Shown: piece after piece, positions 1-64,000 of the stretch | Numbering within the stretch: position 1 is the stretch's first letter | Layout of the letters: the number at the start of each line of letters is the position of its first letter | NCBI GenBank assembly: GCA_030447685.1 | Contig: JAUJOK010000013.1 | Location: 23,134-87,133, forward strand | Reading direction: 5' to 3' | DNA from: Armatimonadaceae bacterium | GTDB lineage: Bacteria; Armatimonadota; Armatimonadia; Armatimonadales; Armatimonadaceae | Length of the DNA: 64,000 nt | Notes under the pieces: model-generated | Database searches by the model: none | Told to the model about the DNA's origin: nothing | Seen by the model: the letters and a program-made list of their open reading frames with translations, nothing else | Translations under genes and position numbers: made by a program

Positions 1-726
1 CTGTCGCCCGCCTTCGCGCTCGGCACGATCAACTTCAGCAGCATGTGGAACCAGCGGCGCAACCTGCTCGCCCACTGGGGCACGCCGCAGCACCCGTCGT
101 ATCTGCGCCTGCGCTTCCTGCACGACGGCTACGATTTTGAATCGGCGCGCTTCCGGGGAGCGCAGCGCGAAGGCAGCGTGCTGGGAGCCATCGGACTGGC
201 AACCGACGGCGGCGACAAGCACCCCTCGCTCGACAGGATCAAGGACGCCACGGTCCGGGCCAAAGATTTCCGCCTGCGCTGGGAATTCGGCGGCGCGGCC
301 AAAGACATCGACATCGCCGCGCCCGCCGATCTGTCCACTCCCGCGCATCTGAAAATCGGCGATATGCACGTTCAGATTGCTGCGCCCTACGCGCGCTTCG
401 GCTCTTTCACGGGTCGCTGGGAAACGGGCAGGGACGACAAAACGGCATGGCTGGACGTGGTGTTCTACGAAGGCGAAGAGCGCGCCTTTAAATTGGACGA
501 ACTCGAAGTCGCCGCCGCCGGTTTCGCCCTGCAAATAACGGAAGGCGAAGCAGCCCCTCTGCCGCCGGTGCGCGCTTCGGCGGAAAAGGGCCGCCTCCGC
601 CTGCACTGGCGCGACATGGCGCTTTCGGTTCCGCTCCCGCCGGACACGCAGGAGGCGCTGCGCCGCGACGTGGTTTCACCGGCGGCGCAAGGAGAAGTTC
701 CCTCGAAAAAAGAAGGACAGCCATGA
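1..726 (+). CDS. C-terminal part of an unidentified protein, truncated by the window edge
   Basis: The frame is open from base 1, and the first Met (position 43) is preceded by in-frame coding sequence, so this is the tail of a longer protein. The visible 240 or so residues are soluble, with alternating charged and aromatic stretches and no membrane segment. I do not recognise a family or catalytic motif. The stop overlaps the ATG of the first sulfatase by four bases (ATGA), so it is probably cotranscribed with the sulfatases and may act on the same polysaccharide. The function is unknown. Confidence 0.6.
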   Translation: MSPAFALGTINFSSMWNQRRNLLAHWGTPQHPSYLRLRFLHDGYDFESARFRGAQREGSVLGAIGLATDGGDKHPSLDRIKDATVRAKDFRLRWEFGGAAKDIDIAAPADLSTPAHLKIGDMHVQIAAPYARFGSFTGRWETGRDDKTAWLDVVFYEGEERAFKLDELEVAAAGFALQITEGEAAPLPPVRASAEKGRLRLHWRDMALSVPLPPDTQEALRRDVVSPAAQGEVPSKKEGQP

Positions 727-2198
727 TTTCACGTAGTTCTCGCTGGCGTTTCTTCGGGATGACGTGCGCGGCGATGGCGCTGGCGGTGGGCGTGTTGACA
801 CCGTGCAGCCTGGCCCAGGCCCCGCCTTCCAAAACGCCGCGTCTCAACATCCTGCTGATTACCGCCGATGACCTGGGCACGCAGCTTGGCTGCTATGGTG
901 ATCCGCTGGCACGCACGCCCAACCTCGACGCTCTGGCGGCGCGCGGCGTGCAGTTCCAGAACGGCTACGTCACCGCGCCTTCGTGCTCGCCGTCGCGATC
1001 CAGCATCCTGACCGGGCTGTATCCGCACCAGAACGGGCACTGGGGCCTATCGCACCTCGGCTACCGGATGCGCGATGGCATCCCGACACTGCCCGGCTTG
1101 CTCCAAAGGGCGGGCTATCACAACGCGATTATCGGCAAACTGCACGTCAGCCCGGAAAAGGCGTTCCCCTTCGACTTCGCCCAAACCGATGCGCGCAAAA
1201 CGTGGGACGTGAAGTGGGTGGCGCAGACCGCGCGCGAACAGATGCAGGCGGCGCAGCAGCAGGATAAGCCGTTTTTCCTGTACGTCAACTATTTCGATCC
1301 GCACACGCCGTTTCACGATCAGTTCGAGGGCGTGCCTGCCAGACCGCAAACCCCCGCGCAGATGCGCCCGTTCCCGTTCCACCCGGTGGACGCACTGAAC
1401 AAGGGAGTGCGCGAGCAGATGGCGGGCTTCTACAACGGTGTATCGCGTCTGGATACCGGGGTCGGCCTGCTGCTCGACGAACTGAAAAAAGCCGGACGCG
1501 AGAAGGACACACTGGTGATCTTCATCGGGGACCACGGCCCCCCGTTCCCGCGCGGCAAGAACGCATCCTACGAAGCCGGGATGAAAGTGCCGTTCCTCGT
1601 CCACTGGCCGGGCCGGGACCGTCCGCACCGCAATCAGAAGCTGGTTTCGACCATCGATTTGCTGCCGACGATTCTTGATGCCGCCGGTGTGAGTGCGCCG
1701 CCGAATCTGCCCGGCGCGTCTATGCGCCCGCTGCTGACGGGAAAAGCCGCGCCGTGGCGCGAGGTTCTTGCTACCGAGAACAACGCGCACGGTCCCAAAG
1801 ACTGGTATCCGCAGCGCGCGCTGCGTGACGAACGTTATAAGATCATCCACACGCTGCTGCCGGAGCGCGCGAACCCCAAGCTGACCCCGAGCGGCGGCAA
1901 GCCCTGGATCGACCTGACCGAATCACCACCCGAAGGCACCCTCGGTAATCAGGTCTTCACCACCCACCGTAAGCCGCCGCCGTGGGAGCTATACGATCTG
2001 AAAAGCGACCCGCATGAATTCCGCAATCTGGCGGGAAAGCCGGAACACGCCGCTGTCGAGAAGCGGCTTCGCGCCCGGCTCGAATCGTGGCGGCGCGACA
2101 CGAACGATCCGCTGCGCGACCCGGAGAAACTCGCCGCGCTGACCAGAGCGCACGACGAGACAACCGGCAAAAACTTTGAGCCACGGAAACCCGAATGA
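723..2198 (+). CDS. Secreted S1-family sulfatase, sulfamidase-like
   Basis: Type I sulfatase of 491 residues that would hydrolyse sulfate esters or N-sulfate groups on a glycan. Residues 1-33 form a signal peptide (arginines, hydrophobic core, AQA cleavage site), so it acts outside the cytoplasm. C88-S-P-S-R92 is the formylglycine site of the CxPxR type. D49-D50 and D270-H271 are the expected metal ligands, and the IGKLH segment (137-141) supplies the usual Lys and His. The N-terminal half resembles heparan N-sulfatase (SGSH) in spacing and in the 'TGLYPHQNG' segment, but the substrate cannot be fixed. It overlaps its neighbours by four bases on each side, indicating translational coupling. 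It needs a formylglycine-generating enzyme, which is not in this window. Confidence 0.9.
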   Translation: MISRSSRWRFFGMTCAAMALAVGVLTPCSLAQAPPSKTPRLNILLITADDLGTQLGCYGDPLARTPNLDALAARGVQFQNGYVTAPSCSPSRSSILTGLYPHQNGHWGLSHLGYRMRDGIPTLPGLLQRAGYHNAIIGKLHVSPEKAFPFDFAQTDARKTWDVKWVAQTAREQMQAAQQQDKPFFLYVNYFDPHTPFHDQFEGVPARPQTPAQMRPFPFHPVDALNKGVREQMAGFYNGVSRLDTGVGLLLDELKKAGREKDTLVIFIGDHGPPFPRGKNASYEAGMKVPFLVHWPGRDRPHRNQKLVSTIDLLPTILDAAGVSAPPNLPGASMRPLLTGKAAPWREVLATENNAHGPKDWYPQRALRDERYKIIHTLLPERANPKLTPSGGKPWIDLTESPPEGTLGNQVFTTHRKPPPWELYDLKSDPHEFRNLAGKPEHAAVEKRLRARLESWRRDTNDPLRDPEKLAALTRAHDETTGKNFEPRKPE

Positions 2199-3703
2199 CA
2201 ATGCCGAAACGACCGAACCTGCTTTTTATCCTGACCGACGAGCAGCGCGGGGACACACTGGGCCGCGCCGGGAACCGGCAGATACAAACGCCGCACCTCG
2301 ACGCGCTGGCGGACGACGGCGTCCTTTTCGAGAACGCTTTTTGCGCCTACCCTGTCTGCACGCCGTCGCGCTACTCGCTGCTGTCGGGCCTGTACGTCCA
2401 CCAGCACGGCGGCGGGGGCAACAGCGCGACATTGGCACCGGGCCTGCCGACCTTCCCGCGCCTGCTGCGGGAGGCAGGCTACCGCACCCATGCGGTGGGT
2501 AAAATGCACTTCACGCCCACCTACCTGGATGTAGGTTTCGACCGGCTGGAACTGGCGGAGCAGGACGGTGACGGGCGGCTCGATGACGACTACCACCGCG
2601 ATCTGCGCGCTCACGGCCTCCTTGACCGCCTCGACATCATGGACCAGCGCGCGGAGTTCCGCGCCCGCGCGCCGGAAGACTACTGGCGCACGCTCGGGGC
2701 GCAAACGTCGGACCTGCCCGAAGAATGGCACTCGACCACCTGGATCGCGGACCGGGCGCTGCGCGCGCTCGACGGCTGGGACGCGGACGGAGGCAATCTG
2801 CTGATGGTAGGCTTCGTCAAACCGCACCACCCGTTCGACCCGCCCGCGCCCTGGGACCGGATGTACGATCCCGACCGGATAGACCTGCTGCCCGGATGGA
2901 CGCCCGAAGTGCCGGAGCGCGACCGTGGCTATTCCGGCTATTTCCCGAACGCCGAACTGACGCCCGAAGCGGTGCGACACGCCACGGCCTTCTACTACGC
3001 CACAATCTCGCAGATAGACCACCACATCGGTCGGATGACTGCCCTGCTGCGGCGCAAGGGGCTGTACGACGACACGCTCGTCGTCTTCACCAGCGACCAC
3101 GGCGATTACATGGGTTTTCACCATATGCTGCTCAAAGGGGGCCATATCTACGATCCGCTGGTGCGCGTACCGCTGCTCATCAAGTTTCCCGGCGGGGAGG
3201 ACGCCGGTACGACCCGGCAAACGCTGGCAAGTCTCACCGACCTGGCCCCGACGATCCTGCGGCAGGCCCGCGTCGAGCCGCCCCCCGTGATGAAGGGGCT
3301 GAACCTGGCCCAGGCGGACGCGGACCGCCCCTTCCTCTTCGCATCCAGCACCGGCCACCGGTATATGGCCCGCTCGCGGACGCACAAGCTGATTCTGGGC
3401 CGCGACCACTCACAGAACCTGTTTTTCGACCTGGAGCGCGACCCGCTGGAAATGACCGACCTTTTTGAGGAGCCATCCTGCCAGGCGCACATTGAGGAAT
3501 ATCGCCGGGCCATCACGAACTGGCTGATGTTCGACGCCCCGCCGCCGGTCTATCGGGACACGGGAGCGCCGTCCATTGCCGCCCCCAACGTCCCGCCCGC
3601 GACAGACGACCATCGCGCGCAGACCTACCGCTATTTCGAGGAGCAGTTTGAACGCACGGCGGGCGACGGCGGGGCAGCAGTAACCGGAAAAGCGCATGAA
3701 TAA
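2195..3703 (+). CDS. S1-family sulfatase without signal peptide
   Basis: Second sulfatase of the operon, 502 residues. C55-T-P-S-R59 is the formylglycine motif. D15 in the 'TDEQ' segment and D301-H302 are metal-binding positions. The protein starts directly with the first beta strand of the fold (MTMPKRPNLLFILTDEQ), with no signal peptide or transmembrane segment, so it is predicted cytoplasmic, unlike the upstream sulfatase. The start is fixed by an ATGA overlap with the previous stop. Cytoplasmic sulfatases usually desulfate imported oligosaccharides; that role is inferred here. The substrate is unknown. Confidence 0.9.
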   Translation: MTMPKRPNLLFILTDEQRGDTLGRAGNRQIQTPHLDALADDGVLFENAFCAYPVCTPSRYSLLSGLYVHQHGGGGNSATLAPGLPTFPRLLREAGYRTHAVGKMHFTPTYLDVGFDRLELAEQDGDGRLDDDYHRDLRAHGLLDRLDIMDQRAEFRARAPEDYWRTLGAQTSDLPEEWHSTTWIADRALRALDGWDADGGNLLMVGFVKPHHPFDPPAPWDRMYDPDRIDLLPGWTPEVPERDRGYSGYFPNAELTPEAVRHATAFYYATISQIDHHIGRMTALLRRKGLYDDTLVVFTSDHGDYMGFHHMLLKGGHIYDPLVRVPLLIKFPGGEDAGTTRQTLASLTDLAPTILRQARVEPPPVMKGLNLAQADADRPFLFASSTGHRYMARSRTHKLILGRDHSQNLFFDLERDPLEMTDLFEEPSCQAHIEEYRRAITNWLMFDAPPPVYRDTGAPSIAAPNVPPATDDHRAQTYRYFEEQFERTAGDGGAAVTGKAHE

Positions 3704-5024
3704 GCAGCGACCAAACGTAATCTGGGTGTTCGGCGATCAGCACCGGGCGCAGGCGCTGGGATGCGCGGGCGACCCCAATCTGCACACGCCCAACATCGAC
3801 CGTCTCGCGGCGGAGGGTGTCACGTTCACCGCCGCGGTCGCCGGGACGCCGCTCTGCTGTCCGTATCGCGGCTCGCTGCTGACCGGTCGCTACCCGCACC
3901 GTTGCGTGCCGGGGCACGAGCATCCGCTGCCGCCGGGCCAGCCGACTATCGCCGCACCGTTCAGCGAGGCGGGCTACCACACCGCCTATTTCGGTAAGTG
4001 GCACCTCGACGGCTTTCGGGAGCGCGAAGGACGCGCGGCGCTGCATGTCGTGCCGCCGGAACGGCGCGGCGGCTTCGACGAGTGGCTGGGCTACGAGAAC
4101 AACAATTCGCAGTGGGACTGCTGGGTGCACGGGGGCAAGGACGACGTGCCGCCGTACCGCCTCCCCGGCTACGAGACCGATGCGCTGACCGACCTGTTTG
4201 TGGCGCACCTGCGGGAGCGCGGGGCCTCGCCGGAGCAGCCATTCTTCGCCGCGCTCTCGCTTCAGCCGCCGCACAACCCGTACATCGCCCCGCCGGAATG
4301 GATGGCCCGCCACACGCCGGGACGGGTTCAGCTTCGTCCCAACGTGCCGGACGTGCCGCGCATCGTGGACCGGGCGCGGCGCGACCTGGCGGGCTACTAC
4401 GCCATGATCGAGAACCTGGATGGGAACCTGGGCCGCATCCGCGCCGCGCTGGACGAGACCGGGCTATGGGAAAACACGCACATCCTTTTCTTCTCAGACC
4501 ACGGGGATATGCACGGCTCGCACGGCCAGTTCCTCAAAACCAGCCCCTGGGAGGAATCGATTCGCGTGCCCTTCATCCTCGGCGGCGGGGTGCCGTTCTA
4601 CGGCGTTAAAGGGGGCCGTCAGGCGGTGCCGCTCAATCATGTCGATGTCGCGCCGACAAGCTTGGGACTGTGCGGCATTGATAAGCCCGATTGGATGATG
4701 GGCACCGATTACTCCGGTTATCGCCTGCACGAACGACCGCCGCCGGTGGACGAGCCGGACTCCGCATTTTTGCAACTGGTGATTCCTACCGGCCATGCCG
4801 ACAGCACCGACCGCCCTTGGCGCGGCATCGTCACCCGCGACGGCTGGAAATACATTGCGCTCGAAGGCCAGCCCTGGCTCCTGTTCAATCTCAACGAAGA
4901 CCCCTTCGAGCAGGTGAATCTGGCGCACAACACGCGCTTCGCTTCGCAGCGCCGCCGCCTCCAGGAACGGCTCAGCGCCTGGATTCACGACACCGGCGAC
5001 CACTTCACACTGCCGGAATTATAA
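3696..5024 (+). CDS. S1-family sulfatase, CCPYR-type active site
   Basis: Third sulfatase, 442 residues. The formylglycine motif is C54-C-P-Y-R58, with C54 as the modified residue; a second Cys at the x position and Tyr in place of the common Ser are less usual but fit CxPxR. D14 ('FGDQH') and the later SDHGD segment supply metal ligands. No signal peptide is visible. The start overlaps the previous gene by eight bases. Its active-site variant differs from both upstream sulfatases, which suggests a different sulfate position or sugar, not simple duplication. Confidence 0.9.
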   Translation: MNKQRPNVIWVFGDQHRAQALGCAGDPNLHTPNIDRLAAEGVTFTAAVAGTPLCCPYRGSLLTGRYPHRCVPGHEHPLPPGQPTIAAPFSEAGYHTAYFGKWHLDGFREREGRAALHVVPPERRGGFDEWLGYENNNSQWDCWVHGGKDDVPPYRLPGYETDALTDLFVAHLRERGASPEQPFFAALSLQPPHNPYIAPPEWMARHTPGRVQLRPNVPDVPRIVDRARRDLAGYYAMIENLDGNLGRIRAALDETGLWENTHILFFSDHGDMHGSHGQFLKTSPWEESIRVPFILGGGVPFYGVKGGRQAVPLNHVDVAPTSLGLCGIDKPDWMMGTDYSGYRLHERPPPVDEPDSAFLQLVIPTGHADSTDRPWRGIVTRDGWKYIALEGQPWLLFNLNEDPFEQVNLAHNTRFASQRRRLQERLSAWIHDTGDHFTLPEL

Positions 5025-5056
5025 GCACACCGGAAGGAAAAGGAACCAAGGCATTT

Positions 5057-6532
5057 ATGGAAGCAACCCGCCCGAACATCCTCTTCATCATGTCCGACGA
5101 CCACGCGGCGCACGCGATCAGCGCCTACGGCAGCCGCATCAATCAGACACCGCACATGGACCGCCTTGCCGAGGGCGGCGTTCGCCTGACAAACTGCTTC
5201 TGCACCAATGCGATCTGCACGCCCAGCCGCGCCACGATCCTGACCGGGCAGTACGGCCATGTCACCGGCGTGCGCGGGTGGGAGCCGCTCGACAATCGCC
5301 GCCCGATCCAGGTGCAGAAGCTGCTGCAAAGCGCGGGTTACAACACCGCCATCTTCGGCAAGTGGCATCTGGGGCATGGCCTGACCAACAGTGTCTGGAA
5401 GGAAGATACCCGTGACCCCGGCTCCGTGCCTGCCGACCCGGCGGGTTTCGACGACTGGTGCGTGCTGCCCGGCCAGGGGGCGTACTACGACCCCGACTTC
5501 TTCACACCGGAAGGGAGGGTGAAGGTCAGCGGCTATGCCAGCGACGTTACCACGGACCTGGCGCTTGACTGGCTCAGCGGCAAGCGCGACCCGAGCAAGC
5601 CGTTCTTCCTGTGTGTTCACCACAAAGCGCCCCACCGCCCCTGGAACCCCGGCGACAATTACAAGCACCTGTATGAGAATGAGGAGATTCCGCAGCCGGA
5701 GACCTTCGATGACGACTACCGGGGCAGACCGGCGGCGGCGGCGGCGAAGATGCGTATCCTGGGCGATCTGAACCGGGAAGATGTGAAAGCTGATCCGCCG
5801 GAGGGGCTGTCCGATCCGGAGCGCAAGAACTGGTATTACCAGCGTTACATCAAGGACTATCTGCGCTGCGTCGCCAGTGTGGATGCGTCCGTGGGGCGGC
5901 TGCTGGACTATCTCGACGCCAGCCAGCTCGCCGACGACACCCTTGTCATCTACACCAGTGACCAGGGCTTCTTTTTAGGCGATCACGGCTGGTATGACAA
6001 GCGCTTCATCTACGAGGAATCGCTGCGGATGCCGTTTTTGATGCGCTATCCGCGCGAAGTTGCCCCCGGCAGCGTGGGCGAGGCGCTGCTCACCAACACC
6101 GACTTCGCGCCGACGCTGCTCGATTATGCCGGGGTGGACGCGCCGCAGGAAATGCAGGGCGTCAGTGCCCGCGCCATGCTGCGCGGCCAGACACCGGCGG
6201 GATGGCAGAGTTCGCTGTACTACCGCTACTGGAACAACGGCGGGCACCACATTGCCGCGCACTATGGGATTCGCACCCTGACGCACAAGCTCATTTATGT
6301 CTACTCCAAACCGCTCGGCACGCACAACAGCACCGAGGAACCGGCACTGGAGCCGTACTGGGAACTTTACGACCTGACTCAGGACCCGATGGAGCTAAAC
6401 AATATCTATGACGATCCGGCCAACAGGGCGCTGATTCAGGAACTTCAAGCAGAACTGGAACGTCTACAGGCCAAATACGGCGATGAGCCGCTGCACGAAA
6501 GTATTCCGCAGCAGGGAGCACCGCCCCCGTAA
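5057..6532 (+). CDS. S1-family sulfatase (fourth in the array)
   Basis: 491-residue sulfatase. The open frame extends far upstream, but the ATG at 5057 is chosen because AGGAAAAGGAA lies just before it and the protein then starts with the first strand of the fold (MEATRPNILFIMSDD). C54-T-P-S-R58 is the formylglycine motif and D14-D15 are metal ligands. The 'TSDQGFFLGDHGW' segment is typical of choline- and iduronate-type sulfatases. There is no signal peptide. It is separated from the third sulfatase by 32 bases and is probably in the same transcript. Confidence 0.9.
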   Translation: MEATRPNILFIMSDDHAAHAISAYGSRINQTPHMDRLAEGGVRLTNCFCTNAICTPSRATILTGQYGHVTGVRGWEPLDNRRPIQVQKLLQSAGYNTAIFGKWHLGHGLTNSVWKEDTRDPGSVPADPAGFDDWCVLPGQGAYYDPDFFTPEGRVKVSGYASDVTTDLALDWLSGKRDPSKPFFLCVHHKAPHRPWNPGDNYKHLYENEEIPQPETFDDDYRGRPAAAAAKMRILGDLNREDVKADPPEGLSDPERKNWYYQRYIKDYLRCVASVDASVGRLLDYLDASQLADDTLVIYTSDQGFFLGDHGWYDKRFIYEESLRMPFLMRYPREVAPGSVGEALLTNTDFAPTLLDYAGVDAPQEMQGVSARAMLRGQTPAGWQSSLYYRYWNNGGHHIAAHYGIRTLTHKLIYVYSKPLGTHNSTEEPALEPYWELYDLTQDPMELNNIYDDPANRALIQELQAELERLQAKYGDEPLHESIPQQGAPPP

Positions 6533-6595
6533 GCGTTACGCACCCTGGTTCTGCTTCTATAAGTAACGTGACCCGCGTGAAAGGAAAGTCCATTT

Positions 6596-7258
6596 TTGTC
6601 ATCCGATATAATCCGTGTGCCGATCCGATGCCTGGTCGTGCTGCTGACCACTGTCCTTAACGCTCCTCTGTCCGCCCGGGAGGTCGTGTTTCCCGCAGAC
6701 GCAGGGGTGGTGGATGTCCGGCGTGACTTCGGGGCCAGAGGGGACGGCAGGACCGATGACACGGCGGCGCTGCAGGCGGCGCTTGACCGCTATCCCAGCG
6801 GCAATAAGATCATCTACCTGCCCACCGGGACCTATGTCATCTCCGACACCCTGCGCTGGCCGGTAGGCAACGGAGGGGGCAACACGGCCAAGCGGACGAT
6901 CCTCCAGGGGCAGGCGGAGCAGAAGAGTATCCTTCGCCTCGGGGACGCCTGCCCCGGCTTCACCGATCCGGCGCAGCCGAAGTCGATGCTCTGGACGGGA
7001 AAGGCGCCTGCACAACGATTCCGCAACGCCGTCCGGGACTTAACGGTGGACACGGGCAAGGGCAACCCGGGCGCAATCGGAGTGCAGTTCATCGCCAACA
7101 ACCAGGAGACGCGGGGCAACGACACGCGGACGCTGCGCAAGGGCGAGACGCCGGGGCGCGGGGGCGGCAGCGCCCTCCCGCTTTTTGTCTCCCCGATGGC
7201 TCAGGAAACCGGAGACGGCGGGCGTGAAGCCGACCGAGACGAGGAGCAGGGCAGATGA
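6596..7258 (+). pseudogene. Truncated pectate-lyase-3 / GH28-like secreted protein
   Basis: TTG start preceded by AAAGGAAAG at about nine bases. Residues 1-27 look like a signal peptide. The following segment 'DFGARGDGRTDDTAALQAAL' is the classic opening of the pectate-lyase superfamily beta-helix (PF12708), with the 'YLPTGTYVIS' turn after it. Homology-like sequence stops near residue 175, far short of the 400-700 residues of this family, and continues as 45 low-complexity residues of different character before the stop. This indicates a deletion or frame change near base 7110. A short unassigned reading stretch (7255-7308) follows. Probably non-functional. Confidence 0.7.
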
Positions 7259-7434
7259 AGAACCTGAACAGCCTGCCCAGCGTGGACCGCGCCTGGGGCC
7301 TGAAATAGGCGCGCTCGATCACTACCTCCCGGCACCTTAGAACGCGGTCAGCGGCACGCTCTCACAGAGCCACGGGTACATGCGGCACAGTCGGGCGACG
7401 TGATCGTGCTCCAAGAAAAACATTCTCATTACGT

Positions 7435-7462
7435 TTGATAAATCAAGTCGCTATGGTATAAT
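7435..7462 (+). promoter_or_regulatory. Sigma70-like promoter of the LacI-family gene
   Basis: TTGATA (7435-7440) and a perfect TATAAT (7457-7462) separated by 16 bases, with transcription expected to begin about 7 bases further on, inside the operator pair. Confidence 0.75.
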
Positions 7463-7463
7463 T

Positions 7464-7495
7464 TGCACAACCGGTTTTGCACAAACGCTTGTGCA
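7464..7495. promoter_or_regulatory. Two overlapping LacI-type operators
   Basis: TGCACAACCGGTTTTGCA (7464-7481) and TGCACAAACGCTTGTGCA (7478-7495) are 18-base near-palindromes with the central CG typical of LacI/GalR operators. They share the TGCA at 7478-7481. They begin two bases after the -10 box of the regulator's own promoter, so binding would block transcription start. Autoregulation is inferred. Confidence 0.7.
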
Positions 7496-7524
7496 TGAGA
7501 TGACAGGTTGATTGGAGGCTTCGG

Positions 7525-8535
7525 TTGGCTGTTTCGATCAAGGATGTAGCGGCGCGGGTCGGGGTGTCTCCGGGTACGGTATCGCATGTCCTGAACGGAA
7601 ACAAGGAGGCGCGGATCGCGCTTGCAACGCAGGACCGCGTTCGACGCATCGCCGCCGAGATGGGCTACCGGCCCAACCGCCTGGCGCGCAGTCTGGGGCG
7701 CGGCAGGACGGACACTATCGGCCTGTTGATCTCCGGCCTGCGCAACCCCTTCTTCGTCGATGTTCTGGAAAGCGCCGAGGCGCTGGCCTTGGAGGCAGGT
7801 TATGAAGTGATGCTGGATGCCGCGCCCTCTGCGCACGGCACCTACCAGGGACATGGTAAACTGCGGGACTGGGCCGTGGACGGCGTGCTGATGTGGGCCG
7901 TCAGCAGCCAGAGCCTTGAAAGGGTGCTGGGAACGCAGGCGGCGCAAACCACGCCCGTGGTCTATATAGGCGCGGTTCGTAAAGATGACACAGACTGGGT
8001 ATCGTTCGATCTATATGATGGCGGGCGGCAGGCGACCGAGCATCTGGTTTCCCGGGGCTACCGCCGCATCGCCTACGTCTCGCCGTATGCTTTCGGCGAA
8101 GATAGGCACGAGGAACCGCGCCATCTGGCATACAAAGGTGTCTGCGCGGCGGCGGGTTTGAAGCCGGAGTTCGTGCTTCTGCACGGGGAGGAGACGCGCG
8201 CGGCGGGCCTGGCGGCGGGCCGGGCGCTCGCGGCGCGTCCGGCATCCGAGCGCCCGGACGCGGTTTTCTGCCACAACGACGTTATCGCGGTGGGCGTGTA
8301 CTGCGGGGTGCGCCGCGCCGGGCTGCGCGTCCCGGAAGACATCGCCATTGTCGGCTTTGACGGCGTGGAAGAAGCGCAGTATCTGGAGGTTCCACTGACG
8401 ACTGTCCGAACTCCGGTGGACGCACTGTGCCGCCACGCGCTCAATATTCTGTCCCGCCGCCTGAATGGGGAAGCGCCGCCGCCCCGCGAGCAGGCGCTGA
8501 TTGCGACCGAGCTTATCATAGGAAGTTCCACCTGA
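7525..8535 (+). CDS. LacI/GalR-family transcriptional regulator
   Basis: 336 residues. TTG start with GGAGG about six bases upstream. The N-terminal helix-turn-helix (residues 4-25, [21 protein letters not shown]) is followed by the hinge helix with the usual 'NRLARSL' segment and a periplasmic-binding-like sensor domain to the C-terminus ('[22 protein letters not shown]'). This family represses sugar genes and releases DNA on binding a sugar or sugar phosphate. Two fitting operators overlap its own start region. The downstream pilin, glycosidase and transporter-like genes are plausible targets, but I saw no second copy of the operator near them. Confidence 0.93.
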
Positions 8536-8588
8536 CGCGGCGTGGGCTTCACCCCGTCACTCATTCTTTCATTGAAGGAGAAAGACCA

Positions 8589-9344
8589 ATGCAGCGTATG
8601 CATCGTTCCCGAAACGCTTTTACCTTGATTGAACTGCTCGTGGTCATCGCTATCATCGCGATCCTGGCTGCGATTCTGTTCCCTGTCTTCGCTCAGGCCC
8701 GTGAAAAGGCCCGGCAGACCGCCTGTCTGTCCAACCTGAAGCAGATCGGCACGGGTGTAATGATGTATGTCCAGGACTACGACGAGACGTATCCGATCAC
8801 GATCTATAATACGTCAAACATAAGGATTAATCGCCAGAATACCTGGCGGTCACAAATCCATCCGTACGTCAAGAACACGCAGATTTTCGTCTGCCCGTCC
8901 AACCCGGACAACAAGATGCTGACAAACGACAGGAGCGTGACAGGCTTTCCTGATCCGACGGAGTTCTTCATCTCCTACAACAACAACCGGTGGGGCGGTA
9001 TCAGCACGGCAACTTCCCCCTCGACGCTGGCAGGTATTGACCGACCCTCCGACATCATCTCCGTTCTGGAAGTCTGGGACGGCAGATTCAACAACCAGAC
9101 AGCCGCCTACGACGGGGACCTGAATTACGATTTTAATGGACACCGCTACAGCCACTTTGGCGGGCACTCGGGCATGACGAACTACGCGTTCGCGGACGGC
9201 CATGCCAAAGCGATGCGCCCCTCGGCTACCATCAGGGACAACACCCGCAGGATGTGGGATCGCCGCCCCGGCATGGAGACGATAGCTCCCAATACAAACC
9301 TGCGCGAGATGCTTAAAGCCGCCGAAGAGAAGAAGCGGAGGTGA
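8589..9344 (+). CDS. DUF1559-type pseudopilin (prepilin with H-X9-DG C-terminus)
   Basis: 251 residues. The ATG at 8589 follows AAGGAG. A short basic leader is followed by the prepilin methylation and hydrophobic helix '[17 protein letters not shown]', after which comes '[19 protein letters not shown]', the hallmark of Armatimonadota pseudopilins. The C-terminal 'FADGHAKAM' with a conserved His upstream is the H-X9-DG region. Expected to be processed by a prepilin peptidase and anchored in the membrane or a type II secretion-like pseudopilus. Its position between a LacI regulator and a glycosidase is typical for this protein class, but the biological role is not known. Confidence 0.88.
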
Positions 9345-9367
9345 CAGACGCCCGAGGGAAAAGGAGA

Positions 9368-9402
9368 CGTGGCCCGCTCGGCATCCACTGCCGAGTGGGT
9401 CA
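9368..9402 (+). other. Intergenic hairpin between pilin and glycosidase genes
   Basis: Arms GTGGCCCgCTCGGCA and TGCCGAGtGGGTCAC around a five-base loop. No T-run follows, so it may be an mRNA stabiliser or processing site rather than a terminator. Confidence 0.5.
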
Positions 9403-9440
9403 CGGCGATAGCGAACAGTGCTTTGGAAACAGGGTGAAGC

Positions 9441-10772
9441 ATGGCGACAACAATGAACATCCAGATTGACTGGAATCGTATCACGGGCAGGACAACGCCC
9501 CTGAGTTATGGACTTAATGCCTTCCAGGGTTTCGACCCGCAGCGCACGGGCGACCCCGTCTACGCCCGCAACATGGCGTACATGGCTCCCGGTCTGATCC
9601 GCTATCACAACGGGGGCATGATGGGGACTTCCGAGCGTTCGGCGGGCCTGATAAACGCGGCGGCACGGGGCTGGGACCGTGACAAAGTGCGCCGCGCGCT
9701 GACCCCGAGGCTTTTTGCCGGTTCCCAGCGGATGATGAACATCGCCAACTGGCCCGACTGGATGGACAAAGACGGCGCGGACGCCAAGGGAGACGGCTTT
9801 CTCGATGCCGACCAATTCGATGCCTACGCCGCGCTCTGCGCCGATCTGGTGCGAATCGTCAACAAAGAGGCGCGCCTCGGTGTCCGCTACTGGGAAGTCA
9901 CCAACGAAAGAGACGGGCGCTACTTCGTCCCATTCTATGAGGATAACGGCAAGGGAAGGCTCCGTGACCCGGCGAAGCCGGATCGGGTGAACGAACTCGC
10001 CGCCCTGTACAACCGGTGCGCGGTGGCGATGAAGAAGGTAGACCCGACTATTCTGGTCGGCGGCCCCGCCGCCGCGCGTCCCGATCTGCTGGCGTTCCAT
10101 ACGCGCTTCGTGCGGGGGACGCTGCGGCATCTGGACTTCTTTTCGTTCCATGCCTACGCCAGCGGCAGCAAAGAGACACCCGACGAGGCCGTGTACGACC
10201 GGGCGGCGGGCATGGGCGACTACACGCGCGCCATCGCCCAGATGCTGAAGCGCGAAAGCCCCCGGCGGCATATCCCCCTGATGCTGGACGAATACAACAT
10301 CAGCTGGACCTGGCAAACGCGCGACCCGCGCATGACCAACCATAAAGGCTCCGTCTTCGATGCGCTGGCGATGGTTCATGCCGTTCGGGGCGGGGCGGAC
10401 GTAACGGCGGCCTGGAACGAGAAGGACGGCATCTACGGCAAAACGGACGGCCAGAACCGCCTGCGCCCCGGCGCGCACGTTTTCCACCTGTTCAACCGCT
10501 ATCTGGTCGGCGATGTGGTCCAGGCCGATACAAGCGAGCCGAAGGCCATTGTCGCTTTTGCCGTGCGTGACAGAAAAACGCGCCGCCGCGCCTGCCTGCT
10601 CGTCAACCGCTCCAACGCCGAGCACCAGGCAGAAATGGCGTTTACGAACGGCAGGCCGGTTTTGCGGCATCAGGTATCGTCGGTGGGATTTTCAAAAAAA
10701 CCTCTGCGGGCGGAGGATAGCAAGTTGCCCTTGCCGGAACATTCGGTAACGGTACTTACCTGGGAAGAATAG
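9441..10772 (+). CDS. GH39-like clan A glycoside hydrolase
   Basis: 443 residues forming a probable (beta/alpha)8 barrel. 'RYWEVTNE' (near residue 150) matches the acid/base Asn-Glu of clan GH-A, and 'LMLDEYNISW' (near 280) supplies the likely nucleophile Glu. 'FFSFHAY' between them is also typical. A C-terminal beta-sandwich begins near residue 365. No signal peptide is visible, so the enzyme may be cytoplasmic and act on imported oligosaccharides. Closest in feel to GH39 or GH51 enzymes; the substrate (xyloside, arabinoside or uronide) cannot be determined. Same strand and order as the LacI and pilin genes. Confidence 0.75.
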   Translation: MATTMNIQIDWNRITGRTTPLSYGLNAFQGFDPQRTGDPVYARNMAYMAPGLIRYHNGGMMGTSERSAGLINAAARGWDRDKVRRALTPRLFAGSQRMMNIANWPDWMDKDGADAKGDGFLDADQFDAYAALCADLVRIVNKEARLGVRYWEVTNERDGRYFVPFYEDNGKGRLRDPAKPDRVNELAALYNRCAVAMKKVDPTILVGGPAAARPDLLAFHTRFVRGTLRHLDFFSFHAYASGSKETPDEAVYDRAAGMGDYTRAIAQMLKRESPRRHIPLMLDEYNISWTWQTRDPRMTNHKGSVFDALAMVHAVRGGADVTAAWNEKDGIYGKTDGQNRLRPGAHVFHLFNRYLVGDVVQADTSEPKAIVAFAVRDRKTRRRACLLVNRSNAEHQAEMAFTNGRPVLRHQVSSVGFSKKPLRAEDSKLPLPEHSVTVLTWEE

Positions 10773-10774
10773 CG

Positions 10775-11212
10775 TTGTCGGAGCGCCACGGCTGCTGCCC
10801 CCGTTTCCTTTGTGCTTGTAGACTAATTATCGCTGCTGCACGCGCACTAAAGATCGCGCTGCTCCCCTGTCCCGGTACCCAGGAGGGGTCGCTGAAGCCG
10901 GGTGAGAAGCGCATCGTGGAGGCGGAGGGCATCTCCCCTGGTGTCTTCAACATCGAAGGCGAGTTCTACGCCCTCAAGAACGTCTGCCCGCACCTCGGCG
11001 CGCCGCTCTGTTTGGGCAAACTGCACGCGACCCATCGGCCCGGCGAGGTGTTTGAGTTTAAGCCGGACCTCGCCGGGCGCATCCTGCGCTGCCCCTGGCA
11101 CGGCTGGGAGTTCGATGTCATCACCGGCAAGGCGCTCTATGACAGGAACAGCCGCGTCGCCACCTATGCCTGCGAGGTGGACGAAGACGGCGATGTGGTC
11201 GTACTTATTTGA
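10775..11212 (+). CDS. Rieske [2Fe-2S] ferredoxin-like protein
   Basis: The C-terminal 100 residues carry both halves of the Rieske site: 'VCPHLGAPLC' and 'RCPWHGWEFD', where CxH and CxxH bind the cluster. This small soluble type normally donates electrons to an oxygenase. The TTG start at 10775 gives an untypical Cys- and Ala-rich 38-residue N-terminus. The true start may lie nearer base 10885, where the family normally begins ('SLKPGEKRIVEAEG'); no convincing alternative start codon with a ribosome site was found. The next gene is a membrane protein, and no oxygenase lies nearby, so the partner is unknown. Confidence 0.75.
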   Translation: MSERHGCCPRFLCACRLIIAAARALKIALLPCPGTQEGSLKPGEKRIVEAEGISPGVFNIEGEFYALKNVCPHLGAPLCLGKLHATHRPGEVFEFKPDLAGRILRCPWHGWEFDVITGKALYDRNSRVATYACEVDEDGDVVVLI

Positions 11213-11284
11213 CGGCAGAGAACGTACAGACAATGATAAGCCGCAACCGGGAACACCCGGGACTTGACCAAGAGGAGGAAGGCT

Positions 11285-13255
11285 ATGGCGGCAGATTCAC
11301 CGCCGCAACAGCGCTATCCCGTCAGCCGTCGCGCCCTGCTGATCGGCATTGTCCTTGCCGCTCTGCTGTGCGCGATCACCCCCTACAACGATTATAAGAT
11401 TGCAGCGACGTATCTGGCGGGCAACCAGTTTCCCATCGGCGCCATCTTCGTACTGCTCGCGCTCAGCGGTGCGGTCAATCCCCTGCTGCGCCGCTTCGCC
11501 CCCCGCGCCGCCTTCAGCCGGGGAGAACTGCTCACGGTCTGGACACTGATCCTGGTCGCCTCCGGACTTCCCTCCTCGGGCATGATGCGCTTCTTCCTGC
11601 CCCATATCGTCGCGCCGACCTACTTCAGCAACAGCACGAACCAGTGGGAGCGGCGCGTCTGGGGCGGCCTTCCCGACTGGCTCAAGGTTTCCGACAAGGC
11701 AGCCGCCGACGCCTATTTCACCGGCTATCCGCGCGGTGCGGAGCGTATCCCCTGGGAGGCATGGGGCCTGCCGCTTGTCGGCTGGGGCGTCTTCGCGCTC
11801 CTGTTCTTTGTCGCCTCGTTCTGCATGGCAAATCTGCTGCGGCGGCAGTGGATCGAACATGAGAAGTTCGTGTTTCCGTTGGTGACGCTTCCGATGCTGC
11901 TTGCCGAAGAGCCGGAGCCGGGGCGACGGGTAAACGCGCTTCTGCGCAGCCGGATCCTGTGGCTCGGGGTGACGCTCGTGACGGCGCTGCACACCCTGAA
12001 CGGCCTGCATCAGCTCTATCCCACCATTCCGTCCATCCCGACGTCGCTCAACCTGGAGGAGTACCTGACCACGCCGCCGTGGAGCCAGCTCGGTGCCTTT
12101 CCCGTCCTCTTCTTTCCGCTGGTGGTCGGCCTTTCCTATCTCCTCTCCGCCGAGGTCGCCTTCTCCCTCTGGTTCTTCTTTCTGTTCTATAAAGGCGAGA
12201 TACTGCTGGGCGCTCTCTACAACTGGGACATGCCTGCTTCTATCGGCAGCCCGGCGGAGAAGCAGTTCCACTCGCTCCAGGCTTTCGGCGGCACGCTGGC
12301 GCTGCTCGTCTGGACGCTCTGGACGGCGCGTCGGCACCTGCGCGACGTGTGGGAAAAAGCGACCCGGGGGCCGCGCGCCCACCAGATCGACGACAGCCGC
12401 GAGATGCTCTCCTATCGCGCGAGCGTGATCGGCCTCGCGGCCAGCTACGGCGGTATGGCGCTCTGGCTGTATCTGGCGAGCGTGCCGCCGCTGCTGATTG
12501 CCGTCAGCCTGCTGCTGCTGACCCTCTCGCTGGTCATTGTCTCCTGGATCGTCACGCAGGCGGGAACGCTCTACATGGCCGTCCCCTGTACTGCCATCGA
12601 TGCGGTAGGATCGACGCTGGGAACCCGTCTCTTCGGGCCGGGGTCATGGTACATGAACCAGCGTGTCGAGGCGATGTTCTACCGGGATACGCGTGAACTG
12701 CTGCTCCCCGAGCTTCTCAGCGGGGCGAAGGCGCAGGAGAACAGCCGTCTGCGTCCGCTGCTTGCGGCCATGGTCGCTTCCGTCGGAATCGGGTTTGCGG
12801 TCTCGCTGGCGTCGTCCTTGTGGCTGCCCTACTATAACGGCGGCGCTAACACGCTGCCCAACCCGTGGGCGTTTCGGACCGGGCCAATGCGCCCCCTGCA
12901 GATGCTGGGCAATATTGCTGACGCTCCCTTGCCGGGGGCGTGGACAAACGGCCTGCATATAGCCGGTGGTTTCGCGGGCATCCTGGGGCTGCTGCTGCTC
13001 AGGGTGCAGACCGGCTTCGCTCTGCACCCCATCGGGTTCATTGGCGCCTCGGTCATCTCCGGTCGGACCCTCTGGTTCTCGATCTTCCTGGGCTGGCTGT
13101 GTAAGACCCTGATCGCGCGTTATGGCGGGCTTCACGGCTACCGGGCGCTCCTGCCGTTCTTCCTGGGGCTGATGATCGGCGACGTTCTGAACGCGGCGCT
13201 GTGGATTTCTCTGGGTTATCTGACCGGAGTTGGCTACAACATCATGCCTACCTGA
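11285..13255 (+). CDS. DUF6785/DUF6784-family multi-pass membrane protein
   Basis: 656 residues with about 12-14 hydrophobic segments. The start at 11285 is chosen over the in-frame TTG at 11264 because AGGAGG (11273-11278) stands six bases before it. The composition and the conserved 'HEKFVFPLVTLPMLL' segment after the second helix pair match DUF6785 proteins, which look like OPT-type oligopeptide transporters and are common in Armatimonadota and Planctomycetes. In this setting (sulfatases, glycosidase, Rieske protein) it may import an oligosaccharide or peptide; that is inference. Confidence 0.75.
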   Translation: MAADSPPQQRYPVSRRALLIGIVLAALLCAITPYNDYKIAATYLAGNQFPIGAIFVLLALSGAVNPLLRRFAPRAAFSRGELLTVWTLILVASGLPSSGMMRFFLPHIVAPTYFSNSTNQWERRVWGGLPDWLKVSDKAAADAYFTGYPRGAERIPWEAWGLPLVGWGVFALLFFVASFCMANLLRRQWIEHEKFVFPLVTLPMLLAEEPEPGRRVNALLRSRILWLGVTLVTALHTLNGLHQLYPTIPSIPTSLNLEEYLTTPPWSQLGAFPVLFFPLVVGLSYLLSAEVAFSLWFFFLFYKGEILLGALYNWDMPASIGSPAEKQFHSLQAFGGTLALLVWTLWTARRHLRDVWEKATRGPRAHQIDDSREMLSYRASVIGLAASYGGMALWLYLASVPPLLIAVSLLLLTLSLVIVSWIVTQAGTLYMAVPCTAIDAVGSTLGTRLFGPGSWYMNQRVEAMFYRDTRELLLPELLSGAKAQENSRLRPLLAAMVASVGIGFAVSLASSLWLPYYNGGANTLPNPWAFRTGPMRPLQMLGNIADAPLPGAWTNGLHIAGGFAGILGLLLLRVQTGFALHPIGFIGASVISGRTLWFSIFLGWLCKTLIARYGGLHGYRALLPFFLGLMIGDVLNAALWISLGYLTGVGYNIMPT

Positions 13256-13265
13256 CCTGCTCCCA

Positions 13266-13521
13266 CTATTTCAGGTGATCTGAAGACTGGGTCTCCCGCA
13301 GTTGCCCCCCCGCTCTGGCAAGCCCAGGCCGACACCATATCAATGGGGCTTGGGGTCCAGTTGGTGAAGACGCGCCCGAAGGTGTCGTGGCTGGGGATGC
13401 CCTCAGCAGCGAGTTCGAGCCGCTCTTGGAGCCAGTCCTGCTTGGCGTGCCCCCATTCTTCCATAGCCACAAAATCATCCGCACCACAGACGACGGCGCA
13501 CAGAGCAATCATCAGGATGTG
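13266..13521 (-). pseudogene. ISAs1-family transposase remnant, inner fragment
   Basis: The minus strand encodes 'ILMIALCAVVCGADDF', then 'EEWGHAKQDWL' and 'GIPSHDTFGRVF', the highly conserved start of ISAs1 transposases. A frame change near 13365 restores 'LDPKP', after which the similarity is lost and the catalytic part is absent. The rest of the N-terminus lies beyond the IS3 insertion at 14871-14959; removing the insertion and one ATGTG copy rejoins the two pieces in frame. Confidence 0.8.
13517..13521. repeat. Target-site duplication ATGTG, left copy
   Basis: ATGTG directly precedes the IS3 element and recurs directly after it (14871-14875). Deleting the element plus one copy restores the ISAs1 reading frame. 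Confidence 0.7.
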
Positions 13522-13544
13522 GAGTGAACCCCTGCCGTTGGACA

Positions 13545-14443
13545 CTAACAAGGTCTGTCTTGGCCGCCTGAACTGTTTGCTTTCTGTTGTACTTTCTCCT
13601 CAAACTCCACGGGCGGCAAGTAGCCCAGCGCCGAATGCAGCCGCTTCTGGTTGTATACGTCCTCGATGAACTCACTGATGCAGGCGCTGGCCTGGGCGAA
13701 GCTGCCGTACTCCTGAAGGTAAACCTCTTCCACCTTCAAGGTGCGAAAGAAGCTCTCTGGCTGTGCATTGTCTCGCGGGCATCCCCTGCGACTCATGCTG
13801 ATCTGCGCCCCTGCCGTCGTAAGCCGCTCCACATAGCCTCGGCAGGCATACTGCACCCCTTGTCGGAGTGCGGAATCCAGCCAGGCTCAGGATTCCTGTC
13901 TTTGAGCCGCCTCTCCAGCGCCGTCAGCACCAGCGCCGCATTGATGTCACGGCTGATATGCCAGTCGACCACACGCCGACTGAAGGCATCCAGTACAGCG
14001 GCGACATAGCAGAATCCGCTGTCATTACCCAGCCGCACGGGTAATGTCGGCAACCCAGACCTGATTCAGTCCGGAAACGTCAGTGACCTTCTTTCCCTTC
14101 AGGAGATTCGGGTAAGTTCGCAGACCATGCTCGCCATCAGTAGTTTTGATCCAGCGCCGCCTCGGGCGGCAGAGCAGTCCCTGCTCGCGCATCAGCCGTA
14201 GTACCCGCTTGTGGTTGAGTTGGTGTCCTTCACGATTCAACTGCGCCGTCACGCGCCGATAGCCGTAACCAGCAAAGCGCAGCACGATCTGATCGATAGC
14301 CGCCACCAGTTTCTCGTTCTCGATGCGTTCCGGGCGTCCTTGTCAGCGAGCGAGCGGTAAAGCAGGGAACGCGACAGGCCCAGGAGCTGGCACATTCGAT
14401 GCAGCGGCAGTTCGGGAAGACGCTCTCGCGCCCGCGTAATCAC
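13545..14443 (-). pseudogene. IS3 OrfB (DDE integrase), broken by three frame changes
   Basis: The pieces read in order: a helical region with 'LPELPLHRMCQLLGLSRSLL' (14249-14443), then 'GYGYRRVTAQLNREGHQLNHK' shortened and 'QVWVADIT' with the first catalytic Asp, then 'VAAVLDAFSRRVVDW' with 'HSDKG' (second Asp region), then 'PRDNAQPESFFRTLK' with the catalytic Glu and 'NQKRLHSALGYLPP' (13545-13856). All rve/DDE landmarks are present but lie in different frames, changing near 14295, 14045 and 13850. It is either a dead copy or an intact copy with base-call indels. Confidence 0.8.
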
Positions 14444-14784
14444 TTCGACCCCTTCACGAGGGGCAAGGGCTTTTTTTCAAGAGCCAACTTCAGGAACTCG
14501 ATCTCCAGGTGGGCACGACCCAAGGCCGCTTCCAACTCCTTGACGCGGCTCGCGAGCGTGGTCGCCTCGTCGATCCCCTCGGTCGTGACAACCCGAGGCT
14601 GCGCGTTCTCCGTCCAGGCGCTCTCACCGCTGCTCTCGTACTGGAGTTTCCAGCGGCGCACGACCGACTCGCAGAGGCCGTGTTCACGGCAGATTTGGCT
14701 GATGCGCTTCTCGCCGCTGACGAGTTGACGCGCCACCGACAACTTGAACTCGCGGGTAAAGACCCGCTTGACGACTGAACCCAT
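14440..14784 (-). CDS. IS3 OrfA (helix-turn-helix transposase subunit)
   Basis: 114 residues: HTH_Tnp_1 domain 'FTREFKLSVARQLVSGEK' to 'VVRRWKLQY', followed by a leucine-zipper-like heptad stretch ('VKELEAALGRAHLEIEFLKL'). Near its end an A7G run (minus strand, 14471-14477) is a typical IS3 slippery site for the -1 frameshift that makes the OrfAB fusion. The frame entered by slipping leads into 'EGVEVITRARERLPELPL' of OrfB, which supports this. Confidence 0.88.
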   Translation of the reverse strand: MGSVVKRVFTREFKLSVARQLVSGEKRISQICREHGLCESVVRRWKLQYESSGESAWTENAQPRVVTTEGIDEATTLASRVKELEAALGRAHLEIEFLKLALEKKPLPLVKGSK

Positions 14785-14870
14785 GACTCTTCTTCGGCTC
14801 CCTTCTGCTCTGTTTGCCTTGCGGTCAGAACAGACCTGCCGTTGCTGTCCAAAATCAGGGGTTCATATCA

Positions 14871-14959
14871 ATGTGAACCAGAGCGTGACGCTGAGCGGGT
14901 TTGATACGTGGGTCGGGCAGGCAAGAGAAATGCTGGGCAATCGTCAGGCGCGAGGCCAT
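14871..14959 (-). pseudogene. ISAs1-family transposase remnant, N-terminal fragment
   Basis: ATG at 14959 (minus) begins MASRLTIAQHFSCLPDPR followed by 'RHALVHI', the start of ISAs1 transposases, cut off by the IS3 element. It continues in frame at 13521 after virtual excision. Confidence 0.7.
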
Positions 14960-15057
14960 TGGGAACTCCAAAGGATTTTCCTTCAGCGTTCGTCTCCTAC
15001 AGTCCTATTCCCTTTGGAAGCTAAAATGCGATTGCCCTGGCTAAGTGTAGAATCGCC

Positions 15058-15087
15058 TTGACAAATCATCCCTTCTTGGGCTACACT
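15058..15087 (+). promoter_or_regulatory. Promoter of the candidate non-coding RNA
   Basis: Consensus TTGACA (15058-15063), an 18-base spacer, then TACACT (15082-15087). There is no reading frame with a plausible ribosome site before the terminator at 15317-15352. Confidence 0.65.
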
Positions 15088-15093
15088 CTTCAC

Positions 15094-15352
15094 ACTGTGC
15101 AGTAACGTCTTCAGCACAAGTAACGGCCATGCTAACACTAACTTTTATTCATAAAGACAGTCGGCAGCCCCCCACGGAAAGCGCAAGCTTGTCTTTGCGC
15201 TCTGTGGGAATGGGCAGGGCGACGGGTGGCTGGGAGATGTCGCTGCGGCGCGGGGAGGATGGGCTGTGTCTGCACAGACACGTTCTAACGATGCGTGTCC
15301 GTCGCTTGCCTGTCTAAAAAACCCGCCTGTCTGCCCGAAGGCGGGTTTTTCG
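15094..15352 (+). ncRNA. Candidate structured non-coding RNA, about 260 nt
   Basis: Bounded by a strong promoter and an intrinsic terminator. Inside, GACAG (15156-15160) can pair with CTGTC (15310-15314) as a closing stem. GGCAGGGCGACGG pairs with CCGTCGCTTGCC. A stable hairpin is formed by CCCAC..GCGCAA with TTTGCGCTCTGTGGG, and GTGTCTG/CAGACAC competes with GACACG/CGTGTC. Size and long rod-like pairing recall 6S RNA, but I could not identify its signature. SRP RNA, RNase P and tmRNA motifs are absent. It could instead be an attenuated leader of the HNH gene 50 bases downstream. Confidence 0.45.
15317..15352 (+). terminator. Intrinsic terminator upstream of the HNH gene
   Basis: AAACCCGCC (15319-15327) and GGCGGGTTTTT (15340-15350) form a GC-rich stem followed by T residues. 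Confidence 0.85.
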
Positions 15353-15404
15353 TTTCTTTGGACGCTGCGATCCATTTGTGTCGCGAAAGGAGCGCCCTTA
15401 AGGG

Positions 15405-15947
15405 ATGAGCCAAGAGGTACTGGTACTCAATAGCGATTATGAGCCGCTGAATGTTTGCAACCTGCGGCGTGCCATTGTCCTGATCTATCTGGGCAAGGCG
15501 GATGTTCTTCATGCTCGGACGGACGGCACGCCCGTCGTTATCGGCGGGGGCGAGGTCGTGCGCACGCCTTCGGTTGTCAAGCTGCGCCATCATGTAAAGC
15601 GTCCGCTGCCGCAGCTTAAGCTGTCGCGGCGCTCCGTCTTCGCGCGCGATAATTATACGTGCCAGTATTGCGGCACGGGCAGCAAGGAGCTGACTATCGA
15701 CCATGTGCTTCCCAAGCGCCACGGCGGCGGGATGACATGGGAGAACCTGGTCGCCTGCTGCCGCCGCTGCAATACGAAGAAGGGCGACAAGTCGCCGGAA
15801 AAAGCGGGCATGAAGCTGATGCGGCAGCCGCGCCGCCCGCGTTACACGCCTTATATCTCGCTGAACAAGTACGTCGCCGGTTCCAAGCATGAGGTCTGGC
15901 GGGACTATCTGCCGATATTTACCGATGTCGGCGGCGTCAGCCAATAA
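15405..15947 (+). CDS. HNH endonuclease family protein
   Basis: 180 residues. AAAGGAG precedes the ATG at a long but acceptable spacing. Central 'CQYCG' and 'CRRCN' pairs of cysteines flank 'LTIDHVLPKRHGG', the HNH core with a zinc knuckle. The N-terminal 'VLVLNSDYEPLNVCNLRRAI' is shared by a widespread housekeeping-like HNH protein of unknown function found in many phyla. No restriction methylase or phage gene is adjacent, so a restriction role is unlikely. Confidence 0.85.
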   Translation: MSQEVLVLNSDYEPLNVCNLRRAIVLIYLGKADVLHARTDGTPVVIGGGEVVRTPSVVKLRHHVKRPLPQLKLSRRSVFARDNYTCQYCGTGSKELTIDHVLPKRHGGGMTWENLVACCRRCNTKKGDKSPEKAGMKLMRQPRRPRYTPYISLNKYVAGSKHEVWRDYLPIFTDVGGVSQ

Positions 15948-16001
15948 CGGTTCCCCTAAAGTCGGGGGTGGGCCTTTGCGCCTGCCCTCGGCCCGGTTTC
16001 C

Positions 16002-16925
16002 ATGATCGATCTGCACATCGAAACCTTCCTGACCCACCTCAGCGGGGTACGCGCCGCCAGTCCCCACACGGTCAAAGCCTACGCTGAAGACCTCGCCCAG
16101 TTCGCCGAGTTCGCCCGCAGGCAGAACGTCTGCCGCCCCGAGGAGGTGACGGTGGCTCTGGTGCGCGCGTTCGTGGCCGATCTCACAACGGACAAAGGAA
16201 TGGCACGCAGTTCCGTAGCACGGAAAACCGCGGCGGTGCGGGCCTTTTTTCGCTTTCTGACGCGGCGCAGTATTGTCGCGCGTAACCCGGCGCAGGGAGT
16301 GGCGACGCCGCGCCGCGCGGAGTCCCTGCCGCACTTTCTTCCCGAAGATCAGGTAGCCGCGCTGGTAGCATCACCCGATGCAAGCCGGGCCGACGGCCTG
16401 CGCGACCGGGCTATTTTGGAAACGCTGTACGCATCCGGCATGCGGGCGAGCGATCTGGTGGCGCTCAATACGGACGACCTTTCATTGGATGCAGGCGGAG
16501 AAGGGACGGCACGCATTCGACGCGGCAAGGGCGGCAAGGAGCGTGTGGCGCTGCTTGGCCGGGCGGCGGCGGCGGCTCTGAATGCGTATCTGGCGCGGGG
16601 TCGACCCGAACTCGCGGCGCGAGCTGCAAGAGTATCCAGCGCACTGTTTTTGAACAAACTGGGGGGGCGGCTGTCGGATCGCGGCGTGCGTCGCCTGTTC
16701 GACAAGTATTGCGATGCGGTCGCGGCGGCGCACAAGATCACGCCCCATACGCTGCGCCATTCGTTCGCAACCCATCTGCTGGACAACGGGGCTGACCTGC
16801 GTATCGTCCAGGAGCTTCTCGGGCACTCCGACCTTTCCACCACCCAGGTCTACACCCATGTGACCACAGGACGAATGCGCGACGCCTACGCGCGGGCGCA
16901 TCCGCGAGCGTCGGAAGAGAGTTAA
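16002..16925 (+). CDS. xerC: Tyrosine recombinase XerC/XerD
   Basis: 307 residues, the normal length for XerC/D. The N-terminal SAM-like core-binding domain (residues 4-90) is followed by the catalytic domain with R148 (GMRASD), K176 region (RRGKGGKE), H249-x-x-R252 (HTLRH), H275 (LGHSD) and nucleophile Y284 (VYTHVT). It resolves chromosome dimers at dif. Which of XerC and XerD it is cannot be settled from the sequence alone. No integrative element is seen around it, so it is most likely the chromosomal enzyme. Confidence 0.88.
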   Translation: MIDLHIETFLTHLSGVRAASPHTVKAYAEDLAQFAEFARRQNVCRPEEVTVALVRAFVADLTTDKGMARSSVARKTAAVRAFFRFLTRRSIVARNPAQGVATPRRAESLPHFLPEDQVAALVASPDASRADGLRDRAILETLYASGMRASDLVALNTDDLSLDAGGEGTARIRRGKGGKERVALLGRAAAAALNAYLARGRPELAARAARVSSALFLNKLGGRLSDRGVRRLFDKYCDAVAAAHKITPHTLRHSFATHLLDNGADLRIVQELLGHSDLSTTQVYTHVTTGRMRDAYARAHPRASEES

Positions 16926-16926
16926 T

Positions 16927-16994
16927 CGCCAAGACGCCAAGTTCGCCAAGATAAGGATGAATAAAATCTCTTTCCGAACTTGGCGTCCTTGGCG
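16927..16994. terminator. Long hairpin between convergent xerC and moeA
   Basis: CGCCAAG-ACGCCAAGTTCG (16927-16945) is complementary to CGAACTTGGCGTC-CTTGGCG (16975-16994). It sits exactly between two convergent genes and may terminate both. The CGCCAAG units resemble dispersed repeats seen in related genomes. Confidence 0.6.
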
Positions 16995-17004
16995 TCCTGG
17001 CGTT

Positions 17005-18219
17005 TCACATCAGCAGCATCGCCGGAAGCGTGTCGCCTGCGGCATAATCACCGTGGCCTTCATGGGCTACCAAGAGGGCGTTCGCGCCCGCCAGCGAGGC
17101 CAGGCGATGCGACCCCTGCGCGCCCATCGGTGTCGCCTGATAACCATCGTTTCCCCAGCAAACACGGGCGCGGGCAAACTCGCGCCGCCCCGGCGTGTGA
17201 GGCAAAGCGGCGGCAAGCCGAACGGAAACCAGCGGACGGGTTAGCTCACGGTGCCCGGCCAAGCGGCGCAGCAGAGGGCGCACGAACAGCTCAAAAGTAA
17301 CCAGCGAGGAAACCGGGTTCCCCGGCAGTCCGAAAAACAGCGTATCGGACAAGCTTCCAAAGGCGAGCGGCTTTCCCGGCTTGATGGCGATGCGCCAGAA
17401 GTTCAGCTTTCCTTCCGATTCTACTACTTCTTTTACCACGTCATAGCCGCCGACGGAAACGCCGCCGGAAGCCAGAAGAACGTCGCAGTCGGCACGGGCT
17501 GCCGTAAGCGCGGCGCGCACTTCGCCTGCCGTATCGCGCGCGTGCGCCGCCACGCTTACCACCCCCCCGGCCTCATATACCGCAGCGGCAAGCGCAGGGC
17601 CATTGGCATCGCGTATCTGGCCTGGAGTAAGCATCGTGTCGCCGAGGGGGATTATCTCATCTCCCGTAGTCAGCAGCGCCACCCGAGGCCGCCGTGGACA
17701 GAATACGGCGGTGTGGTTCAGGGCCGCAAGCAGGCCGATAGCTGCCGCGTCCAGCGCGGTTCCGGCAATAAGCGCGCGCGCGCCGCAGGGAAGATCGCTC
17801 CCGGCAGCGCGAATGAAGTCGGCGGAAGCGGGCGCGCGAACCTGCACGCTTTCTTCGCCCTGGGAATCGGTGTCTTCGACCATGACCAGAGCGTCCGCGG
17901 CTTCCGGCAGGGGCGCTCCGGTGAAGATACGCGCCGCTTCGCCCGGCGCGACCGGTGGGCGCGGCGCATATCCCGCCGGGATCGTCTGCGTCACCCGAAG
18001 CGTTACCGGGTGCGTTTCGGAGGCGCTGCGGGTATCGGCCTGGCGGACGGCGTAACCATCGACAGCGGAGTTGGCGAACGGAGGAAGATCGGTATCGGAG
18101 AAAATATCGGCGGCCAGCACACGGCCATACGCCTGTGACAGCGGCACCGCTTCGCCGGGCAGCGGGCCGCCGGGCGCACAGTCAAGAATCCGGGCGAGCG
18201 CCTCGTCATAAGAAAGCAA
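17005..18219 (-). CDS. moeA: Molybdopterin molybdotransferase MoeA
   Basis: 404 residues, full length. Inserts molybdate into adenylylated molybdopterin, the last step of molybdenum cofactor synthesis. Domain order is the N-terminal MoeA region with 'FANSAVDGYAVR', the MPT-binding domain with 'LLTTGDEI' and 'SGGVSVGGYDVVKE', the 'FGLPGNPVSSLVTFE' motif, and the C-terminal beta domain. It lies six bases downstream of moaC in the same direction. Other cofactor genes (moaA, moaE, mogA) are not in the window. Confidence 0.93.
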   Translation of the reverse strand: MLSYDEALARILDCAPGGPLPGEAVPLSQAYGRVLAADIFSDTDLPPFANSAVDGYAVRQADTRSASETHPVTLRVTQTIPAGYAPRPPVAPGEAARIFTGAPLPEAADALVMVEDTDSQGEESVQVRAPASADFIRAAGSDLPCGARALIAGTALDAAAIGLLAALNHTAVFCPRRPRVALLTTGDEIIPLGDTMLTPGQIRDANGPALAAAVYEAGGVVSVAAHARDTAGEVRAALTAARADCDVLLASGGVSVGGYDVVKEVVESEGKLNFWRIAIKPGKPLAFGSLSDTLFFGLPGNPVSSLVTFELFVRPLLRRLAGHRELTRPLVSVRLAAALPHTPGRREFARARVCWGNDGYQATPMGAQGSHRLASLAGANALLVAHEGHGDYAAGDTLPAMLLM

Positions 18220-18225
18220 GACGAT

Positions 18226-18741
18226 TTATTCTCCTTCGGGCCTCTCGTCCGGGGCGCTTTGCCAGCGGAACGTGCCACTGCGTCCCCCGGTTTTCTCATC
18301 GAGTCGAACGCCCTCAATAATCAGGTATTTGTCGGCGGACTTGCACATATCATAAACGGTGAGCGCGGCTCCGGTGACAGCGGCAAGGGCTTCCATCTCC
18401 ACGCCGGTACGCCCGACGCACACCGCCGTCGCTGTGATCTCCACACCGTCCGCACCGAGTGCGAGGTCTACCTGCACATCGGTCAGCGGCAGCGGGTGGC
18501 ACAGGGGAACGATTTCGGAGACACGCTTGGCGGCCAGCACCCCGGCGACACGGGCGACGGTAAAAACGTCTCCTTTGGGCAGCGCACGCTCCGCGATACG
18601 GCGGCGCGTGGTCTCCGCCATACGGACATGGCCCACGGCGCGCGCCGTACGGTGCGTTTCCGGCTTGGAAGAGACATCTACCATGCGTGCGCTTCCGGTG
18701 GCGTCGAGATGGGAGAAAGGAGAAGCGTCCTGGTCGTTCAT
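18226..18741 (-). CDS. moaC: Cyclic pyranopterin monophosphate synthase MoaC
   Basis: 171 residues. Converts 3',8-cyclo-dihydro-GTP to cyclic pyranopterin monophosphate in molybdenum cofactor synthesis. Family motifs are all present: 'ARMVDVSSKPETHRTA', 'LPKGDVFTVARVAG', 'VPLCHPLPLTDVQV', 'GVEMEALAAVTGAALTVYDM' and the catalytic Lys in 'CKSADKY'. It is the first gene of the moaC-moeA pair and is divergent from the GAF gene. Confidence 0.95.
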   Translation of the reverse strand: MNDQDASPFSHLDATGSARMVDVSSKPETHRTARAVGHVRMAETTRRRIAERALPKGDVFTVARVAGVLAAKRVSEIVPLCHPLPLTDVQVDLALGADGVEITATAVCVGRTGVEMEALAAVTGAALTVYDMCKSADKYLIIEGVRLDEKTGGRSGTFRWQSAPDERPEGE

Positions 18742-18828
18742 ACATTATCATTCTACCCGCTGCGCGCCGTCGCCGCTCCTTGCCGTAAAGCCGCCTACGC
18801 GGCTGACTGCCCTTCCCGGCCATTGCGC

Positions 18829-18857
18829 TTGACAGGGTATTTTATAACCGTTAAAAT
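18829..18857 (+). promoter_or_regulatory. Sigma70-like promoter of the GAF protein gene
   Basis: TTGACA (18829-18834), a 17-base spacer and TAAAAT (18852-18857), about 60 bases before the ATG at 18918. Confidence 0.75.
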
Positions 18858-18917
18858 AGCGGCGTCGCACCAGCTACAGCGCACTGGCGGGAGCGAACGT
18901 TCGGAGGCAACCGCGTC

Positions 18918-21407
18918 ATGCTCCAGGGGGGCAGTGAAACCCCGTCCTTGTCATCCCTATCCGCCGCTCCGACCCCACGCGGGTCGGACGACGCCGGTCC
19001 TCTGGTCCTTGCCGTCCTTCACGAAGCACTGCTTGCCCTGGCGCACGGGAGTCCGCAGGAAGCGACACTGGGGCTTCTGGCAGAAAAGGCGCGAATTCTG
19101 ACGGGATGCGCCTCCGCCGCCGTCGTTCTGATGGAAGGCGACCGCGAGACGGTCATGTTCGCCGCCGTTTCCGGCGAGGACGCTTCGGAGCTTCTGGGCA
19201 CGCGCGTCCGGGCATCCGATACCGTCGCGGGAAACACGGCCCGAACGGGAGAACCCTACCTCGCTTTCAGTCCCGGCGCGCGCCCCGTCGGCAACGGCGC
19301 AGCGACACCCACCCGCTCGGCGGCGGTGGTGCCCATCTTCGAAAACGGCCAGGCTGTCGGCGCGCTGGCCGCGCTGAACAAGCAGGGCGAGCGTCCCTTT
19401 GGCGGCGACGACCTGCTGTGCCTTTCCACGCTGGCCGCCGCCGCCGCCGCGACACTCGCTCAGCACCGCCTGCGGGCCGATGCCCACCGCCAGGGCCGTG
19501 AGCTGGGAATCCTTTACGATGCCGTGCGCAGTGTCGCAGGCCAGCTTTCCGCGCAGGAAGTGCTGACGGCGGTCATGGAGCAGGCGGCGGCCCATATCGA
19601 AAACAGCGCCGTGGCCGTTTTCCTGGTGAACGATGAGCGGACGCACTTTTACATCGCCGCGGACCATGGCCTGGAAGGCGATCAGCGCGAGGTCACGCTG
19701 CCCACCGATAGCGGCCTGGGCGCGGCGGCGATGGGAACCTCCCGCCCGCTGTTTCTGAGCTTCGGCGGCGGCAGCGGCGATGAGGACGGTTATTCGACTG
19801 CGCCCGCCTACGAGCCGCCGTTTCCAGGCGTGGCCGCGCGCTCCGCTCTGGTCGCGCCTATCCGCTCCGGTGATGTCGCTCATGGCGTGGTGCTCGCGGT
19901 TTCCGGCCAGCCGGACGCCTATTCACTCACGGACGCCAATCTGCTTTCCGCGCTCACGGCGCAGGCGGCGGCGGCGATGGAAAACGCCTGGCTGTACGAG
20001 GATGCCCAGCGCCGGGCCGAGGAGGCGGCGGCGCTTTATGAACTGTCGCAGACGATTACCTCCACGCTGCGCCTGGAAACCGTCCTCGATCTGGTCGCTG
20101 ACTCGACCCTGAATCTGCTGGCCGTGGACAAGTTCGCCCTGTTTCTGCGCGAACGCAGCACCGACCTGCTGCGCATGGTCGTTGAACGCGGCCTGCCGGA
20201 GGGCGCGCCGGAGCGCCTTCAGTTCCCGGTCGGACAGGGCATCCCCGGCTGGGTGGTGGAGTTCGAAACGCCGACGGCGGTTCAGGACGTTGCCGCCGAC
20301 CACCGGAACCAGTCCGCGCCGCTCCACACCGAGGGCGTCGTCTCGATGACCTGCATGCCGCTCCAGGTCGGTCCCTCCACCATCGGTGTCCTGTGCGCCA
20401 TGAGTTCGCGCCGCCGCCTGTTCACGGTCGCCGAGGTGGAGCTTCTGTATACCATCGCGAATCAGGCCGCCATCGCCATCGAGAACGCCCGCGTTTATGC
20501 GGACGTGCGGCAAAAGGCGCAGGAGCTGCGCAAATATTTTCACCGCGTCGCGCGCGCGCTCGGCTCGTCGCAGTCGCCTCAGGAGATTCCCCAGCTTATC
20601 GCGACGCTGACGATGGAGGTGATGGGCGCGGATCGCTGCGTGCTGTATTCGCTTGACGATGAGGGAAGCAGCGCGGCCCGGCTGCGGATCGAAGCTTCGG
20701 TCAACTTCCGCCCCCCGGCGGAGGACGAGACCGCGCCGCTGCGGGAAGACACGCCCGCAGGCTGGGTGGCGCGCCGGGCGCGCCCGCTGACAATAGAAGA
20801 TGTCGCTGCCGACCCGCGTTTCGCCGACCGCTTCGCGCGGACGTTTCGTGGACGGCTCGGCTCCTACCTGGGCGTGCCGCTGCGCCGGGGGCGCGACGTG
20901 GTGGGCGTTCTGGAAGTGTATACGCGTACGCCCCGCCCCTGGCGCGGTGACGAAGTTCGCCTTCTGCTTACCTTCGCCTCCCAGGCTACCGTCGCTTTTG
21001 CCAGCGCCCGGCTTGCCGCCCAGAGTGGCCGCGCCGCCCGCAGCGCCGAACTGCTGCGCCGCCTTCTGGCGCTGGCGACGGCGGAAAACGCCCCGGACGC
21101 CGGTGACGTAGCGCGGACGGTCGGCGAGGCTCTGGAGACGCCCGTGGTGACCCTGGAGAAAGCGGCTGACGGCGGCGTGTGGCAGGTACGTGGCGCGCAT
21201 GGACTTGGCGAAACCGAAATCTCTGCTGTGACACCGCGCCTTTTGGACGCGCTGAACCTTGGTGCGCCGCCGGACGGTATACCGATGGCCGTATCGCGGG
21301 ATGGACGTGTCGCGCTGGCGCTGTTGTCCGATTCGGCGACTCTTACCCGAGAAGACGGCGAAAATCTGCTGGCTCAGGCAGTGCAAATTCTCACACGGGA
21401 ACGCTGA
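18918..21407 (+). CDS. Large multi-GAF sensory protein without output domain
   Basis: 829 residues made of four GAF-type modules (roughly 35-190, 205-355, 365-520 and 535-690) and a degenerate fifth C-terminal unit. Linkers are coiled-coil-like helices ending in 'AQAAAAMENAWLYEDAQRR' and similar. No kinase, cyclase, phosphatase, helix-turn-helix or membrane segment is present, so it must pass its signal to a partner. The next gene encodes an RsbW-type kinase, suggesting a partner-switching sensor. The ligand is unknown. It has its own strong promoter. Confidence 0.8.
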   Translation: MLQGGSETPSLSSLSAAPTPRGSDDAGPLVLAVLHEALLALAHGSPQEATLGLLAEKARILTGCASAAVVLMEGDRETVMFAAVSGEDASELLGTRVRASDTVAGNTARTGEPYLAFSPGARPVGNGAATPTRSAAVVPIFENGQAVGALAALNKQGERPFGGDDLLCLSTLAAAAAATLAQHRLRADAHRQGRELGILYDAVRSVAGQLSAQEVLTAVMEQAAAHIENSAVAVFLVNDERTHFYIAADHGLEGDQREVTLPTDSGLGAAAMGTSRPLFLSFGGGSGDEDGYSTAPAYEPPFPGVAARSALVAPIRSGDVAHGVVLAVSGQPDAYSLTDANLLSALTAQAAAAMENAWLYEDAQRRAEEAAALYELSQTITSTLRLETVLDLVADSTLNLLAVDKFALFLRERSTDLLRMVVERGLPEGAPERLQFPVGQGIPGWVVEFETPTAVQDVAADHRNQSAPLHTEGVVSMTCMPLQVGPSTIGVLCAMSSRRRLFTVAEVELLYTIANQAAIAIENARVYADVRQKAQELRKYFHRVARALGSSQSPQEIPQLIATLTMEVMGADRCVLYSLDDEGSSAARLRIEASVNFRPPAEDETAPLREDTPAGWVARRARPLTIEDVAADPRFADRFARTFRGRLGSYLGVPLRRGRDVVGVLEVYTRTPRPWRGDEVRLLLTFASQATVAFASARLAAQSGRAARSAELLRRLLALATAENAPDAGDVARTVGEALETPVVTLEKAADGGVWQVRGAHGLGETEISAVTPRLLDALNLGAPPDGIPMAVSRDGRVALALLSDSATLTREDGENLLAQAVQILTRER

Positions 21408-21607
21408 TGTTCTATGGAACGTTTTTATAGTTATATAGTCAAATCAAGAGAAGGGCGCGCCCGGCACGAAACATGCGTGCAGTAAAACGGGAAGCGCTTA
21501 TTTTTCTGGTAAAAACCGCAGTACACACGGCATAAGTTAATTGACTATAGGGAATCAGAAGCGTGGGCCTCTGGCGAGGCGGCGCTGCCTTGGAATAGGA
21601 AACACGA

Positions 21608-22054
21608 ATGAAGGACAACGAAGTCATCTGCCTGCAAATACCGGGTGAGACGGAGTACGTGGGTATCGCCCGCCACGCGGTGGATGCGGTCGGCGAACAG
21701 ATCAGTCTGCCGCCGGATGCACGCATGGCCATAAAGCTGGCGGTCGGCGAGGCGTGCAACAACGCCGTCAAGCATGCCAGGCAGGCGGGATCGGAGGCGC
21801 ATCCCGTTTCGGTTGCCTGCCGGGTACAGCCGGACGCTTTGGAGATCGATGTCACCAACCACGGCAACGGTTTTCATCCGGAGGTTCCTGCCGCGATGCC
21901 CGTCGCCGAGGCGCTGGACGAGCATGGACGCGGACTGGCGCTGATGGAGATGATGATGGACTCGGTGGAGTTTCTTTCCGAGAACGGCAATACGACGGTG
22001 CGCATGCGAAAGAATCGCCCCATGGCCGCGATGGCCGCTGCGATGGCGCTTTAA
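21608..22054 (+). CDS. RsbW-like serine kinase / anti-sigma regulatory factor
   Basis: 148 residues, HATPase_c_2 domain. N box 'MAIKLAVGEACNNAVKHA' (ATP-Mg binding), G1 'NHGNGF' and G2 'DEHGRGLALMEMMMD' are intact. Proteins of this kind bind a sigma factor and phosphorylate an STAS anti-anti-sigma protein. Neither partner is in the window. The upstream GAF protein is a likely input. The start follows 'GGAATAGGAAACACGA', a modest ribosome site. The 200-base gap before it holds no clear gene. Confidence 0.88.
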   Translation: MKDNEVICLQIPGETEYVGIARHAVDAVGEQISLPPDARMAIKLAVGEACNNAVKHARQAGSEAHPVSVACRVQPDALEIDVTNHGNGFHPEVPAAMPVAEALDEHGRGLALMEMMMDSVEFLSENGNTTVRMRKNRPMAAMAAAMAL

Positions 22055-22077
22055 CCACCGCCGCCACTACCGCAAAC

Positions 22078-22110
22078 AAAAAGGACACGCAGGAATGCGT
22101 GTCCTTTTTT
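22078..22110. terminator. Bidirectional terminator between convergent genes
   Basis: AAAAAGGACACGC and GCGTGTCCTTTTTT form a perfect stem with a six-base loop, A-run on one side and T-run on the other. It serves the RsbW-like gene (+) and the GGDEF gene (-). Confidence 0.9.
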
Positions 22111-22144
22111 ATTGGCTGAGAGACCGGAGGTTTCTTACAGCCTA

Positions 22145-23692
22145 TTACAAAACGAGCGCGCCGATTACGGTATCCGTCGCGACGCGAACCGTATTGCGCC
22201 CTTCGCGCTTAGCCACAAACAGCGCCTTGTCTGCCTGCGCAATCAGCGTCGCTTCGCTCGGGGCCTGGCTTGGCAGCGTCGCCACTCCCACGGAAACCGT
22301 CAGGTGGACTTCGCCTCCCTCTGGCAACTGGAAACGGTTCTGCTCCACGGTCGCTCGAATGCGCTCACCCAGCATTCTCGCATCCTCCGGGCTGGTTTCC
22401 GGCAGGATGACGGCCATCTCCTCACCGCCGTAGCGAGCGGGAATATCGAAGCTGCGGAGGCTTTTGCGCAGCAGCGTACCCATCTGACCGAGCAGCGCGT
22501 CCCCCGCCTGGTGTCCATAGGTATCGTTGAACTTCTTGAAAAAGTCGATGTCGAGCAGAATCAGCGACACCGAATGGCCGTAGCGGTACGCCCGCCGCAC
22601 CTCTTCGGAAAGACGGATTCGGAACGAGCGGTGGTTATCAAGGCCCGTCATAACATCCGTTGCCGCCATCTGCTGAAGCCGCAGCCTCTGAATCGGGAAG
22701 ACCACATGGCGGGCAAACTGCCCCACCAGATCGCGGTGTCGCTCGGTCAGCACGCCTTTTCCACGCGCCGCCACATAGATCAGGCCGAAAAAGTCTTCCA
22801 AAGTCCGCAGCGGCGCGACGATCACGCCGCGCGCCGATTCGTCCAGACCGGTAAGCGCGCCCAGACCGGCGGCGTCCTGGGAAGCATCGGCCCAGTGGCG
22901 GGCAACGAACGTGCTCTGCCAATCGGTTCCGTCTTCATCCAGCGGCAGCGTCCGCACCGGGACCGTGTCTCCCGGCATTCCCGTAAGCAGGTTTAGCTGT
23001 AGATGATTGCCGTCGGTGTCACGCAGGAAAACGGCGCAGACATCGGCGGGAACCAGTTCAGAAAGGCGAATCAAAGCGACGGCGAGCGTGTTTTCCAGGT
23101 CGTACATGGACTCCATCATGACGGACGTGTCCAGGAACGCCTCGGTTTCCGACGCACGCTCTTCCTGTGCCCGCGCACGCTCCGCCGCCTCATCGGCGGC
23201 GCGGTGCAGGCCGTCGGCGAACGTACCGGACGCCAGCGCAACCAGGGTAAAGGTGATAACCTGAACGATGACGGCGTTGGAGGGTCGTATCCAGCTTCCG
23301 CTGTCAAAGGCCGCTGAAACCAGAAAAGTGGTCGACACCAGCAGGCCCATCGCGACGCTTCCGCCCAGGCCGAACGAGAGTGCGGCCATCAGAATCGGGA
23401 AAAAGAGGACACCCGTGAAGGCCGAACCCGACCCGCCGGTCTGATGCACCATGAGCGTGGTAAGGAGAAAACAGGCGACGAGGGAAAGCGTACGCAGCGG
23501 TACGTTGGAGCGCCGTGAATCGCCCTCTTGATACGAGCGCTGAATGCCGGTAAACAGCAGCGCTACGGCGGCAAGAGCCATGGCGGAGGGCCAGAAACGA
23601 AGGTCCGCGAGATAAGCGGCGACGCTCCCCAAAACCACAAGCAGGCTTAGCATCACCGTGGTGACACCGGGCCGCAATATTTTGTGCTTCAC
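22145..23692 (-). CDS. Membrane-bound GAF-GGDEF diguanylate cyclase
   Basis: 515 residues. Five to six hydrophobic helices occupy residues 12-165, followed by a short coiled coil, a GAF-like domain (about 195-340) and a GGDEF domain (350-505). The active-site loop reads GGEEM, with Met for the usual Phe, and 'LILLDIDFFKKFNDTYGHQ' binds metal and GTP. An RxxD inhibitory site (RSFD) stands five residues before the loop, so product feedback by c-di-GMP is expected. Likely makes c-di-GMP in response to a membrane or cytoplasmic signal. Confidence 0.9.
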   Translation of the reverse strand: MKHKILRPGVTTVMLSLLVVLGSVAAYLADLRFWPSAMALAAVALLFTGIQRSYQEGDSRRSNVPLRTLSLVACFLLTTLMVHQTGGSGSAFTGVLFFPILMAALSFGLGGSVAMGLLVSTTFLVSAAFDSGSWIRPSNAVIVQVITFTLVALASGTFADGLHRAADEAAERARAQEERASETEAFLDTSVMMESMYDLENTLAVALIRLSELVPADVCAVFLRDTDGNHLQLNLLTGMPGDTVPVRTLPLDEDGTDWQSTFVARHWADASQDAAGLGALTGLDESARGVIVAPLRTLEDFFGLIYVAARGKGVLTERHRDLVGQFARHVVFPIQRLRLQQMAATDVMTGLDNHRSFRIRLSEEVRRAYRYGHSVSLILLDIDFFKKFNDTYGHQAGDALLGQMGTLLRKSLRSFDIPARYGGEEMAVILPETSPEDARMLGERIRATVEQNRFQLPEGGEVHLTVSVGVATLPSQAPSEATLIAQADKALFVAKREGRNTVRVATDTVIGALVL

Positions 23693-23748
23693 GGTCTCTT
23701 ACCTATCGTTCCCGTTCTTCTGGTTTAGTGCGGCGTGGCGGGTCCCAC

Positions 23749-25152
23749 TTACGGCGGCGGCACAGCAGCAGCAGCACCTTCCAGAACGCTCCGGGCGCGG
23801 ACAATCTGCTCAAAAATGGCTTCGCGGCCCGTCCCCCCCCGGCTGCCCCGCGCATCGGCGGAAGCTTCGGGCGTGATGGCCGCCAGCGCGTTTTCGGGAA
23901 ACCGCGCGTCGTGCCGACGCAGATCGTCCAGCGTCAGATTTTCCAGAATCGTTCCCTGCAGCAGGCACTCCCGCACCAGTCGCCCGACCACTTCGTGCGC
24001 TTCGCGGAACGGAACCCCCGCTCCAGAAGCCAGTGCATCCGCCAGATCGGTCGCGGTGGAAAAATCTCCACGAAGCGCGGCGCGCATGACATCCGGGCGG
24101 AATTTCGCGCCCGCCAGCAGGCGCGTCATCAAGGAGACACAGGTTCGGGCCGTATCGCAGGCGTCGAATAGAGGCTCCTTGTCCTCCTGCATGTCCTTAT
24201 TGTAGGCAAGAACCAGTCCTTTCAACAGGGTAAGAAGCGTAAATAAATCGCCGTAGACACGTCCGGTTTTGCCACGAATCAGCTCGGCCACATCCGGGTT
24301 CTTTTTCTGCGGCATAATAGACGAGCCGGTGGTGACGGCGTCGGCAAGCTCCACAAAGCCGAACTCCGGCGCGCTCCACAGCACGATCTCCTCGGCAAGC
24401 CGGGACAAATGCTGCATCAGCAGAGCGGCGGCGGCGCAGAACTCGATGGCGAAGTCCCGGTCGGCCACGGCGTCCAGGGAGTTTTCGCAGAGGGAAGAGA
24501 AGCCCAGTTCCGCCGCCACGAACTCACGGTCAATCGGGAACGGTGTCCCCGCCAGCGCGCCCGCCCCCAGGGGAAGCGCGTCGGCGCGGCGCGCGGCGTC
24601 GGCGAAGCGCCCGTCGTCGCGGGAAAGCATCCAGAAATAGGCCAGCAGGTGATGGGCCAGGCGAATCGGCTGCGCGTGCTGGTGGTGTGTCCGCCCCGGC
24701 AGAACCAGGTCGATATTCGCCTCGGCCATCTCCACCAGAAGCGCGCGCAGGCGTGCCAGCTCCTCCCGAAGCGCCGCCGATTCGTCCTTCAGCCACAGGC
24801 GCACATCGGTCGCTACCTGATCGTTGCGGGAGCGTGCCGTATGCAGCTTCCCGGCAACCGTGCCCACCCGCTCGCGCAGCATCGCCTCGATAGCCGAATG
24901 GATGTCCTCGGCCTCTTCGGGCAGCGTCGCCGCGCCGGAGGCCAGATCGGCTTCGAGGCTTTGCAGCCCGCCGACCAGCGCCTCCCCCTCTTCCGGCGCG
25001 ATTATCCCCTGCCGCGCCAGCATCCGCGCATGGGCGATACTGCCGCGTATATCCGCCCGCCACAGCCGCCGGTCGAACGGCAGCGACTGGTTGAATGCCC
25101 AGACCAGCGCATCCGTTTCGCCCTCGAATCGTCCGCCCCACAGGGTTGCCAT
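23749..25152 (-). CDS. argH: Argininosuccinate lyase
   Basis: 467 residues, full length. Splits argininosuccinate to arginine and fumarate, the last step of arginine synthesis. Signature 'GSSIMPQKKNPD' with the catalytic Ser loop, 'HTARSRNDQVATD' and 'GRTHHQHAQPI' (catalytic His) are all present. Last gene of the arginine operon, starting four bases after the argG stop. The C-terminus is Ala/Pro-rich and somewhat longer than usual. Confidence 0.95.
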   Translation of the reverse strand: MATLWGGRFEGETDALVWAFNQSLPFDRRLWRADIRGSIAHARMLARQGIIAPEEGEALVGGLQSLEADLASGAATLPEEAEDIHSAIEAMLRERVGTVAGKLHTARSRNDQVATDVRLWLKDESAALREELARLRALLVEMAEANIDLVLPGRTHHQHAQPIRLAHHLLAYFWMLSRDDGRFADAARRADALPLGAGALAGTPFPIDREFVAAELGFSSLCENSLDAVADRDFAIEFCAAAALLMQHLSRLAEEIVLWSAPEFGFVELADAVTTGSSIMPQKKNPDVAELIRGKTGRVYGDLFTLLTLLKGLVLAYNKDMQEDKEPLFDACDTARTCVSLMTRLLAGAKFRPDVMRAALRGDFSTATDLADALASGAGVPFREAHEVVGRLVRECLLQGTILENLTLDDLRRHDARFPENALAAITPEASADARGSRGGTGREAIFEQIVRARSVLEGAAAAVPPP

Positions 25153-25155
25153 TGG

Positions 25156-26559
<1,404 letters not shown>

Positions 26560-26581
26560 TTAGCGCCGTCGATTTTTTTAC

Positions 26582-26695
26582 CCCGTCGAATGAATTCGCG
26601 GCTAATGAAGGCACAAAATCGGCCTGCGCCGATTGAAGAATCAGTCCGCGAAGGCGGACTTTGTGTTTTCCGTAGCCGCGAATTTATTCGACGGG
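26582..26695. repeat. 114-base palindromic repeat between mreB-like gene and argG
   Basis: CCCGTCGAATGAATTCGCGG continuing CTA (26582-26604) is the inverted complement of 26673-26695 with one mismatch in 23. Inside lie two smaller palindromes around GCC and GTCCGCGAAGGCGGAC. It looks like a dispersed non-coding repeat or miniature element. It could alter read-through within the operon. Confidence 0.7.
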
Positions 26696-26712
26696 CCGAA
26701 GGCGGCAATATC

Positions 26713-27183
26713 TCACACAACTGGAAGACGGCTGATCTCTAATATGCGCGCGTCACTCTTATCCCCGATGTTCTTCCGGGTCATCGCTAAAAGGCCGCGC
26801 TTCTCCACCGCCGCCAGTCCGCCGTCTATATCGCCAAGCACATGGAGGACGAATCGCGGCTTTGACAGCATACGCCCTGCCGCCAAGCGCGCGCCGGATG
26901 AAATTCAGCAGAATCTTGCCCGCCACATCCGGGTCGTCAATGGCTACTCGCGGATGCGCGAAGGGACGCGCGATTTCATAATCGCGGCGTCCCTCGTAGT
27001 CGTTCGCTTCCGCTCCGACAGCAACGATTAACTCTGCTCGCGAAACGCCACCTGCGGCACGTCTTCATAGCTGCCGCCCGTCTCGATTATCCGCACGGAC
27101 AGCCAGTCAGGCTGTACGCGCACATAGACCGTCAGCGGGCGCAGCGCGAACTTCAACCTACCGGTTCCGGCCCCCGACGGCAT
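26713..27183 (-). CDS. Short MreB-like (rod-shape-determining) protein, frame-broken
   Basis: Reading minus-strand frames in order gives 'VYVRVQPDWLSVRIIETG', 'IVAVGAEANDYEGRRDYE', 'FAHPRVAIDDPDVAGKILLN', then 'FVLHVLGDIDGGLAAVEKRG' and 'ARILEISRLPVV'. This matches the N-terminal part of MreB and the short MreB-like proteins of about 150 residues that lack the full actin fold. Frame changes lie near 27028 and 26858. ATG at 27183 starts in frame inside the end of the small membrane protein. Its presence between argF and argG is unexpected. Confidence 0.6.
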
Positions 27184-27328
27184 TGATAATGATCAGCACG
27201 ATTCCGGCAATCATCGCGATGCTGGCGATGGGGTTCAGCAATCCCCACCGCCAGCGCCAAATGGACAGCGATTCCAATCAGCAGCAGCGCCCACCCAGTT
27301 CCATCAACCCACCACGACCACGCAGCAT
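27158..27328 (-). CDS. Small two-helix membrane protein, one frame change
   Basis: AAGGAG precedes ATG at 27328, 12 bases after the argF stop. Combining frames gives a protein of about 56 residues with '[17 protein letters not shown]' and '[20 protein letters not shown]' as two transmembrane helices, ending RNR. The frame change falls at a GGGG run near 27242. The first 15 codons ([13 protein letters not shown]) end early unless a further base is missing, so the N-terminus is uncertain. No family recognised. Confidence 0.5.
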
Positions 27329-27340
27329 ATTGTTTCTCCT

Positions 27341-28757
27341 TTATAAGACGGCGGCCAGCAGGGCCGCCTGAACATGAAGCCGATTTCGGCCTGGTCGAAG
27401 ACGCCCGCGCAGGGGCCTTCCAGAACCGAATCGGTAATCTCCTGGCCGCGATGGGCGGGCAGGCAGTGGAGAACGAGAACGTCTTCCTTCGCCTCGCGCA
27501 CCAGATCGTCATTAATCTGGAAGCCCGCGAAGTCGCGTGACCGGCGCTCCGATTCGTCCTCCTGCCCCATCGAGGCCCAGACATCGGTATATACACGACA
27601 TCCGCGTCATCCACGGCTCCCATGGCGTCGCTGGTGATGCTGAAAGTGGTGCCGTGCTCGCGGGCGCGGGCCTGCGCCTGTGCGGTCAGAGCGGACGCGG
27701 GGGCGTAGCCGGGCGGACAGGCAAGCGTGAAGTGCGGTCCCAGCAGCGGGGCGAGCAGCATGAGCGAATGGGCGACTTTGTGGCCGTCGCCGACAAAGGC
27801 CAGTGTCATGCCGCGCGTGTCCGATTTCTTTTCCAGGATGGTATAAAAATCGGCGAGCGCCTGGCAGGGATGCTCCCGGTCCGTCAAGGCATTAATCACC
27901 GGAATGTTCGCGGCATCGGCAAGCTGGGTGACGGTGTCATGCGAAAAGGTACGAGCGGCGACGGCATCGACCCACCGCTCCAGACAGCGCGCCACGTCCG
28001 CGACCGATTCGCGCGTTCCCAGGCCGATGTCGGTAGGCGACAGATAGATGCTCTGCCCGCCCAGGCGGGTCATGGCGACGGAAAAGGTAACGCGGGTCCG
28101 CAGTGACGGCTTTTCAAAAATCAAGGCAAGCGACTTCTGCTGTCCGTTGGCGGGATAGCGACCGCTTTTTATCTCGCGCGTAAGCTCGAACAGGCCCCGT
28201 ATCTCTGCCTGGGAAAAATCGGCAATACTGAGCAGGTCGCGCCCTTTAAGAAAGCCGGGCCGAACCTCTGATTCCTGGCGTGTGGTTTCCGCTGCGGAGT
28301 CTGCTGCCCCGCTCGTCTCCGCCCGGACGCTGCTCAGCAGGGGCAGGGCGCGCTCATAGCGGATATTCAGGATTTGCAGCGCCTCGGATACGACCTCGCT
28401 GCCACTCCCGCGCGTCAGCGCCAGCAGCAGATGCTCGGTGCCGACATGCCCATTGCCGGTCTGCCCGGTTTCCCGATACGCCTGCTCGATCACCTGGAGT
28501 GTCGCCGGGCTGAGCTGCGAGCTGGCGGCGGCAGGCGAGCTGCCATTTGCATCCGGCATACGCGCCGCTGCGGCGTCTCGTATCTGGGAGGCGGCGACGC
28601 CCAGGCGGTCCAGCAGCCGGATCGCGGCGGTACCATCCTCATGAATCAAACCCAGCAGCAGATGTTCCGGCTCCACGGACGGCTGCCCCAGACGCATCGC
28701 CTCTTCCTGCGCCCAGAACAGCGCCTTGCGCCCGTTTTGCGTAAACTGAATCGCCAT
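27341..28757 (-). CDS. argF: Clp-N domain fused to ornithine carbamoyltransferase
   Basis: One frame from ATG 28757 (GAAGGAGGGAG just upstream) encodes two Clp-N repeats (residues 5-67 with '[20 protein letters not shown]', 82-145 with '[13 protein letters not shown]'), a 25-residue linker and a complete OTCase. The OTCase has the carbamoyl-phosphate loop '[12 protein letters not shown]', '[10 protein letters not shown]', '[12 protein letters not shown]' and '[11 protein letters not shown]'. E31 and E108 match ClpC E32 and E106, which bind phosphoarginine as I recall. Two indels interrupt the C-terminal third: an extra TA near 27590 and one missing A near 27380, after which the normal end ('[14 protein letters not shown]') is restored. 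No internal start with a ribosome site precedes the OTCase part. It makes citrulline from ornithine; the Clp-N role is unknown. Confidence 0.88.
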
Positions 28758-28776
28758 ACTCCCTCCTTCAAGCAGG

Positions 28777-30021
28777 TCATAAAGATGACGCTGCGATAGC
28801 CTTATCCAGAATATCTATGGCGGTATCGGCGTCCGCCTCGGTGATAATCAGCGGCGGCAGCAGTCGGATCGTTTCGTCCCCGACCGCGTTCACGACCAGG
28901 CCGTTTTCCAGACAACAAGCAAGCACCTGCTTGGCGATAGGCTGCCGCAGGTGGAGCGCGAGCATCAGACCCATGCCGCGCACGCCGCCCACCGCCTCCG
29001 GATACTGCCGCTCCAGCGCCTCCAGCCGGGCCGTCAAATGCGCTCCCATGCGCCGCGCGTTCGCCTGTAGCTCTTCGTCGCAGATAATGTCCAGAACGGC
29101 GTGGGCGGCGGCGGCGGCCAGCGGATTGGCCGCAAACGTCGAGCCGTGGTCGCCGGGCGCGAACGTTTCCGCCGCATCGCCGCGCGCCAGACAGGCCCCG
29201 ATGGGAAAGCCGCCGCCCAGGCCCTTCGCTAATGTCACTACGTCGGGGAGGACACTGTAGCTCTGATACGCCCACATGCGTCCGGTGCGCCCCATGCCGG
29301 TCTGCACCTCATCGAAGATAAGCAGCGCCCCGTGCTCGTCGGCAAGATCACGTGCGGCCTGAAGGTATTCCCGCGTCGCCGGATGGATGCCGCTTTCCCC
29401 CTGGATCGGCTCCAGCAGAATCGCTGCCGTGTTCTCGTTTACCGCTGCGCACAGTGCGTCCACATCGTTAAAGGGAACATACGAGAAGCCGCCGGGCAGC
29501 GGCTCGAACCCTTTCTGGAACTTGGGCTGGCCGGTCGCCGTAACCGTGGCGATGGTGCGCCCGTGGAACGAGTTCAGCGCGGTAACAATATGGACTTTAT
29601 TTTCGCCCCCAACGCTTTTGGCGCGCTTGCGGGCCAGCTTGATGGCCGCCTCGTTGGCCTCTGCGCCGGAGTTACAAAAAAAGACGCGCTCGAAGTCGGA
29701 AAGCTCCACCAGACGCCGCGCCAGATGCGCCTGCGGCTCCGTCAGGTACAGGTTGGAGACGTGCATCAGGGTCGCCGCCTGCTGCTGGATTGCCGAAACG
29801 AGGCGTGGATGGCAGTGGCCCACGGAGCAGACGGCGATTCCGGCCAGAAAGTCCAGATACTCTTTACCCTGCGCGTCCCACAGCCGCGCGCCCTGCCCGC
29901 GCACGAACGTGACCGGCTGGCGCGCATACGTCTTCATCACATGCGCCGCATCCCAGGCGCGCGCCTGCTCCTCCTGCGTAGGGGCAGTTGTTGCCAATGG
30001 CGCGGTTGTTTCCAGAATCAT
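28777..30021 (-). CDS. argD: Acetylornithine aminotransferase
   Basis: 414 residues, class III PLP aminotransferase. 'FLAGIAVCSVGHCHP', 'FFCNSGAEANEAAIKLARK', 'SFHGRTIATVTATG', 'LLIFDEVQTGMGRTG' (PLP ring Asp) and 'VVTLAKGLGGGFPIGA' (Schiff-base Lys) are all intact. It converts N-acetylglutamate semialdehyde to N-acetylornithine. The position between argB and argF supports argD over other omega-transaminases. The 18-residue N-terminal extension rich in Thr and Ala may be partly untranslated. Confidence 0.93.
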   Translation of the reverse strand: MILETTAPLATTAPTQEEQARAWDAAHVMKTYARQPVTFVRGQGARLWDAQGKEYLDFLAGIAVCSVGHCHPRLVSAIQQQAATLMHVSNLYLTEPQAHLARRLVELSDFERVFFCNSGAEANEAAIKLARKRAKSVGGENKVHIVTALNSFHGRTIATVTATGQPKFQKGFEPLPGGFSYVPFNDVDALCAAVNENTAAILLEPIQGESGIHPATREYLQAARDLADEHGALLIFDEVQTGMGRTGRMWAYQSYSVLPDVVTLAKGLGGGFPIGACLARGDAAETFAPGDHGSTFAANPLAAAAAHAVLDIICDEELQANARRMGAHLTARLEALERQYPEAVGGVRGMGLMLALHLRQPIAKQVLACCLENGLVVNAVGDETIRLLPPLIITEADADTAIDILDKAIAASSL

Positions 30022-30050
30022 GTCCTTTGGTTCCTAAAGTTGGGGAAAGG

Positions 30051-30914
30051 TCAGTGAATCATCGTGCCGATACCGGCATCGGTGAATATCTCGATCAGCA
30101 GGGCGTGGGGGCGGCGACCGTCGATGATATGCGCCCGGTCTACCCCCGCATCGAGTGCGGTGAGGCAGGCTTCGAGTTTGGGAATCATGCCCTTGTCCGC
30201 CGCACCGGAGTCGATCATCGCCTGCGCCTCGTCCGACGTCATTGCGGAGATCAGCGAATCCTGGTCCTGGAAGTCGCGGTACAATCCTTCTACGTCCGTC
30301 ATTAAGATCAGCTTGGTCGCGCACAGCGCCGCCGCCAGTTCGCCCGCCGCCGTGTCTGCATTGACATTGTAGGACGCCCCGTCCCAGCCGACAGCCACCG
30401 ACGAAATAACAGGGATATAGCCGTCCTGCGTCAGCGTGTGGATGATGTCCGGGTTCACCTGCGTAATGCGCCCGACAAAGCCGATGTCGCCGCGCCGCGT
30501 CTCTTTCTCGGCCATGATCAGGTTTGCGTCCTTCCCGGACAGGCCGACCGCCCGACCGCCCTCGGCGTTGAGGTGGGAAACAATGCCCTTGTTGGTCTTG
30601 CCTGCGAGCACCATCTCGACGATCTCCATCGTCTCTTCATCGGTCACGCGCAGCCCACTGACAAAGGCAGGCTCCTTCCCCATGCGCCGCATCGCCTCGG
30701 ACACTTCCGGCCCGCCGCCATGCACCAGTATCGGATTGATGCCCACATAGCGCATCAGCACAATGTCGGTCATCACGGCGCGCTTCAGCCCCTCGTCAAT
30801 CATTGCATTACCGCCGTACTTGACCACAATAGTCTTCCCGGCGAACTCCTTCAGGTACGGGAGCGCCTGGATAAGCACCTCAGCCTTCTGATCGGGCGTT
30901 GTCGTCGCTGTCAT
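30051..30914 (-). CDS. argB: Acetylglutamate kinase
   Basis: 287 residues, amino acid kinase fold. 'TIVVKYGGNAM' (ATP site Lys), 'NPILVHGGGPEVSEAM', 'GLSGKDANLI' and 'YNVNADTAAGELAAAL' are canonical. Phosphorylates N-acetylglutamate. 'DKGMIPKLEACLTALDAGV' near the C-terminus matches arginine-inhibitable ArgB proteins, so feedback inhibition by arginine is plausible but not proven. Directly follows the toxin-antitoxin pair in the operon. Confidence 0.95.
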   Translation of the reverse strand: MTATTTPDQKAEVLIQALPYLKEFAGKTIVVKYGGNAMIDEGLKRAVMTDIVLMRYVGINPILVHGGGPEVSEAMRRMGKEPAFVSGLRVTDEETMEIVEMVLAGKTNKGIVSHLNAEGGRAVGLSGKDANLIMAEKETRRGDIGFVGRITQVNPDIIHTLTQDGYIPVISSVAVGWDGASYNVNADTAAGELAAALCATKLILMTDVEGLYRDFQDQDSLISAMTSDEAQAMIDSGAADKGMIPKLEACLTALDAGVDRAHIIDGRRPHALLIEIFTDAGIGTMIH

Positions 30915-30930
30915 AAACTGTCCTTTGCAG

Positions 30931-31326
30931 TTAGGGAACTACCGTAACGGAGCCGAACTGTCTAAAATGCTGATCGAAGGCAAAAGCGTGCGTCAAGCCC
31001 AGTCGTTCGATAACGACTTTGCTGGTGCAATCGGTAAAACTCCACTCTTTGTCCGAAAACTGGACGAAAGTTTGCCATGCTGCCCGCAGATCATCTTCCG
31101 TCAGGTGATATACCTGCGTCAATATTCCATCGAAAAACTGCTGTCCCAGCGTCAGCGCCACATCTCCCTGTCGTCGCGCCCGCAATAGTGTCAGCGTCTC
31201 ATCCACAACGTAGTTGGTGGTGACAAGGGGCTGCGTGTTATGAGCAAACCAGTGAGAAGCAACGGAATAATTTAGATCGTTGGTGACACTGGCAGCAAAC
31301 CAGGCTCCGGTGTCTACGAAAATCAA
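30931..31326 (-). CDS. PIN-domain ribonuclease, VapC-like toxin
   Basis: 131 residues. The acidic PIN residues are in place: D5 in 'MIFVDTGAWFA', Glu in 'NYVVDETLTLL', Asp in 'WSFTDCTSKVV' and Asp in 'HAFAFDQHFRQFG'. These bind metal for RNA cleavage. The start overlaps the stop of the upstream antitoxin-like gene by four bases, as in many toxin-antitoxin pairs. The pair sits inside the arginine operon between argJ and argB. Confidence 0.9.
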   Translation of the reverse strand: MIFVDTGAWFAASVTNDLNYSVASHWFAHNTQPLVTTNYVVDETLTLLRARRQGDVALTLGQQFFDGILTQVYHLTEDDLRAAWQTFVQFSDKEWSFTDCTSKVVIERLGLTHAFAFDQHFRQFGSVTVVP

Positions 31327-31580
31327 CGCGCGCCCTTCTCACCATATAAGATGTGGTCATGATCACGACTGGAGGTCTCCACCTCGCCATGCGATATGGA
31401 CAGCGCGGCTATTTCCGCCATGATCTGCGCCGGAGTTCGGGGGTCGGTCTTTGGGCCGTCTAAAAGTTTCACGCCATTGGCAACGACAGTGACTTTAACC
31501 TGCGCTCCCTCAGGCAATTCTACCGGCTCCAGCAAACGCAGAACGCCCGCTTCATAAATAGCTTCCACTGTGGTCGTCAT
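31323..31580 (-). CDS. AF2212/DUF104-like antitoxin
   Basis: 85 residues starting at the ATG at 31580 inside a longer open frame. 'TTTVEAIYEAGVLRLLEPVE' followed by 'LPEGAQVKVTVV' is the DUF104 (AF2212-like) beta-strand signature of antitoxins paired with PIN toxins. The C-terminal 50 residues are charged and probably wrap the toxin. The start is chosen by homology to the family's first strand; the ribosome site (AAGAAAGAGA) is weak. Confidence 0.82.
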   Translation of the reverse strand: MTTTVEAIYEAGVLRLLEPVELPEGAQVKVTVVANGVKLLDGPKTDPRTPAQIMAEIAALSISHGEVETSSRDHDHILYGEKGAR

Positions 31581-31611
31581 GCCAGTCTCTTTCTTAGCCG
31601 GAGCATCCTTA

Positions 31612-32874
31612 TCAGGTGTGGTACTCGGCGTTGATGCGGACGTAGTCGTAGGACAGGTCGCAGGTGTAGACGGTTGCGGTCTCCTCGCCCATTGCCAGGT
31701 CAACTCGGATTTCAACCTCTTTTTCGCGCATCGCTTCGGAGACGGCGGCGGCATCGAAGGGCGCGGGCGTGCCGTGCTTAAAGATACAGGTCCCGGCCAG
31801 CCAGGCGGTCGCCGCGTCCGGGTTGAATTGGACGCCCGCGCGGCCCGCCGCCATCAGGATACGGCCCCAATTGGGGTCGTTGCCGAACAGCGCGGTCTTC
31901 ACCAGCGGCGATTCGGCGACGGTTTTGGCCACCTGCCGCGCGTCGGCGTCGCTGGCCGCGCCGGTGACACGGACGGTGACAAGTTTGGTCGCCCCCTCGC
32001 CGTCGCGGGCCACCTCTTTCGCCAGATGGACGCAGACCTGGGTGAGCGCGCGGGTGAAGGTGCGGTAATCCGTCCCCTCGTCCGTGATGGTCGCGTTGCC
32101 CGCCGCGCCGGAGGCGAGTGCGAAACAGGAATCGTTGGTGGACGTGTCGCCGTCCACGGTCAAACAGTTGAACGATACGTGGACGGCTTCGCGCAGCGCC
32201 CGGTCTAACAAGCGCGGCTCAATGGCCACATCGGTGGTCAGAAAGGCCAGCATGGTCGCCATGTTGGGCGCGATCATGCCGGACCCCTTCGCCATTCCCC
32301 CGACATGCGCCCGCACGCCCCCGCAGGTAAAGGCGACGGCGTACTCTTTGGAAAATGTATCCGTGGTCAAAATCGCCTCGGCGGCGTGCGCGGCAGCGGC
32401 GATGCTCGGCTCCATCTGGCCTGCCGTTTCTGCAATGCCCAGAAGCAGTTTTTCCATCGGAAGCGGCGTGCCGATAATGCCGGTGGAGGCGGTCAGAACC
32501 GTTTCGGCGGAAAGGCCCAGAGCATCGGCGGCGGCGCGGGCCATCTGCTCGTTGTCCTCTTCGCCCCGGCGGCCAGTGCCCGTGTTGGCGTTGCCCGCAT
32601 TCACCACAAGGGCGCGCACAGCACTGCCTGCCCGTTTTTGCAGAATGCTCTCGCTGCGCGTCACACAGGGCGCGCGCACGACATTGGTGGTGAAGACACC
32701 CGCCGCCGCTACATCGTCGGTGGTGCAGAGCAGCAAAGCGACATCGCGCCGCTTGCGCTTGATGCCGCAGCGTACCCCGGCGACGGAAAAGCCGCGCGCG
32801 GCACAGACGCCCCCGGCCACTTCTCGTAAATCCGTCATTTCCACCGCGTCTGCTTCCGCTGTTTCTACGGCCAT
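31612..32874 (-). CDS. argJ: Bifunctional ornithine acetyltransferase / N-acetylglutamate synthase
   Basis: 420 residues. Recycles the acetyl group from N-acetylornithine to glutamate and may also use acetyl-CoA. 'KGSGMIAPNMATMLAFLTTD' contains the self-cleavage and nucleophile site (Met-Ala-Thr-Met). 'TVDGDTSTNDSCFALASG' and 'FGNDPNWGRILMAAGRAG' are further landmarks. Residue length and the C-terminal 'YDYVRINAEYHT' are normal. Overlaps argC by ten bases, so the two are translationally coupled. Presence of argJ explains the lack of argA and argE here. Confidence 0.95.
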   Translation of the reverse strand: MAVETAEADAVEMTDLREVAGGVCAARGFSVAGVRCGIKRKRRDVALLLCTTDDVAAAGVFTTNVVRAPCVTRSESILQKRAGSAVRALVVNAGNANTGTGRRGEEDNEQMARAAADALGLSAETVLTASTGIIGTPLPMEKLLLGIAETAGQMEPSIAAAAHAAEAILTTDTFSKEYAVAFTCGGVRAHVGGMAKGSGMIAPNMATMLAFLTTDVAIEPRLLDRALREAVHVSFNCLTVDGDTSTNDSCFALASGAAGNATITDEGTDYRTFTRALTQVCVHLAKEVARDGEGATKLVTVRVTGAASDADARQVAKTVAESPLVKTALFGNDPNWGRILMAAGRAGVQFNPDAATAWLAGTCIFKHGTPAPFDAAAVSEAMREKEVEIRVDLAMGEETATVYTCDLSYDYVRINAEYHT

Positions 32875-33923
32875 AATCCCGGCCCCTCCAGACCCATCGT
32901 CTCGGGCAGGCCGAGCATCAGATTCATATTTTGCACCGCCTGACCGGCGGCTCCCTTCACCAGGTTGTCAATCGCGCTCACCACTACCACCTGGTTTGTC
33001 CGCGTATCCACGCGTGCCGACAGATGGCAGAAGTTCGAGCCGTTGACATCTTTGGTGGACGGATAATCACCCGAATCGCGCACGCAAACAAAGGGCGCGT
33101 CGGCGTAGGCGCTTCGCAGCGTGTCGATAACCTGCTCAGTAGTCGTTGTTTTCACGGGCCGTGCGTAACAGGTCGCCAGCAGGCCGCGTGTCATGGGAAC
33201 CAGGTGCGGCGTAAAGGTAACGGTGACGTGGGCCGGTGTGGCAGCCGCCGACAACTCCTGCTCGATTTCGGGCACATGACGGTGGACACCCAGGTTATAC
33301 GGCTTCAAGGATTCGTTCACCTCGGCAAAATGGTAATCGATGCCGAATTTCGCGCGGCCCGCCCCGGAAACGCCGGATTTGGCGTCGATAATAACCCCCC
33401 TGGCGTCAATCAGGCCGCTCGACAGCAGGGGCGCGAGCGCGAGTATTGCCGCAGTGGGATAACAGCCGGGGTTCGCCACTAACTGTGCGCCCATGACAAA
33501 GTCGTGGTTCAGTTCGGGCAGGCCGTAGACCGTCTGCTGAAGCAGCGACGAAGCGACATGCTCGATCTTGTACCACGTCTCGTAGGTGTCCACGTCCCGC
33601 AGGCGGAAATCCGCCGACAGGTCAACCAGACGCTTCCCTAACTGCAAAAGCTCCGGGGCCGTCTTCATCGCCGCGCCGCTTTCCCCGGCCATAAAGAGAA
33701 CATCCGCCGCTTTGGACGCCGCGCCGACATTGAACTTCTGGCAAACGAGCGCGCCCGCCGGAGTGCCGTGCAGGCCCGGAAACGCCCGCGCCAGGGGATG
33801 ACCGGCATTGGACTCCGATACGATATAGGTGATCTGCGCCTGCGGATGGCGTGCGAGAATCCGAACCAACTCTCCCCCCGCATAACCGCTCGCTCCGATG
33901 ATCCCCACCGAAACCATTTTCAA
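32865..33923 (-). CDS. argC: N-acetyl-gamma-glutamyl-phosphate reductase
   Basis: 352 residues. NADPH-dependent reductase of arginine synthesis. The N-terminal Rossmann motif 'GIIGASGYAGGELVRIL' and the catalytic Cys in 'VANPGCYPTAAI' are present, as is the 'HRHVPEIEQEL' segment. First enzyme gene of the operon, 40 bases after the attenuator-like terminator. GGGGAGGGTTGAAA precedes the start codon at 33923. Confidence 0.95.
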   Translation of the reverse strand: MKMVSVGIIGASGYAGGELVRILARHPQAQITYIVSESNAGHPLARAFPGLHGTPAGALVCQKFNVGAASKAADVLFMAGESGAAMKTAPELLQLGKRLVDLSADFRLRDVDTYETWYKIEHVASSLLQQTVYGLPELNHDFVMGAQLVANPGCYPTAAILALAPLLSSGLIDARGVIIDAKSGVSGAGRAKFGIDYHFAEVNESLKPYNLGVHRHVPEIEQELSAAATPAHVTVTFTPHLVPMTRGLLATCYARPVKTTTTEQVIDTLRSAYADAPFVCVRDSGDYPSTKDVNGSNFCHLSARVDTRTNQVVVVSAIDNLVKGAAGQAVQNMNLMLGLPETMGLEGPGLWP

Positions 33924-33962
33924 CCCTCCCCAAAAGAGGCTTAACGTCCTCTACGGCGAATC

Positions 33963-34004
33963 CTATAAAACAACAAAGCCGCCCGGCTGTTCTCGCCGTG
34001 CGGC
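33963..34004 (-). terminator. Intrinsic terminator in the arg leader (attenuator)
   Basis: On the minus strand GCCGCACGGC, a seven-base loop and GCCGGGCGGC form a 9/10-paired stem followed by TTTGTTGTTTT. It lies between the arg promoter and argC, so it can only matter if read-through is controlled. Confidence 0.8.
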
Positions 34005-34084
34005 CCCGTGGGTTTTCTTTGATTCCCAGCGGGCGCCGCCGCTTCCACCCGGATTGTCTTTGACGACAGCATCGGGCGGAACCT

Positions 34085-34162
34085 CCACGGCTCCCGACGG
34101 GAAAATGCTACTGACCCGTTACTCTGGCCGGGTCGAACCTTTTTCCGCGTCGGCGTCCGTGG
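34085..34162 (-). promoter_or_regulatory. Alternative RNA helix segments of the arg leader
   Basis: Segment 2 (34148-34162, CCACGGACGCCGACG on the RNA) can pair with segment 3 (34085-34099, CGTCGGGAGCCGTGG) in two six-base helices around a 3x3 loop. It can also pair with the arginine codons themselves (GCGTCGTCGT). Segment 3 has its own alternative, CGTCGGG with CCCGATG further downstream. This is the arrangement expected of a ribosome-sensing attenuator; the actual folding was judged by eye. Confidence 0.55.
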
Positions 34163-34226
34163 CCTTTCTCAGGCGACGGATACGACGACGCTCACCGCGT
34201 ATCGCTGCTTCTTCGTGTGGCATCAT
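34119..34226 (-). CDS. Arginine-rich leader peptide of the arg operon
   Basis: 35 codons from ATG 34226 to TAA 34119. Residues 10-20 read RGERRRIRRLR: seven arginines in eleven codons (CGC, CGT, CGT, CGT, CGT, CGC, AGA). It begins about 20 bases after the predicted transcription start and is followed by alternative helices and a terminator before argC. The ribosome site is weak (upstream 'AGCAGTAATCACGAA'). Its place ahead of arginine biosynthesis genes suggests a sensor of charged tRNA-Arg. No similarity to a folded protein is seen. Confidence 0.65.
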   Translation of the reverse strand: MMPHEEAAIRGERRRIRRLRKATDADAEKGSTRPE

Positions 34227-34252
34227 TTCGTGATTACTGCTTTGATAGGCTC

Positions 34253-34282
34253 AGTATAACGGAAATGCGGTGCACGTGTCAA
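34253..34282 (-). promoter_or_regulatory. Promoter of the arginine operon
   Basis: Minus strand TTGACA (34277-34282), 18-base spacer, TATACT (34253-34258). Transcription would start near 34246, giving a 320-base leader before argC. I saw no ARG-box-like palindrome at the promoter. Confidence 0.8.
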
Positions 34283-34347
34283 GCCTCGAACAATTACCGC
34301 TGTGATCGCGGGCCGGTTTATGGCACAAATGAGTCAGAGGTAAGACC

Positions 34348-34521
34348 ATGAAACGATTATTCAGCACGACGATTCTGGCGCTGGTTCTTATAGTTATGGC
34401 CGTGGCGATGGGCTTTTATGTCTATCCCACGCGTCCGGCGCTGGTGTGGACGCTGCTGGCGGTGTGCTGGATGTGTTACCGGCTGCGCCTGCGCGCGGAG
34501 GCGCGCTTCGGCAAGCGCTGA
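34348..34521 (+). CDS. Small membrane protein, 57 residues
   Basis: ATG preceded by AGAGGTAAG. The sequence MKRLFSTTILALVLIVMAVA begins the first transmembrane helix, and a second (ALVWTLLAVCWMCY) follows, ending with a basic tail RLRLRAEARFGKR. A strong terminator lies 43 bases after the stop. Transcribed away from the arg operon. No family recognised, but the ribosome site, hydrophobic pattern and terminator make it likely real. Confidence 0.6.
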   Translation: MKRLFSTTILALVLIVMAVAMGFYVYPTRPALVWTLLAVCWMCYRLRLRAEARFGKR

Positions 34522-34563
34522 AGCAGGCCAGCCGTTACCGGCGAGCGGACTTAGCGAGCGAAC

Positions 34564-34607
34564 GACAGGGAGGGCGCGGGGAATTCCCCGCGCCCTCCCT
34601 GTCTTTT
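34564..34607 (+). terminator. Perfect 18-base-pair terminator
   Basis: GACAGGGAGGGCGCGGGG, AATT, and its exact complement (34564-34603), followed by TTTT. Ends the small membrane protein transcript. Confidence 0.88.
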
Positions 34608-34649
34608 GTCGCTGAAACCCCAAACGTGTGCGATTGTCGAAAAAATACA

Positions 34650-35312
34650 ATGCAAAAGCGGGCCATAATCGTAGCGGCGAAAGCGCCACGCGCGGGAGCC
34701 GTCAAAACCCGGCTGAGCTTGCCGCCGGACGCTGCGGCGAACCTTGCGGCGGCATTTCTGCGGGACACGCTGCGCCTCGCCTCCTCGCCCGCGCTTCAGG
34801 CGGACCTCACGCTCGCGCTCGATGGCGGCGATGCGGGTGATCTGGAGCCGGGAACCGTGCCGCCGGGGACGCGCATTACGCCGCAGCGTGGGAACTCTTT
34901 GGGCGAACGTCTGGTACACATTTTTGAGGAAGCGTTCCAGACAGGCTATACGGCGGTCTGTGTCGTGGGCAGCGATGCGCCGCATTTGCCGGAAGCCTTT
35001 CTTCTGGAAGCGTTCGGCAGACTGTCCCAAAACGGTGGTCCGGTACTTGGCCCTGCGGATGACGGCGGCTATTACCTGATTGGATTGACACGCCCCGCGC
35101 CGGAACTGTTCGCCGATATTGCGTGGAGCGGGCCGGATGTTAGAGAGATGACACTGCGGCGCGCGGCGGAGGCGGGGCTTTCGGCGACCCTGCTGCCGCC
35201 GTGGTACGATATTGACGTGCCCGCCGACCTGCGCCGCCTGCGCGAAGAGATGCGCCGCGAAGTCGTGGCCGCCCCGGCGACTGCCGCGTTTCTAGGAAGA
35301 TTGACCTTTTGA
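34650..35312 (+). CDS. TIGR04282/DUF2064-family glycosyltransferase
   Basis: 220 residues from ATG 34650. 'AIIVAAKAPRAGAVKTRL' opens the nucleotide-sugar binding fold, 'VVGSDAPHLP' carries a DxD-like metal site and 'GPADDGGYYLIGL' is the family's second motif. This cytosolic nucleotidyltransferase-like family often accompanies glycosyltransferases in hopanoid or exopolysaccharide loci; its reaction is unknown. The stop overlaps the ATG of the CxxCH gene (TGATG), starting a tight four-gene cluster ending with a GT39 membrane enzyme. Confidence 0.82.
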   Translation: MQKRAIIVAAKAPRAGAVKTRLSLPPDAAANLAAAFLRDTLRLASSPALQADLTLALDGGDAGDLEPGTVPPGTRITPQRGNSLGERLVHIFEEAFQTGYTAVCVVGSDAPHLPEAFLLEAFGRLSQNGGPVLGPADDGGYYLIGLTRPAPELFADIAWSGPDVREMTLRRAAEAGLSATLLPPWYDIDVPADLRRLREEMRREVVAAPATAAFLGRLTF

Positions 35313-35623
35313 TGACAAGAGCGTTCCCGCATTTCTTGCCACGTGTCGCCAGGCGCGGGGCGCTTATCGCGCTGGCTGCGGTTCTCCTGTCGCCGGAGGC
35401 AAAAGCCTTGCCCAAATTTGCGCAAAAAGAGAACAAGAAGTGCTCCTTTTGCCATGTCAAGCCTGCCGGGGGCGGCCACCGCAACGCAGCGGGCAGATGG
35501 TATCAGACACACGGCTTCACGCTGGCCGGATTTACCGGAGCGAAGGCCGCCGGCGCAGCGAAAAAACAGGCGGCGCGCAAGCCCGCGCCGAAACGAATCA
35601 AGCAGAAACGAAAGAGACCATGA
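35312..35623 (+). CDS. Small secreted protein with one CxxCH heme motif
   Basis: 103 residues from the ATG at 35312. The N-terminus has basic residues and a hydrophobic core, with an ALA-like cleavage site near residue 33. The single 'KKCSFCHVKPAGGG' is a c-type heme attachment motif, and the following 'GRWYQTHGFTLAGF' is reminiscent of small cytochrome-like proteins. No clear Met axial ligand is visible. The last 30 residues are an Ala- and Lys-rich basic tail. Overlaps both neighbours. Role unknown. Confidence 0.7.
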   Translation: MTRAFPHFLPRVARRGALIALAAVLLSPEAKALPKFAQKENKKCSFCHVKPAGGGHRNAAGRWYQTHGFTLAGFTGAKAAGAAKKQAARKPAPKRIKQKRKRP

Positions 35624-36360
35624 ACCTACGCAGCTATGCCGTCCTGACTGTTGCGGCGGCTTTGACAATAACTTCCACGGCGGCAACACGCGCCGCTCAG
35701 ACGCCCCGCGCCGAATCGGCGGCGACCGGCAAGATACGGGACATGACCGCGACCCTTACGGTCGTGGACGCCGAAACGAATTTCGACGAACTGAAGAAAA
35801 TCGGCGGCTCCTTTGCAACGTCGTACCGCTTCAAGCGCATGGACCTCAGTTATAAGAACCCGGACAAGATTCGTCTGGAAGCCAAAGTTTCCGGCATCTC
35901 TGGCCTGATGGTCTTCAACGGGGACACCAAAATGGTCAAGGTCCCGTTCCGGAAAGACATCCGAAATGTGCGTCAGCATCCCGGACAGAAGCAGACCCTG
36001 ATGGACCTGGGAATCTTCGCCACGGATTATCTGGCTTCCGCCTACAGCGCTTCCTATCTGCGAAGTGAGCGAAACCTTCAGGTGTATAAGCTTTCGCAGC
36101 GAAACACCGACAGCCGCTCCTATGAGGTGGTGTGGGTAGACCCGAAAACATCGCTTATCACGCGGCGGGTATCGTTCGATGCGGAAAATGAAATACGCAA
36201 GGAACTGCGCTTCAAAAACCCCCTTCAGGTGCGCCCCGGCATCTGGGTGCCCCGGCGGATCGAGGTGTACAACCAGTTCGGCAAGTTAGGCGCGGTTCAG
36301 GCGCTCGAAGATGTCAAGGTAAACCTGGGTGTTGGCGAAAGCCTTTTCCGCATTTCGTGA
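35620..36360 (+). CDS. LolA-like periplasmic outer-membrane lipoprotein-sorting protein
   Basis: 246 residues with a signal peptide ending near residue 26 (TRAAQ). 'DMTATLTVVDAETN', 'YKNPDKIRLEAKV', 'LMVFNGDTKMVKVP' and 'YEVVWVDPKTSLITRRVSFD' follow the strand pattern of the LolA/LppX fold used for lipid or lipoprotein transfer. Coupled to the upstream gene by a four-base overlap and to the GT39 gene by a similar overlap, suggesting a joint envelope task. Confidence 0.72.
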   Translation: MNLRSYAVLTVAAALTITSTAATRAAQTPRAESAATGKIRDMTATLTVVDAETNFDELKKIGGSFATSYRFKRMDLSYKNPDKIRLEAKVSGISGLMVFNGDTKMVKVPFRKDIRNVRQHPGQKQTLMDLGIFATDYLASAYSASYLRSERNLQVYKLSQRNTDSRSYEVVWVDPKTSLITRRVSFDAENEIRKELRFKNPLQVRPGIWVPRRIEVYNQFGKLGAVQALEDVKVNLGVGESLFRIS

Positions 36361-37913
36361 CCACCGTGAAGGATAACTCAGAGAGCAGGAGCGCGACGCG
36401 GGTTGCGCTCCTTTTTCTGCTGGTTCTGACGATTTTCAAGATCGGGTACGGTGCGCGGCTGGGACTGGCCGAGGACGAGGCGTACTACTGGCAATGGTCG
36501 CGCCACCTTGACCTGTCCTATTATGACCAGGGGCCGGGGATCGCGTACCTTATCCGGTTCGGCACACTGCTGGCGGGCGATACGCCACTGGGTATCCGGC
36601 TCGGCGGCATCCTGCTCAGCGCGGCTGTCGGCTGGCTGACGTTTCTTACCGCCCGCCGCTGGTTTGGGGAGCAAATCGCGCTCTGGTCACTGGGTCTTGT
36701 GAGTGTCGCGCCGCTGTTCGCGGTCGGCAGTGTCCTCGCCACCTACGATACGCCGCAGATGTTCTTCTGGGCGGCGGCGCTGTATGCGTTTACGCGCACC
36801 GTCCAGGAAAACCGGTCAGGCGGCTGGTATCTGGTCGGCGCTCTGGTGGGGCTGGGCGCGCTGTGCAAGATGACCATGTTCCTGTTCGCGCCCTGCGCTC
36901 TGCTGTTTCTGCTGCTTGCGCCCCATCAGCGGCGCTGGCTGGCTACCCCGCACCCTTACCTCGGTTTCCTTATCGCGCTCGCGCTGTATACGCCGGTGCT
37001 GCTGTGGAACGCCCAGCATGACTGGCTGGGTTTCCGGCATACGTTCACGCTGGGCAACCGCACACGCGACGCCAAGCCGCTCCAATGGGTAGGCGACTAT
37101 CTGGGGGGGCAGGCCCTCGCCCTGTCCCCGCTTCTGTTTCTGGCCGAGATCGGCGCGCTCGCGTGGTTATTGCGGCGGCGCTCCTCGCGCAGCGAAGGGC
37201 CGGGCGAAGAGGCCGCGCATTTCGCGGGGGCCTTCAGCGCGCCGATCCTGTTGTTCTGCCTGGTGGTCTCCCTGCGCTCCAAGCTGGAGATAAACTGGCC
37301 GGTCGCAGCGCATGTGACGGGTCTGATAGCCGTCGCCGCCTGGTTCGTCACTATCCGGCAACGGAGTGGCATCGGCAGGCGGGCCGGGATCGCGGTCAGC
37401 GTAGTTATTGCTTTTCTGATGACCCTGGTGGCGTTTTTCCCGGCGCTTCTGCCCGCGGCGGGACTGCGTGTCACCTCGGACCAGGCTCAGAAGCTGAACC
37501 AGACCTATGGCTGGCCACAGATCGCGGCGCGCGTGCAGGCGGCGCGGGAGACGCTGGCGCGGGAAGGAAAGCCCGTCTTCATATCGGGGATCAACTACCG
37601 CGTCAACTCGGTGCTGGCGTTCTACGTTCCCGGCCAGCCGCGCACGCAGAATCTGTTTCTGGGATCGCGGCGCAATCAATACTGGTTCTGGACCAGACCG
37701 CAGACGCTGGTGGGTCAGAATGCGGTGCTGGTGCTGGACAGCATCGACCCGGAGGCGCTGGCGCTTGCCCGCCGTTTTTTTGCGAGCGTGGAGGAGCAGC
37801 CGCCCATGATCGTCACCCGACCCGGCTTTTCCGGCCCCGCGCGGCTCTGGCATCTGTATCTGTGCCGCGATTTCAAAGGCTATGACCCGGAGCGCCACAC
37901 GGACGGGTACTGA
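36357..37913 (+). CDS. GT39/ArnT-like membrane glycosyltransferase
   Basis: 518 residues, 11-12 transmembrane helices. 'GLAEDEAYYWQWSRHLDLSY' after the first helix contains the catalytic acidic DE of polyprenyl-phosphate-dependent GT-C enzymes (PMT/ArnT family). The remainder is hydrophobic with a soluble C-terminal domain from about residue 385. Likely transfers a sugar from a lipid-linked donor to lipid or protein on the periplasmic side. GTG start overlaps the LolA-like stop by four bases. The acceptor is unknown. Confidence 0.85.
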   Translation: MTTVKDNSESRSATRVALLFLLVLTIFKIGYGARLGLAEDEAYYWQWSRHLDLSYYDQGPGIAYLIRFGTLLAGDTPLGIRLGGILLSAAVGWLTFLTARRWFGEQIALWSLGLVSVAPLFAVGSVLATYDTPQMFFWAAALYAFTRTVQENRSGGWYLVGALVGLGALCKMTMFLFAPCALLFLLLAPHQRRWLATPHPYLGFLIALALYTPVLLWNAQHDWLGFRHTFTLGNRTRDAKPLQWVGDYLGGQALALSPLLFLAEIGALAWLLRRRSSRSEGPGEEAAHFAGAFSAPILLFCLVVSLRSKLEINWPVAAHVTGLIAVAAWFVTIRQRSGIGRRAGIAVSVVIAFLMTLVAFFPALLPAAGLRVTSDQAQKLNQTYGWPQIAARVQAARETLAREGKPVFISGINYRVNSVLAFYVPGQPRTQNLFLGSRRNQYWFWTRPQTLVGQNAVLVLDSIDPEALALARRFFASVEEQPPMIVTRPGFSGPARLWHLYLCRDFKGYDPERHTDGY

Positions 37914-38245
37914 TAGATCGAGGTTCGGAAAGCGAAAAAAGGCCCTGAACGACTCCAGGCCCCGTTCTTCACCTGGTCAAAGCTATCGGCGAACAGAACG
38001 GTCTGCGCGGGATACTGAATCAGCGGCTCGGTAATGGGCCGACGGTATCTCGAGTCGTCCTCATTCTCCTTGATGATGAAGTGATAAAAGTCGTTGAAGA
38101 CTTCCCTGTCCGTCAATAGAAGAAAGACCGCCCCCAGAGGTGGGAACGGTCCTTCTTCCACAAACAGCGCATTTCCAGATAGGGACGGAAGAGTTCCCGG
38201 CCCTTTGCCTGGCTGAGCCTTCTGCCATCAGGCAGATTTGCCTAT
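37914..38245 (-). pseudogene. Possible degenerate pseudopilin remnant
   Basis: No intact gene. Reading minus-strand frames in order gives 'LFRPYLEMRCLWK' and, in another frame, 'RRPITEPLIQYPAQTVLFAD' followed by SFDQV. Both pieces resemble middle and late parts of DUF1559 pseudopilins, which lie just upstream (38246-39070). A frame change near 38140 would be needed to join them, and no start is visible. It may be the decayed end of a duplicated pilin gene. Confidence 0.35.
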
Positions 38246-39070
38246 CTACTTGTACTCGCCGCTCCAGTGCAGCAGGTTCTTGTTCGACTGACCAGCCTTT
38301 TTCCGTGAGGCAATCGCGCTGCAGGTCCACGGGGAGACCATGACCTGGTCGCCCCGCATCGCCTTGGCATGACCGTCGGCAAACATGAAGTTCGTCAACT
38401 TCTGGTGCGCACCAATACTTATTTTACCCGGCCGCCCTCTCCAGGTAATGTTAAGGGCATCCGGTGCCGTGTAGCTCTTAAACCAGGTACCAATATCCGT
38501 GTTATTCCAGCGCCAGTAGGCATGAAGGTTCATGTAGCTGGCGGTTGTCCACAATTCAAACATTGAGATGGTACTGGAAGGCTGATCTACAGCCGCCTGA
38601 GCCTGCGAGGGAGTATTGGGGTAGTAAGCGTGAAGGCCGTACGTAGCAGTGTAGCCCTTTGAGCAGTCGTCGAATCCCGGCTGGTAGTGGGTGAACGAGT
38701 AGCTGATGGGAGCACCCGTCGGACCGGAGGATTCGTAGCGTTCAATGCCGTCACTGGGGCACTTCCAGACCTGCTCACTCTTGAGGTAGGGCGCAAGCGC
38801 ATCCTCGGAGCCGAACGCCTTGTTAGGAGTGGTCGTCGGCACGTTCGAAAAGATGCGGTGGTACATCTCATCATAGTCCTGCACGTACATCATCGCCGCT
38901 GTGCCGATCTGCTTCATATTGCTGAGACATGAAGTCGCGCGCGCCTTTTCACGGGCCTGGGCGAAAACGGGGAACAGGATGGCAGCAAGAATCGCGATGA
39001 TGGCGATGACGACAAGCAGCTCGATCAGCGTAAAGCCGCTGCGACGCCGGGGGAGTAGTTTGGCGTTCAT
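38246..39070 (-). CDS. DUF1559-type pseudopilin
   Basis: 274 residues. A basic leader ([11 protein letters not shown]) and '[19 protein letters not shown]' form the prepilin signal-helix; '[20 protein letters not shown]' follows. The C-terminal '[12 protein letters not shown]' is the H-X9-DG motif region. The ending '[14 protein letters not shown]' differs from the first pseudopilin at 8589. Driven by its own consensus promoter (39117-39146). Function of these abundant pseudopilins is not established. Confidence 0.88.
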
Positions 39071-39116
39071 GGTATACCCCTTTCTGCATTGGAACCGTTC
39101 GATTCCTTAATGACTG

Positions 39117-39146
39117 AGTATATATCCATATCCGCCTAAATGTCAA
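39117..39146 (-). promoter_or_regulatory. Promoter of the second pseudopilin
   Basis: Minus strand TTGACA (39141-39146), 18-base spacer, TATACT (39117-39122), about 47 bases before the ATG at 39070. Confidence 0.8.
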
Positions 39147-39162
39147 TCGTCTATTTGCTGTG

Positions 39163-39192
39163 TTGACAGGCTCCGTTCCGCCTCGCTACAAT
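39163..39192 (+). promoter_or_regulatory. Promoter giving a leaderless transcript
   Basis: TTGACA (39163-39168), 18-base spacer, TACAAT (39187-39192). The ATG at 39199 lies seven bases after the -10 box, where transcription should begin, and no ribosome binding site exists. Confidence 0.75.
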
Positions 39193-39198
39193 AATCGT

Positions 39199-40161
39199 AT
39201 GCCGCTTTTGATTTCTGAAGACGATGTCTCCGGTCTGCTCACGATGCCCGAAGCGATGAATGTGGTGGAAGCCGCGTTCTTCGCGCAGGCCCAGGGCGCG
39301 GCTTCGAACCAGCCGCGTGGACGCTTTTTCCTGCCCGGCGGCGTGTTCCACCACATGGCGGCGGCGCTGCTGCCGGGTCAGGCCAGCGGCGGCGTGGTGG
39401 GAACCAAGACCTATACATCGTTTCCCGGCGGCACGCGCTTCTGGGTTCAGCTTTTTTCCGCGGAAAACGGCGATCTGCTCGCGATCATCGAGGCCGACCG
39501 GCTGGGCCAGATGCGTACCGGGGCGGCGACCGGCGTGGCCGCGCGCTTTATGGCCCGCGCGGACGCCGAAACCGCCGCGATTCTGGGCACCGGATGGCAG
39601 GCGCGGTCGCAGGCGGCGGCAATCGCCGTGGCACGGCCCGGTCTTCAGAAAATACGCGCCTGGGGCCGCGATGCCGGGCGGCGCGAGGCGTTCTGCCGGG
39701 AGATCAGCGAAACGCTGGGCCGTTCCGTCGTTCCGGCAGGCAGCGTGGAGGAGGCGGTCGAGGGTGCCTCTATCGTCGCCTGCATCACGGCGGCGCGCGA
39801 ACCTATCTTGAAGGGCGAATGGCTCGCGCCGGGCGCGTTCGTGGCGGCGGCGGGGGCGAACCGGATAACCGCGCGCGAGATTAATGAAGAAGCCGTCGCC
39901 CGCGCCGCTGTGATCGTGGTGGATGATGTGGCGCAGGCGCGCACCGAGGCGGCGGAGCTTATCTTCGCGCACGAGAAGCGCCGCTTCACCTGGGAGCGGG
40001 CGCATCCCCTCGCCGCCGTGGTTTCCGGCCAGACGCCGGGGCGAACCGGGCCGGACGACATCACCCTGTTCAAGTCGCTCGGGATCGCGCTGGAAGATAT
40101 GGCGGTGGCGGCGCTGGTGTACGAAAAGGCGCGGGCGCAGGGCGTGGGGCGGCCCTTATAG
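39199..40161 (+). CDS. Ornithine cyclodeaminase / mu-crystallin family protein
   Basis: 320 residues. 'LLISEDDVSGLLTMPEAMNV', 'GTKTYTSFPGG', 'RTGAATGVAARFMAR' and the Rossmann 'AAILGTGWQARSQAAAI' identify the OCD/mu-crystallin fold. It uses NAD(P) and a small imino or amino acid (ornithine, alanine, or a ketimine). The metabolic role cannot be decided; proximity to arginine genes is not close enough to argue for ornithine. The start at 39199 is chosen over the upstream TTG because it coincides with the predicted transcription start, so translation is probably leaderless. Confidence 0.85.
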   Translation: MPLLISEDDVSGLLTMPEAMNVVEAAFFAQAQGAASNQPRGRFFLPGGVFHHMAAALLPGQASGGVVGTKTYTSFPGGTRFWVQLFSAENGDLLAIIEADRLGQMRTGAATGVAARFMARADAETAAILGTGWQARSQAAAIAVARPGLQKIRAWGRDAGRREAFCREISETLGRSVVPAGSVEEAVEGASIVACITAAREPILKGEWLAPGAFVAAAGANRITAREINEEAVARAAVIVVDDVAQARTEAAELIFAHEKRRFTWERAHPLAAVVSGQTPGRTGPDDITLFKSLGIALEDMAVAALVYEKARAQGVGRPL

Positions 40162-40164
40162 GTT

Positions 40165-40719
40165 ATGGCTGCTGCTGCTGCGCGAGCGCCGGTCCTGTTC
40201 CTTCTGTGCGGCCTTCCCTTTTCCGGCAAAACGACACTTGCCCGAAAGATTATAGAATCCACCGGCAGCGTACTGGTAGGCTATGATGCGCTTTGGGAAG
40301 AGAAACACCGGGAAACGGGACGCTCTCTTTCCTGGGAGGAGTTGACGGATATGGCCGGGGAACGGATCACGGAGGCTCTGGCGCAGGGCCGGTCGGTGGT
40401 GTACGATACGCTGAACGACACGCGGGATAATCGGGACAGGCTGCGTCGGATCGCGCAAGTCGCCGATGCTGATTCCATCGTGGTGTTCACCAACACCCCC
40501 TTGCCCCTTATTCGTAAGCGGCAGCAAAGGAACGAAGTGACACGGGAACGGCACAGCGTCAGCACTGAGAATTTCCAGGAAGCGCTCGATAGGTTCGAGG
40601 CTCCCGATGCCTCTGCCGAGTTCGTGCTGGAGTTCACGCCCGACGACGATTTTTCCGTCTGGCGGGAGCAATTGGCTTTCCGCCATACCACCTCTTCGGC
40701 GGCAGGTGACGCCCCATGA
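40165..40719 (+). CDS. P-loop kinase (AAA_33 / zeta-toxin-like)
   Basis: 184 residues. Walker A 'LLCGLPFSGKTTLARKI' near residue 15, and an Asp ('VVYDTLNDTRDNR') in the base-binding position typical of AAA_33 small-molecule or polynucleotide 5'-kinases. 'VVFTNTPLPLIRKRQQRNEV' is the lid region with arginines. Four bases overlap with the next gene, a sugar kinase. It may phosphorylate a small substrate; no antitoxin gene accompanies it, so a toxin role is unlikely. Confidence 0.75.
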   Translation: MAAAAARAPVLFLLCGLPFSGKTTLARKIIESTGSVLVGYDALWEEKHRETGRSLSWEELTDMAGERITEALAQGRSVVYDTLNDTRDNRDRLRRIAQVADADSIVVFTNTPLPLIRKRQQRNEVTRERHSVSTENFQEALDRFEAPDASAEFVLEFTPDDDFSVWREQLAFRHTTSSAAGDAP

Positions 40720-42191
40720 TCCTCGCCCTGGACATCGGCACGTCGTCCACGCGCGCGGTGCTGTATGACACCGACACCGGGGACGACGTTCCCGGCGCAA
40801 GCCACGCCCTGGCGCATGAGCCGGACGCCACCGTCGATGGCGGCTCCACGCTGGATGCGGACGCGCTGGTGGCGGAAGCCGTCACCTGCGCGCAGGCCGT
40901 GTTGAGCCATCCCGCCGCTGCCACTTCTGGTCGTATCGATGCCGTTGCCGTGTGCACGTTCTGGCACTCCGTGGTCGGTGTCGGCGCGGACGGGCGGGCG
41001 CGAACCCCGGTTCTGCTCTGGTCGGACCGTCGCTCCGCGCCGCAGGTGGCCCGGCTTCGGGAAGAGCTGGACCCGGCGGCCTATACGCAGCGGACAGGCT
41101 GCCTGCTGCACACATCGTATCCGCCGGGACGCCTGCGCTGGCTGGCGGAAAATGAACCGGTAACGTTTCATGGCTGCGCCCGCTTCGTTTCCCCCGGCGA
41201 ATATCTGTTCAGCCGTTTCTTCGGCCTGGAAAATGTCACCTGCTCGGTTTCGATGGCCTCGGCGAGCGGGCTGATGGATCAGGCGCGGGGAGCGTGGGAC
41301 GCCGTGACGCTGGCGCAGGCGCCGGGTCTTGCGCCGGATCGCCTGTCCCCTATCGGCGACGCGCCGGTGACGGGCCTTCAATCGCCGTTTCGGGAGGCGC
41401 TGCCCGCTCTGGCGTCCGTCCCCTGGTTTCCCGCGCTCGGCGACGGGGCCTGCTCCAATCTGGGATGCGGGGCGACGACGCCGAACCGCCTGGCGCTCAT
41501 GGTGGGCACATCCGGCGCGCTGCGCGTGGTAACGGGCAGGACGATGCCGGTCGCGCCGCCGGGACTGTGGCGTTATCAGGCGGACGCGGAGCGGTTTCTG
41601 CTGGGTGGCGCGCTGTCCAACGGCGGCAGCGTCTGGGCCTGGCTGACGGACACGCTGAAGATGCCCGCCGTGCCCGCCGCCGCGGTGGATGCGGCGCTTG
41701 CCGCACTGCCGCCGGACGGGCATGGACTGACGGTGCTGCCTTTTCTGAACGGTGAGCGCGCGCCCGGCTGGCGCGACGAGGCGCGGGCGGCGATTATCGG
41801 CCTTTCCACCGCGACCACGCCGCTGGAGATAGCCCGCGCCCACCTGGAAGCGGTCGCCTTCCGCTTCGCCGCCATACGCGAACGGCTGCGGACGGCGGCG
41901 GCAGCGGCGGAGATTATCGGCACCGGCGCGGCGCTGACCGCCTCCCCGGCGTGGACGCAGATTATCGCGGACGTGCTGGGCGAGCCGGTGCGCGTGTCGG
42001 GGGAAAAGCAGGCATCATCGCGCGGGGCGGCGCTTCTGGCGCGGGAGCGTCTTGGGTTCGGGGCGATAGAGACGGCCCCCTTTTCCGAAGACGCGCGCTT
42101 CGATCCCGTTCCTGCACGCGCCGCGCGCTACGCCGAGGCCCGCGCCCGCCACCAGGAGATGTATCGGCTGCTGGGCGGTACGGAGGCTTAA
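40716..42191 (+). CDS. FGGY-family carbohydrate kinase, gluconokinase-like
   Basis: 491 residues. 'ILALDIGTSSTRAVLYD' is the first phosphate-binding motif; 'LGDGACSNLGCG', 'LMVGTSGALRVV' and 'IIGTGAALTASPAWTQIIAD' are the second-domain motifs of gluconate/xylulose kinases. The sugar specificity is uncertain; 'FWHSVVGVGADG' and the overall spacing lean towards gluconokinase. Overlaps the P-loop kinase gene by four bases. Confidence 0.85.
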   Translation: MILALDIGTSSTRAVLYDTDTGDDVPGASHALAHEPDATVDGGSTLDADALVAEAVTCAQAVLSHPAAATSGRIDAVAVCTFWHSVVGVGADGRARTPVLLWSDRRSAPQVARLREELDPAAYTQRTGCLLHTSYPPGRLRWLAENEPVTFHGCARFVSPGEYLFSRFFGLENVTCSVSMASASGLMDQARGAWDAVTLAQAPGLAPDRLSPIGDAPVTGLQSPFREALPALASVPWFPALGDGACSNLGCGATTPNRLALMVGTSGALRVVTGRTMPVAPPGLWRYQADAERFLLGGALSNGGSVWAWLTDTLKMPAVPAAAVDAALAALPPDGHGLTVLPFLNGERAPGWRDEARAAIIGLSTATTPLEIARAHLEAVAFRFAAIRERLRTAAAAAEIIGTGAALTASPAWTQIIADVLGEPVRVSGEKQASSRGAALLARERLGFGAIETAPFSEDARFDPVPARAARYAEARARHQEMYRLLGGTEA

Positions 42192-42421
42192 CGCTTGCCT
42201 TCGGTGCGCTCGGCCACGGCAAGCCGCAGCAGGTCGATCAGGGCGTAGGAGTGACGCAGGTACACGTCCGTCTGGCTCATCTCCGGGCTGCCGCTGCTGC
42301 CGCTTTCGGTTTCCTGACGGCGAAGCTGACGGGCCAGGCGCAGGCGCGCAACGCGAACAATAGTGGTCGCGGGCGGGCGATGTGCGAGGATGCGCTGAAT
42401 GGGAGTAGTAGAACTTGCCAT
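42188..42421 (-). CDS. Small hypothetical protein, 77 residues
   Basis: Convergent with the FGGY kinase gene, whose stop it overlaps. Arg/Leu-rich with a possible amphipathic C-terminal helix ('QTDVYLRHSYALIDLLRLAV'). No recognised family and no clear ribosome site, so it may be a chance reading frame; the non-random helical end favours a real gene slightly. Confidence 0.4.
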   Translation of the reverse strand: MASSTTPIQRILAHRPPATTIVRVARLRLARQLRRQETESGSSGSPEMSQTDVYLRHSYALIDLLRLAVAERTEGKR

Positions 42422-42581
42422 TACCGGTGCTGCCTTCGTTTCTGCTTTCTGGTTAGGACAGCGCCGGTGCCGTCATGTTACAGGTTTTTCCCCAAAGCCG
42501 CGCCGCCGAACCACCCCTGCCCCACCACACGCGTCTCCCCCTCAACCTCCTGAATGGAGCGGTACCCCTGAACGCCGTGCT

Positions 42582-43418
42582 TTACCTTTTCAGTGGAACC
42601 GCGCGCTTTTTCGCCACTGCCACGGGCGGAGGGGAAAGAACCTCTTTCGCGCCGGGCGGCGGGCGGAAGGTGAAAGTCGTGTCGGGGAGCGTCGGATTGA
42701 TTTTGATCTGCGAATGCGTTTCCGTATGCATGGCTAACTTACCGTTAACCATAAGGCTCATGGTCAGACGGCGCAGAAGGCGGTCTTTTTTGCCGATAGC
42801 GAACGTCCACGTCGGTTCTTCCGGCGAACGCGGCGTGACGACAACGGTCTCGACCGGGACACCATTGACTTCGCCGGGCGGTCCGAGAGTAACCGATTTT
42901 ACGGACGGCGGGGGCGGTTCAGACATAAACTGCCCCGAACTTAACCCGGCGGCAATGTGCTTTGTCATGGCTCTGGCTAAAATTAGGTACATACTGAGCG
43001 GCTGACCTGGCTTAAGCGCCCACCGACGATACTGGTTCTTATCCTGGGGATAAACAAAATAGAGGTTCTTCCCATCAGACACGGAACGCCAGGTCTTACC
43101 CGACGTATCGGCAGCGACGACGACCGCACGATTGGGCCGCCTGAAAGCAACCATGGTGCGTTTGCTTATCGCCTGCGGCGTACCCGTCTCCTTCTCCTCG
43201 ACCGTGCCGGAATAGGAACGGAGGGAGCGGTAGGCAACAGCCATCTGATTCATCAGCGTCCGAGCTTTCGGGCCAATAGTCGCAGAAGATACCGCAGAAG
43301 CAGCGGACTTTTGTGTCGATGCGGCAGCATTGCCGACTCCATTCAGAAGCAGCAGGCCCAATCCCAGGGGCAGCGTGAGCGCGCCGATTAAAGCAACGCG
43401 ACCCGTAGCAGATAACAT
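42582..43418 (-). CDS. Secreted DUF2092/LolA-like protein
   Basis: 278 residues with a signal peptide (hydrophobic core 'VALIGALTLPLGLGLLLLNG', cleavage near residue 33). 'YRSLRSYSGTVEEKE', 'KRTMVAFRRPNRAVVV', 'SVSDGKNLYFVYPQDKNQYR' and 'TWTFAIGKKDRLLRRLTMSL' follow the strands of DUF2092, predicted periplasmic proteins related to LolA. It may carry a hydrophobic ligand. The long stretch of Pro and Ala at the C-terminus is unusual. Confidence 0.72.
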   Translation of the reverse strand: MLSATGRVALIGALTLPLGLGLLLLNGVGNAAASTQKSAASAVSSATIGPKARTLMNQMAVAYRSLRSYSGTVEEKETGTPQAISKRTMVAFRRPNRAVVVAADTSGKTWRSVSDGKNLYFVYPQDKNQYRRWALKPGQPLSMYLILARAMTKHIAAGLSSGQFMSEPPPPSVKSVTLGPPGEVNGVPVETVVVTPRSPEEPTWTFAIGKKDRLLRRLTMSLMVNGKLAMHTETHSQIKINPTLPDTTFTFRPPPGAKEVLSPPPVAVAKKRAVPLKR

Positions 43419-43463
43419 GGTTCATTCCTCCCCACAGAAACAACGTCACCGCAGCCGCATTCG

Positions 43464-44759
43464 TTACGGCTGCCCCAGCGCCGCGTCGATCTGTTTGACG
43501 GCCCAGTCGATCTGTTCCTGCTCAATGGTCAGCGGCGGCACGAACTCCAGAACGTCGCCGGAACCGGCAGGCAGAACGATGATACCGCGCGCCAGCAGAT
43601 CATAGACCAGACGGAGCGCGAGCGCGGACGATGCCAGCCGCAGCCCCAGCATCAGGCCGCGCCCCCGCACCTCCGCAATCATGTTCAGGTTTTTCTCGTG
43701 AAGATGTACCAGTTGCTCCTTAAAATAAGCGCCCGTTTCGCGCGTACGGCGCGGCAGATCGCGCGTCTCCATCTCGGAAATGGCCGCCAGCGCCGCCGCG
43801 CACCCGACCGGCGAACCGAGAAATGTCGATGTGTGCAGCGCCTCGCCCCGGCTCTCGCCCCACGCCGCCATGACCTCAGGACGCGCGACACAGGCGGAGA
43901 TGGGAAAGCCGCCGCCCATCGCCTTGCCGACGCACAGAATGTCGGGCACGACCCCTTCGGCATCGCAGGCGAACCAGTCGCCGGTGCGGCCCCAGCCGGT
44001 AAATATCTCGTCGGCGATCAGCAGAACGCCGTACCGGTCGCACAGCGCCCGCAGCCCCGAAAGCCAGCCGCGCGGCGGCTCCACAATGCCCTCACGGCCC
44101 TGAATCGGCTCGACAATCACCGCACCGATAGTCCTGTCTTTGTATAGGATTTCCTCGACAAGCCTTAAACTCTCCTCCAGGCTATCCTGCGCCTTTGGAT
44201 ACGGCACATGTCGGGCAAAGGTCGGCACCTGTTCGATGAACGGCGCGCGGAAATCATCCCGGCTCGTTACCGCCAGCGCGCCATAGGTCAGGCCGTGATA
44301 GCCCCCCTGAAAGGCGAGGACGCCTGGTTTTCCGGTCGCCCGGCAGGCCGTCTTCAGCGCGGCTTCCACCGCGTCCGCTCCGTCCGAGCCGAACAGGCAA
44401 TACCCCAGATCTCCCGGCGTTTTTTCGGCGATCTTCCGGGCCAGTTCCGCTTTTATCGCCGGGGGGTGAACATCACCCATTCCGTGTATAAGTTTTTGGG
44501 ACTGTTCCGCTACTGCCACTGCCACACGCGGGTTAGTATGTCCGACCGAGGCGACGCCAAAGGCCGCCGTCAGGTCAAGGAAAGAATTTCCGTCCACATC
44601 CGTTACCAGGCCGTCGCGCGCCGCTTACCAGAAGACGGGCAACCGTCCTTCGGGATCGATGTAGGTGACATTGGGACTTTCCCAGCGGCGCAGTTCACGG
44701 GCAAGCGCAAGCGACTTCGGACCGGGAATAGGCGTGCGGAGAATAGGAAGGTCAGGCAT
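43464..44759 (-). CDS. Class III PLP aminotransferase with an in-frame TAA
   Basis: The coding frame runs from ATG 44759 (MPDLPILRTPIPGPKSLALA) to 43464, 431 residues, but contains TAA at 44625-44627 between '...GRLPVFW' and 'AARDGLVTDVDGNSFLDL'. The family normally has Glu or Lys there. PLP motifs are intact: 'LFGSDGADAVEAAL', 'LLIADEIFTGWGRTG' and 'DILCVGKAMGGGFPI' (Lys). If the stop is real, translation might restart at the GTG at 44597, losing 55 residues. Substrate unknown; HisN-like phosphatase is next upstream. Confidence 0.75.
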
Positions 44760-44771
44760 GGGGAAAGGCCC

Positions 44772-45572
44772 TCACCCCCCCCGCCGCGTTTCCGAGCGCA
44801 GCACATCGAGGACGGGAGCAGCTAATGCGGCGTTGGTTGCGGCAGCCTCGCCGCTCCAGATCGTCGGCGTGCCCTGCCAGTCGGAGAAATGGCCGCCCGC
44901 TTCGCGCAGAATCGGCAGGAGCGGCGCGCAGTCCCACGGATTCATCACCGGGTCGAGCATGATGTCGGCGCGGCCTGTCGCCACCAGCGCATAGCCGTAG
45001 CAGTCGCCCCACGTACGCTGAAACCGGGTGACGGCGGCGAGGCGGTCATAAGCGTCCGAGCGCGCCTGGCAGGCCGTGATGGAGGAGGTGACAAGGACGG
45101 CGTCCTCCAGCCGATCTACCGAGGAAACGCGGCAGGGACGGCCATTCCAGGTGCAGCCCAGGTTATCCCCCGCCGCCACCATCTCATCGAGCGCGGGCAG
45201 GTAGAGAACGCCGACACACGGCTCGCCGCGCGCCTCTACACCGACAAGCACGCCGTACAGCGGCACACCCGCAACAAAAGTTTTGGTGCCGTCGATGGGA
45301 TCGATGATCCAGCGGAATGGCGCGCTGCCAGCCGTCTCCCCCTCCTCCTCGCCGAGAATGCCGTGATCGGGGAAGGCCTGCCCGATATGCTCGCGCAGAA
45401 TTCGCTCGGCTTCCCGGTCCGCGATTGTCACCGGCGAATCGTCGGCCTTCCTATCCGGCACGACGCCGGTCTGGAAATAGGCCAGCGTCCGCTTCCCGGC
45501 AAGATAAGCCGCTTCTATCGCCACCTCCAGAAGGTCGCGCACGGAAGGATCGGCGGTAGAGCGGACAGACAT
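44772..45572 (-). CDS. Inositol-monophosphatase-family phosphatase, HisN-like
   Basis: 266 residues. Metal and phosphate residues are all present: 'ADDSPVTIADREAE', 'GILGEEEG', 'WIIDPIDGTKTFVAG' and 'MNPWDCAPLLPILREAGG'. The spacing fits histidinol-phosphatase of the IMPase type (HisN) better than inositol phosphatase, in particular 'WGDCYGYALVATGRADIMLD'. The last enzyme of histidine synthesis is therefore the favoured role. Other his genes are not in the window. Confidence 0.85.
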   Translation of the reverse strand: MSVRSTADPSVRDLLEVAIEAAYLAGKRTLAYFQTGVVPDRKADDSPVTIADREAERILREHIGQAFPDHGILGEEEGETAGSAPFRWIIDPIDGTKTFVAGVPLYGVLVGVEARGEPCVGVLYLPALDEMVAAGDNLGCTWNGRPCRVSSVDRLEDAVLVTSSITACQARSDAYDRLAAVTRFQRTWGDCYGYALVATGRADIMLDPVMNPWDCAPLLPILREAGGHFSDWQGTPTIWSGEAAATNAALAAPVLDVLRSETRRGG

Positions 45573-45576
45573 GGAG

Positions 45577-46476
45577 TTACCCCTTCAGGTGCTTCTCAAA
45601 GAAGGCGAGTGTCCGCTGCCAGGCCAGCTTTGCCGGTTCCGCGCGGTACGCCTCGCGCGTGTCGTTATGAAAAGCGTGCGGGGCGTCCGGATAGGTATAG
45701 ATTTCGCTCGCCATATTCGCCGGTATCGCCTGCTTCAGCGCCTCCACATCGGCAAGAGGAATGCCCGTGTCCGCCTCGCCGTAGTGCGCCTGAAGCGGCA
45801 CCTGAAGACGCGGCATCAATGTCAGCGGCGACGTCGGCTTCAGCGGTGTCGTTTCCCGGTAGATAGGCCGCCCGTAAAAGACGACACCCGCCCCCAGCGA
45901 CGGCGTCTGCGCGGAAAACAGGAGCACGTACAGCCCGCCCATACAGAAGCCCACCGTGCCGATCTTGCGGCTCCCCACATCGGGCCGTCCCGCTAAATAG
46001 GACGCACCCGCCTGAAGGTCTCCGACAATACGGTCGTCGGCGATCCTGGCGGTGAAGGCGCGGATGACGGAAAAATCGGTCGCTTCCGGCGCGCCCCCTT
46101 CCCGCGAATACAGATCGGGGGCCAGGGCGACATAGCCCGCCTGCGCCAGCCGCGCCGCGACATCGCGGATGTGGTCGGTCAGCCCGAAAATCTCGTGGAT
46201 CACGATAACGCCGGGCGCGGTGCCGCTCAGGTTCTTCGGGCGCATCAGCGTCGCCTTCACCCAATCCGGCCCGCTCGGATAGATAACATCCTCACGAACA
46301 ACGTTCGGGTCGGTAAGCGCGGTTCCCGGCGCGCTGATTTTTGCCTGAAGCGCGGCGTTCGCCGCCGCCAGGCCCGGCACGAATGATGCCCCCGTCGCCA
46401 GTGCGCGCGATCCGGCGCTGCGAAGGAACGCCCGCCATGAAACCACTTCGTTTTTATCCTGTTTATCCTTGCTCAT
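45577..46476 (-). CDS. Dienelactone hydrolase family protein
   Basis: 299 residues from ATG 46476 (AAAAGGATTT just upstream). After a basic N-terminus there is a hydrophobic stretch (FLRSAGSRALATGASFVPGL) that may be a signal or anchor. Alpha/beta-hydrolase fold with 'VIVIHEIFGLTDHIRD', nucleophile Cys in 'GTVGFCMGGLYVLL' and catalytic His in 'YTYPDAPHAFHND'. Members hydrolyse lactones or esters. Neighbours HisN and HIT do not indicate the substrate. Confidence 0.87.
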   Translation of the reverse strand: MSKDKQDKNEVVSWRAFLRSAGSRALATGASFVPGLAAANAALQAKISAPGTALTDPNVVREDVIYPSGPDWVKATLMRPKNLSGTAPGVIVIHEIFGLTDHIRDVAARLAQAGYVALAPDLYSREGGAPEATDFSVIRAFTARIADDRIVGDLQAGASYLAGRPDVGSRKIGTVGFCMGGLYVLLFSAQTPSLGAGVVFYGRPIYRETTPLKPTSPLTLMPRLQVPLQAHYGEADTGIPLADVEALKQAIPANMASEIYTYPDAPHAFHNDTREAYRAEPAKLAWQRTLAFFEKHLKG

Positions 46477-46499
46477 AAATCCTTTTCCGTCTGTGTCTA

Positions 46500-46843
46500 C
46501 TATCCCGGGGGCCAGCGGAGCGGACGACCACCCAGAACGTGGGCATGCAGATACGGAACCGTCTGGCCGCTGTCCGCGCCCGCGTTGAAGACGATCCGCA
46601 CTCCGGTCTCGGCGACACCCAGCCGCCGCGCGACTTCCGCCGCCGCTAAAAGCACTGCCCCGGCCAGATCGCGCTGCTCGGTCCCAGCGCCAGCACATTC
46701 TCGACCGGCGTTTTGGGGATGACCAGCGCGTGCACCGGAGCCTGCGGGTTGATGTCTCGAAAGGCGATGCAGTAATCGTCCTCGTAGATCGCCTCGACCG
46801 GCACTTCCTTGCGCGCTATTTTAGCGAAGATATTGTCTTCCAT
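46500..46843 (-). CDS. HIT-family nucleotide-binding protein, one frame break
   Basis: About 115 residues. The first frame gives 'MEDNIFAKIARKEVPVEAIY' and 'CIAFRDINPQAPVHALVIPK', and the second continues 'DLAGAVLLAAAEVARRLG' to 'GQTVPYLHAHVLGGRPL', where HxHxx is the nucleotide-binding His triad. The break is near 46685; downstream of it the frame stays open to a normal C-terminus. Hydrolyses adenosine or dinucleotide polyphosphates by analogy with Hint proteins. Confidence 0.85.
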
Positions 46844-46845
46844 TG

Positions 46846-47168
46846 TTATTCCAGCAGGAACGACTGTTCCAGCATCTGAACCGGCTGCCCGCCCTGCGCG
46901 TCGTCGGTCGGACTTTCCAGATAGTCCTGCATCAGCGTTTGCCAGCGCGTATGCACTTCCGACTTCGCCAGATACGCGCAGGCGGCGTCCCAGTCGTCAC
47001 ATTCCAGGTAACCGAACTCGGTGCCGTCGGGCGCAGCCACAGGCTATAGTTGCGCATGCCCGCCGCCTTCAGTTCCGCCGCCAGTTCCGGCCAGATCGGG
47101 TCATGAAGCTTCTTATACTCTTCTAACTTTCCCGGCTTTACTTTTATCAGAAATCCGACACGTTGCAT
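46846..47168 (-). CDS. L-rhamnose mutarotase-like protein, one frame break
   Basis: About 107 residues. 'MQRVGFLIKVKPGKLEEYKK' and 'HDPIWPELAAELKAAGMRNYS' are the family start, and 'PDGTEFGYLECDDWDAACAY' with 'SPTDDAQGGQPVQMLEQSFL' is the family end, in a different frame (break near 47035). The active-site His (HDPIWPEL) and Tyr are present. It interconverts anomers of L-rhamnose; rhaB lies 2.3 kb away on the other strand. Function as rhaM is inferred from family and context. Confidence 0.8.
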
Positions 47169-47444
47169 ATCGCCCTCCTTCGAGGATACTATACCGCATC
47201 GGGTGAAAGCATTGGGGCGCGCGCACGTTTTGTTTGACCCAGTCTCGCCTGCGGAGCTATTTTACTTCAGGGCCCGTTGTTTAATCCTGTTAGCGGCCCT
47301 CGCGACGCTCTCGGTCAGTATGGATCAGCATTTGTTGTTTATCTGATACTTTGCAATCGGCGCGGACCTTGACTTGTCCGCGTCATCGCCTATTTATCGA
47401 AACGCCGACAGACAGCACAAGACGCGCAGAACGATAGAAGGATA

Positions 47445-48282
47445 GTGCCTTTCGACTGTTCCCCTACCGACTCGCCGCCATCGACCTGGATGATACTCTG
47501 CTGGGACCGGACAAGAAGATCAGCGCGGTCAATGCCGCCGCCGTGCAGGCGCTGCGTGAGCGCGGCGTACGGTGATTCTGGCTTCTGGGGCGGCGGCACG
47601 AGAACATGCTCCACTTCCACCGGCAGCTTGATCTCGAAGGCCCGGTTGTCTCCTGCAACGGCGCGCGGGTCAAAAATGCCGAAACCAGCGAGGTGCTGCA
47701 CGAGCATCGCGTGCCCGAGGGTCTTGCCGCCGAGGTGCTGACGGACGGAACCGGGCGCGGCATCACCCAGAACTTTTACCATACTGACGGCGGCCTGTAT
47801 GTGCGCGAGAGAACGCCGTGGACGGACCTGTACCAGCAGCGCACCGGCAGCGACCTGACCTTCTTCGGCGACCTGACGCGGCTGGCGGGCGAGTCGCCGC
47901 TGAAGATTATCTGGGTGGACGACGGCAAAAACGTGGCGCAGCTTTTTCCGCAGATGGAGGCGCGCTACGCCGGGCGGCTGTATGTGACGGTGACGGACCC
48001 GGAATATCTGGAGTTCATGGCTCTGGGCGTCAGCAAGGCGGTGGGCGTGGCGGCGGTGGCGGCCCGTTATGGCATCGCGCGCAGCGAGACGCTGGCCTTC
48101 GGCGACGGCAATAACGATGTGCCGCTGCTGGAATGGGCGGGCCGGGGGTGGCGATGGCAGATGCCCGTCCCGCTGCCAAAGCCGCCGCCGATACGGTATC
48201 CACGCCCGGCGACCCGGAAACCAGCTTCGCCCGCGCCGTAGAAGTCGTGCTGGCCGAAGCCGATCAGTTGTCGCAGCGGTAG
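47445..48282 (+). CDS. HAD-family Cof-type phosphatase with frame breaks
   Basis: Motif I 'LAAIDLDDTLLGPDKKISAV' lies in the first frame; 'ILASGRRHENMLHFHRQL' in the second needs one more G near 47572; 'AFGDGNNDVPLLE' is motif IV; a missing G in a GGGGG run near 48150 restores 'VAMADARPAAKAAAD' and a normal C-terminus. Cof-type HADs dephosphorylate sugar or nucleotide phosphates. The start is uncertain: GTG at 47445 is preceded by AAGGAT but needs a further frame change to reach motif I. Confidence 0.75.
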
Positions 48283-48972
48283 GCGTCGAATTGCGATAGG
48301 GTTATCGGTTCGGGCGGCGGGGGATTTTCCAAAGCCACGCTCACCCGGCCCAGGCGAGCCACCTCGCGCGAGCAGGCTCCGCTCGGCCAGGAGGCGCGCA
48401 GCGGTATCGGTATTTTCCAGCAGGTCCTGCTTTTCGTCATTCGGGATCGGCAGAACACAGGCGGTGGTAAAGGAAAGAAGCTCCGGCTCATCCGGCAAGT
48501 CGAACCGCTCTACCGACTGGCCCGCCAGTGCCAGTGACCGGGAAAGGAACTCGCGCAGCAGCAACTGCACTTCGTCCACCAGCGGGAGTGCCGCGGTCTC
48601 CTCCCAGGGGGCATCCTGCACAGCCACCGTCAGGCCGGTACGATAGGGGCGCGTTTCGTGTGTATCGAGGATGCGGAAACGCTGCTCTCCAACGACCAGA
48701 ATGTTCATCCGCCCATCCGCCAGCCGCTCGACATGCGAAACACGGGCCGCGCAGCCGATGTCGCGCGTTCTGGCACCTTTCCCCACATCCGTGCCTTCGG
48801 TAATCAGCACCACGCCAAAGGGGCAGTTTTCCAGCAGGCAGCGGTTGATCATCTCCTTATACCGCTCCTCCAAGATTCGCAGCGGCAAAGGCATGCTGGG
48901 GAAAAGCACCACGTCCAGCGGAAACAGCGGCATCTCGACGACGATGGAATCCGACCGGTCAGGATGCTCCAT
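48264..48972 (-). CDS. LON substrate-binding-domain protein, one frame break
   Basis: About 235 residues. 'EMPLFPLDVVLFPSMPLPLR' and 'IFEERY'-like 'ILEERYKEMINRCLLEN', plus 'DGRMNILVVGEQRFRIL', are typical of the Lon N-terminal (LAN) domain. No AAA+ or protease domain follows, so this is the stand-alone domain protein common in bacteria, of unknown role. The break near 48365 restores 'REVARLGRVSVALENPPPPE' to the end at 48264. It is convergent with the HAD gene, and the two overlap at their ends. Confidence 0.85.
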
Positions 48973-49007
48973 ACACAGCCTCCCTCACGCGGGCGCTGAG
49001 CGCGCGC

Positions 49008-49307
49008 TCAGCGCCCGCCGCCGCTCTCGTCCACCCACGAGGCGAATTTCTGCTCGACGCCGTAGCGCAAAAACTCATCGCAGGTCGCCGGGATGGGCGC
49101 ATTGGTTTTCATCGCACTGTTGTACATGCGGGTGGCCTGCTGGGCAAAAGCGAGCGGCGGCATCGAGCGGACGACCGCGCCTTTTATGAACCCTAACTCT
49201 TTGGCGACCCGGCTCTGCATCGCCGCCACGACCGCGTCGGCGTTTTCCCCCTCGACCACCTCATCCACCCGTAGTTCCGGCGTATCGAAATGCACATGCA
49301 GCTTCAC
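49008..49307 (-). CDS. Small conserved-looking hypothetical protein
   Basis: 99 residues. 'MKLHVHFDTPELRVDEVVEG' followed by a helical stretch ('ADAVVAAMQSRVAKELGF') and 'PATCDEFLRYGVEQKFASWV'. No family is recognised. A TATAAT box stands at 49336-49341 on the minus strand, giving it a plausible promoter divergent from rhaB. It is the sort of small soluble domain that could bind a partner, but nothing more can be said. Confidence 0.6.
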   Translation of the reverse strand: MKLHVHFDTPELRVDEVVEGENADAVVAAMQSRVAKELGFIKGAVVRSMPPLAFAQQATRMYNSAMKTNAPIPATCDEFLRYGVEQKFASWVDESGGGR

Positions 49308-49372
49308 TGGTATCAGGCTCCCTTTGTTCCTCTTATTATAGCCGCCGCCTGCCCCGAATAAACGCCGCGCCT

Positions 49373-49402
49373 TGACGCCGCCTGCCCATTTCGGCTATTC
49401 TG
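49373..49402 (+). promoter_or_regulatory. Promoter of rhaB
   Basis: TTGACG (49373-49378), 18-base spacer, TATTCT (49397-49402), 41 bases before the ATG. No obvious rhamnose operator is visible. Confidence 0.6.
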
Positions 49403-49443
49403 AGCCGGGGCAGGCGGCGAGGGCCACAACGGAGGTAACAAGC

Positions 49444-50952
49444 ATGGCATCGACGGGCAACGGTGGGCAGCAGCGGTTTCTGGCGCTGGATATGGGGGCC
49501 GAAAGCGGACGCGGCGTGGTCGGGACGGTCAGCGAAAAGACGGTGACACTGGAAGAAGTACACCGCTTTCCCAACGGTCCGGTGCGCCTGGGGCCGACGC
49601 TCTACTGGGACCTGCCGCGCCTGCATGCCGAGCAGGTGACCGCCATCGGCAAGGCCGCTGCGGGCGGCCAGCTTTCGGGTATCGGCGTGGATACGTGGGG
49701 CGTGGACTTCGGGCTGTTAGATGACAACGGCGATCTGGCGGGCCTGCCGGTGCATTACCGCGATGCCCGCACGAACGGAATGCCGGAAAAGGTGTTTGCG
49801 CAGGTACCGCGCGCCGAGGTGTTCGCACGCACCGGTATTCAGATCATGCCGATCAACACGCTGTTCCAATTCGCCGCGCTGGCCAAACGCTCCCCGAAAT
49901 TGTTGGAAGCCGCCGATAAGCTGCTGTTCATCCCCGACCTGTTCCACTACTACTTGACCGGGCGCGCGGACGCCGAGTTCACCATCGCCACCACGTCCCA
50001 GATGTACGATCCCGTCGCGGGAGACTGGGCGCGGCAGATGCTCCACGCGCTGAACCTCCCGACGCACCTTCTGCCTGCGGTGGTTCCGGCGGGAACGGAG
50101 TACGGGGCGCTGCTTCCGGGCATCGCCTCCGAAACCGGCGCGGGCGCGACGGTTCCCGTCATTGCCCCCGCCGGGCACGACACCGCCTGCGCTGTGGCCG
50201 CCGTGCCTGCCGAAGCGGGCGAGGACTGGGCCTATTTGTCGTCGGGAACATGGTCTCTGCTGGGCGTCGAAATAGACAAGCCGCTGATCAATGCCGACAC
50301 CGAGGCGGCAAATTTTACCAACGAGGGCGGCGTGGACAACACGTTCCGTCTGCTCAAAAACATCGGGGGGCTGTGGCTGGTGCAGGAGTGCCGCCGCGCC
50401 TGGGCAAGAGCCGGGAGCAATTATGGCTATGAGGAACTGACGGCGATGGCCGCCGCCGCCCCGCCCCTTGCCGCCCTGGTGGACCCGGACGACGCCTCGC
50501 TGCTTGCGCCTGCCGACATGCCCGCCGCTATTCGCGCGCTCTGCGCCGCCTCCGGCCAGATTCCGCCCGATTCGCCCGGCGCGCTGGTGCGATGCGCCCT
50601 GGATTCGCTGGCACTGAAATACCGCTGGACGCTGGAAAAAATGGAGCAGGTGACGGGCCGCACGCTTCGGACGCTGCATATAGTCGGGGGGGGAACACAG
50701 AACACCCTGCTCAATCAGATCGCCGCCGATGCCACGGGTCGCCTGGTGAAGGCGGGGCCGGTGGAGGCGACAGCCATCGGGAACGTGCTTCTCCAGGCGC
50801 GGGCGCAGGGGCTTCTCCATTCGCTGGCCGACCTGCGCTCTGTGGTGCGCGCCTCGTTCCCCATCACCACGTATGAGCCGTCGGCGGCAACCAGAAACCA
50901 GTGGGAAGATGCGTATGACCGGTTCACGCCGCTGCTGGCCTCGTCCGAGTAG
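49444..50952 (+). CDS. rhaB: Rhamnulokinase
   Basis: 502 residues, FGGY family. The ATG at 49444 has GGAGGT upstream. 'FLALDMGAESGRGVVG', 'GVDTWGVDFGLLDDNG', 'MPINTLFQFAALAKR', 'YLSSGTWSLLGVE' and 'HIVGGGTQNTLLNQIAADAT' are the rhamnulokinase signatures. Phosphorylates L-rhamnulose. Together with the mutarotase-like gene upstream it indicates L-rhamnose use; rhaA and rhaD are not in the window. Confidence 0.93.
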   Translation: MASTGNGGQQRFLALDMGAESGRGVVGTVSEKTVTLEEVHRFPNGPVRLGPTLYWDLPRLHAEQVTAIGKAAAGGQLSGIGVDTWGVDFGLLDDNGDLAGLPVHYRDARTNGMPEKVFAQVPRAEVFARTGIQIMPINTLFQFAALAKRSPKLLEAADKLLFIPDLFHYYLTGRADAEFTIATTSQMYDPVAGDWARQMLHALNLPTHLLPAVVPAGTEYGALLPGIASETGAGATVPVIAPAGHDTACAVAAVPAEAGEDWAYLSSGTWSLLGVEIDKPLINADTEAANFTNEGGVDNTFRLLKNIGGLWLVQECRRAWARAGSNYGYEELTAMAAAAPPLAALVDPDDASLLAPADMPAAIRALCAASGQIPPDSPGALVRCALDSLALKYRWTLEKMEQVTGRTLRTLHIVGGGTQNTLLNQIAADATGRLVKAGPVEATAIGNVLLQARAQGLLHSLADLRSVVRASFPITTYEPSAATRNQWEDAYDRFTPLLASSE

Positions 50953-50984
50953 AAGGCATCACCTGAACAGAGGATCAGACGCAG

Positions 50985-51039
50985 TTCTGGCGCGGTACAC
51001 GGGGCACGAAAGCCGTATTCCCGTATAACCGCGCCAGAA
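50985..51039 (+). other. Hairpin downstream of rhaB
   Basis: TTCTGGCGCGGT (50985-50996) is perfectly complementary to ACCGCGCCAGAA (51028-51039) around a 31-base loop. No T-run follows. Confidence 0.5.
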
Positions 51040-51051
51040 TGGACAAAAATA

Positions 51052-51126
<75 letters not shown>

Positions 51127-51154
51127 TCAGTCGCTCCATTATACCACGAAGATG

Positions 51155-51182
51155 AAAAAAAGCCCGCGTCATAAACGCGGGC
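51155..51182 (-). terminator. Terminator of the HD-GYP/GGDEF gene
   Basis: Minus strand GCCCGCGT, five-base loop and ACGCGGGC followed by TTTTTTT (51155-51161). It is located 95 bases after the stop and directly before the tRNA-Gly -10 box. Confidence 0.88.
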
Positions 51183-51276
51183 GTTATCTAAGGAGTGATT
51201 CTCGTGTACACCAACATACCGCATTTCCCGTGCCCGGAGTTACCGCTCCCCAAAAACCGGTGAAAATGCGGTGGTT

Positions 51277-53716
51277 TCAGGCTACTAACTGAAGGCCAGA
51301 CCGCTGCTGGTCGCGGTCGGAAGGATTCTTGTTCTCCTTGCCTTTTTTACGCAGGCTTTTGTCCCGATACATCGCCGCATCGGCACAGGCAATCAGCGTA
51401 GCAGCATCCGGCGCATCATCGGGAAACGAGGCGATACCGATGGAGATGCCGACCCGTATTCCCCCCAGGTCGTTGCCGGAAATACGGGGGTCATAACCGG
51501 CGATTGCCGCGCGTATCTTTTCCGCCACCACCTGCGCTTCCGCCTTGCTGGTACCGGGCAGCACCGCCACGAACTCATCACCGGCGTAACGCGCGACCAG
51601 ATCGCCGCTCCGCAGGCCGGATGCGAACAGCCCTCCCAGGTCACGAAGGACTTCGTCGCCGCGCGCGTGGCCGAACGTATCATTGATTGGCTTGAAGTTG
51701 TCCAGGTCCATCACCAGCACGGAAAGCGCGCGCTGTTCGCGCCCGGCGCGGTGCAGTTCCTGCTCCAGGAACAGAGCCAGGTAGCGGGCATTGTGCAGAC
51801 CCGTCAGCGGGTCGGTGAGGGCCGATTCGCGCGTTTCTTCGAAGACGCGGGCGTTCTCGATAGCGCGGCCCGCCTGTGCGGAGACGGCGAGCAGAACGCG
51901 CAGATTTTCGGCGTCGAAAGCGTTCGCCCGCTCGTGGTACAGATTCACCGTCCCCAGCAGCGTGTTGTCGGCGTACAGCGGTACGATCAGGGCGGATTGA
52001 AGCAAAACCCAGGGGGTATGCGCGCTTGCCAGAAGCAGGTCGCTCCGGTCGTACTCGCCGATAGTCCCTTCACCGGTCGCCGCGACACGCCCGGTCATAC
52101 CCTCGCCGACACGCGCCTCGGCACGCTGGAAGTAGGAATCGTTCAGGCCCACCGCCATCAGCGCGCGCAGCGTATCACCTTCCGCCAGTAAAATCACACA
52201 GGTCCCGCTGCAAAAGATGTTATTGATCTTGTTAGCAAGCAGCGACAGGGTTTCCTGAAGGTTCAAAGTCACCGAAACGGTTTGGGAAATCTCGTACAAA
52301 GAGATGTACTCGAACGAGGCGCGTTTGATCCCCTCGGCCACTTCATTGCCGGGTACGGCGGAAACGCGGGTGCGCTGCAGGGCCATGTCGTTGTGGAGCC
52401 AGGGACAGCGCTCCATCACGGCGCAGAACGCTTCCACAACGGCGGGGTCGAAGTGCGTTCCGGTATTCTCCCGGATATAATCGCAGGCTTTCTCGTGCGT
52501 CCAGCCTTCGCGGTACGAGCGGTCCGATGTCAGCGCGTCATACACATCGGCCACCGACAGCACGCGCCCGCCGAGCGGTATCTCTTCCCCCGCCAGACCA
52601 TCGGGATAGCCGCGACCGTCCCATCGCTCATGATGGCTCCGCACCACCGGCATTACCGGCCACGGGAAATTGACCGGTTCCAGAATCATGGAACCGATAA
52701 CGGGATGGTTCTTGATCTTTTGAAACTCTTCCGCTGTCAGTTTTCCCGGCTTAGCCAGAATATGCTCCGGGATGCCCAGTTTGCCGATATCATGGAGCAA
52801 AGCGCCGGTGTAGATACCCTGAAGCGCATCCCCGGACAGTCCCATCTCTTCCGCGATAGCGACGGCGACCCGCTGAACCCGCAGAATATGTTCGTGGGTG
52901 TAGCTGTCTTTGTAGTCGATAGCGAGGGCCAGCGACTGCACCGTGGACATATAAAGCTGCTGCAGCTCTTCCTTGCCGCGTTCGAGGTCCTTGATATGCT
53001 GCTCATTGGCATGGACCTTGTCCATATACGTCTTAAAGGAGTAGTAGGTGAGGCCCAGGAACGGAGCGGCCATGCACAGGTTGAGAAAGCTGACTTCCAG
53101 CGCGAAAAGGATCGTCGCGCAGGATGCGCCCGCAAAGTAGCCCAGGCAGGTCCACAGGAAATGCTCGCGCCAGGTGGTAAGCGGCTTTTTACCCGTGGAC
53201 AGCGAAATCGCGGTCGCGACCGCCCAGGTGTTGATCAGGTAGTAGACGAGGACGGAAAGGAAAATGTAGGACGACTGATCGCCCAGGCTGCGCCAGCGGC
53301 CCGGCATCCGTGCCGCCCCCCAGACCGCCGTGATGCAGAATGACGCCTGCCGCCAACGCCGCAAGAGCGACGGCGGACGCGCTGAACAGAATCTGGAAGT
53401 AATAGGCGCGGCGGGGATACAGGCAGGGGCCGATGCAGCTTACGACGGCGGCGATCATGCCGGTGAGCGGCCCGAAGTACAGCAAAGCGAAGAACGTGGG
53501 AACGAATCCCAGCGACATTTTGGAGTTGTTTTCTTCGGGGCCGCCGAAAAGCTGCACTTTCCAAAATGTCGCTACGGCGGTGACGGCGCACAAGAGAAGC
53601 AAAATTTCCCAGGACGGCAGACGGGCGCTGAACTGCCAGGCGTACAGGAAGGCCGGAATACCGGCAAGGATTACGGCCCAGATGTAGATTTTCGCTGCCC
53701 AGGGGAAACTCTTCAT
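51277..53716 (-). CDS. Membrane HD-GYP / GAF / GGDEF protein, one frame break
   Basis: About 812 residues: ATG 53716 (GAGG upstream), membrane-sensor region of 7-8 helices, a coiled coil, HD-GYP phosphodiesterase (residues about 235-410; 'HDIGKLGIPEHIL' and 'HHERWDGRGYPDGL'), GAF and a C-terminal GGDEF domain with 'YAGDEFVAVLP'. HD-GYP motifs are complete, so c-di-GMP breakdown is expected; the GGDEF loop AGDEF may also be active. One frame change is near 53310 in the last membrane helices. Second c-di-GMP enzyme of the window. Confidence 0.9.
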
Positions 53717-53806
53717 GGTTACCTCAGGTGGTGACGCGGACAAAGCGCCGCTTTTGCCACCTTACCCGCATTTTGTGAATCTCCACCCCTGTTATATAAC
53801 ATCTTT

Positions 53807-53836
53807 GGCCAGGCCCCGCAAACTACGGGCCTGGCC
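53807..53836 (-). terminator. GC-rich hairpin after the small peptide genes
   Basis: GGCCAGGCCCcG, seven-base loop and CGGGCCTGGCC form a nearly perfect stem. Only an A-rich stretch, not a T-run, follows on the minus strand, so terminator strength is doubtful. Confidence 0.55.
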
Positions 53837-53879
53837 GATACTGTCAATAGTCGATGTAAATCCCGAACAGCGGAACGGG

Positions 53880-53959
53880 TTATCCCCGATCCCAGGTGAC
53901 GTTGCGCCCTGTCGCCGCCGCTTTCGGATTGCGCGCCGGGAAGCTTTCGTCGTTTTCAT
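53880..53959 (-). CDS. Possible small peptide gene with NVTW motif
   Basis: ATG 53959 with a strong AAGGAG site. One missing T at a TCCC/TTCCC run would give MKTTKAFPARNPKAAATGRN followed by VTWDRG and stop. As sequenced, the frame runs on to 53792 as a 55-residue basic peptide. The end (NVTW) resembles the NLTW units of the gene just upstream. Uncertain. Confidence 0.35.
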
Positions 53960-53976
53960 TAGGATCTCCTTGCTTT

Positions 53977-54330
53977 TTACTGGTCGCCACCGCTGGTGGC
54001 GGTGTCCGTCTTGGAAGTTACCCCAGGTCAGGTTGCTCTGGGTCATCGTTCCGTCTTCGGCGGTGTCCGTATCTTGGAAGTTACCCCAGGTCAGGTTCTG
54101 AAGGGACACGGGAAAGCCGAAAAGGGGGTCAATAACAGGAAAAAAACGGCGCTCCTCGCGCTCCGGAAAGCCTGGGCAGTCGGTCTTGCCGACGCAGCAG
54201 CAGAAGAAGTCACTTTATCCGCACGAACGGGCGCGGACGAAACAGAAATAAGAGTGGCAACCGCGAAACAGGCGGCGACCGCCTTCTCGACGCCACGGCA
54301 GACAACGAGACGTGAAGTAAACTGGGACAC
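53977..54330 (-). CDS. Secreted small protein ending in repeated NLTWGNFQD units, frame-broken
   Basis: GTG 54330 behind AAGGAGG. Residues 1-40 form a signal peptide ('AVAACFAVATLISVSSAPV'). A frame change at the CCCCCTTTT run near 54125 leads into 'VSLQNLTWGNFQDTDTA', then 'GTMTQSNLTWGNFQD'; a second change (a missing TA) would add 'TDTATSGGDQ' and the stop at 53977. As sequenced, the first frame stops at 54091. The two copies of the unit sit in 38-base DNA repeats (53998-54034 and 54059-54097). Function unknown. Confidence 0.45.
54059..54097. repeat. Direct repeat, copy 2 of 2 (copy 1 at 53998-54034)
   Basis: GGCGGTGTCCGT followed by CTTGGAAGTTACCCCAGG and TCAGGTT occurs twice 61 bases apart, the second copy with two extra bases (AT). 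It encodes NLTWGNFQD on the minus strand. Confidence 0.85.
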
Positions 54331-54380
54331 TTTCCTACCTCCTTGATGCCGCCGATAGATATGGGTGTCGGCGCTTACAT

Positions 54381-54571
54381 CAGTGCTCCTTTTGGAAGGC
54401 CTCCCGCCACAGGGCGGCGGGGGCGGTAGTCGCAATGCTACCGCTGTTTATTATTGGCGGACAGCGCGCGTATATCTTTAGGGTAAATTTACGAGTTTTT
54501 TTGATTTTTTTTCGGAGGGAAAAAATTGCAAAAGAATCGCTGTCTGGCAAAGGGCGGCAGAAAAAGAAGCG
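54381..54571. other. AT-rich intergenic region
   Basis: No gene seen. Contains the AGGAGCACTG ribosome site ahead of ATG-TAA (54375-54380) on the minus strand, an AT-rich stretch with long T-runs (54494-54513) and weak promoter-like boxes. Probably holds the promoter of the repeat-peptide gene. Confidence 0.5.
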
Positions 54572-54620
54572 GAAAGGCAATCGGCGTGCCGCTCATCGTG
54601 CGGCACGCCGATTGCCTTTC
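54572..54620 (-). terminator. Terminator of rpmB
   Basis: GAAAGGCAATCGGCGTGCCG and its exact complement around a nine-base loop, followed on the minus strand by CGCTTCTTTTTC. A perfect 20-pair stem. Confidence 0.9.
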
Positions 54621-54661
54621 TGGAAGATAAAGGATATAATGGGCCAGGTTCGCTCGCCGTG

Positions 54662-54874
54662 CTACAAAGCGCGGGCGACCTTGCCGGCCTTCAAACATTT
54701 GGCGCAGACCTTCACCCGTTTCGTCGCGCCGTTGACGGCGGACTTCACCGACTGAAGGTTGGGCTTGAAATCACGCTTGGTGCGCGGAGCGCGTGTCGCC
54801 CACGCTCCCGAGTGCGGGTGGCGGATATTTTGACCGGCCATCGCGCCCTTTCCGCAAACTGAGCAAACATTCAT
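54662..54874 (-). CDS. rpmB: 50S ribosomal protein L28, zinc-binding form
   Basis: 70 residues. 'GQNIRHPHSGAWATR' resembles the L28 'NxRSHA' segment and 'RVKVCAKCLKAGKVARAL' the C-terminus. Two CxxC pairs (C4-C7 and C57-C60) mark the zinc-binding version. Monocistronic with its own strong terminator. Confidence 0.92.
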   Translation of the reverse strand: MNVCSVCGKGAMAGQNIRHPHSGAWATRAPRTKRDFKPNLQSVKSAVNGATKRVKVCAKCLKAGKVARAL

Positions 54875-54979
54875 CGCTAAGACTCCTGTACTATTTACTT
54901 TTTATCGCCTGGCCACAAAAAAACCAGATGCGGGGGTCCCCGATGGGGTGGCCGCCGCAACACCTTAGTATAGCACCAT

Positions 54980-56254
54980 ATGGATAGATTGGCAAGAATT
55001 CCCCTGCTGCCGCGCGCGTGGCGCGGACAGTCGTCCCTGCCTGCGCCGCCGCCACTGCCGTCGCCCAGCGAGATGAACCCGCGTATCGCCACCGTGGCCC
55101 GCCGCGCGCGCGCCGTTTCCCCGGATACCCGCGTGGGCTTTGTTTCCGAAATATTGCGTATGGGACCTTATCGGGCCGTGCCGGTTCTGCAAGGCGAACG
55201 CCTAACGGGCATGGTAACGGAAAACGATCTGCTCCAGGCGCTGCTCAAAGCCGCCGATGCCACGGCGCGAGCGCGCGTGCGCGAGATGCCGGTTTCCGCC
55301 CTGATGACGCCGCCGATGGCGTTCGCGACACCGGCGATGCGCGTTTCCGAAGCCGCCGTACTATTTTCGGCGACCGGCGCGGAAGCGCTGCCGGTAATCG
55401 ATGAGTTCGGCGCCTACCTGGGAATGGTCGGCCCGTCCGACCTGGTGCGGGACCTGGTGCGCCCGTTCCGCCCGCCGGTGGTGGGCGGCATGGCGACGCC
55501 ACTGGGGGTTTACCTGACAACCGGAGCCGTTTCCGGCGGGGCGGGCACGCTGGCGCTGCTGCTTATGGGCCTCGTTATGTTCGTCGTTCATCTGCTGTGT
55601 TTCGGCCTGGGAAACGCCGCGCAAACCGGATGGACGGCGGCCTTCGGCGATCCGCTGGCCGCGCTGCCCACTTCTCTGAGTATCGCCGTGGGCGACGTGC
55701 TTCCTTATATCCTGCAAATCGGTCTGCTCCTTATCCTGCTGCGTCTGTCTCCGATAGCCGGATATCATGCCGCCGAGCATCAGGTGGTGCATGCTCTTGA
55801 GCGCGCGGAGCCGTTGATGGTGGAAACGGTCCGGGTAATGCCGCGAGTGCATCCGCGCTGCGGCACGAACCTGGTAGCCGGTATGATGATCCTGCTACTG
55901 GGCGTAACGGTCCTCAGCCCCTATATAGGCGAGTGGTCGTACCTGCTGTCGGCGCTGATGGCCTTTGTCTACTGGCGAAGCCTGGGCGGATGGCTTCAGC
56001 AGCACTTTACCACGCGTCCGGCGACCGACCGCCAGATCGAGAGCGGAATCCGAGCAGCCCGCGAGCTTCTGGACCAGCACGGACGCGCGCCTTATGCCCC
56101 CACCCGCCCCCCGATGCGTTTGTGGCGCATGGGCTTTTTGCAGATTTTCAGCGGCTTTTGTATCGGCTGGAGCCTTCTGCATCTGGCAATCTACCTGTCA
56201 CCGTGGCTGCATCGGACGCTGATGCCGTACCTGGGCGATTTGATGCTTTTTTAG
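54980..56254 (+). CDS. CBS-pair / DUF1385 membrane fusion protein
   Basis: 424 residues. Residues 37-155 form a CBS pair ('YRAVPVLQGERLTGMVTEND' and 'GAEALPVIDEFGAYLGMVGP'), which binds adenylates. From residue 162 comes DUF1385 with 'PPVVGGMATPLGVYL', several helices, 'GYHAAEHQVVHALE' and 'HPRCGTNLV', a membrane family of unknown function. The fusion suggests adenylate sensing by the membrane part. The start codon lies 10 bases after a TATAG-like box, so translation may be leaderless. argS follows 31 bases on. Confidence 0.82.
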   Translation: MDRLARIPLLPRAWRGQSSLPAPPPLPSPSEMNPRIATVARRARAVSPDTRVGFVSEILRMGPYRAVPVLQGERLTGMVTENDLLQALLKAADATARARVREMPVSALMTPPMAFATPAMRVSEAAVLFSATGAEALPVIDEFGAYLGMVGPSDLVRDLVRPFRPPVVGGMATPLGVYLTTGAVSGGAGTLALLLMGLVMFVVHLLCFGLGNAAQTGWTAAFGDPLAALPTSLSIAVGDVLPYILQIGLLLILLRLSPIAGYHAAEHQVVHALERAEPLMVETVRVMPRVHPRCGTNLVAGMMILLLGVTVLSPYIGEWSYLLSALMAFVYWRSLGGWLQQHFTTRPATDRQIESGIRAARELLDQHGRAPYAPTRPPMRLWRMGFLQIFSGFCIGWSLLHLAIYLSPWLHRTLMPYLGDLMLF

Positions 56255-56285
56255 GCGAACCTACCAAGGGAACGAACCCAAACGC

Positions 56286-58019
56286 ATGATTAAAGAACAG
56301 CTCACGCAGGTAGTGGCGGACGCCGTCGCGGCGTGCCGGGAACAGGGCGTCCTGCCGCTGCCGCCGGAAGATACGCTGCCGCCCATTGAGATAGATGTGC
56401 CGCGCAATGCCGGATTCGGCGACTATGCCACCAATGTGGCTCTGGTACTGGCAAAGGTCGTCCGCAAACCACCCCGTCAGGTCGCCGAAAGCATCGTCGG
56501 GAAGCTGCGCTTTGCCTACGGCAGCCCGCTTCAGTCGGCGGAGGTCGCCGGTGCGGGCTTTATCAACTTCCGCCTCGCGCCCGGCTTCCTGGGCGACGCC
56601 CTGCGGCAGATCGTCCGCGAAGGGGACGCTTTCGGGCGCTCCGACGTGGGCAAAGGGCAGCGCGTTCTGGTGGAGTTCGTTTCCGCCAACCCCAACGGCC
56701 CGGTGACGGTGGCGCACGGACGAGGCGGGGCTATCGGGGATGCGCTGGCGGCGCTGCTGGACTGGACAGGGCACCGCGTAGCGCGCGAGTTCTATATCAA
56801 CGATGCGACGAACTCGACGCAGATGAAGACCTTCGCTCGTTCCGTTTTTGCCCGTTACCGGCAGCTTCTGGGCGGCGATGACACGGTTCCCGAGGACGGC
56901 TATCCCGGTGAGTACGTAATCGACATCGCGCGTGATATTCTGGAGCGCGACGGCGAAAAGTATAAAGACCTGTCTCTCGACGAGGCCGTGCCGCTTTTCC
57001 TCGATCTCGCCACCCAGGGCATGCAGGAACAGCAGGAGGCTGCCCTGCGCGGCTTCGGCATCGTCTACGACAATTGGTACTCCGAAAAGGCGCTGCACGA
57101 AAAGGGAGCGGTCGAGGCGGTTCTGGAGGAACTGAAGGCGCGCGGTCACGCCGAAGAAGAGAACGGCGCGCTGTGGCTTCGCTCTACCCGTCTTGACCTG
57201 GGTGACGACAAGGACCGGGTGCTGGTGCGCGCGGACGGCTCGGCTACCTATATCGCGGGCGATCTGGCGTACCACAAAGACAAGTTTTCGCGTGGTTTCG
57301 ACCGGCTCATCAATATATGGGGGGCCGACCACCATGGCTATGTCGCCCGCACCAAAGCCGGTCTCGCCGCGCTCGGCTTCGATCCCGCCCGACTGTTCAT
57401 TCTGATCTATCAGCTTGTCCGGCTGCTCAAGAACGGTCAGGAAGTGCGCATGGGCAAGCGCGCCGGGAACTATGTCACCCTGGAAGAGCTTCTGGATGAG
57501 GCGGGCCAGGACGCCGCGCGATTTTTCTTTTTGATGCGCTCCCCGGATTCGCCGCTGGACTTCGACCTGGATTTGGCGAAAAAGCAGGAAAAGGAGAACC
57601 CGGTCTACTACGCGCAGTACGCGCATGCGCGCTGCTGCTCCGTGTTCGAAAAGGCGGGCGCAGCGGGTATCGCCCTGCCCGATGCCGAAACCGCCGACCT
57701 AGCGCTGCTCACCCACGAAGGGGAAATCGCTCTGATCAAAAAGCTGGCTGATTTTCCCGAAGAGGTTCAGGAAGCGGCGGCGGACTGCGCGCCGCAGCGT
57801 ATTCCCCGCTACGTGCTGGATCTGGCCGCGCTGTTCCACGGCTATTACGACCTGGGCAATCGGGACTCCGCGCTCCGCTTCGTGCAGCCGGACAACCCCG
57901 CCCTCACGGCGGCGCGTTTATCGCTGGCAATGGGCGTGCGCGCCGTACTGGCGAACGCTTTCCGCCTGCTGGGTATTTCGGCCCCGGAACGAATGACACG
58001 GGAGGACACCGATGTTTAA
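56286..58019 (+). CDS. argS: Arginyl-tRNA synthetase
   Basis: 577 residues, intact. 'EFVSANPNGPVTVAHGRGGA' (HIGH-like), 'LWLRSTRLDLGDDKDRVLVR', 'GADHHGYVARTKAGLAALG' and 'MGKRAGNYVTLEELLDE' (KMSK-type) are canonical. Charges tRNA-Arg, the signal that the proposed arg-operon leader would read. A class I synthetase with the usual N-terminal Add-1 domain. The last eight bases overlap the next gene. Confidence 0.95.
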   Translation: MIKEQLTQVVADAVAACREQGVLPLPPEDTLPPIEIDVPRNAGFGDYATNVALVLAKVVRKPPRQVAESIVGKLRFAYGSPLQSAEVAGAGFINFRLAPGFLGDALRQIVREGDAFGRSDVGKGQRVLVEFVSANPNGPVTVAHGRGGAIGDALAALLDWTGHRVAREFYINDATNSTQMKTFARSVFARYRQLLGGDDTVPEDGYPGEYVIDIARDILERDGEKYKDLSLDEAVPLFLDLATQGMQEQQEAALRGFGIVYDNWYSEKALHEKGAVEAVLEELKARGHAEEENGALWLRSTRLDLGDDKDRVLVRADGSATYIAGDLAYHKDKFSRGFDRLINIWGADHHGYVARTKAGLAALGFDPARLFILIYQLVRLLKNGQEVRMGKRAGNYVTLEELLDEAGQDAARFFFLMRSPDSPLDFDLDLAKKQEKENPVYYAQYAHARCCSVFEKAGAAGIALPDAETADLALLTHEGEIALIKKLADFPEEVQEAAADCAPQRIPRYVLDLAALFHGYYDLGNRDSALRFVQPDNPALTAARLSLAMGVRAVLANAFRLLGISAPERMTREDTDV

Positions 58020-60699
58020 CCTGCGCGCCCTATTTAGACCTCTCCCCCCTGCCCCCTCTCCTAAAGGAAAGGGGGAGCCAGAACTTCGGGAGGCTCTGCA
58101 AGGCCGTTCGCTCCTGCAGAAGCGTCTGTATTGCCGGTACACCCCCTTTCCTTTAGGAGAGGGGGCAGGGGGGAGAGGTCTCTTACTCGTCCTCGCGCTC
58201 CTTCTTACCTCTGCCCCCGTCCGCGCTTCTCAGGGAACGTTCACGGATGCGGCGGGGGCGAAGCATTCGTGGCGTATCAACCGTTCGCATACGCTGTTCT
58301 GGGACAATGCGCCGTACCTGCCTGTCGGCGGCGTTTTCCAGGCCAAGTCGTGGGCGGCGGCGGCCACCGAAGCGGACTTCCAATCCGATGTGGCGGCGCT
58401 GACGGTGCTTAAAGAGCGGGGCGTCAACGATCTGTACGTGCAGCCCGCGCGCGAAGGCTTGACCCGAATAAAGCCCGCCGCCATTCAGCGCCTTCTCGAC
58501 CATCTCGATGCCAACGGCTTCACGTACGGCATCTCTCTCAATGACGGCCCGCGCGCGCCGCTGATCGGGCACATCGTTCGTCCGGGCGCGTATCGCAAAG
58601 CCGGAGTTACCGGCGGAATTGTCCGCATTCCCGTCGGCGGGTCGGGCACTCTCCTGTCCGCCTTATATTTCGCCGTGAATCCGACCGGCGGCGAGGTAGT
58701 AACGTCGGGCGATGCGACACTGGTAACGGAGGGCGCGCGCGTGGTAGTGCCGCAGGCTGCCAGCGGGACGGCGGTTTTCTTGGTGCCGGAGAAGGTGTAT
58801 GAGCCGCGCGACGGTATGGGCCTGCCGAATCTGTGGGACGGCTTTGACAGCTACCGGGACGCCGTGCTGGTGCTTTTCAGTCAGATAAAGCTGGGCAAGG
58901 GGTTCCGCTTCTTTGTCGATCCTTTGCCGCCGGAGCTGGGTCTGCGGGAAGAGGGTGAACGGTTTATTCCCTCCGGCGACGGTTTTCGTACGGAGTGGGC
59001 CACCTGGCTCAGCGGCAAATACGATCACCTGGAAAAGCTTTACAGCGCCTGGGGTCTGGAGCGTGACCTGAACGTCATCAGTGATGCGGCGACGCTGATA
59101 CCGCTCTGGTCGGGCGGCAAAGGCATCCAGGTGTTTTATGACCGGAAAAACGGGCGGCGCATACAGGGAGATGCCACGCGCTCGCGTTTCTGGAACGATC
59201 TGGACGATTTCAAGGCCGAGTCGGTGCGCCGCTATATGAACACCCTGGCCGATGTGCTCAAGCGCGAGGTCGCCGATGTCCCGGTGGTTTACCGGTCGTC
59301 GGGCCATTCGCGGCTGTTCGCCGGGCTTCCTGCCAAAAGCGGCTTCGACGGTATCGGCATCGAAGCCTACGCGCGGGGCCGTGACCTTATTACCCAGTCG
59401 GCGGGATATATCTACGCCCAGGCCCACGAAGCGCCCAAAGCGATGTGGCTGCCCGTAACCGGCACCCAGGATGTCCGCCAGGATAATAAATCCGCGCCGG
59501 GCTATCCGGCCCGCGACACGCTGTTTTCCGACCTCGACCAACTGCGCGAGATCGGCGCGAAGGGCTTTTTCGTCAATGGCCTGCGTATCGCCGATCCGGG
59601 GCGCAAAAATTTCAATCTGTTGGACGCGCCCGACCAGCTTACCTGGCTGCGTGACTACAAGGCGATGATCTCGGCCCTGTCCGGCCTTCCCGAGTACCAA
59701 CCCAAGGTCGTGTTTTACCCGCGCAGCCTTCCCGTCGCCTCGCTGAAGCCGCTGGTAAACGGCGGATGGTGGCTGCCCACCGACCTTCCGGCTACGTCCT
59801 ACGATTTCGGCCCGGTCGGGCGCGCGTATGGCTTGGCTACCGAGCAGGGAACCGTTTATTATCTGTGGAACCCACACACAACCCGCAAAATTCGGCTGCG
59901 CCTGCCCCCGCTCGCCAAAGACGCACCGCCGGTGCTTTCCAGCGACCCGACCGCTTCGGCGAAAAAAGGCGTGCTGACCGTAACCATCGGGCCGGAACCG
60001 ATAAGCATCCGTAACCTGCCCTACCTGCCTGCGCCGATGGAGACCTTCGAGGAATTGACGAAAGAGGCGGAGACGCTCGTAATGGTGGCGCGGCGGCACA
60101 AAGACCCGCGCAACACCTTGTATCGGGAACGCCTGGACGGTCTGCGTATCCGTTATAAGCAGGACAACCCGCTGCCGACGATCCTGAACTTACAGGAACT
60201 GCTCACGGACCTGCGCCAGTTCGCGCGGCCTTATGAATGGGTGGAGGCCGAAACCGGATCGCACACGTTCGATGAGAATACACATCGCGCCGGAGCGAGC
60301 GGCGGGCAGGTTTTGATTGTCGGCGACCGCGGCAGCGAGGCTCCCCCGGCGACGGCGACGTTCCGGGTGGATATCGAGGACGCGGGACTGTACCACCTAT
60401 GGGTGGCGGCGACGCCCGCCGCGCCGCTGGCGTTCCGCGTGGACGGCGAGCCTATAGCCACCCGCGCCACTTCCAGCGCGCAGGGCGCGTCCTACGCCGA
60501 CGGTCTGGTCTGGACCTATTATGCCTCCATTACCCTTTCTCCGGGCGGTCATCTTCTGGAGATGCGGACGGAAGGATCGGCGACTGTGGACACGCTCCTG
60601 CTGACCCGCAGCGATTTCGTTCCCGACGGCCCTAACCCCCCGCCGATACAGATTATGGAACCCGCGCCGCCGCCGACAGCCGGACCGAACCGCGAATAA
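58012..60699 (+). CDS. Large secreted protein, glycoside-hydrolase-like, with palindromic repeat inside the signal peptide
   Basis: 895 residues as written. ATG 58012 has GGGAGG upstream. Residues 1-8 (MFNLRALF) and 'LLLVLALLLTSAPVRA' make a signal peptide split by a repeat-encoded insert of about 49 residues. The core (100-560) looks like a TIM barrel ('GVNDLYVQPAREGLTRIKPA', 'YGISLNDGPRAPL', 'IGIEAYARGRDL'); near 640 comes a small beta domain, and residues 740-880 ('YEWVEAETGSHTF', 'AGLYHLWVAATPAAP') resemble a carbohydrate-binding module. Family not certain. It is coupled to argS by an eight-base overlap. Confidence 0.7.
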   Translation: MFNLRALFRPLPPAPSPKGKGEPELREALQGRSLLQKRLYCRYTPFPLGEGAGGRGLLLVLALLLTSAPVRASQGTFTDAAGAKHSWRINRSHTLFWDNAPYLPVGGVFQAKSWAAAATEADFQSDVAALTVLKERGVNDLYVQPAREGLTRIKPAAIQRLLDHLDANGFTYGISLNDGPRAPLIGHIVRPGAYRKAGVTGGIVRIPVGGSGTLLSALYFAVNPTGGEVVTSGDATLVTEGARVVVPQAASGTAVFLVPEKVYEPRDGMGLPNLWDGFDSYRDAVLVLFSQIKLGKGFRFFVDPLPPELGLREEGERFIPSGDGFRTEWATWLSGKYDHLEKLYSAWGLERDLNVISDAATLIPLWSGGKGIQVFYDRKNGRRIQGDATRSRFWNDLDDFKAESVRRYMNTLADVLKREVADVPVVYRSSGHSRLFAGLPAKSGFDGIGIEAYARGRDLITQSAGYIYAQAHEAPKAMWLPVTGTQDVRQDNKSAPGYPARDTLFSDLDQLREIGAKGFFVNGLRIADPGRKNFNLLDAPDQLTWLRDYKAMISALSGLPEYQPKVVFYPRSLPVASLKPLVNGGWWLPTDLPATSYDFGPVGRAYGLATEQGTVYYLWNPHTTRKIRLRLPPLAKDAPPVLSSDPTASAKKGVLTVTIGPEPISIRNLPYLPAPMETFEELTKEAETLVMVARRHKDPRNTLYRERLDGLRIRYKQDNPLPTILNLQELLTDLRQFARPYEWVEAETGSHTFDENTHRAGASGGQVLIVGDRGSEAPPATATFRVDIEDAGLYHLWVAATPAAPLAFRVDGEPIATRATSSAQGASYADGLVWTYYASITLSPGGHLLEMRTEGSATVDTLLLTRSDFVPDGPNPPPIQIMEPAPPPTAGPNRE
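58036..58181. repeat. 146-base palindromic element inside a signal-peptide coding region
   Basis: Left arm 58036-58075 and right arm 58142-58181 are exact complements over 40 bases (AGACCTCTCCCCCCTGCCCC and onward), with a 66-base loop. The element is read through without a stop in the gene's frame. Confidence 0.9.
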
Positions 60700-60716
60700 C
60701 AGGCAGGCAAAGAAGA

Positions 60717-61664
60717 ATGGCCGACATCGCCTGTCTGGGGCTTCTGGTCGCCGATACGGTCGGTAAATCTATCGATGCGCTGCCGGCGCGGGGCACGCTG
60801 GACCTGGTGGAGCGTATCGAACTGCACACCGGCGGCTGCGCCGCCAACACCGGCGTTTCCCTGGCGAAACTGGGGGTGCGAACGGCGGTTCTGGGCAAGG
60901 TGGGCGCGGACGGCTTCGGCGATTATATCACCGGCGCGCTCGGCGGACACGGCATCGATGTGCGCGGCGTCCTGCGCGACCCCGGCGTTCCCACAGCGGC
61001 CACCATCGTCGTGGTTCATTCGGATGCGGAACGCTCTTTTCTGCATGTCATCGGCGCGAACGCCGCCTTTACCGACGCCGACGCGGACTGGAATGTCATC
61101 GAGCAAGCGCGCATTCTCCATATCGCCGGGCTGCAATTGATGTCCGCGTTCGAGGGCGAAGGCGTGGCCCGGACACTGAGTGAGGCGAAGCGGCGCGGCC
61201 TTATGACGACCCTCGACACCGTCATGAACCCCCGCTCGCGTGGATGGGACGGCCTCGCGCCCGCGCTGCCGTATCTCGATTGGGCGCTGCCGTCGTTTGA
61301 AGAGGCGGTTCTATTGACGGGAGAAACCAAAGCCCTGCGGCAGGCGCGAAAACTCCAGGCGGCAGGCGCGAAAAATGTCGCAGTCAAGATGGGCGTAAAC
61401 GGCTGCCTGGTCGCCCCGCAGGAAGGCAAAGCCTTCCATGTGCCTGCTTTAACCGTCGAACCCGTAGATGCGCTCGGCGCGGGCGACGCCTGGGCGGCGG
61501 GCTTCCTGACCGGCCTTCTGCACGACTGGCCGCTGGAAAAGACCGCCCGCTTCGCCAACGCCGTCGGTGCCTGCTGTGTCCAGGCGCTGGGCGCAACGAC
61601 GGGCATCAAGCCGCTGGAAGAGACTTTGGAGATGCTGTCTTCTGCGCCCGTCCCCACGGGTTGA
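60717..61664 (+). CDS. PfkB-family sugar kinase
   Basis: 315 residues, ribokinase fold. 'GGCAANTGVSLAKLGVR' (substrate motif), 'VKMGVNGCLVAPQEGKAF' and 'VDALGAGDAWAAGFLTGLL' (catalytic Asp in GAGD) are intact. Carbohydrate specificity is not determinable. The last five codons (VPTG plus stop) lie inside the left arm of a palindromic repeat, so the C-terminus may have been changed by that element. Confidence 0.9.
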   Translation: MADIACLGLLVADTVGKSIDALPARGTLDLVERIELHTGGCAANTGVSLAKLGVRTAVLGKVGADGFGDYITGALGGHGIDVRGVLRDPGVPTAATIVVVHSDAERSFLHVIGANAAFTDADADWNVIEQARILHIAGLQLMSAFEGEGVARTLSEAKRRGLMTTLDTVMNPRSRGWDGLAPALPYLDWALPSFEEAVLLTGETKALRQARKLQAAGAKNVAVKMGVNGCLVAPQEGKAFHVPALTVEPVDALGAGDAWAAGFLTGLLHDWPLEKTARFANAVGACCVQALGATTGIKPLEETLEMLSSAPVPTG

Positions 61665-61812
61665 AAACCCGCGTCTGGGCGGCCTCCGGCCAATCGTCCT
61701 TTGGACGAAAAAAGGCTGGTGGAGAATGCCCGATGCCGGTATGGAGAACTCCCGCACCCGAAGGGTGCTTGGCGGAACGCCACACCCAGACGCGGGTTTT
61801 CAACCCGTGGGG
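61652..61812. repeat. 161-base palindromic repeat overlapping the PfkB stop
   Basis: CCCCACGGGTTGAAAACCCG onward (61652-61679) is exactly complementary to 61785-61812 over 28 bases. The loop contains smaller palindromes (CGTCCTTTGGACG and GCACCCGAAGGGTGC). Confidence 0.88.
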
Positions 61813-61839
61813 ACTGCTCTACGGTATACTGAAAACACT

Positions 61840-64000
61840 ATGCAAGCACGCGAACTACGAAACCGCTATCTGGAGTTCTTTGAAAGCAAAGGGCGCTTCG
61901 GCTGCCCTCCGACTCGCTCGTCGCCGACGACCCCACCCTGCTGTTCACGGTCGCCGGTATGGTGCCGTTCAAGGCCTATTTTGAGGACCGGGCCACGCCG
62001 CCGCGCCGCTCCGTCACCACGACGCAGAAGTGCCTTCGCACCATTGATATCGACGACATCGGCGATACGTCCCACTGCACGTTCTTCGAGATGCTGGGCA
62101 ATTTCAGCTTCGGCGACTATTTTCAGCGAAGCGATCACCTGGGCCTGGGAGTTCCTGATAGACGTTTTGAAGCTGGACCCGGCGAACCTGCGCGTTACCA
62201 TCTTCAAGGACGACGATGCGGCGTTCGCGCTCTGGACGGAGATCGCGGGGCTGCCGCCGGAGCGAATCACCCGTCTGGGCGAGGCCCACAACTACTGGCC
62301 CGCGAACGCTATCGTCGAGAAGCTGCCCGGCCCGTGCGGCCCCTGCTCCGAGATATTTTTCGATCTGAAGCCGGACCTGCCCTTCGACCCCGACTGGGAC
62401 GGCGAGGGCGACCGCTGGCTGGAGATATGGAACCCGTCTTCACGCAGTTCACCGGGGCGGGCGAAGGCGACGATTTCCGGCTTATCCCGCTGACGAAGAA
62501 GAACATCGACACCGGCATGGGTCTGGAACGCACGGCGGCGGCAATCAACCGTCTTGCCGGGCCGTTCGAGACCGACCTGCTGCGCCCGATCATCGCGCGG
62601 CTGGAGAAACTGTCGGACATCACGTACACCTCAACGCCGGACAATCCGCGCGACATCGCGTTCCGGCGCATCGCCGACCATGCCCGCGCGACGACGTTCC
62701 TGCTTGCCGACGGCGTCCGCCCCGGCCCGACGGGACGCGACTATGTTTTGCGTCGCTTGATGCGCCGCGCTATCGTCGCGGGTCTGCGGACGCTGCAATT
62801 CGACCGCCCGTTCCTGGACGCCGTCGTGCCCACCGTTATCGAAGTGATGCATGACCAATACCCCGAGATTGCCGAGCAGCAGGACTATATTCTCGGCCAG
62901 GTCCGCCAGGAAGAGGCGCTTTTCCGCCGCACGCTGGAGAACGGTTTGGCGCGGCTTGAAGAGATGTTCGCAACCGGCGTCTCAGACGGGCTATTGCCGG
63001 GAAATCTCGCCTTCCAGCTTTACGACACGCACGGCCTTCCCTTCGAGATAACCCGCGAGATCGCCGGTGAGCGCGGCATTGTGATTGACGAAGCGGGCTA
63101 TCGGGCGGCGGAGGATGAGGCGCGGCGGCGCTCGCGCGAAGCGGCGGGCGATGTGGTGGTCTGGGGCGCGAAGAACGCCGCGCTGGACGAACTGGTCAAA
63201 TCCCTTTCCCGACGCGCTTTCTGGGCTATACGCAGACCGAGGCGCAGGTGCGCATCGTCGGCCTTATCGTGGACGGCGAGCCTGCTGGAGACGGCCAGTG
63301 ATGGGCAGAAAGTGGATGTTATCCTGGACGAAACGCCGTTTTATGCGGAAGCGGGCGGTCAGGTCGGTGATACCGGCAGCCTTCGCGCCATCACCGGGGC
63401 CTTTTCCGTCACGGACACCAAGAAGCAGGACGGCCTGTATTTCCATATGGGCGCGGTCGCCGACGGCACGCTGACGGTTGGCGATACGGTAGTGGCAGCG
63501 GTGGATGCCGAGCGGCGGCGCGACATCATGCGGAACCACACGGCGACGCACCTGCTCCACAAGGCGCTGCGCGCTCACCTGGGCGGCCATGTCCAGCAGC
63601 GCGGCTCGCTGGTCGCCCCGGACCGCCTGCGCTTCGACTTCCGCGCACGGCCAGGCCCCTTCGCCGGACGACATCCGCACTGTCGAGCACGAAGTCAACC
63701 ACGCGATCCTGAACGAACTGCCCGTCGCAACCGAGGAGAAGCCTATCGATGAGGCGCGCTCTCTCGGGGCCATGATGCTGTTTGGCGAGAAGTACGGCGA
63801 CGTGGTTCGCGTCGTCTCCGTCGGCGGCGACTATTCGCGCGAGTTCTGCGGCGGCACCCATGTCGCCAACGCCGCGCAGATCGGGCCGTTCCGCCTGGTA
63901 TCCGAAGGGTCGGCGGCGGCGGGTGTGCGGCGGGTGGAAGCCCTGACCGGGCGGGGCGCGGAAAGCTACGACGAGGCGCAGATCGAGCGGCTGAAATCGG
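61840..64000 (+). CDS. alaS: Alanyl-tRNA synthetase, partial and with at least five frame breaks
   Basis: Starts MQARELRNRYLEFFESKG and runs off the window. Conserved blocks appear in different frames: 'LLFTVAGMVPFKAYFED', 'TTQKCLRTIDIDDIGD' and 'TFFEMLGNFSFGDYF', then 'EFLIDVLKLDPANL', 'GPCGPCSEIFFD', 'TGMGLERTAAAINRL', 'RNHTATHLLHKALRAHLG' and 'EFCGGTHVANAAQIGPF'. Frame changes fall near 61910, 62130, 62430, 63215 and 63645. An essential enzyme is unlikely to be truly this broken. TATACT stands 10 bases before the ATG (61825-61830). Confidence 0.88.

Follow-up and report, generated by a model that had tools for sequence, protein, structure and literature searches.

A computationally predicted arginine-codon attenuator upstream of argC in Armatimonadota

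Leader-peptide attenuators regulate operons by a common logic in which RNA segments pair as 1:2, 2:3, or 3:4 and a short leader carries codons for the cognate amino acid. In the his operon attenuator the segments are labeled A to F, and in mycobacteria polycysteine attenuators are leaderless. Attenuators have been described for trp, his, leu, thr, ilv, and phe (PMC1183508, in the part available), and cysteine attenuation has been described together with other upstream open reading frame (uORF) motifs (PMC8632094, likewise available in part). The accessible portion of a survey of Actinobacteria gives no RNA element for arginine and indicates that T-boxes serve arginine elsewhere (PMC1262725). 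As far as the available literature text extends, arginine control is attributed to ArgR or to T-boxes, and the word arginine is absent from the main text of a survey of premature terminators. Among the matches listed from open PMC papers, a search that left subscription literature mostly outside, none described attenuation at Arg codons ahead of genes for arginine biosynthesis.

The window, that is, the whole 64,000-nucleotide stretch of Armatimonadaceae DNA that was analyzed, contains an arginine operon preceded by a leader. On computational grounds alone, we consider this leader very probably to be a transcription attenuator of the ribosome-mediated type, sensing charged tRNA-Arg and governing the operon as a whole. 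The initial annotation had reported a consensus promoter, a 35-codon frame with seven Arg codons among residues 10 to 20, a segment pair competing with the Arg-codon region, and an intrinsic terminator, all ahead of argC, and each of these elements was located as follows.

34253-34282, minus strand: sigma-70-type promoter, TTGACA-18-TATACT, matching 11 of 12 consensus positions
34119-34226, minus strand: leader peptide ORF of 35 codons, MMPHEEAAIRGERRRIRRLRKATDADAEKGSTRPE (ATG at 34226, stop at 34121-34119), with homologous ORFs in relatives
34157-34179, minus strand: hairpin 1:2, arms CCGTCGCC and GGCCACGG, overlapping the Arg codons
34157-34162, minus strand: segment 2 core CCACGG, the antiterminator strand, from sequence and folds
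34085-34091, minus strand: segment 3 core GCCGTGG, predicted partner of segment 2 (stalled) or of segment 4 (not stalled)
34023-34103, minus strand: hairpin 3:4, from folds, with outer pairs 34103-34087 with 34023-34039 and inner pairs 34081-34073 with 34043-34051
34000-34042, minus strand: alternative helix 4:5, GCGGC..CCCG.TGGG with CCCACGGGGCCGC, competitor of the terminator
33967-34004, minus strand: intrinsic terminator 5:6, from folds, with stem 34004-33978 and U-tract 33977-33967
32865-33917, minus strand: argC, first gene of the operon, matching TIGR01850 at 430.6 bits

The promoter is the sole promoter-like site in 33600-34600, where 0.3 would be expected from shuffles, and the start codon lies 26 nt past its -10 box. 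Residues 13 to 18 of the leader ORF form the run RRRIRR, and the Arg codons constitute the 5′ arm of hairpin 1:2. The 8-nt core GGCCACGG starts 26 nt past the first nucleotide of that run, and within it CCACGG (34162-34157) can pair with CCGTGG (34090-34085), to which the stalled-state fold adds adjacent pairs. The terminator stem is 9 bp long with one mismatch, closes on a GAGAACA loop, and precedes the U-tract TTTGTTGTTTT; it was absent from the output of a simple terminator scan, probably due to the mismatch, though present on folding. The leader as a whole folds with a z score of -4.57, and none of 200 shuffles was equally stable. We conclude that a small ORF, inferred to be translated and carrying a run of cognate codons, lies between a promoter and a biosynthetic operon and that an intrinsic terminator, recognized by structure and U-tract and inferred to terminate, sits between that ORF and argC.

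The operon has the order argC-argJ-argB-argD-argF-argG-argH and reaches down to 23749; the gene at 25152-23749 we take to be argH from its sequence. CGT accounts for 68 of 127 Arg codons in leaders versus 6 of 78 in argC, argJ, argB, and argD of the window. Between argJ and argB, an AF2212-like/PIN-domain pair that looks like a toxin-antitoxin pair is lodged inside the operon (30931-31754, minus strand). The ornithine carbamoyltransferase at 27153-28757 (minus strand) has an N-terminal Clp_N domain (PF02861 plus OTCace_N). A long match (query 1-390 of 396) recurs in five genomes (G002, G003, G005, G006, and G009), which suggests that part of family f1 has conserved the fusion. The frames of argF (27304-27570) and argG (25810-26547), both on the minus strand, each appear interrupted by a shift of frame, with the OTCace domain of argF carrying on in another frame and the argG frame matching the N-terminal part of its family only. 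Either break may be an assembly error.

Repression of the ArgR type is the usual mechanism, and the initial annotation had inferred that this operon uses charged tRNA-Arg as its signal. A search for the ArgR domain PF01316 gave no match in the genome of the window (87.6% complete) or in any other of the 61 genomes searched, and the same search was positive in 9 of 14 control genomes. PF01316 was the sole regulator domain searched, and some genomes are incomplete. An Rfam search of 33600-34600 returned eight low-scoring matches, none of them at its family cut-off and none inside the leader, and no match to T-box family RF00230 was listed there, that is, before argC of the window. Across the order to which the window belongs, T-box matches occur in 18 of 19 genomes (above the Rfam cut-off in 3), and thus tRNA-sensing RNAs probably serve other genes there. 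The window's own genome has T-box-like RNAs below the Rfam cut-off at G000:C104:24226-24545, C86:7277-7511, and C82:78822-79143, the first of which lies about 8.4 kb before leuA (C104:32991). Membership in the speF orf34/DUF2618 family fails, as that leader precedes an ornithine decarboxylase gene in the part of the source available (PMC6386406) and the leader of the window precedes argC.

Relatives were surveyed with an argC query, which matched in 57 of 61 relatives and 250 of 291 genomes of the phylum, a few matches being weak (e.g., G011 and G056). A first set of 86 argC upstream regions and a second set of 40 were inspected; in the first, G022 is counted twice and five regions are shorter than 650 nt (80, 258, 394, 434, and 461). 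The window's order is represented by 19 genomes, in 15 of which argC is complete or almost so and its upstream region readable, and an Arg leader ORF was found in all 15 (eight of family f1, seven of f2), that of L003 having just two Arg codons. Beyond the order, leaders were present in 8 of 13 upstream regions of family f9 and 3 of 10 of f24, and a differing form was present in L161 and L227 of f11 and not in L023. The leader was absent from the remaining seven f24 regions and from nearly all other families inspected.

A strict detector required a promoter matching at least 10 of 12 positions, a start codon at most 70 nt away, 10 to 50 codons, and at least four Arg in six residues. Promoter and Arg-run ORF were detected together in 23 of the 86 upstream regions and in none of 86 reverse strands, 1,720 dinucleotide shuffles, or 74 argC upstream regions of other records. 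The last control was drawn from 80 argC loci after three same-phylum loci and three with less than 530 nt upstream were dropped; four of its members are titled merely "bacterium," and the others are named to other phyla or groups. For residues other than Arg, the detector gave no hit. In the second set 2 of 40 regions passed, one of which was not accepted. L233 (G199) passes the detector with a GTG start and was not counted as a leader, and L013, an early candidate, was dropped as it fails both the four-in-six rule and the detector. Of the 25 leaders compared in detail, 24 have an ORF preceded by a promoter of at least 10/12, compared to 24 of 1,000 shuffles. We conclude that a chance origin is ruled out by the combination of promoter and ORF.

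The start codon lies 6 to 10 nt past the -10 box in 11 of 25 leaders, and, given the usual distance from the -10 box to the transcript start, the mRNA is therefore probably leaderless or nearly so in these cases. Some upstream regions have further peculiarities. A possible leader, MKYVTNNTRRPRRV, with a weaker promoter (9/12), occurs in L245 (G286) of family f45. In L032 (G016), the leader is about 770 nt from argC due to an extra intervening ORF that reads, by eye, like a GNAT acetyltransferase. In f11, L161 (G255) and L227 (G256) encode a minimal leader, MTI(V/A)FLIAKTRVRRR followed by a stop, which in L227 starts 9 nt past the -10 box; the hairpin GCGCAGAT..ATCTGCGC, followed by GCGGTTTT, overlaps the Arg codons themselves.

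The presence of an Arg run in nearly all leaders could also indicate that arrest by the nascent Arg-rich peptide, or free arginine in the exit tunnel, positions the ribosome rather than a shortage of tRNA-Arg. The fungal arginine attenuator peptide causes an arrest that involves free arginine in the exit tunnel, and an ATDxxAE-like stretch downstream of the run recurs in family f1 (in L001 and L002, less so in L003 and L004). The recurring stretch, however, coincides with RNA segment 2 (GGCCACGG), and outside the Arg run the peptides vary between families in sequence and length (17 to 35 amino acids), as does the distance from start to run. Moreover, synonymous Arg codons vary, CGA, AGA, and AGG included. 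We consider peptide arrest improbable and favor a ribosome stalled for want of charged tRNA-Arg.

The segments of the window have counterparts in relatives, arranged in more than one way. In f2, f9, and f24, hairpin 3:4 has segment 3 (GAGCCGTGGGC and variants) as its 5′ arm and, by eye, is followed by a U-rich tract (T1) in 12 of 17 leaders. As 11 of these 12 carry a further terminator, T2, before argC, they have a tandem pair. Six of the eight f1 leaders, that of the window included, combine a single terminator 5:6 with a 3:4 hairpin that lacks an evident U-tract, and L007 and L024 have a lone short terminator that we read as 3:4. The hairpin 1:2 arrangement was seen by eye in L002 and L003 also. 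In 17 of 23 leaders, segment 2 begins 26 to 30 nt past the run's first Arg codon (range over the 23, 16 to 35), which is close to the point where it would emerge from the front of a stalled ribosome.

Covariation of the helices was analyzed on alignment A1, made from sequence only, which holds 15 of the 17 f2, f9, and f24 pieces (L030 and L031 were excluded, and L154, misaligned in segment 2, was counted unchanged). Helix 2:3 has 94.3% of its cells paired in A1, compared to 33 to 46% when the arms are slid (maximum, 45.7%). Two of its pairs are changed on both sides, a count that is itself unexceptional (233 of 500 shuffles), and its covariation score was reached by 5 of 500 shuffles. The outer 3:4 helix of the same families is 95.6% paired, with 1 of 500 shuffles reaching its covariation score. 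A table of 18 distinct 2:3 core pairs, its register partly set by hand, takes in f1, L030, and L031 and omits 2 of the 25 leaders, L003 and L007, in which no homologous segment pair could be assigned. In this table 82.6% of cells pair, and none of 500 shuffles reached either that pairing or the covariation score; 12 cells are doubly changed, compared to 3.9 in shuffles (0 of 500). Examples of the core are GCCCACG:CGTGGGC, GCTTGCG:CGCAAGC, GACCACG:CGTGGTC, GGTCACG:CGTGACC, and GCCCGCG:CGCGGGC.

Swapping partners between families gave a similar indication for hand-picked segments, with own versus swapped values of -22.75 versus -16.05 for 2:3 and -20.05 versus -15.39 for 4:5, neither difference being reached in 20,000 permutations. 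Because the segments had been picked by eye, the test was redone for 2:3 with automatic windows, and the difference was reached in 0 of 20,000 permutations at 50 nt and 8 of 20,000 at 70 nt. Conservation of 4:5 is supported by the hand-picked swap only. Individually, 2:3 was unremarkable by swapping in L003, L007, L153, L149, and L154, as was 4:5 in L146, L147, L148, L152, L031, and L145. Against dinucleotide shuffles of segment 2 the mean z was -1.37 (50 nt) and -0.79 (70 nt), and the window's own duplex of segment 2 with downstream sequence was, alone, no better than such shuffles (z of 0.2 and 0.3). The argument therefore draws its weight from conservation and from where the switch lies, rather than from the strength of the helix in this single sequence. 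We conclude that the comparative search upstream of argC, by which the initial annotation was to be checked, bears it out: relatives retain both the Arg run and helix 2:3, and the helix covaries.

Conservation could alternatively reflect a riboswitch that binds a protein or ligand, or the operator of a DNA-binding regulator, with the ORF being fortuitous, and in favor of such a site segment 3 is strongly conserved as GAGCCGTGGG in f2, f9, and f24. Yet segment 3 changes jointly with segment 2, no conserved core is seen by eye outside the pairing segments, and promoter, start, and Arg run remain together. With no Rfam family at its cut-off in or near the leader, we give a riboswitch or operator scarcely any credence and retain the translated attenuator. 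A covariance model built from the 15 f2, f9, and f24 leaders was searched over the 291 genomes and matched 18: the 15 training genomes, G078 (before argC), G069 (where the contig stops at the point at which argC would start), and G131. The G131 match (E value of 0.004) lies, by eye, within a coding stretch and was taken as chance. These matches give no evidence of a wider regulon, within the limit that the model fails to recover the divergent f1 form, that of the window among them, as well as G012 and G015.

The leader was folded with a ribosome footprint assumed to reach 12 nt upstream and 15 nt downstream of the first P-site base. In the window the probability of 2:3 was 0.9 to 1.0 only with the A site on the RRRIRR run and at most 0.37 elsewhere. 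The terminator 5:6 fell to 0.44 to 0.48 on the run and was at least 0.89 at all other positions, reaching 0.99 at most downstream codons. The outer pairs of 3:4 had a probability of 0.00 at zero-based codons 12 to 17 and of 0.96 to 0.98 at codons 22, 27, and 31, with intermediate values off the run (0.31 to 0.38 at codons 10 and 11, 0.07 to 0.27 at 18 to 20, and 0.18 at the stop). At codons 18 to 20 and at the stop, 5:6 still forms even though outer 3:4 is low. Helix 4:5 was at about 0.6 on the run and likewise at codons 18 and 19. An interpretation of the window's 3:4 as the inner hairpin only proved wrong, as the inner hairpin stood at 0.85 to 0.97 in every state and the outer pairs switch. 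When the middle of the leader was shuffled, 6 of 150 sequences gave a 5:6 drop of at least 0.5 (observed, 0.54). Thus, the fold that the initial annotation called for gave 2:3 on the Arg run and a terminator reduced from 0.99 to about 0.46. Its competing helix does exclude outer 3:4 but does not act on the window's terminator directly; the effect arrives by relay. We conclude that the anatomy, the conservation, the covariation of 2:3, and position-dependent switching in the equilibrium folds of the window are established computationally.

A mutually exclusive antiterminator set by ribosome position is present in the folds of the window, and relatives are mixed. When transcripts were truncated past segment 3, a ribosome placed on the run allowed 2:3 to form in 21 of 23 leaders (L002 and L004 show no switch), and on average 2:3 is lost once the ribosome passes, a loss that is partly a mere consequence of the footprint covering segment 2. 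Even with the ribosome at the stop, about half of 2:3 persists in L014, L032, and L030. At full-length equilibrium, 11 of 25 leaders lose at least 0.2 of 3:4 or 5:6 with the ribosome on the run, of which L003, L004, L015, and L030 lose only a 3:4 without an evident U-tract, and L010, L146, and L152 change by at least 0.2 in the opposite direction. Most relatives keep the terminator at equilibrium, and thus kinetic trapping of 2:3 must be assumed for them.

The same truncated transcripts form 2:3 without any ribosome in 12 of 23 leaders, which would be consistent with a response to general slowing of translation, to uncoupling, or to some other signal, the Arg codons being merely slow or structural. 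The repeated CGTCGTCGC also doubles as RNA pairing, in that the Arg codons are the 5′ arm of 1:2. However, no ORF with a run of Ser or Val, the other readings of the repeat, passes the detector; furthermore, the run of f11 is spelled CGC GTC AGG CGC AGA, without the repeat, and the genes downstream are those of arginine synthesis. A general response of this kind is very unlikely, and we continue with Arg-specific attenuation.

We propose that the switch operates as follows. A ribosome would begin the 35-codon leader shortly after transcription starts. With charged tRNA-Arg scarce, it is predicted to stall on the RRRIRR run, masking segment 1 and leaving segment 2 free, such that 2:3 would form, outer 3:4 would be blocked, and segment 4 would pair with segment 5. 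That pairing would weaken terminator 5:6, and RNA polymerase would continue into argC. With Arg plentiful, the ribosome would pass, segment 2 would be masked and then locked in hairpin 1:2, and 3:4 could form, leaving 5:6 to stop transcription. The identity of the signal as charged tRNA-Arg is an inference, and stalling, termination, the response to arginine in the cell, and the response of read-through to the aminoacyl-tRNA level are likewise inferred. We conclude that leader-peptide attenuation of the operon, as first annotated, is supported by the conserved Arg run, the covarying 2:3 helix, and switching in the window, with termination in vivo remaining an inference.

A broader proposal, for which we judge the chances to be a little short of even, is that in these Armatimonadota lineages a tRNA-Arg attenuator replaces ArgR as the main control. 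In this proposal many of the attenuators would be double, one stalled ribosome flipping a six-segment chain and disarming two serial intrinsic terminators; many would act from leaderless mRNA with the first codon at or beside the 5′ end; and f11 would represent a second, minimal design whose terminator hairpin itself contains the Arg codons. The list of amino acids sensed in this way would be extended by an attenuator specific for Arg, here in a little-studied phylum that yielded no ArgR. The 25 leaders also provide a comparative set for the evolution of ribosome-position switches, the upkeep of tandem terminators, and the leader preference for CGT.

Among known systems, Salmonella speF orf34 shares consecutive Arg codons in an upstream ORF and a change in mRNA fold when ribosomes pause at low arginine, but, in the accessible part of its description, it regulates ornithine decarboxylase by way of mRNA stability, translation, and Rho, with no intrinsic terminator before arginine biosynthesis (PMC6386406). 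The carA gene of Pseudomonas aeruginosa, in a source available in part, has a leader peptide before a gene of arginine/pyrimidine synthesis, differing in gene and phylum (PMC4997734). The uORFC-8-2 motif of Rhodobacterales cysS resembles the window in its conserved uORF, cognate codons, terminator, and discovery by comparative genomics and differs in its amino acid (cysteine), its gene (an aminoacyl-tRNA synthetase), and its two prominent stems, as far as the available text describes it (PMC8632094). The trp, leu, thr, ilv, and phe attenuators share the 1:2, 2:3, 3:4 logic and cognate codons, according to the part of the source available (PMC1183508), whereas the window leader differs in amino acid and has six segments. 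The enteric his attenuator, as portrayed in the same partial source, is like the window both in a leader peptide rich in the amino acid of its pathway and in an additional hairpin, situated between the first one and the terminator, that permits a relay (PMC1183508). In contrast to his, the leaders of Armatimonadota use Arg rather than His codons, belong to a different phylum, and in 11 of 25 cases have, by eye, a U-rich tract after 3:4 and a second terminator in tandem. We conclude that much the best reading of the locus is an attenuator that works like that of his and is new in its amino acid, its phylum, and the frequency of its tandem terminators.
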